Source: an uncultured Collinsella sp.
Lineage (GTDB): Bacteria; Actinomycetota; Coriobacteriia; Coriobacteriales; Coriobacteriaceae
DNA length: 20,796 nt
Direction of reading: 5' to 3'
NCBI GenBank assembly: GCA_902489515.1
Contig: CABUAL010000003.1
Coordinates: 1 to 20,796 of the forward strand
Shown: piece by piece, positions 1 to 20,796 of the stretch
Numbering within the stretch: the stretch's first letter is position 1
Layout: each line of letters starts with the position of its first letter
Program-made: the position numbers and the translations under genes
The notes under the pieces: model-generated
What the model was told of the DNA's origin: nothing
What the model saw: only the letters and a program-made list of their open reading frames with translations
The model's database searches: none

Positions 1-20
1 TCGATATGAAAGACCAGGTT
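1..20 (+). other. Probable inverted (fold-back) contig tail
   Basis: Read on plus from position 3, these bases encode DMKDQVA, which resembles the second metal-binding motif of M20 peptidases (GRGT-x-DMK). The M20 gene here is on the minus strand, whose own reading departs from the family after LAG at position 21. The simplest inference is that a downstream piece of the same gene is attached in reverse orientation. Confidence 0.45.
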
Positions 21-263
21 GCCGGCAAGCGTCACGAGCAGCGAATGGTCGATGAGCTCGACCTCGCCCGTCGCAAACACGCGCGGCCAGGCCTGCTGCA
101 TATAGGCGCGCAGGTCGGCAAACGCCTGCCAGTCCACCGTCTGGGCATCCATGCTCGAAATCGTCGGAAACGACAGCACGCGGCCCAGGCGCTCGCACGC
201 GCCGACCTCGTCGATATCGGCAAAATCATCCTCGTGCGCAAAGAAGCGCCAAACCTCGGCCAT
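1..263 (-). CDS. M20-family metallopeptidase, N-terminal fragment
   Basis: This is the first ~81 credible residues of a protein that runs off the left edge. The stretch with ERLGRVLSFPTIS, then ADLRAYMQQAWPRVF, then DHSLLVTLAG matches the N-terminal pattern of M20 carboxypeptidase/aminoacylase-like enzymes (the PM20D1/CPS1 type), which hydrolyse N-acyl or C-terminal amino-acid bonds using two metal ions. The start is ATG at 263, with GGAGGAAGGC directly before it. The metal-binding residues lie beyond the fragment, so activity cannot be judged. It follows the amino-acid importer genes on the same strand by 57 bases, which fits peptide or amino-acid salvage. The last codons (below about position 21) stop matching the family and look like an inverted tail. 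The family call is from remembered motifs; substrate is unknown. Confidence 0.72.
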   Translation of the reverse strand, partial: MAEVWRFFAHEDDFADIDEVGACERLGRVLSFPTISSMDAQTVDWQAFADLRAYMQQAWPRVFATGEVELIDHSLLVTLAGNLVFHI

Positions 264-273
264 GCCTTCCTCC

Positions 274-310
274 AAAAACAGCGTGGCAAAGAGGCGGTCC
301 CTTTGCCACG
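274..310 (-). terminator. Terminator-like hairpin between importer ATPase and M20 gene
   Basis: On the minus strand a perfect 10-bp stem (CGTGGCAAAG at 310-301 pairing with 291-282, 9-base loop) is followed by CTGTTTTT. It lies 11 bases after the ATPase stop and just before the GGAGG of the M20 gene. It could end most importer transcripts and allow limited read-through into the peptidase gene. Confidence 0.6.
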
Positions 311-320
311 TTCGCTTGCA

Positions 321-1106
321 TTATTTATCGTTGAGATAACGCGAGAGGAACTCGCGGGTGCGCTGGTGCTTGGGATTGCCAAAGAGCTCAGCCGGCGCGG
401 CGTCCTCGAGCACCACGCCCTGGTCCATAAAGACCACGCGGTCGGACACGGTGCGCGCGAAGGCCATCTCGTGGGTAACGACGACCATGGTCATGCCGTC
501 GGCGGCGAGCTTGCGCATAACGTCGAGCACCTCGCCCACGATCTCGGGATCGAGCGCAGAGGTAGGCTCGTCAAACAGCATGATCTGCGGGTTCATGCAC
601 AGGGCGCGCGCGATGGCCACGCGCTGCTTTTGGCCACCGGACAGGCGACCCACGGCGGCGTGCGCGAACTTTTCGAGCCCCACGCTCGTCAGATGCTCCA
701 TCGCGACCTTCTCGGCCTCGGCCTTGCTCATCTTTTTGAGCGTGACGGGCGCGAGCGTGCAGTTGTCGAGCACGTCCATGTTGTTGAACAGGTTGAAGCC
801 CTGGAACACCATGCCGATGTCCTCGCGCAGCTTGTTGATGTTGCAGCGCTCGGCCGTGAGATCCTGACCGTGGAACCAGATGTGGCCCGCGTCCGGGGTC
901 TCGAGCAGGTTGAGGCAGCGCAGGAAGGTCGACTTGCCCGAGCCCGAGGCGCCGATAATGGTGACGACCTCGCCGGGGTTAACGGACAGGTCGATACCCT
1001 TGAGTACCTCGAGTGAGCCAAAGCTCTTGCGCAGGCCCTCGACGCGGATAAGCGGCTCTTGGTTTTGCACGGCTGCCGCAGTGCCGGTAGTGGCGGTATC
1101 TGCCAT
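321..1106 (-). CDS. Polar amino-acid ABC importer, ATPase subunit
   Basis: A 261-residue cytoplasmic ATPase that powers uptake of a polar amino acid (glutamine/glutamate/arginine/histidine class; GlnQ/HisP-like). All motifs are intact: Walker [10 protein letters not shown] (52-60), Q-loop Q102, signature LSGGQ (155-159), Walker B IMLFDE (175-180) and switch H212. The length is usual for the family. The start is ATG at 1106 with AGGAG seven bases upstream; an in-frame start at 1181 would overlap the permease gene and lacks a comparable site. It is the third gene of a minus-strand operon, 22 bases after the permease. The substrate cannot be read from the sequence. Confidence 0.95.
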
Positions 1107-1128
1107 GATGATTCTCCTCGTCTTAAGC

Positions 1129-2277
1129 CTAGTTAGAGCTGGGCAGCGTGGCAGGGGCCTCGGCGCCCAGCTTTTTGCCAAAGGCTTCGAGCAGGCGGCT
1201 CGCCACGAGTGTCAGGATCAGGTAGACCACGAGCGCCACGCAGTAGACCTCCATCTGGCGGTAGTACACGCCGGCGACCGTGGTAGTAGCGTACATAAGG
1301 TCGAACACGCCGATGACCGAGAGCACCGACGAATCCTTGATGTTGATGATGAGCTCGTTGGTGAGCGCCGGAATAGCGTTTTTAATACCCTGGGGGAACA
1401 CAACCTTGCGCATAGCCTGCCACTGCGAAAGACCCAGCGAACGCGCCGCCTCGGCCTGACCGGGGTCGATGGACTCGATGCCGCCGCGCAGGACCTCCAT
1501 CATGTAGGCGGTAGAGTTGAGCGAGATGGTGACGAGGCCGGCGGTGAAGGTACTCCAAATCTGGTTGGCCTGGGCGGTCTCGAAGCCCATGCCACGCAAA
1601 ACGGTGAAGCCCGCGTAATAGATGAGCAGGCCCTGGACCATCATGGGCGTGCCGCGCACGATGGTGGAGTAGATGGTCGCAAAGCCGCGGCCGATACTCT
1701 TAAAGAAGCGCACCAGGTCGTTGTCCACGCGATCGAAGGTCTGAATTCGCAAGAACACAAAGAGCAGCGCCAGGAAGAATGCGATGACGGTGCCGAAGGT
1801 CGCAAGCGCGATGGTGATCTCGATACCGCGAATGAAGAAGTCCCCGCTCTTGTAGGTCATGTAGACCAGGCTCGACAAAAAGTCGCTGGGGTTGGAATCC
1901 GAGACAATGCTCACCTGCACCAGGTCGATAAACGACATGACGCAGCGGTCCACGAAAAAGATCGCCGCGATGGCGACCACGACGTAGCTGCCCAGGCATG
2001 CTCCACGACGGAAACGCTCGGATGCGAACGGCGACTTTTCGCGATAGTCGCTCCAGTGCATAAGCTTGGTGACCAGCGCCGCCGCCGACACGACGAGCCA
2101 CGCCCACAGGATCGCCCAAAGGCAATCTTGGAACACGCCCGTGGGGGCCAAGAAGCTCAGCGGCGTGGGGTTGCGCTGGCTAAACGCCAGGCCGAGCGCC
2201 GCGATAACGCTCGTGCCCAGGTATACATAACGGTGGTCGGCCTTGATAAAGGAGGCCAGGCGATTGATGGTTTTCAT
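1129..2277 (-). CDS. Polar amino-acid ABC importer, permease with N-terminal membrane extension
   Basis: A 382-residue inner-membrane permease of the His/Glu/Gln/Arg family. The conserved half is the last ~240 residues: [21 protein letters not shown], then [12 protein letters not shown] (about 204-215), and the EAA loop [19 protein letters not shown] (275-293) that docks on the ATPase. Typical members have about 215-250 residues. The first ~130 residues here add hydrophobic segments near 17-33, 52-70 and 95-118, separated by a charged loop (79-92). The start is ATG at 2277, with GGGAGG just upstream and overlapping the end of the binding-protein gene region (gap 9 bases). It should pair as a homodimer with the ATPase at 321-1106; the role of the extension is unknown. 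Confidence 0.93.
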
Positions 2278-2286
2278 GCTGCCTCC

Positions 2287-3213
2287 CTATGCCGGCTGAC
2301 GGTCGAGGCACGCGTCCCACATTTGGTCGCGCTCCTCTTGGCTAATGCCCTTGAGTGCCTTGTCGATGAGCTTAAGCAGCTTGTCCGAGCCCTTGCGGCA
2401 GCCGACGTTTGCCGTGACCTCCTGCTTAAAGCCCTCGCCCTCGGCAAATTGAATCGGCACGATACCCGGGTTTTGGGCCATATAGCCCTTCTCGTTCTCA
2501 GTGTTGTAGGTCACGGCGTCGCAGGTGCCCTGCAGCAGGTTCGAAAACACCGTGGGGACCGAATCGACCGGGTTCTTGTGGACAACGCCCGGAATCTCGT
2601 CGATGACGGTATCGAGCATGGTGTCCTTTTGGCCGAGTACCGTGGCACCGCTAAAGTCGCTGAGCTTGGTCGCATTCTGGTAGGGGGAACCCTCTTTTAC
2701 GAACAGGCCAAAGTAACCGATAAAGTACGGGTCGGAAAAGCCGACGGACTCCTCGCGCTCGGGCGTGGCGCTCATACCGGCGATGATGAGGTCGATTTGG
2801 CCGTTGTTGAGCGAATCGATAAGACCCGAGAAGCTCTGCTTGACGGCAACGGGCTCGCCGCCGAGGGCCTTGCAGACGATCTTGGCGATCTGCACGTCGT
2901 AGCCATCGGCATAGGCGCCCTGCACGTTGTCGATGGGAATGGCGTACTCGCTGGCTTCGGAAACCTGCCAGTTGTACGGGGCGTAGGCTGCCTCCATGCC
3001 GATGCGGATCTTGTCCTTGCCGATCACGGAATCGGACAGGTCATCGCGACCGCCGCCCGTCGTGGGCTGAACTACTTCCAGCGTGGAGGGGCGCTGGCAA
3101 CCGGCAAGTGCGCCGGCGACGACAGTAGCGCTCGCAGCGAGAGCGCCACCCAAAAAGATGCGACGGCTGCATACCGGCTGTGGATGCGCGTCGCGTTGAT
3201 GGGGAGAATGCAT
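2287..3213 (-). CDS. Amino-acid ABC importer, substrate-binding lipoprotein
   Basis: A 308-residue extracytoplasmic solute-binding protein (family 3). The signal region has a twin-arginine (SRRIFLGG, 16-23), a hydrophobic stretch and a lipobox LAGC with lipidation at C39, so it is probably exported (possibly by Tat) and anchored to the membrane. The mature part has the family pattern: GKDKIRIGMEAAYAPYNW at the start, DGYDVQIAKIVCKALG, then GLIDSLNNGQIDLIIAGMSATPER. The start is ATG at 3213 with GGGAAGG six bases before it; the longer reading from 3285 lacks a site. It is first in the operon, which is the usual order when the binding protein is made in excess. The ligand is likely a polar amino acid. 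Confidence 0.94.
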   Translation of the reverse strand: MHSPHQRDAHPQPVCSRRIFLGGALAASATVVAGALAGCQRPSTLEVVQPTTGGGRDDLSDSVIGKDKIRIGMEAAYAPYNWQVSEASEYAIPIDNVQGAYADGYDVQIAKIVCKALGGEPVAVKQSFSGLIDSLNNGQIDLIIAGMSATPEREESVGFSDPYFIGYFGLFVKEGSPYQNATKLSDFSGATVLGQKDTMLDTVIDEIPGVVHKNPVDSVPTVFSNLLQGTCDAVTYNTENEKGYMAQNPGIVPIQFAEGEGFKQEVTANVGCRKGSDKLLKLIDKALKGISQEERDQMWDACLDRQPA

Positions 3214-3353
3214 AATCTGCCTTCCCTGTTGAATCGTATGCTGACGACTTAACAGGATATACGCCAGCAACCAGCAGCGCAGCACAAGCTCGAAAAATTA
3301 ATAGACACACGGTAATCATTGGGGACGCCGATGTTTTGGCAATGCCGGCGAGC

Positions 3354-3448
3354 GACGTCCAGAGCGAACAAGTGGCATGAAAAGGGCAAGGCATGACCAG
3401 AAGGTCTATGCCTTGCCTTTTGAATGACAACTTGTCGCTCTGGACGAC
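3354..3448. repeat. Long imperfect palindrome, family A copy 1
   Basis: A ~91-95 base inverted repeat. The outer arms are CGTCCAGAGCG (3356-3366) and CGCTCTGGACG (3436-3446), the mid arms are GGCAAGGCAT and ATGCCTTGCC, and the tip is GACC-agaa-GGTC. The central 23 bases (3390-3412) match the centre of the palindrome at 16346-16368 at 20 positions. It sits 31 bases past the aldose epimerase stop, so it may also act as a terminator or RNA-stabilising hairpin. Bases 3214-3353, upstream of the importer operon, show no clear promoter or riboswitch. Confidence 0.8.
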
Positions 3449-3476
3449 GCGCAGCATCGACCGAGCGGCGGAACCT

Positions 3477-4370
3477 CTAGAGCAAGGTAACGCTAAAGCT
3501 GCGAACATCCGTCTCGCCCGGCGCCAGCGTAATGGTGTTGACCTTGTGCTCAAAAACATCGTCCTCGGTGTCCATGGTGGTATGACCGGTCCAGGGCTCG
3601 AGCGCCACAAACGGAGCGTCGTTGGCGGCAGACCACACGCCAATGTACTTAAAGCCCTCAAAGTCGATCTTGACGCCGTGGCCCGACTTGCGGCCGCGCA
3701 GTGTGAGCGTGGAGCCCGGAGTATCGGTGAACATGATGGCATCGTTATCGAAGCTGCGGTGCGTGATGGGCAGCACGTCCGAGTTATCGGGAGCCTTGTA
3801 GCCACCCTCGAACGTCATAAGACCGTCGGGCGTGATGATGGGAGCCTCGTTGGTCCAAGCCTCGGTAAACGCCAACTCGTAATCCTCGAACGCCTCGTCC
3901 TCGGCACCGGGGGCCGGTACGTTAAATGCGGGGTGGCCGCCCACCGAGAACGGCAGGTCCACGTCGCCGGTGTTGGTGACGGCGAAGGTCTGCGTGAGGG
4001 TGGCGTCGCCGGTCAAGGCATAGGTCATGTTGAGCTTAAAGTGGAACGGGAACGCCTTGAGCGACTCGGGCGTATCGGTGATCTCGTACGTTACCGAGGA
4101 GCCGTCCTCCGAAACCTCGACCAGCTTGTGCTCGACAATGCGCGCGAGTCCGTGGCGCGGCATCTCGCAGGTGCCGGCCGCAGACGTTGCCGTGTTGTTG
4201 CGCAGCGAGCCCACAATGGGGAACAGGATGGGCGCGTGCTTGCCCCAAAAGGCGGGGTCGCCCTGCCACAGATACTCGTTGCCGTTGAGGGCAAGGCTCG
4301 TGAGCTGGGCGCCCATGGAATCGATGGCCGCGGTGAGGCCGCCGCGCTTGATGGTAGTGACGGTAGACAT
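3477..4370 (-). CDS. Aldose 1-epimerase-like protein (LacX type)
   Basis: A 297-residue cytoplasmic protein of the galactose mutarotase/LacX fold, which interconverts alpha and beta anomers of aldoses. Visible family residues are R57 (SLRNN), H73 (PRHGLAR), H146 (GGHPAFN) and E258 (ALEPWTG), corresponding to the sugar-binding arginine, the two histidines and the catalytic glutamate. Length fits the family. The start is ATG at 4370 with GGAGG seven bases upstream; the alternative eight residues earlier would place that site inside the gene. It appears monocistronic, with 113 bases upstream and a large palindrome downstream. No sugar catabolic genes adjoin it, so the physiological sugar is unknown. 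Confidence 0.9.
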   Translation of the reverse strand: MSTVTTIKRGGLTAAIDSMGAQLTSLALNGNEYLWQGDPAFWGKHAPILFPIVGSLRNNTATSAAGTCEMPRHGLARIVEHKLVEVSEDGSSVTYEITDTPESLKAFPFHFKLNMTYALTGDATLTQTFAVTNTGDVDLPFSVGGHPAFNVPAPGAEDEAFEDYELAFTEAWTNEAPIITPDGLMTFEGGYKAPDNSDVLPITHRSFDNDAIMFTDTPGSTLTLRGRKSGHGVKIDFEGFKYIGVWSAANDAPFVALEPWTGHTTMDTEDDVFEHKVNTITLAPGETDVRSFSVTLL

Positions 4371-4483
4371 GCTACTTCCTCCAAAAGTAAACAATAGTGT
4401 CGAGGGCTATTGTCCCACTCTTGGCGGCGGGACGGGACGGCAGGCGATTATTGAGTAGCCATAGCGGAATGAGCGGCGAGCGC

Positions 4484-5353
4484 CTACTGGGTATCTACGT
4501 AAAGGTCGAACCCACCCTGCGGTGTGGTGTCGACCGTGTCGGGCGCCTGTGAGTTAAAGTTCACGGGGACCATGCGCTTTGAGGCACGGAAGCGCGTGCC
4601 GTCGGTGGCGACGGGCGGTTCATCGACGGTGAGCTCGTAGCCGCCGGGCTTGAGCTCGATGCCGTCACCAGCGGAATTGACGTATTGATACTCGTCAATC
4701 GTCTGCCCTTTGAGCGTGCGCCCCACGATGTGGATGAGCATTTGGCTGTCGCCGCGCGCGGTGTCCCACGTCGCGCCGTCCTTGACCTCGACCGACACAT
4801 GTACCGAGCGCGTACGACCGAGCGATTGCTCGACAGACATCTCGACCTTGGCGGCGTCTTTTCGCTGTTGTTCGACATGGCTCCAGACGTTTCCAATTGC
4901 CGAGCATGCGATAACGCCGGCCATAAAGGCAATAAGGATGGGGCCGAGCGGCGAGCGACGTCCTGCATCTTCCTCGCGAGACAGATTGGGGCGACGTGTG
5001 GGTGCGGGCGCCTGAGCGCCCTGCGAGGGCACGTCGAGAATGCTGAAGGATGCCGTGCTGTCGGGATCGATGGTGTGACGCGGCTGTGGGGTCTTTGCCG
5101 GCGAGATGGACATGTCGGCTGGCTCGCCGAGCGTGGCCGTAGCGTCGGCCTTGGCCTCGTCTGCCTCGGCCTGGGCCCAAGCTTGTTCGAAGGTCAGGGG
5201 CTCGACGGGGTCGAGGGCGGCGTCCGAGTCGGCGGCGACGTCGTTGCCGGTCTCGTCCTCGTCGCTCGACATGTCACGCGGCGTGGGCTCGTCCCACTCC
5301 TCGTCCGGAGCCTCGCCCTCGCTATACCACCATTCAAAGTTATCGATATCCAT
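4484..5353 (-). CDS. Unrecognised single-pass membrane protein with acidic N-terminus
   Basis: A 289-residue protein I do not recognise. Residues 1-85 are very acidic and rich in D/E and A (for example SSDEDETGND). Residues 86-134 are proline/serine-rich and end in a basic patch (GRRS). One membrane helix follows at about 136-156 (LGPILIAFMAGVIACSAIG). The C-terminal ~130 residues look like a beta-rich extracytoplasmic domain (SVHVSVEVKDGATW, GYELTVDEPP). The predicted topology is N-in, C-out. The start is ATG at 5353, with only a weak AAGGGG upstream. It is transcribed alone or ahead of the epimerase gene (113 bases apart). A cell-envelope role is plausible but not shown. Confidence 0.7.
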   Translation of the reverse strand: MDIDNFEWWYSEGEAPDEEWDEPTPRDMSSDEDETGNDVAADSDAALDPVEPLTFEQAWAQAEADEAKADATATLGEPADMSISPAKTPQPRHTIDPDSTASFSILDVPSQGAQAPAPTRRPNLSREEDAGRRSPLGPILIAFMAGVIACSAIGNVWSHVEQQRKDAAKVEMSVEQSLGRTRSVHVSVEVKDGATWDTARGDSQMLIHIVGRTLKGQTIDEYQYVNSAGDGIELKPGGYELTVDEPPVATDGTRFRASKRMVPVNFNSQAPDTVDTTPQGGFDLYVDTQ

Positions 5354-5439
5354 ACGGGGCGCCCCTTAGGCCTCGCAAATAAACACTCGCTAGTTTTATA
5401 CCCCCAGACGACACCGAAGCTCACCCGCGCCGGACACAA

Positions 5440-5504
5440 AAACCGTCACAACATTCGACGCTTTTCCTCGATTTCGAGATTTTCATCGAATGTTGTGATG
5501 GTTT
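5440..5504. repeat. Inverted repeat, family B
   Basis: The 21-base arms (5440-5460 and 5484-5504) contain TCACAACATTCGA and its complement and differ at two positions. The centre holds a smaller dyad, CTCG-attt-CGAG. It lies between divergently transcribed genes, 20 bases before a family C palindrome. Only one copy is in the window. Confidence 0.7.
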
Positions 5505-5524
5505 GGGCGACTGGCCGGCAGCGC

Positions 5525-5557
5525 AATGTGACAAAGGGACTGCCCCTTTGTCACATT
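5525..5557. repeat. 33-bp palindrome, family C copy 1
   Basis: AATGTGACAAAGGGAC faces its reverse complement around one central base, with one mismatch near the centre. Further copies are at 9047-9079 and 10542-10574. It lies 58 bases before the TTG start of the MFS gene and could form a stable hairpin in its leader if transcription begins upstream. Confidence 0.9.
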
Positions 5558-5614
5558 CTGTTAGAGTTGCAGGGATTGAATCCCGCTTATCAATGCGACA
5601 TTGGAGTGACAACC

Positions 5615-6868
5615 TTGATCGCCGCAACCACGCCTAAAAGTAAGTCAACCGCCGCCGCGCTCTCCCCTGCGCGCACCAAGCTCTGCCTGGCGCTGCTCGT
5701 GCTGTTGGGATTCTCGCTCGGCTGCTCCGAGTTCGTGGTCATCGGCATCGAAAGCGACCTGGCGACGGAACTCGGCGTATCACTTGCCACTGCGGGCCAG
5801 CTCATCAGCGTGTTCGCGCTGGTCTACGCCATCGCGACGCCGGTGCTTGCGCTCAGCACGGGGCGATTCCGCCGCTACCAGCTGCTCGTGTGCTACAGCA
5901 TCGTCTTTGTGCTTGGCAATTTGTTTATGGCACTGGCGCCCAACTTCCAGGTGCTCTTTATCTCGCGCATTGTCCTGGGCTCTGTCTCGGGTGCGCTGCT
6001 CGCCGTGGGCGTGACGTACATCCCTGAGCTTCTGTCCCCGCAGCAAACTTCGCTTGCCATCTCGGTAGTATATGGTGCGTTTTCCGTGGCGATGGTCTTT
6101 GTGACCTCGATCGGTAAGTTTGTGGCCGACACGCTCGACTGGCACGTTGCCATGTACGGCGCGCTGACCTTTGCCGTTTTGATCTGCGGAGCGCTCGTGG
6201 CGTTTATGCCGCGCGCTGGGCAAACCGACGAGCCCGCCACCTTTCGCGAGCAGGCGAGTCTGCTGCGCGAGCCGAGTATCATCACCGGCATGCTTATCTT
6301 TTTGTTTGGCGTGGGCTCGGTCTATGTGTTCTACGGCTACGTGACGCCTTATCTTGAGCAGGTGCTGGGCATGGGCACGGTCGAAGCCAGTACCACGCTT
6401 ATGGCCTACGGCGTGTTCTGCCTGATCTCGAACATCCTGGGCGGATGGATCGATGCGCGCTTTGGCATGAAGGCGCTGCTTGTGACGTTTGTGCTGCAGG
6501 CGGCGGCATTGTTTGGGCTGTTTGCCGCAGGCGCTGCCATGCCGCTCGCACTTGTCTTTGTCTTTAGCCTGGCGATGCTCATGTACCTGTTCTCGGTGTC
6601 GTGCATCACGCACTTTATGGACGTGGCTCGCAGCCGCCATCCCAAATCGATGGTGCTCGCGAGCTCGGTAGAACCCATGGCGTTTAACGTCGGCATCTCG
6701 TTTGGCACCGCAGTGGGCGGCGCCGTGGTAAGCGGAGTTGGCATTGCATATGTAGGCGCGGTCGGTGCCGTGTTCTCGCTTGTGGCCTGGGCGCTCACGC
6801 TGGTGACGATTAAGTTGGCTCGCTGGGAGCGCCGTCGTCAATCAGCACAGCCCCGGATGCAGGCATAG
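5615..6868 (+). CDS. MFS efflux transporter (DHA1/AraJ-like)
   Basis: A 417-residue, 12-helix major facilitator of the drug:H+ antiporter-1/sugar-efflux type. Typical features are the first helix ending GFSLGCSEFVVIGI (32-45), the cytoplasmic loop STGRFRRYQLL (81-91) and the SRIVLGSVSGALLAVGVTYIPEL segment with a conserved helix-4 arginine. The chosen start is TTG at 5615 because GGAG (5603-5606) lies eight bases before it and no upstream ATG in frame has a site or family similarity. A small hairpin, CAATG-CGA-CATTG (about 5591-5603), abuts the ribosome site. Likely exports a drug, sugar or small metabolite; the substrate is not deducible. No regulator adjoins it. Confidence 0.9.
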   Translation: MIAATTPKSKSTAAALSPARTKLCLALLVLLGFSLGCSEFVVIGIESDLATELGVSLATAGQLISVFALVYAIATPVLALSTGRFRRYQLLVCYSIVFVLGNLFMALAPNFQVLFISRIVLGSVSGALLAVGVTYIPELLSPQQTSLAISVVYGAFSVAMVFVTSIGKFVADTLDWHVAMYGALTFAVLICGALVAFMPRAGQTDEPATFREQASLLREPSIITGMLIFLFGVGSVYVFYGYVTPYLEQVLGMGTVEASTTLMAYGVFCLISNILGGWIDARFGMKALLVTFVLQAAALFGLFAAGAAMPLALVFVFSLAMLMYLFSVSCITHFMDVARSRHPKSMVLASSVEPMAFNVGISFGTAVGGAVVSGVGIAYVGAVGAVFSLVAWALTLVTIKLARWERRRQSAQPRMQA

Positions 6869-6953
6869 GGGCGAACATAGCCCAAGGTGGCGAGCAACCG
6901 GTGAAAACCGTCCCATACGAGTAGTGTTTATCCGCCTGCAAGCTCCAGTAGTG

Positions 6954-7050
6954 CAATTTCGGGTACTTCAGATACACACTTTTCTACTATTTCGTGTATT
7001 CCAAGTACATGAAATCGTACTAAACTATGTATCTGAAGTACACGAAATTG
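6954..7050. repeat. 33-bp-period dyad array upstream of the intact ATPase
   Basis: Three 15-base units lie at 6962-6976 (GGTACTTCAGATACA), 6995-7009 (TGTATTCCAAGTACA) and 7028-7042 (TGTATCTGAAGTACA). Each is a dyad close to TGTA-N7-TACA, and successive starts are exactly 33 bp apart. ATTTCG/CGAAAT boxes flank them, so the outer 23-base arms (6954-6976 and 7028-7050) also pair with one mismatch. The last unit ends 22 bases before the ATPase start codon. This looks like an operator or protein-binding array. The region 6869-6953 holds nothing recognisable. Confidence 0.85.
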
Positions 7051-7063
7051 GAAAGGCGGCCCC

Positions 7064-8434
7064 ATGCGCAGATCAATCGAATCCGTTATCGAATCATGGG
7101 CGACAAAGGACGCGTCGCGCCCCCTCCTCATCCGTGGTGCGCGACGCGTAGGCAAAACGTACGTTGCCGAGGAAATCGGCAGACGGATCGCCGGCGATGC
7201 GTTTGTCAAACTCGACTTTCAGACCGATCTTGAGCTGATCGCTCCGCTGTTCGACTGTCCCACCGACGACGTTGACGCCATCGTGGCGCGAATCTCAGAC
7301 TATAAACGCACCCCCATTCGCAAAGAAACCGCCTTCATCCTGTTTGACGAGGTGCAGCTCTGCGAACGGGCGCTCAACTCGCTTCGCTTTTTTTCGGGTT
7401 CGGGCTGGCGCATATGCGCGACCGGCAGTCAGCTCGGCGTCGCCACGCGCAAGCGCAAGTTGCCTTTTCCCAGCGGCGTTCGTCAAGAGACCATGCATCC
7501 TATGTCGTTCGAGGAGTTTCTCTGGGCGCTCGACGAGGAGCAGATGGTCAATGCCATTCGTACCCACGCCGGCACGCTCGAGACCTACGCCGTGCACCAA
7601 GCCGCGCTCAGCCTGTTTCATCGATACCAGATCGTGGGCGGCATGCCCGCCGCCGTCAACGCATATCGCAAGACGTTATCCATCGAGGATGCGCGCGTCG
7701 AGCAGCGCGAAATCGACGAGACCTACACCGCCGATATGACCGACCCCGAAAACGGGATCAGCGGCGTGGCAGCGCGCAAGGTCTGGCGCTCCATTCCATC
7801 CCAGCTGCTACGATCCTCAACCAAGAAATTCAAGTACTCCGAGGTCGAACGCGGAGGCCGACGCGCAAAGCTCATCGAGCCACTCGACTGGCTCGAGGGC
7901 GCCGGCATCATATCGGTCAACAACCTGACCGAAGGCATCGAACCTCCCCTCGTCCCCTTCGACGACGAAGACGGGAGCTTCTTTAAAGTCTATCTTCTCG
8001 ATACGGGCCTCATGTTCTACAAACTCGGTATCAACCCGCGACTCTGGCTCGACCTCAAAGAGGATTCCGCCATTGCGCTGTCTTCCGACTTTCGAGGTGC
8101 CTTGGCGGAGAACTCGGTCATGCAGGCATTTTCGGGCAATGGTTTGCAGACGTATTACTGGATGCCACCGTCGTCTTGGAAGACGAACGGCGAGCTCGAT
8201 TTTCTACTTCAGACCGACCGTATGGAGATCGTTCCCGTCGAGGTAAAATCCGCACGCAACGTGCGCGCGAGAACCCTCGGGTCGTTTATGGAAAAAGCCC
8301 GGTCGCCGTATGCCTACATATTGTCCGAGAACAATTTTGCCCGCAGCGAAACCGAGGACGGGTGCGAGCTACGCCACCTCCCCTTGTACGCAGCGGGCTT
8401 TATCGGAGCAAACTGCCTCAAGGCCAGTCTGTAA
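7064..8434 (+). CDS. AAA ATPase with DUF4143 domain
   Basis: A 456-residue protein of the widespread ATPase/DUF4143 family, whose cellular function is poorly known. The N-terminal ATPase has Walker A GARRVGKT (25-32), Walker B ILFDEVQ (92-98) and a sensor-like ATGSQLG (119-125). VGGMPAAV (191-198) marks the usual linker, and the C-terminal DUF4143 part carries a PD-(D/E)xK-like set: E349 (GALAEN), D379 (GELDF), E393-x-K395 (VEVKSA). This suggests a nuclease-fold domain, but catalysis is unproven for the family. The start is ATG at 7064 after GGAAAGGCGG. A phosphatase gene follows after 33 bases. A frameshifted paralogue lies at 9091-10399. The repeat array upstream may be its own regulatory or target site. 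Confidence 0.93.
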   Translation: MRRSIESVIESWATKDASRPLLIRGARRVGKTYVAEEIGRRIAGDAFVKLDFQTDLELIAPLFDCPTDDVDAIVARISDYKRTPIRKETAFILFDEVQLCERALNSLRFFSGSGWRICATGSQLGVATRKRKLPFPSGVRQETMHPMSFEEFLWALDEEQMVNAIRTHAGTLETYAVHQAALSLFHRYQIVGGMPAAVNAYRKTLSIEDARVEQREIDETYTADMTDPENGISGVAARKVWRSIPSQLLRSSTKKFKYSEVERGGRRAKLIEPLDWLEGAGIISVNNLTEGIEPPLVPFDDEDGSFFKVYLLDTGLMFYKLGINPRLWLDLKEDSAIALSSDFRGALAENSVMQAFSGNGLQTYYWMPPSSWKTNGELDFLLQTDRMEIVPVEVKSARNVRARTLGSFMEKARSPYAYILSENNFARSETEDGCELRHLPLYAAGFIGANCLKASL

Positions 8435-8467
8435 ACCCCGCGCAACCGCCCGGAAAGGAAACCGCTC

Positions 8468-8914
8468 ATGCAACGCATTCTTTTTATCTGCCACGGGAAT
8501 ATCTGTCGCTCGACGATGGCTGAGTCCGTGTTTACCGAGCTGGTGCGCCGCGCTGGACGCGAGGCGGAGTTTGTCATCGATTCCGCAGCGACCTCAACTG
8601 AGGAGATCGGCAACCCGCCGCATCATGGCACGGTCGCCAAGCTACGCGAAGTCGGGATTCCCGTCGTTGCGCACCGTGCCCGTCAGGTGCGTCGCGCGGA
8701 GTATGGCGACTGGGACCACATTGTCTATATGGACGACGAGAACGCCCGCGGCCTGTACCGAATTTTTGGGAAGGACCCCGATGGCAAGATCTCGCGCCTG
8801 CTCGATTGGACCGATCGCCCCGGCGACGTGGCCGACCCCTGGTACACCGGCAATTTCAACGCCACCTACCGCGATGTACTCGCCGGTTGCACCGCTATGC
8901 TCGAGCAGCTGTAG
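8468..8914 (+). CDS. Low-molecular-weight protein tyrosine phosphatase
   Basis: A 148-residue cytoplasmic phosphatase. The P-loop C8-HGNIC-R14-S (CX5RS) is at the N-terminus, and the general-acid aspartate is D123 in ADPWY, followed by the expected aromatic residue. Family members dephosphorylate tyrosine on proteins, often tyrosine kinases of polysaccharide export, or arginine-phosphate. Length is typical. The start is ATG at 8468 with GGAAAGGAAA upstream. It is 33 bases after the ATPase gene and may be co-transcribed, although a functional link is not evident. No cognate kinase is in the window. Confidence 0.94.
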   Translation: MQRILFICHGNICRSTMAESVFTELVRRAGREAEFVIDSAATSTEEIGNPPHHGTVAKLREVGIPVVAHRARQVRRAEYGDWDHIVYMDDENARGLYRIFGKDPDGKISRLLDWTDRPGDVADPWYTGNFNATYRDVLAGCTAMLEQL

Positions 8915-8958
8915 GCGCTCGGGCGGCGCGGGCACACGGGCCACGCCATCGGCATAAA

Positions 8959-9045
8959 ACGAGCGTGGATTTTGAGCGTTCGAGTGCGCTCTAAACGGGA
9001 GAAAATCCACGCTCGTTATCTCGGTGGGAGAAAATCAACGCTCAT
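8959..9045. repeat. Nested hairpin with an extra direct copy, family D
   Basis: A perfect 15-bp stem (ACGAGCGTGGATTTT at 8959-8973, complement at 9002-9016) encloses a 5-bp stem (GAGCG 8974-8978, CGCTC 8987-8991). The right arm with its leader (8997-9016) is repeated directly at 9026-9045 with 18 of 20 matches. It lies between two convergent genes and abuts a family C palindrome. There is no T-run after the stem on plus, so a terminator role is uncertain. Confidence 0.8.
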
Positions 9046-9046
9046 G

Positions 9047-9079
9047 AATGTGACAAAGGGACTGCCCCTTTGTCACATC
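9047..9079. repeat. 33-bp palindrome, family C copy 2
   Basis: Same palindrome as at 5525-5557, including the same central mismatch, and differing only at the last base. It lies 11 bases past the stop codon of the broken ATPase gene. Confidence 0.9.
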
Positions 9080-9090
9080 CGGGACTAGCC

Positions 9091-10399
9091 CTAGACCGGC
9101 TTGACCTCCAGCTTTATCCCCTCGGCGCAGGAGTCGCCCAAAACATCCGAAAGGGCCCAGGTCGCATATAGCGGCAAATAGAGAACCGCTCCGTTGCGCT
9201 CAACGTTGCCTCTCGAGAAAACAATCCCGAGCCTTACGCCATATTCAGCCGTATCAAGCACATGACCGAGCGCAGCGTGCGCGTGGTAATAGGAGCCCGA
9301 TTTAACCTCGATCGGAACAGCCGTCCCATCCGGTCCATCGACCACAAAGTCCACTTCACCGCGCTTTTTTGTCTGATAGTAGTAAAGCTGGCGATTTTGG
9401 GCAGCCAGCTGCTGGGCCACCACGTTTTCGTAAATGCCGCCCAGGTTGGGCTCCTTGCTATCAAGATACGTCGCTTGGGCGACTCCAACGGGGTAGCGCG
9501 CCATCAACATGCCCGTATCCGATTGATATAGCTTGAACTGCGATGGCCGTGCCGTCTTGAGCAGGGGCGATTTTGGCTCGGTTACGATATCGGCTTTGAG
9601 AGCAACGCCGGCATCGACAAGCCATACAAAATCTCGCTGATACTTCTCGTAGTGAGCCTTGGGGTCAATGGAATTGAGCACGAAGCGCTTGTTTTCGCCC
9701 TCGAGCATAATAGGGAGCTGATCGTAGATGCTCTGCACCTGCAGGGCTCGCCCGCTGACGAACAGAGGCAAGGTCGCCCTGCGTGTCAAGGAAACGCTGC
9801 ACGACCTCCGGCATTCCGCCGACAACGGTATAGGTCCTGAAGTTTGCCATCATCGCGTCATGAATGTAATCAGGAATGGGCCTCTCGCTGATACACGCGT
9901 CACGTATCGTTTGACGAGCCCCCTCGCTCACCCCGATTGCCCAGCAAAACTCCTCAAAATCGAGCGGGAACATCCTAAGCTCGTGGACATACCCCACGGG
10001 ATAGGACCTGACGCCCTTGAACTGGGTCCCGAGCATTGACCCCGAAAACGCCCAACGGCACCTCCCGTCCTCAACAAGGAACTTTGCCATCGTCATGATG
10101 TCGGGGGCCTCTTGGACCTCATCGATAAACACGAGCGTTTTGCCTGGTGCAATCGACTTTCCCGAAAGAAGCGTCACCCTGCTGATGAAATCATCGGCAT
10201 TCCGCGCCTCGAGAAGAGCATCTTTTGCCTGGCGATTTTCCATGAGGTTAAGCTCGATGTAGGTTGCATGGTTGGCTTTGCCAAATGCGCGAATCGAATA
10301 GCTTTTGCCAATCTGGCGAGAACCCGTAATGAACAAGGCCTTTTGCTCGGAAGACTTCAACCAACGCTCCAGCTCTGCCGCTATTTTCCTGCGCAGCAT
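9091..10399 (-). pseudogene. AAA ATPase/DUF4143 protein, frameshifted
   Basis: A paralogue of the protein at 7064-8434 split across two frames. The N-terminal frame (from ATG 10399, GAGGAGAG upstream) has Walker A GSRQIGKS, Walker B LVFIDEVQ, SGSMLG and VVGGMPEVV. Family similarity then continues in the next frame from ALQVQSIYDQL through GGIYENVV, GEVDFVV and VPIEVKSG, the PD-(D/E)xK-like residues. The switch is near 9740-9765. The span is 1309 bases, one more than a multiple of three, so one extra base explains it; the repaired protein would be 435 residues, a normal length. It could be a true pseudogene, a sequencing error or, less likely, programmed frameshifting, since no slippery site is obvious. 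A 33-bp-period repeat array lies just upstream. Confidence 0.88.
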
Positions 10400-10423
10400 A
10401 GGCTCTCTCCTCAGTGTCATCAA

Positions 10424-10508
10424 ATGAAATGCAAAGTTTTATGCGCTTAATTATCGATGAAATGTAGGATTTTTAGAACCTAAAATCGGATGAAATGCAG
10501 AGATTTAG
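10424..10508. repeat. 33-bp-period direct repeats upstream of the broken ATPase
   Basis: ATGAAATG occurs at 10424, 10457 and 10490, exactly 33 bp apart, each inside a ~20-base related unit (ATGAAATG, then C/T, A, purines, then T-rich). Relative to the minus-strand gene the units read CATTTCAT. A separate dyad, TTTTAG-AAC-CTAAAA, lies between the second and third units. The nearest unit ends 25 bases before the ATPase ATG. The sequence is unlike the array at 6954-7050 but its spacing and placement are the same. Confidence 0.85.
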
Positions 10509-10518
10509 GATTATAAGC

Positions 10519-10540
10519 AAAAAGAAGGGGCAGCCCCGGC
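10519..10540 (-). terminator. Possible terminator of the kinase/TIGR04076 operon
   Basis: On the minus strand, GGGG-CTG-CCCC (10537-10527) is followed by TTCTTTTT. The stem is short, but the family C palindrome immediately before it (10542-10574) adds a strong hairpin. Direction fits the end of the minus-strand pair at 10583-11729. Confidence 0.45.
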
Positions 10541-10541
10541 G

Positions 10542-10574
10542 AATGTGACAAAGGGACTGTCCCTTTGTCACATT
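10542..10574. repeat. 33-bp palindrome, family C copy 3 (perfect)
   Basis: A perfect palindrome of 16-base arms around one central T. It lies nine bases past the TIGR04076 gene stop and 142 bases upstream of the broken ATPase start, so copies 2 and 3 bracket that gene and its repeat array. Confidence 0.92.
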
Positions 10575-10582
10575 GCGCTCGA

Positions 10583-10912
10583 CTACTCGTCGACGATCTC
10601 GGCAAGCCAGACGTTCAGCGTATCGACCTCGGGGCAGCAGAACTTTGCCGTACCGGGCTCGTTGCCAGGCACGGTTCCGCCATAGCGCAGGATATCGATA
10701 TAGGGAAAGCCCACATGGCAGGCCATGGCACACATCTTGCCGCGGTCTCGGTCGAAGTCAAAAACGTCGCCCGGCTTGTGACCATGGTGGCAGCGGCACG
10801 CACCCAGCTGGTCCACGCAGCTCACGCGGATGCGCGGACGCTTGCCCCGCGGCGCGCCGAGCGGCTTGTTCTCGCCCGCAGGCTTGGCGCCGCCCTCGCC
10901 AGCATTACTCAT
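10583..10912 (-). CDS. Small cysteine-rich protein, TIGR04076-like
   Basis: A 109-residue protein. After a basic, glycine/proline-rich leader (1-27) it follows the pattern I associate with TIGR04076: GACRCHHGHKPGDVFDF (38-54), MCAMACHVGFPYIDILRYGG (60-79) and a late CCPEVDTLNVWLAEI. Function is unknown. Seven cysteines and several histidines suggest metal binding, but no recognised motif is present. The start is ATG at 10912, overlapping the end of the kinase gene by eight bases (ATGAGTAA), so translation is probably coupled. The family assignment is from memory. Confidence 0.78.
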   Translation of the reverse strand: MSNAGEGGAKPAGENKPLGAPRGKRPRIRVSCVDQLGACRCHHGHKPGDVFDFDRDRGKMCAMACHVGFPYIDILRYGGTVPGNEPGTAKFCCPEVDTLNVWLAEIVDE

Positions 10913-11729
10913 GGTCAATCACATCCAGGCAGGCCTCGATGGGAAGGCCAGCCGACTTGTCCTCTTGGTCGGCATTGCGCTCGATAAGCTCAGCCACCAC
11001 GCGCATGGCATCGGACGTCGCGCGCTGCAGGCTCCAACCGGCCATAACGCGGCCGACGAGCACCGCCGAGAACGTGTCGCCCGTGCCCGGGAAATAGACC
11101 GGAATGAGCTCAAAGGGAATCGTGAAGTACTCCCCCGCCACATGGTCGTAACCGATAACCGCGTTCGTGCCATTGACCACGGCGCTCGTAATGACCACCG
11201 ACTTGGCACCCAGCTCGCGCACGGCGTCCACAAGGGCGCGGGCCTCGTCGGGCGTGAGTTGCTCGGCGATAGGCGTATCGGTGAGCAGGCATGCCTCGGT
11301 ATAGTTGGGCACCGCGTAGTCTGCGCACTCCAGCAGATGCCGCATAAGGCCAATCGTGGACTCGGGCACGCCCGCATAGAGCTTGCCGTTGTCGCCCATG
11401 ATGGGATCGACGAACACCTTGGTGCCCTTTTGCGCGCGGCGGTGGCAAAAGTCCGAGATGATACGCGTCTCTTCCTCGGTCACGATAAAGCCGGTCGAGA
11501 TGGCGTCGAACTCAAAGCCGAGCTCCTCCCAGATAGCGAGGCTTTGACGCACGTACTCGGTGGTGTCGTGGATGTAGAACTTGGGGTAGTTGAGCGTATC
11601 GGAAACGAGCGCCGTCGGCAGGTTATGGATACGGTAGCCCATGTGCGACAGCACCGGCAGCATGGCGGAAAGCGCGACCTTGCCGTAGCCGCACATATCG
11701 TTGATCAGCAGCAGCTGAGTGTTCTTCAT
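10905..11729 (-). CDS. Pyridoxamine/pyridoxal kinase
   Basis: A 274-residue ribokinase-fold enzyme that phosphorylates B6 vitamers with ATP, feeding the pyridoxal-phosphate salvage pathway in the cytoplasm. Evidence is the N-terminal LLINDMCGYGKVALSAMLPVL, the substrate-lid and metal region VDPIMGDNGKLY (107-118), PNYTEA (141-146), and the ATP/anion-hole motif PGTGDTFSA with catalytic D218. Length is normal. The start is ATG at 11729 with GGGGGA upstream. It overlaps the TIGR04076-like gene by eight bases. It resembles PdxY-like pyridoxamine kinases more than ThiD, but specificity cannot be settled from sequence alone. Confidence 0.9.
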   Translation of the reverse strand: MKNTQLLLINDMCGYGKVALSAMLPVLSHMGYRIHNLPTALVSDTLNYPKFYIHDTTEYVRQSLAIWEELGFEFDAISTGFIVTEEETRIISDFCHRRAQKGTKVFVDPIMGDNGKLYAGVPESTIGLMRHLLECADYAVPNYTEACLLTDTPIAEQLTPDEARALVDAVRELGAKSVVITSAVVNGTNAVIGYDHVAGEYFTIPFELIPVYFPGTGDTFSAVLVGRVMAGWSLQRATSDAMRVVAELIERNADQEDKSAGLPIEACLDVIDHE

Positions 11730-11855
11730 GAGAGTCCCCCCTTAGTTCGGGCGCGGCACAGCAGCGCCACAGTGCGACTAAGTGTAGCGCAGGGGACGTT
11801 GTGAGCGGAGTCGAGCAGCGCGAAGGGTAAATTGTTGCGGAAAGGTTACGGAAAA

Positions 11856-11886
11856 TGATCCCTTTTCCTCCGTCCCCAAGGGATCA
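11856..11886. repeat. GATCCC dyad hairpin
   Basis: A perfect 9-bp stem, TGATCCCTT (11856-11864) and AAGGGATCA (11878-11886), with a 13-base loop rich in C and T. It lies in the 350-base gap between divergent genes. Sense and role are unclear. Confidence 0.6.
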
Positions 11887-11952
11887 CATGCACCAAAGCG
11901 GATCGTGGCGGAATCACAGATTGCCGCTTAGGAACGCTTGCAGCGTCGAGCC

Positions 11953-11980
11953 GTTACGCGGTTTGGTAAAACCGCGTAAC
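11953..11980. promoter_or_regulatory. Perfect 12-bp inverted repeat upstream of the marR promoter
   Basis: GTTACGCGGTTT pairs perfectly with AAACCGCGTAAC around a GGTA loop. It ends 15 bases before the -35 box at 11996. No T-run follows on either strand, so a DNA-binding site is more likely than a terminator. Confidence 0.6.
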
Positions 11981-11995
11981 CACTAGTTTGGTACC

Positions 11996-12024
11996 TTGAC
12001 ATTCATTTCTCATGCTCCTAGATT
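11996..12024 (+). promoter_or_regulatory. Promoter of the marR-ABC exporter operon
   Basis: TTGACA (11996-12001), 17 bases, then TAGATT (12019-12024): a full -35 and a four-of-six -10 match with ideal spacing, 55 bases ahead of the marR start. Confidence 0.65.
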
Positions 12025-12025
12025 G

Positions 12026-12055
12026 GTTAGGCACAAAACAATTCCACTACCTAAC
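12026..12055. promoter_or_regulatory. Probable MarR operator
   Basis: GTTAGG (12026-12031) and CCTAAC (12050-12055) form an inverted repeat. Similarity extends outward (TTGGTTAGG against TTTAGTTAGG on the other strand). It begins two bases after the -10, over the expected transcription start, where a bound repressor would block initiation. Confidence 0.5.
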
Positions 12056-12079
12056 TAAAGAAAGGAGCAACACTAATTC

Positions 12080-12586
12080 ATGTGCGATGAACTTCTTAAC
12101 CTTTGTTCGCACGAGCCCGGCGGCGACCCGCCACAGCCGGCGGATGTACCCGAAGCGGTTAGCTCGGAAGACAAGCTTGCCAAGCGCATCCTGAGCGGCC
12201 TGGGTTTTTGCGGCCATTACATGCATTTTCATGGCGGAGGCGTGTCCGGCAAGGCGCCCATCATTTGCCTGCTGGCCAAGCAGCCCGGCGGCGAGATGTC
12301 GCAGCAGGAACTCGGCATGCACTTTGACCTCAAGCCGGGGTCGCTTTCCGAGATCCTGTCCAAGCTCGAGGTCAACGGCCTCATTGAGCGCAGCCGTAAC
12401 CCCAAAGATCGACGGCAACTCACCATTCGCCTGACCGAAACCGGCCGAGAAAACGCCCGCATCGACCAGGCGGCCCGCATCCGCTTTAGAGAGCGGGCCT
12501 TTAGTGCCCTCACCCACGACGAGCGCGAAGACCTCGCCGAAATGCTCGATAAAATCCGTGTAACCTGGGAGGAACTGGATGATTAA
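12080..12586 (+). CDS. MarR-family transcriptional regulator
   Basis: A 168-residue winged-helix dimeric regulator. The recognition region is MSQQELGMHFDLKPGSLSEILSKLEVNGLIER (about 73-104), followed by the wing NPKDRRQLTIRLTETG (107-122), typical of MarR. It is somewhat longer than usual because of a ~30-residue N-terminal tail. The start is ATG at 12080; AAAGGAG lies 12 bases upstream, slightly far. The stop overlaps the ABC gene start by eight bases (ATGATTAA). MarR proteins encoded directly ahead of heterodimeric ABC exporters usually repress their own operon until a toxic ligand binds. The inverted repeat at 12026-12055 would suit this. Confidence 0.92.
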   Translation: MCDELLNLCSHEPGGDPPQPADVPEAVSSEDKLAKRILSGLGFCGHYMHFHGGGVSGKAPIICLLAKQPGGEMSQQELGMHFDLKPGSLSEILSKLEVNGLIERSRNPKDRRQLTIRLTETGRENARIDQAARIRFRERAFSALTHDEREDLAEMLDKIRVTWEELDD

Positions 12587-14393
12587 AACCCTCATGGGCA
12601 GCATCCGCGACTATATGAAAGTCACCGTTGCCACGCCGCTGCTCGTGCTTGGCGAGGTGCTCTGCGAAATGCTGATTCCATTTATCACCGCCAACCTGAT
12701 CGACGCCATCAAAGACGGCGCCACCGTAGCCGAGATGCTTCCCACCGCAGGCTTTTTGGTGCTCATCGCGCTGACGTCGCTTGCTTTTGGCGCCGCTGCC
12801 GGCGTCACCTGCAGCCATGCGAGTTGCGGCTTTGCCAAGAACCTGCGTCACGACCTGTTCTACAAGATCCAGACGTTCAGCTTTGCCAACATCGATGAGT
12901 TCTCGAGCTCCTCGCTCGTCACGCGTCTGACCACTGACATCAACAACGTTCAACAGGCCTTTATGATGATCATCCGTATCGCCGTGCGCGCGCCGCTGGT
13001 CTTGATCTTCGCCTTTACCATGGCATTTATCATGGGCGGCAGCGTCGCCATGGTCTACCTGGTCATCATTCCGCTGCTGGGCTTTGGACTGTTCTTTATC
13101 ATCTTTAAGGTACGCCCCATCTTCTCGCGCGTGTTCCACAAGTACGACGCCCTTAACGAGTCCGTCGAGGAAAACGTCACCGGCATGCGCGTGGTCAAGA
13201 GCTACGTGCGCGAAGACTTTGAGAAGGATAAGTTCGCCACCGCCGCGCACGACGTCCAGATGGACTTCACCCGCGCCGAGAAGCTGCTCGCCTTTAACAA
13301 CCCCATGATGAACATCTGCGTCAACGGCGCATTTGTCATCATCATCTACCTGGGATCCAAGCTCATCATCACGAGCCAGGGCACGCTGTTCGACGTGGGC
13401 CAGCTCTCCTCGATCTTTACCTATGGCTTCGCGATCCTCATGAGCCTGATGCAGCTGTCGATGATCTTTGTCATGGTGACCATGGCCGACGAATCGGCGC
13501 ACCGCATTACCGAGGTGCTGGCCGCCGAGCCCACGATCGCCGATCCCGCCGAGCCCGTGCTCGAGGTTGCCGACGGTTCCATCGACTTTGACCACGTGAG
13601 CTTTAAGTATTCCGCGCATGCGAAGCGCCAGGCGCTCGACGATATCGACCTGCACATTAAGAGCGGCGAGACCATCGGTATCGTCGGCGGTACCGGCTCG
13701 GCCAAGTCCACGCTTGTAAACCTCATCGCCCGTCTGTACGACGCCACCGAAGGCACCGTGCGCGTGGGCGGCATGGACGTACGCGACTACGACCTGGACG
13801 CGCTGCGCCACCAAGTGGCCATGGTGCTGCAGAAAAACGTGCTGTTTAGCGGCACCATTGCCGAGAACCTGCGCTGGGGCGACCCGAACGCCACCGACGA
13901 GGAAGTCCGCGAGGCGGCACATCTGGCCTGCGCCGACGAGTTTGTCGATGGCTTCCCCAAGGGCTATGACACCTGGATCGAACAGGGCGGCTCCAATGTT
14001 TCCGGCGGTCAGAAGCAGCGCCTGTGCATTGCGCGTGCCCTGCTGCGTCGCCCCAAGATCTTAATCCTGGACGACTCCACCAGCGCTGTCGACACCAAGA
14101 CCGACGCCAAGATTCGCGCAGGGTTGGCAAGCTATCTGCCCAACACGACCAAGCTCATCATCGCCCAGCGCATCAGCTCCGTGCAGGACGCAGACCGCAT
14201 CATCGTCATGGAGGGTGGCCGTATCGCGCAGATCGGCAACCATGACGAGCTGCTCAAGACGAGCGAGATCTACCGCGAGACCTTTACCTCGCAAAACAAG
14301 ATGTCTGCCGAGGGCGAAGGGGCCGTCGAGGCCGACACCGAGGCATCCGCAACACAAGCTCAGACCCAGGAAGGAGGCGAGGCACATGAGTAA
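12579..14393 (+). CDS. Heterodimeric ABC exporter, degenerate-site subunit
   Basis: A 604-residue fused membrane-plus-ATPase half transporter (six helices in about 1-320, ATPase about 345-575). Its motifs are non-canonical where expected for the degenerate half: Walker A GGTGSAKST (370-378) has Ala before the Lys, Walker B ends LDD (D499 in place of the catalytic Glu), and the switch residue is Q530 (IIAQR) rather than His. The signature VSGGQ (474-478) is normal, and would serve the consensus site. The tail after ~575 is acidic and glutamine/alanine-rich. It overlaps both neighbours by eight bases. The partner is the next gene; together they should export drugs, lipids or peptides (LmrCD/BmrCD/TM287-288 type). 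Confidence 0.95.
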   Translation: MIKTLMGSIRDYMKVTVATPLLVLGEVLCEMLIPFITANLIDAIKDGATVAEMLPTAGFLVLIALTSLAFGAAAGVTCSHASCGFAKNLRHDLFYKIQTFSFANIDEFSSSSLVTRLTTDINNVQQAFMMIIRIAVRAPLVLIFAFTMAFIMGGSVAMVYLVIIPLLGFGLFFIIFKVRPIFSRVFHKYDALNESVEENVTGMRVVKSYVREDFEKDKFATAAHDVQMDFTRAEKLLAFNNPMMNICVNGAFVIIIYLGSKLIITSQGTLFDVGQLSSIFTYGFAILMSLMQLSMIFVMVTMADESAHRITEVLAAEPTIADPAEPVLEVADGSIDFDHVSFKYSAHAKRQALDDIDLHIKSGETIGIVGGTGSAKSTLVNLIARLYDATEGTVRVGGMDVRDYDLDALRHQVAMVLQKNVLFSGTIAENLRWGDPNATDEEVREAAHLACADEFVDGFPKGYDTWIEQGGSNVSGGQKQRLCIARALLRRPKILILDDSTSAVDTKTDAKIRAGLASYLPNTTKLIIAQRISSVQDADRIIVMEGGRIAQIGNHDELLKTSEIYRETFTSQNKMSAEGEGAVEADTEASATQAQTQEGGEAHE

Positions 14394-16305
14394 GGCAACG
14401 ACCGCCGAGCGCGCGCTCAACCGCAAGGGTGGCACCATGTCGCGCCTCATCAAGACGCTCTTTGGCTTCTACCCCGTGCTTTTGCCCCTCGTCGTCGTCG
14501 GCGTGGTGCTCTGCGCCATCATCAACTCCATCGGCGCGACCTTCCTTCAGAGCGCTCTGCAGATTATTAGCGAATCGTGGCAGTCGGGCGATTGGGAAGC
14601 CGCACAGCCCAAGATCGCACAGCTCGTGACCACCCTCGCCTGCATCTACGGCGTCGGCATCCTGTCTTCGCTCTTCTGGAACCGCGCCATGGCCATCGTC
14701 ACGCAGGGCTCGCTCGAGAAGCTGCGCGAGAAGATGTTCAACCGCATGCAGGACCTGCCGATTCGCTACTTCGACACGCACCAGCGCGGCGACATCATGA
14801 GCCACTACACCAACGACATCGACACGCTGCGCCAGATGATCAGCCAGTCGCTGCCCAACCTGCTCATGACGACCATCGTCATCGTCACGGTGTTCTTTAT
14901 CATGCTGTACTACAGCGTTTGGATGTGCCTGGTCATTGTGGCAGGCGTCGCCTTTATGACCTTTATGACCAAGCTGCTCGGCTCCAACTCCGCGCGCTTC
15001 TTCATTGCGCAGCAGACCGAGCTCGGCGTGGTCGAGGGTCATATCGAGGAAGTCATGAACGGCCAGAAGGTCGTCAAGGCATTCTGCCACGAGTCTGCCG
15101 CCGAGGCCGATTTTGACGAGCGCAACGAAAAGCTCTTCGAGGTCTCGCAGAAGGCCAACATGTACGCCAACATCCTCATGCCCATCCTTATGAACCTGGG
15201 CAATCTGCTCTACGTGCTGGTGGCCCTTGCCGGCGGCATTTTCCTGGCGCTGGGCGTGCCCAACCTGAGCATCTCGGGTATGGCGCTGTCCATCGCCGTC
15301 GTGGTGCCGTTCCTCAACATGACCAAGCAGTTCTGCGGACAGATCGGCCAGATCTCGCAGCAGATCAACGCCGTGGTCATGGGCCTCGCCGGCGCCGACC
15401 GCATCTTTGAGCTCATCGACGAGAAGCCCGAGACCGACGAAGGCTACGTGACGCTCGTCAACGCGCAGGTGAACCCCGATACCTGGCAGCTCGAGGAGGC
15501 CGACCACCACACCGGCATGTGGGCGTGGAAACATCCGCACCGCGCAACCGGCGAGATCGAGTACGTGCCGCTGCGCGGCGACCTGGTCATGGACAACGTC
15601 GACTTTGGCTACACGCCCGACCACGAGGTGCTGCACGGCGTGTCCGTGTTTGCCAAGCCGGGCCAGAAGGTCGCGTTTGTCGGCGCCACCGGTGCCGGCA
15701 AGACGACCATCACCAACCTCATCAACCGCTTCTATGACATCGCCGACGGCAAGATCCGCTACGACGGCATCAACGTCAACAAGATCCGCAAGGCCGATCT
15801 GCGCCGCTCGCTGGGCGTCGTGCTGCAGGACGTGAACCTGTTCACCGGCACCGTGATGGATAACATCCGCTACGGCAACCTGGACGCCACCGACGAGGAG
15901 TGCATCGCGGCGGCAAAGCTCGCCGGCGCGGACGACTTTATCACCCGCCTGCCGGACGGCTACGACACCATGCTCACCGGCAACGGCGCGCAGCTATCGC
16001 AGGGCCAGCGCCAGTTGATCTCGATCGCACGCGCCGCCGTCGCCGATCCGCCGGCGATGATCTTGGACGAGGCCACGAGCTCCATCGACACCCGCACCGA
16101 GGCCATCGTGCAGGCCGGCATGGACAAGCTCATGGAAGGCCGCACGACGTTTGTCATCGCGCACCGCCTGTCCACCGTGCGCAACTCCGACGCAATCATC
16201 TGTCTGGACCACGGTCGCATCATCGAGCGTGGCAACCATGACGAGCTGATCGCCAAGCGCGGTTATTACTATCAGCTCTATACCGGAGCGTTTGAGCTGG
16301 AGTAG
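14386..16305 (+). CDS. Heterodimeric ABC exporter, catalytic subunit
   Basis: A 639-residue half transporter with a complete catalytic apparatus: Walker A GATGAGKTT (433-441), Walker B AMILDEATS with E562, and switch H593 (FVIAHR). Its signature is LSQGQ (537-541) instead of LSGGQ, as expected for the subunit that completes the degenerate site of its partner. A ~50-residue insert rich in W, H and P (around TGMWAWKHPHRATG) separates the membrane part from the ATPase part. The start is ATG at 14386 with AAGGAGG eight bases upstream; it overlaps the previous gene by eight bases. A long palindrome follows nine bases after the stop, then a terminator. Confidence 0.95.
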   Translation: MSKATTAERALNRKGGTMSRLIKTLFGFYPVLLPLVVVGVVLCAIINSIGATFLQSALQIISESWQSGDWEAAQPKIAQLVTTLACIYGVGILSSLFWNRAMAIVTQGSLEKLREKMFNRMQDLPIRYFDTHQRGDIMSHYTNDIDTLRQMISQSLPNLLMTTIVIVTVFFIMLYYSVWMCLVIVAGVAFMTFMTKLLGSNSARFFIAQQTELGVVEGHIEEVMNGQKVVKAFCHESAAEADFDERNEKLFEVSQKANMYANILMPILMNLGNLLYVLVALAGGIFLALGVPNLSISGMALSIAVVVPFLNMTKQFCGQIGQISQQINAVVMGLAGADRIFELIDEKPETDEGYVTLVNAQVNPDTWQLEEADHHTGMWAWKHPHRATGEIEYVPLRGDLVMDNVDFGYTPDHEVLHGVSVFAKPGQKVAFVGATGAGKTTITNLINRFYDIADGKIRYDGINVNKIRKADLRRSLGVVLQDVNLFTGTVMDNIRYGNLDATDEECIAAAKLAGADDFITRLPDGYDTMLTGNGAQLSQGQRQLISIARAAVADPPAMILDEATSSIDTRTEAIVQAGMDKLMEGRTTFVIAHRLSTVRNSDAIICLDHGRIIERGNHDELIAKRGYYYQLYTGAFELE

Positions 16306-16314
16306 TTCGGCTCG

Positions 16315-16402
16315 CCGAGATGGCCGATTTGCCGCTCATTCGTCGGGCATGACCCTAAGGTCAATGCCCTCCTCTTTCGGGGCAAATCGACTCATCTCAG
16401 CG
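16315..16402. repeat. Long imperfect palindrome, family A copy 2
   Basis: Arms CCGAGATG...GATTTGCC (16326-16333) and GGCAAATC (16381-16388)...CATCTCAG pair across an ~88-base element whose 25-base tip (16345-16369) is GGGCATGACC, two bases, AAGGTC, one base, ATGCCC. The central 23 bases match those at 3390-3412 at 20 positions. Like copy 1 it directly follows a gene end. Confidence 0.8.
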
Positions 16403-16432
16403 ACCCAAACACAATGCGCCGCAACGAATAAA

Positions 16433-16466
16433 GCCTCCGCAGCCACACGAGCTGCGGAGGCTTTTT
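16433..16466 (+). terminator. Rho-independent terminator
   Basis: A perfect 11-bp GC-rich stem, GCCTCCGCAGC (16433-16443) and GCTGCGGAGGC (16451-16461), with a 7-base loop and TTTTT. It ends the marR-ABC operon about 130 bases past the last stop. Confidence 0.93.
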
Positions 16467-16476
16467 CATGCCGGCC

Positions 16477-16647
16477 GGAAACCGTATCCCACTTTTCGGG
16501 CCCAAAATGGGATGCCGTTTCCCGCTGGACCCCCTCCGGGAAACGGCATCCCATTTCAAGGGGGTAAACCGGGATGTGATTTCCCCTAACGGCACCTTTG
16601 GGAAGCCGCATCCCACTCTAGACGCACAAAACGGGATGAGCTTTCCC
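16477..16647. repeat. Six-unit alternating repeat array, family E
   Basis: Six ~20-base units alternate in orientation: 16477-16496 (+), 16504-16523 (-), 16538-16556 (+), 16566-16585 (-), 16600-16619 (+), 16628-16647 (-). Consensus is GGGAAA, three variable bases, CATCCC, two variable, TTT. Units two and three form a perfect 20-bp stem with a 12-base loop. The layout resembles the mosaic of alternating REP units in enterobacterial BIMEs. Bases 16648-16837 show no clear feature apart from the ribosome site of the next gene. Confidence 0.85.
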
Positions 16648-16837
16648 ATGGTGATCCAAGACCAGAAGCATGTCCGATAGCGCGGCCAGGTCAAGAACAA
16701 CAAGGCAAGCGTCACGCCAATTTGGACGAGCGTCTGCTGCAGTTTGAGGCTGCTGGCCCATATGGTAGAGTTAACCACCCATGAATTTCAGCACACTGCG
16801 TGCTACCTGTTCTTTTGTCATTTAGGGGAGTGAACTT

Positions 16838-17929
16838 GTGAATACTTCTGTCGCCAAGAAGGCCGGCCAGGCGGTGCGCCTGCTCATGATGGTGCTCACG
16901 GCAGTTCTCATCTTCTTCTTCATCAATGTTATGCTGCTCGTCTCCGATATCCAGGGCACGGCGCGTGTGGTCAACTACGCCGGTCTGGTGCGCGGTACCA
17001 CGCAGCGAATCGTTAAGCTCGAGGATGCGGGCCAGCCTCAAGATGACCTGCTCAAAGCCGTGGATTCATACATCAACGGTTTGCGTTACGGAAGTGACGA
17101 CCTCAACCTCGTCCGTCTCGACGACGATGAGTATCAGGCAAAAATGACCGAGCTTGCAAATTATTTTGATGAGCTTTGCACCGAGATCATCCGCGTGCGC
17201 GAAGTCGGCTATGAGAACACCGACATCATCTCCATGAGCGAGGAGTTCTTTGGCATTTGCGACGATGCTACGCGACTCGCAGAGGACTACTCTCAGGAGA
17301 AGGCGTCGGCGCTCAACTATCTCGAGGGCTTGGTGATCATCGACATCGTGGGCTTGGTGGCGACCTTTGCGGTCGAACTCGTTCGCGCGGTGCGCACCGC
17401 CGCGCTCAATCGCGAACTGCAGAGCAAAGTCTATCTCGACGAAGCCACGGGGCTGCCCAACAAGAACAAGTGCGAGGAGATCTTGGGGCAGGAGCAGCCT
17501 GTCTCCGCGGAGGAGCCCGTTGCGGTGTGCGTCTTCGACCTTAACAATCTGCATATGGTCAATAACAACTTCGGCCATGAGAAGGGCGATGAATACATTC
17601 GCTCTTTTGCCCAACAACTGGGAAGTGTGGCGTCGGAGACGTGCTTTGTGGGTCGCGACGGCGGCGATGAGTTTATCGCGGTGCTGCGGGATGCCGACCG
17701 AGCCGCTGTGGAATCTTGTCTCGCTCGGATTCGCGCGAACGTGAACGAGTATTCCGAAGTCCACCCCGATATGCCCATCAGCTACGCGGTGGGCTATGCG
17801 CTTTCCAGCGATTTTGACGAGCCGCCTACCATGCGCGAACTCTTTTCCCAGGCCGACAAGAACATGTACGTCGATAAGAACCGCGTAAAGACAGCCGAGG
17901 CAGCCGGGCCGCAACGCGAGGACCGCTAA
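16838..17929 (+). CDS. Membrane-bound GGDEF protein (probable diguanylate cyclase)
   Basis: A 363-residue protein. Membrane helices at about 13-35 and 163-183 enclose an extracytoplasmic sensor of ~125 residues, beginning GTARVVNYAGLVRGTTQR, a pattern resembling the N-terminal domain of PilJ-type receptors. The cytoplasmic GGDEF domain starts at DEATGLPNKNKCEEIL (about 201) and has an intact active-site loop GGDEF (275-279), so it should make cyclic di-GMP. The usual inhibitory RxxD is absent: the equivalent residues (266-269) are SETC. The start is GTG at 16838 with GGGGAG seven bases upstream. It seems monocistronic. Confidence 0.92.
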   Translation: MNTSVAKKAGQAVRLLMMVLTAVLIFFFINVMLLVSDIQGTARVVNYAGLVRGTTQRIVKLEDAGQPQDDLLKAVDSYINGLRYGSDDLNLVRLDDDEYQAKMTELANYFDELCTEIIRVREVGYENTDIISMSEEFFGICDDATRLAEDYSQEKASALNYLEGLVIIDIVGLVATFAVELVRAVRTAALNRELQSKVYLDEATGLPNKNKCEEILGQEQPVSAEEPVAVCVFDLNNLHMVNNNFGHEKGDEYIRSFAQQLGSVASETCFVGRDGGDEFIAVLRDADRAAVESCLARIRANVNEYSEVHPDMPISYAVGYALSSDFDEPPTMRELFSQADKNMYVDKNRVKTAEAAGPQREDR

Positions 17930-17943
17930 ACCCGTAGCAAAGG

Positions 17944-17976
17944 GTAGCTAATTTGGGACGGGACTCTTTTGGCTAC
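17944..17976. terminator. Weak hairpin between convergent genes
   Basis: GTAGC (17944-17948) pairs with GCTAC (17972-17976), extending through one wobble and two A-T pairs. CTCTTTT lies in the loop side rather than after the stem. It overlaps the end of the LysR gene and may act as a weak bidirectional terminator. Confidence 0.3.
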
Positions 17977-18851
17977 TTGAGGAGTTGGGCCATGGCGTTG
18001 ACGAATTTTTGTACTTGGAGGGTGGGCTCGAGCGGATAGTGCAAAAAGACCGGCACCTCTCGCCCGCACAGGAACGGCACGCCCACAAAGGCCGGGTGCA
18101 CCCCCGACCATGCGCCGCAGGTGAGCACCGCGTCGCCCTTTTCCTCTGCCTCGTTAAAGAGCGCAAAGTCAAAGCTGTCCACGTCGATCACGTCTACGCC
18201 GCCGTCGGCCAACAGATCGATACGCAGACTGTCCATAGCGTCGTTGCCGTGACGGAGCACGCGCAGGCGCATGCCCTCTAAGTCGGCAACTGTGATGCGC
18301 GTCTTGCGCGCCAGCGGGCTCGTGCGCGGCAGGTCGATATAAAACGGCACGTTAACGATGCGAAGCTTTTGGCAGGCGTCGCCCCAGCGTGGAGTAGAAA
18401 AACTCGACTGCACTACATCCACCTCGCGGCCCAAGCTGCGCATGACGGATTCGCGCTCGTCATAGAGGTCGCTTACCGGCACGATCTCAAATCGCAGCGA
18501 TGGTTCCAGATCGTGGATGTCCGACCACATCGACAGCGTTTGGCGCCCCGGGCACATCATCGACACACCCAGACGCACGGCACCGCCATCGCCCGCCGCG
18601 CGTCGGGCGCGGCGCAGCGCGTCCTCGGACTGCCGCATGATCGAGCGCGCGTCGTCCACCAGCAGAGCGCCCGCCGGCGTCACCTTAACACCCGAATGCG
18701 AGCGCTCGAACAACGTGATGCCAAACTCGGCCTCGAAGCCCGACACCTGCTTGACGAGCGCCGGGGTCGACACGCGCAATTTTGCCGCCGCACGTGAGAA
18801 GCTTCCCAGCTCCGCGGCGGCCGATATGGCCTCGAGTCGTCGATCGTACAC
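17973..18851 (-). CDS. LysR-family transcriptional regulator
   Basis: A 292-residue regulator. The N-terminal helix-turn-helix is standard (RRLEAISAAAELGSFSRAAAKLRVSTPALVKQVSGFEAEFGITLFERS), followed by a linker helix and a ligand-binding domain (RLGVSMMCPG..., DVDSFDFALFNEAEEKGDAVL). I chose GTG at 18851 because GGGAG lies six bases before it and LysR proteins start close to this point; ATG at 18884 would add 11 residues (WPWARKREID) without a ribosome site. It is divergent from the SDR/MFS pair, which suggests it controls those genes in response to their substrate. The ligand is unknown. Confidence 0.92.
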   Translation of the reverse strand: MYDRRLEAISAAAELGSFSRAAAKLRVSTPALVKQVSGFEAEFGITLFERSHSGVKVTPAGALLVDDARSIMRQSEDALRRARRAAGDGGAVRLGVSMMCPGRQTLSMWSDIHDLEPSLRFEIVPVSDLYDERESVMRSLGREVDVVQSSFSTPRWGDACQKLRIVNVPFYIDLPRTSPLARKTRITVADLEGMRLRVLRHGNDAMDSLRIDLLADGGVDVIDVDSFDFALFNEAEEKGDAVLTCGAWSGVHPAFVGVPFLCGREVPVFLHYPLEPTLQVQKFVNAMAQLLK

Positions 18852-19084
18852 GTCAATCTCCCGTTTTCGCGCCCATGGCCACATGGTGCCACAGGGGGTT
18901 GTTTTCGCAGGTCACACACTCAATCAAGGACACATCGTCTTGCGAGCTATAAACCTACGGTTAACGCCATTCTAACAAATATGCAATTCACCTGCGCAAA
19001 TGCAAAGCATACGATAACCAGCGAAAACCACGTGGGTCGGTTAATGGGAGCGACCCACCGGGAGGCACAAGAAGGGAAGTTCCT
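18852..19084. promoter_or_regulatory. Divergent control region between lysR and SDR genes
   Basis: Contains the dyad ATGC-AAA-GCAT (19000-19010) and a stem-loop with 8-bp arms GTGGGTCG (19032-19039) and CGACCCAC (19051-19058) in the SDR leader, then the ribosome site AAGGGAAG. LysR sites commonly fall in such regions, but I see no convincing -35/-10 pair. Confidence 0.4.
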
Positions 19085-19966
19085 ATGAGCAATTGGCTTA
19101 AGCTCGAGGGCGATGTCTGCGCCGTGACTGGCGCGCTCGGCGGTATGGGCGTCGAGATTTGCCGCGAGTTCGCCCGCAACGGCGCCAACGTCGTCCTGCT
19201 CGACCTGGACGAGGAGAAGGTCAAGGCTGCTGCCGCCGACCTCGCTGCCGAGTTTGGCATCCACGCCGAGGGTTACAAGATGAACGCCACCGACGAGGCC
19301 GAGGTTCAGGCCGCCGTCGACGCCACCATCGCCGACTTCGGTCGCGTCGACGTCCTCGTCAACACCGCCGGTATCCTGCGCTTCGCCGCCATGGAAGACC
19401 TGCCGCTGAGCGACTGGGAGCAGGTGCTCAACGTCAACCTCACCGGTTACTTCATCACCTCGCAGCGCTTTGGTCGCGAGATGATCAAGGCCGGCCAGGG
19501 TCGCCTGGTGCACATCTCGACCGTTGCCAGCCACTCCCCCGAGACGTTCTCGGGCGTGTACAGCTCCACCAAGGCGGGCGTCAACATGATGTCCAAGATG
19601 CTGGCTGCCGAGTGGGGCCCCTACGGCGTGCGCTCCAACTGCGTCGAGCCCTGCTTCGTTAAGACCCCGATGTCGGCCAACTTCTACGCCGACCCCGAGG
19701 TCGAGAAGAGCCGCAGCCGTCTGATCGCCACGCGTCGCATCGGCGAGGTCAGCGATATCGCCAACGCCGTCATGTTCCTGGCGTCCAAGCGCTCGGACTT
19801 TACCACCGGCGACGCCATCAAGGTCGATGGCGGCTTCTCCAACATGATGGGCGACCTCACCGCCAAGCCCGGCGGCCGTCGCGCCTATGCCGACAGCTAC
19901 CTCAAGAACAAGGGTGTCGAGCTTTGGTCCGATGAGTCCGGCGTCGCCAAGCCGACTGACCAGTAA
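19085..19966 (+). CDS. Short-chain dehydrogenase/reductase
   Basis: A 293-residue classical SDR. Features: cofactor loop TGALGGMG (15-22), acidic D40 after the second strand (favouring NAD over NADP), NTAG (93-96), catalytic S145, Y159 and K163 (YSSTK), and the VEPCFVKTPM segment after the sixth strand. The C-terminus carries a ~40-residue extension rich in charged and glycine residues, beyond the usual ~250-residue length. It oxidises or reduces a hydroxyl/keto group; the substrate is not identifiable, and it lacks obvious similarity to the Collinsella 7-beta-hydroxysteroid dehydrogenase as I remember it. The start is ATG at 19085. A transporter gene follows 68 bases later, suggesting uptake and oxidation of one compound under LysR control. 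Confidence 0.93.
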   Translation: MSNWLKLEGDVCAVTGALGGMGVEICREFARNGANVVLLDLDEEKVKAAAADLAAEFGIHAEGYKMNATDEAEVQAAVDATIADFGRVDVLVNTAGILRFAAMEDLPLSDWEQVLNVNLTGYFITSQRFGREMIKAGQGRLVHISTVASHSPETFSGVYSSTKAGVNMMSKMLAAEWGPYGVRSNCVEPCFVKTPMSANFYADPEVEKSRSRLIATRRIGEVSDIANAVMFLASKRSDFTTGDAIKVDGGFSNMMGDLTAKPGGRRAYADSYLKNKGVELWSDESGVAKPTDQ

Positions 19967-20034
19967 ACCAACCTGACAGGGAGACCCGCGGATACGACCG
20001 CTCCTCCTCCCCCGTATCGATTAGAAAGAGTCCA

Positions 20035-20763
20035 ATGGCTTCCACCAACTCCAACAAGGGTCGCGCTGTCGTGCTTTCCGCCGCGTGCGTCACCATGTTC
20101 TTCATCAGCTCCATCGCGCTGTATTCCGTCGTGAGCAAGAACCTGCTCGCCGTCTACCCCGAGTGGTCCAGCGCCCTTACCTGGGCGTTCCCGGTCTTTC
20201 AGACCATCATGGCCGTGACGGGCATCTTCGCCGGCCGTATCTCCGATAAGATCGGCCCGCGCAACGTCGTGATCGCCGCCGCTGTGTGCTACGGCCTGGG
20301 CTGGTTTATGTCCGGCACCGTCACCGAGCCGTGGCAGTTCTACCTGTGGTTCTCGCTCGTCGCCGCCATCGGCAACGGCCTGGGCTACAACCCGGCACTC
20401 ACCACCGGCCAAAAGTGGTTCATCGACAAAAAGGGCCTTGCCTCCGGCATCACCCTGGCCGCTTCGACCGCCGGCCCCGCCGTGCTGTCCCCGGTGCTCG
20501 CCTCGCTGCTCATCCCAAGCCTGGGAATCTTTGGCGCCCTTAAGGCGCTCGGCGTCATCTTCTTTGTGATGATCGCCGCCTCCGCTCTGTTCCTGAAGGC
20601 CCCCGAGGCCGGTTGGCTGCCCGAGGGCTTCGAGGCCCCCAAGGGCGGCGCGCACGCCGGCACCTTCGGCGACCTCACCCCGGGCGAAATGGTCAAGACC
20701 CCGCGCTTCTGGGTTCTCATCATCACCTTCGCCTTTGCCGCCACCGCCGGCACACAAGGCTGA
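20035..20763 (+). CDS. OFA-type MFS transporter, truncated at window end
   Basis: The 242 readable residues cover roughly the first 55-60% of a major facilitator of the oxalate/formate antiporter family: helix 1 SAACVTMFFISSIALYSVVSKN, cytoplasmic motif GRISDKIGPR (67-76), GLGYNPALTTGQKWFIDKKGLASGI and the start of the second half at FWVLIITFAFAATAGT. OFA proteins usually run past 400 residues. The frame then gives QG and a stop, where the family normally continues. The final ~44 bases appear inverted, so the stop is likely artificial. The start is ATG at 20035 with a weak AGAAAGAG site. It probably imports or exchanges the substrate of the SDR upstream, a carboxylate by family precedent. Confidence 0.85.
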   Translation: MASTNSNKGRAVVLSAACVTMFFISSIALYSVVSKNLLAVYPEWSSALTWAFPVFQTIMAVTGIFAGRISDKIGPRNVVIAAAVCYGLGWFMSGTVTEPWQFYLWFSLVAAIGNGLGYNPALTTGQKWFIDKKGLASGITLAASTAGPAVLSPVLASLLIPSLGIFGALKALGVIFFVMIAASALFLKAPEAGWLPEGFEAPKGGAHAGTFGDLTPGEMVKTPRFWVLIITFAFAATAGTQG

Positions 20764-20796
20764 TGAGCAGCGACTTATAGGCGCCGAGCTTGTCGA
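20753..20796 (-). other. Probable inverted (fold-back) contig tail
   Basis: On the minus strand, bases 20794 to 20753 encode DKLGAYKSLLISLV without a stop. This resembles the conserved inter-helix loop and next helix in the second half of OFA transporters, the part missing from the plus-strand gene ending here. The junction lies near 20751-20756. Confidence 0.5.

Follow-up and report, generated by a model that had tools for sequence, protein, structure and literature searches.

Genes of the AAA_14/DUF4143 ATPase family are paired with upstream arrays of spaced DNA units, and this pairing is real and general. With a probability of about two in three, the ATPase, a STAND-like protein with a PD-(D/E)xK-like domain, would bind its own promoter at the array, an operator of several units, and would most likely act there as an autorepressor. 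This model draws its computed support from arrays whose spacing is specific to the clade, units that diverge together with the protein, a residue in the recognition helix that predicts unit bases, dedicated sites, and a cassette shared by gene and array. What we infer is that binding is direct, that its effect is repression and not activation, and that the trigger is one of defense. The window, the whole stretch of 20,796 nucleotides analyzed, comes from an uncultured Collinsella sp. and holds two paralogs, genes A and B (Table 1).

Table 1. Coordinates of the two ATPase genes, their arrays, and the surrounding cassettes in the window.
Feature	Position	Strand	Description
Cassette A	6833..8452	+	Holds array A and gene A; absent from relatives without gene A
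Array A	6952..7053	+	Three units, period 33 bp; segment −112 to −11 of gene A
Array A units	about 6952-6984, 6985-7017, 7018-7050	+	Dyad core like TTTCGTGTAYTTNNRNTACAYGAAA
Gene A	7064-8434	+	456-aa AAA_14 + DUF4143 protein, PADLOC PDC-S01, intact; basis Pfam, PADLOC, AF2
Predicted DNA-reading part, gene A	7757..7900	+	Residues 232-279, winged-helix region; alignment mapping and AF2
PD-(D/E)xK-like C-terminal domain, gene A	8060..8431	+	E349, E377, D379, E393, K395
Cassette B	9044..10575	-	Left edge 9014-9043, varies by genome; absent in five relatives
Gene B, second part (DUF4143)	9091..9825	-	ORF 9091-9825; different frame from first part
Gene B, first part (AAA_14)	9665..10399	-	One frame; ORF 9665-10423
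Array B	10418..10516	-	Three units, period 33 bp; segment −117 to −24 of gene B
Array B units	about 10516-10484, 10483-10451, 10450-10418	-	Core TGCATTTCATC

In the 120 bp upstream of each gene, the best self-match was at a lag of 33 bp (identity 0.52 for gene A and 0.46 for gene B). Both array segments exceeded all 60 dinucleotide shuffles (z = 19.9 for array A and 8.6 for array B), in agreement with the initial annotation, which had described three units with a 33-bp period at each gene. It had also held that the unit sequences differ between the paralogs, and the comparison of arrays A and B bore this out. The distance to the start codon, given there as equal, is only similar, with the last repeated base at −11 for gene A and at −24 for gene B. 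Array A also approximates a single long palindrome centered on its middle unit, with 45-nt arms that are 84% complementary. Tandem Repeats Finder detected neither array. Gene B is broken in the window, AAA_14 and DUF4143 falling in two separate frames, and its start codon was set at 10399-10397 on the minus strand by our own start rule.

The Pfam domains AAA_14 (60.1 bits) and DUF4143 (67 bits) were both found in gene A above their curated cut-offs, and the AF2 model has a mean pLDDT of 88.4. Five proteins scanned, that of gene A and four relatives, match PADLOC PDC-S01 models and no NCBIfam model; residues 1-447 of gene A align with positions 3-432 of the 439 of PDLC04786 (E 2.6e-114). The label COG1373 also applies to this family. 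The P-loop ATPase, with Walker A and B motifs, is followed by a winged helix in an NB-ARC-like arrangement, as in STAND-type NTPases. STAND-type NTPases have a C-terminal repeat region as a sensor; in our models, the C-terminus is a PD-(D/E)xK-like domain, and a repeat region was not seen. The core fold of this domain, with the helix Glu, ExD, and E/QxK residues, makes it a candidate nuclease and is consistent with the domain assignment made earlier. In the available part of PMC12988326, PDC-S01 is the fourth most common defense across all prokaryotes, and experimental validation is pending for most PDCs; PDC-S01 is regarded here as an unvalidated defense candidate. The family is nearly absent from phage records (7 of 50,697, one query).

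Significant direct repeats (shuffle test) were found upstream of 70 of 101 family genes and 13 of 149 control genes. A repeat score of 15 was reached by 64 of the family genes and 6 of the controls, or 9 of 189 if the 40 controls that adjoin a family gene, removed from the 149, are retained. The family set consisted of the two window genes and others from 21 genomes; 121 matching ORFs had been reduced to 102 by dropping duplicates and those with no Walker motif or no start codon by our own rule, and 101 were tested. Significant direct repeats were absent from the remaining 31 genes of this first set and from 12 of 22 genes in a plasmid sample. Neither direct nor inverted repeats were present in 18 of 190 genes, a set that omits first-set genes of ≤370 aa (gene B included) and 4 duplicates among 194. 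In one 23-bp subfamily, arrays were present in all 72 usable genes of a first batch (23, 45, or 46 bp; 8 of 80 loci dropped), in 67 of 68 genes on re-testing, and in 23 of 25 newly fetched genes (50 minus 7 unusable and 18 duplicates). Unit registers were assigned in all but 6 of 96 genes, and 12 of 87 arrays are in reverse orientation, which argues against an RNA element. At locus L211, a 28-bp match resembles a simple 7-bp repeat.

Some arrays (L062, L168, and L190) have units that are near-identical, linkers included, as would be expected if the repeats were functionless products of slippage. However, the probability of this explanation is close to negligible: on average, the cores within an array are kept (up to 1.88 bits) and the linkers vary (about 1.1-1.2 bits; 5 of 72 rows dropped), the same period recurs across phyla, and few control genes have such arrays.

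The period follows the protein clade. It is about 33 bp in 42 of 50 rows in the clade of the window genes and 23 bp in 88 of 102 rows in a second clade, both of which include several phyla, while a third clade has mainly palindromes or repeats of about 40 bp. Periods of 32-33 bp also occur in Vibrio, Acinetobacter, Ruminococcus, Criblamydia, Segatella, and Prevotella, and periods of 22-23 bp in Spartinivicinus, Rhizobium, and Sulfitobacter; the survey covered bacteria. On a FastTree tree, which has many long branches (1 of 190 rows dropped), the labels DR23 and DR33 changed 3 times over 137 rows. All repeat labels together changed 31 times, compared with a shuffled mean of 87.7, and none of 200 shuffles was as low. 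The mismatches were one DR33 row in the 23-bp clade and three rows each of DR33 and DR23 that lay within or next to the third clade. The idea that repeat type follows protein subclade held, and a constant spacing was conserved within clades, but not at 33 bp throughout, as 33 and 23 bp are both main periods and the third clade differs from both. Site-specific cutting would not be needed for the pairing, since the 34 proteins of the third clade have no catalytic lysine and 29 of them still have some repeat label.

Unit sequence diverges together with the protein, as the initial annotation had supposed. The Mantel correlation between unit sequence and protein distance was 0.444 (n = 87, 3 of 90 low-margin rows having been removed), and the largest value in 2000 permutations was 0.154. 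For unit positions 7-11, the top windows among 375 were those spanning the predicted recognition helix. In a partly blind test on 23 later-fetched genes, for which the residue and unit positions had been picked using data that included the test rows and the unit registers drew on all rows, residue 221 of this helix predicted unit position 7 in 14 genes (majority 8, nearest neighbor 10) and unit position 8 in 13 (majority 5, nearest neighbor 7). None of 388 columns did better at these two positions, and an analysis of the first 66 genes had already ranked residue 221 with the leading columns for the 5' half of the unit. Among the other residues in the later-fetched genes, residues 315 and 187 did not improve on the nearest neighbor and the majority, respectively, residue 224 equaled the nearest neighbor, and residue 220 was outdone by seven columns. 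In phylogenetically independent pairs, with residue groups picked after inspection of the table, A/P/E/Q versus T at residue 221 agreed with unit position 7 in 5.8 of 7 pairs and opposed it in none (median p 0.03); most such tests had fewer than 6 informative pairs (for residue 315, 0.9 of 4 agreed). Partial Mantel tests on fifteen-residue windows (1 of 67 rows dropped) gave no single specificity region, and the per-position analysis did better.

Covariation points to the predicted HTH of the ATPase as one reader of the unit. The covarying positions of the 23-bp subfamily, 220-224, correspond in the alignment to residues 267-271 of gene A, and AF2 places a helix at 267-279 of this protein; a DNA-reading role of residues 232-279 is presumed by transfer from this other clade. 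A split of the half-sites between the winged helix and the nuclease domain was equaled by 52 and 41 of 1000 random bipartitions, and by 30 of 1000 in the later set, and such sharing is only suggestive. The proteins of L012 and L036 are 83% identical and their 3' half-units differ by eye, a single pair that proves little. The match between unit changes and recognition-helix changes suggests that each protein recognizes and controls its own gene. A different host factor as the binder of the array, with the ATPase simply lying downstream, is improbable, because unit type tracks ATPase relatedness, a residue of the ATPase itself predicts two unit positions in the later-fetched genes, and the ATPase gene is the only gene in cassette A.

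The sites lie at the promoter region of the ATPase's own gene and are specific to it. Searches of 21 genomes with two unit patterns gave 13 matches (7 places) and 12 matches, all of which, by their coordinates, fall inside the arrays of the matching genes; the matches to the pattern of array A were confined to arrays of gene A's orthologs. Gene A and array A are gained or lost jointly. The gene A site was surveyed at 21 of 29 matching loci (the remaining 8, weak matches, were left out); 11 were filled, 9 were empty, and L225 was in neither class. At the empty sites, window position 6832 is followed by 54-60 bp of other sequence and then by position 8453. The five relatives without cassette B (L224, L226, L228, L231, and L232) jump from window positions 9014-9043 to 10576. 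Operator, centromere, and selfish element had all been proposed for the arrays; the operator is favored because the two unit patterns have no outside matches in the 21 genomes and neither gene nor array is present at the empty sites.

A centromere or iteron, with the ATPase segregating or replicating its carrier DNA, would fit the association of an ATPase with direct repeats and the plasmid location of some homologs. It is extremely improbable, however, because the window genes are removable single-gene cassettes flanked by ordinary genes, genome G008 has two ATPase genes with similar arrays, and array position is tied to the start of the ATPase gene. A ParABS-like centromere with promoter-independent sites was rejected, since the two units searched in the 21 genomes match only arrays of matching ATPase genes. 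The PD-(D/E)xK-like domain, the cassette-like presence and absence, and the several family copies per genome could instead indicate a selfish or homing element, whose nuclease would cut the array as the target for cassette insertion. This is very improbable: no array unit and, as judged by eye, no target duplication occurs at any of the nine empty sites, neither unit pattern matches outside the arrays in the 21 genomes, and the third clade mostly has repeats despite the missing lysine. With its target absent from the nine empty sites, a homing endonuclease element was rejected.

In the operator model, the array would hold several operator copies, dedicated to the ATPase of the adjoining gene and read by it, with one unit per protomer. 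The units of the 23-bp clade are asymmetric and directly repeated; the predicted recognition helix of the winged helix would read one part of the unit, and the PD-(D/E)xK-like domain perhaps another. Some units of the 33-bp clade are dyads, and promoter palindromes are common in the third clade. The fixed spacing would place several ATPase protomers side by side at the promoter, most likely repressing it. Depletion of the protein, a change in its nucleotide state, or its diversion to another target, such as phage DNA or a phage protein, would free the gene and lead to production of the ATPase/nuclease. In palindrome genes with a strong hexamer, the putative −10 lies within the palindrome span in 12 of 21, a count with no chance baseline and spans of up to ~100 bp.

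Alternatively, the ATPase might bind the array as a MalT-like transcriptional activator that turns its own gene on upon a signal, which we consider unlikely. The ATPase module resembles STAND proteins, the top Foldseek row is a MalT complex, though with a TM of only 0.27-0.30, and in some 33-bp genes (L026 and its kin) the array is upstream of the likely −10. According to the available text of PMC5760070, the DNA-binding regulator IniR, whose ATPase is SSO1545-like, induces the promoter that it targets. However, the position of the likely −10 varies among genes, from upstream of the array to within it or downstream, and arrays may be reversed; the hexamer scan, which is unreliable in AT-rich arrays, could not locate the −10 with respect to arrays of direct repeats. 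Activators usually require a fixed geometry.

Known systems resemble the operator model in part. MalT and IniR are likewise STAND-like ATPases that bind DNA at a promoter. MalT, however, binds through a separate C-terminal domain and regulates other genes. The same two differences apply to IniR in the accessible portion of PMC5760070. RptR, the repressor of a type I R-M defense island, represses a defense promoter by binding three direct repeats that adjoin or overlap the −10, but it is a separate regulator of small size whose repeats are 9 bp long with a TAGCTA core, as described in the available part of PMC12255303; the present arrays are probably bound by the ATPase/nuclease, and their unit varies with that protein. 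Controller (C) proteins of type II R-M systems control a defense nuclease gene at its promoter (PMC12255303, same part), but are small, separate, and encoded upstream of the effector gene. The archaeal ATPases SSO1545 (2fna) and PAB2304 (2qen) match only in the ATPase and winged-helix part, and no cognate DNA site was found reported for them in a search that did not cover the SSO1545 paper itself. In the available portions of the PDC-S01 literature examined, PDC-S01 is treated as a single-gene candidate, and no cognate DNA site is mentioned. Upstream arrays are likewise undescribed in the accessible text of articles, other than subscription papers and preprints, searched on DUF4143, COG1373, and PDC-S01, and are not mentioned in the available parts of PMC4158269 and PMC12255303. 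A paper that mentions DUF4143 lists a Thermus gene.

A more speculative extension, which we regard as possible but doubtful, is that PDC-S01 acts as sensor, repressor, and effector in one protein. The ATPase would form an ordered oligomer on its own array, with the spacing set in each clade by oligomer geometry, so that the array would be both scaffold and operator. Infection would pull the oligomer off, derepressing the gene and freeing the assembled nuclease, and the co-evolved unit and recognition residues would let many copies per genome avoid crosstalk. With the array as a sequence signature, family members can be annotated and assigned to their clades. PDC-S01 would gain a biochemical handle from a cognate DNA site, with binding, regulation, and specificity directly testable, and the proposed residue-to-base relation could be tested by simple swaps.

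The paralogous genes A and B encode AAA_14 + DUF4143 ATPases, and each is preceded by an array of three direct repeat units with a period of 33 bp. Gene B is broken, its reading divided over two overlapping frames; intact relatives of 453 residues are present in other genomes (L049–L053, L057, and L059). Cassette B (gene B and its array) is flanked by two copies of a palindromic sequence. Inverted copies of GAGCGTGGAT...ATCCACGCTC in the window are also present in the empty sites of relatives.

Coordinates of the genes and the flanking sequences in the window
Feature	Position	Strand	Description
Gene A	7064-8434	+	AAA_14 + DUF4143 protein
Gene B, broken	9091-10399	minus	AAA_14 + DUF4143 protein
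Split gene B, both frames	9091-10423		two overlapping frames
Palindrome, copy 1	about 9046-9083		AATGTGACAAAGGGACTG.CCCTTTGTCACATT
Palindrome, copy 2	about 10541-10574		AATGTGACAAAGGGACTG.CCCTTTGTCACATT
Inverted copies	8958-9043		GAGCGTGGAT...ATCCACGCTC

A PF13635 search of 21 genomes (the nearest and relatives) gave matches in all 21, with a maximum of 12 per genome. We tested up to 200 bp upstream of 101 distinct family genes, including the two of the window. The rule for direct repeats (beating all 60 dinucleotide shuffles, z > 2.5) was passed by 70 of the 101 family genes and by 13 of 149 control genes. The lags of the 70 genes were 33 (29 genes), 23 (19), 34 (6), 32 (5), 40 (4), and others (7). 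A segment score of at least 15 was reached by 64/101 family genes versus 6/149 controls, or 9/189 if controls adjoining a family gene are counted in. One of the six control arrays at this score was parS-like by eye. At locus L105, copies of GTTTCACGTGAAAC with a 39-bp period, parS-like by eye, lie upstream of 15179.

Repeat labels were assigned to 190 distinct proteins: about 23 bp (92), about 33 bp (46), about 40 bp (7), inverted repeats only (24), other (3), and none (18). A significant inverted repeat was found upstream of 60 of the 190, with or without direct repeats. In a FastTree phylogeny of 189 proteins, spacing follows clade. The 33-bp spacing, whose constancy among homologs the initial annotation proposed to test, holds in the window's own clade (33-bp type in 42 of 50 rows, inverted 3, none 5, and 23-bp type 0) but not family-wide. 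A second clade is mainly of the 23-bp type (88 of 102 rows; inverted 5, none 8, 33-bp type 1), and the third is mainly inverted (16 of 34) or of the 40-bp type (7), with 33-bp type 3, other 3, and none 5. The nuclease lysine is absent from exactly these 34 rows, in which E-x-K is mostly replaced by Q-x-S or Q-x-T; upstream palindromes or 40-bp repeats are retained alongside this replacement (e.g. in L070, L079, L091, and L102). Plasmid-borne members of the 33-bp clade occur in Vibrio, Acinetobacter, Ruminococcus, Criblamydia, Segatella, and Prevotella. In a plasmid sample, 10/22 genes beat all 100 shuffles, including L211, which is a simple repeat.

Two unit patterns were scanned against 21 genomes with up to 3 mismatches. 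By coordinates, the 13 (at 7 places) and 12 matches all lie inside the matching genes' own arrays, and the reversed-pattern control gave 0 matches in these genomes. A search of 43 congeneric genomes recovered the flank of gene A in 27. Among 21 strong loci inspected, the gene A site was filled in 11, empty in 9, and undetermined in 1. The array and gene A are jointly missing from all nine empty sites; five of these also lack gene B and its array, and four continue into gene B. Cassettes A and B are gained or lost independently.

One 23-bp subfamily was sampled at 80 loci from 368 relatives identified. The array has a period of 23 bp or about double in 72/72 usable genes of the first batch, and arrays were found in 41/43 genes of the second (23/25 once duplicates were removed). 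Under orientation-aware registration, 75 arrays point in the direction of the gene and 15 in the opposite one; 87 rows, 12 of them reversed, were kept for statistics. The reversed arrays of L276, L277, L284, L286, L289, L290, and L190 recognizably keep the motif at 23 bp or twice that period, which argues for a double-stranded DNA site rather than an RNA element. Distances between proteins are correlated with those between their units at r = 0.444 (maximum of 2000 permutations, 0.154; 87 rows), bearing out the earlier expectation that repeat type follows protein subclade. Because co-inheritance alone could yield this correlation, individual residues were inspected.

We compared 375 nine-residue protein windows with each unit position (87 rows). 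For unit positions 2–3, the top windows fall inside residues 180–195; for positions 7–11, inside residues 213–228, which span the predicted HTH recognition helix; and for positions 16–18, inside residues 308–323, the loop preceding the nuclease ExD motif plus the motif. In the linker, the top window averages 0.16. Asn221 is paired with GA at positions 7–8 in 9/10 cases, and Ala, Pro, or Glu221 with T at position 7 in 26/26. Rules trained on a set of 64 genes were then used to predict the units of 23 genes fetched later (median identity 0.55 to the closest training gene; 11 reversed), a partly unblinded test in that columns and positions were picked on all 87 rows, test rows included; residues 221 and 224 were already top-ranking columns for the 5′ half among the first 66 genes. 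Residue 221 predicted position 7 in 14/23 (none of 388 columns better, two tied) and position 8 in 13/23 (none better or tied). Residue 220 predicted position 10 in 13/23, outdone by 7 columns; residue 224 was correct in 9/23, equal to the nearest neighbor (9), residue 315 in 14 and 11 of 23 (nearest neighbor, 17 and 11), and residue 187 gave no gain over the majority. When the comparison is restricted to phylogenetically independent pairs, the cognate tests tend in the same direction, on average none opposed, but only one (221 A/P/E/Q versus T) reached a median p of 0.03; the residue groups of these tests were chosen post hoc. Off-target controls on these pairs showed no agreement in 3/4 and were mixed in the remaining one. 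From the predictor and independent-pair outcomes, the predicted contact of the recognition helix with the unit is supported, and a nuclease-domain contact is only a suggestion.

Judged from these sequence patterns, the array would most likely serve as a multi-copy operator bound by the ATPase encoded next to it. Repression is the favored mode of control because the position and orientation of the array vary, and because several genes (e.g. L007, L070, and L193) have palindromes at their likely promoter, though the –10 placement carries no chance control. The known analog is RptR, for which three direct repeats mediate repression of a defense promoter (PMC12255303).
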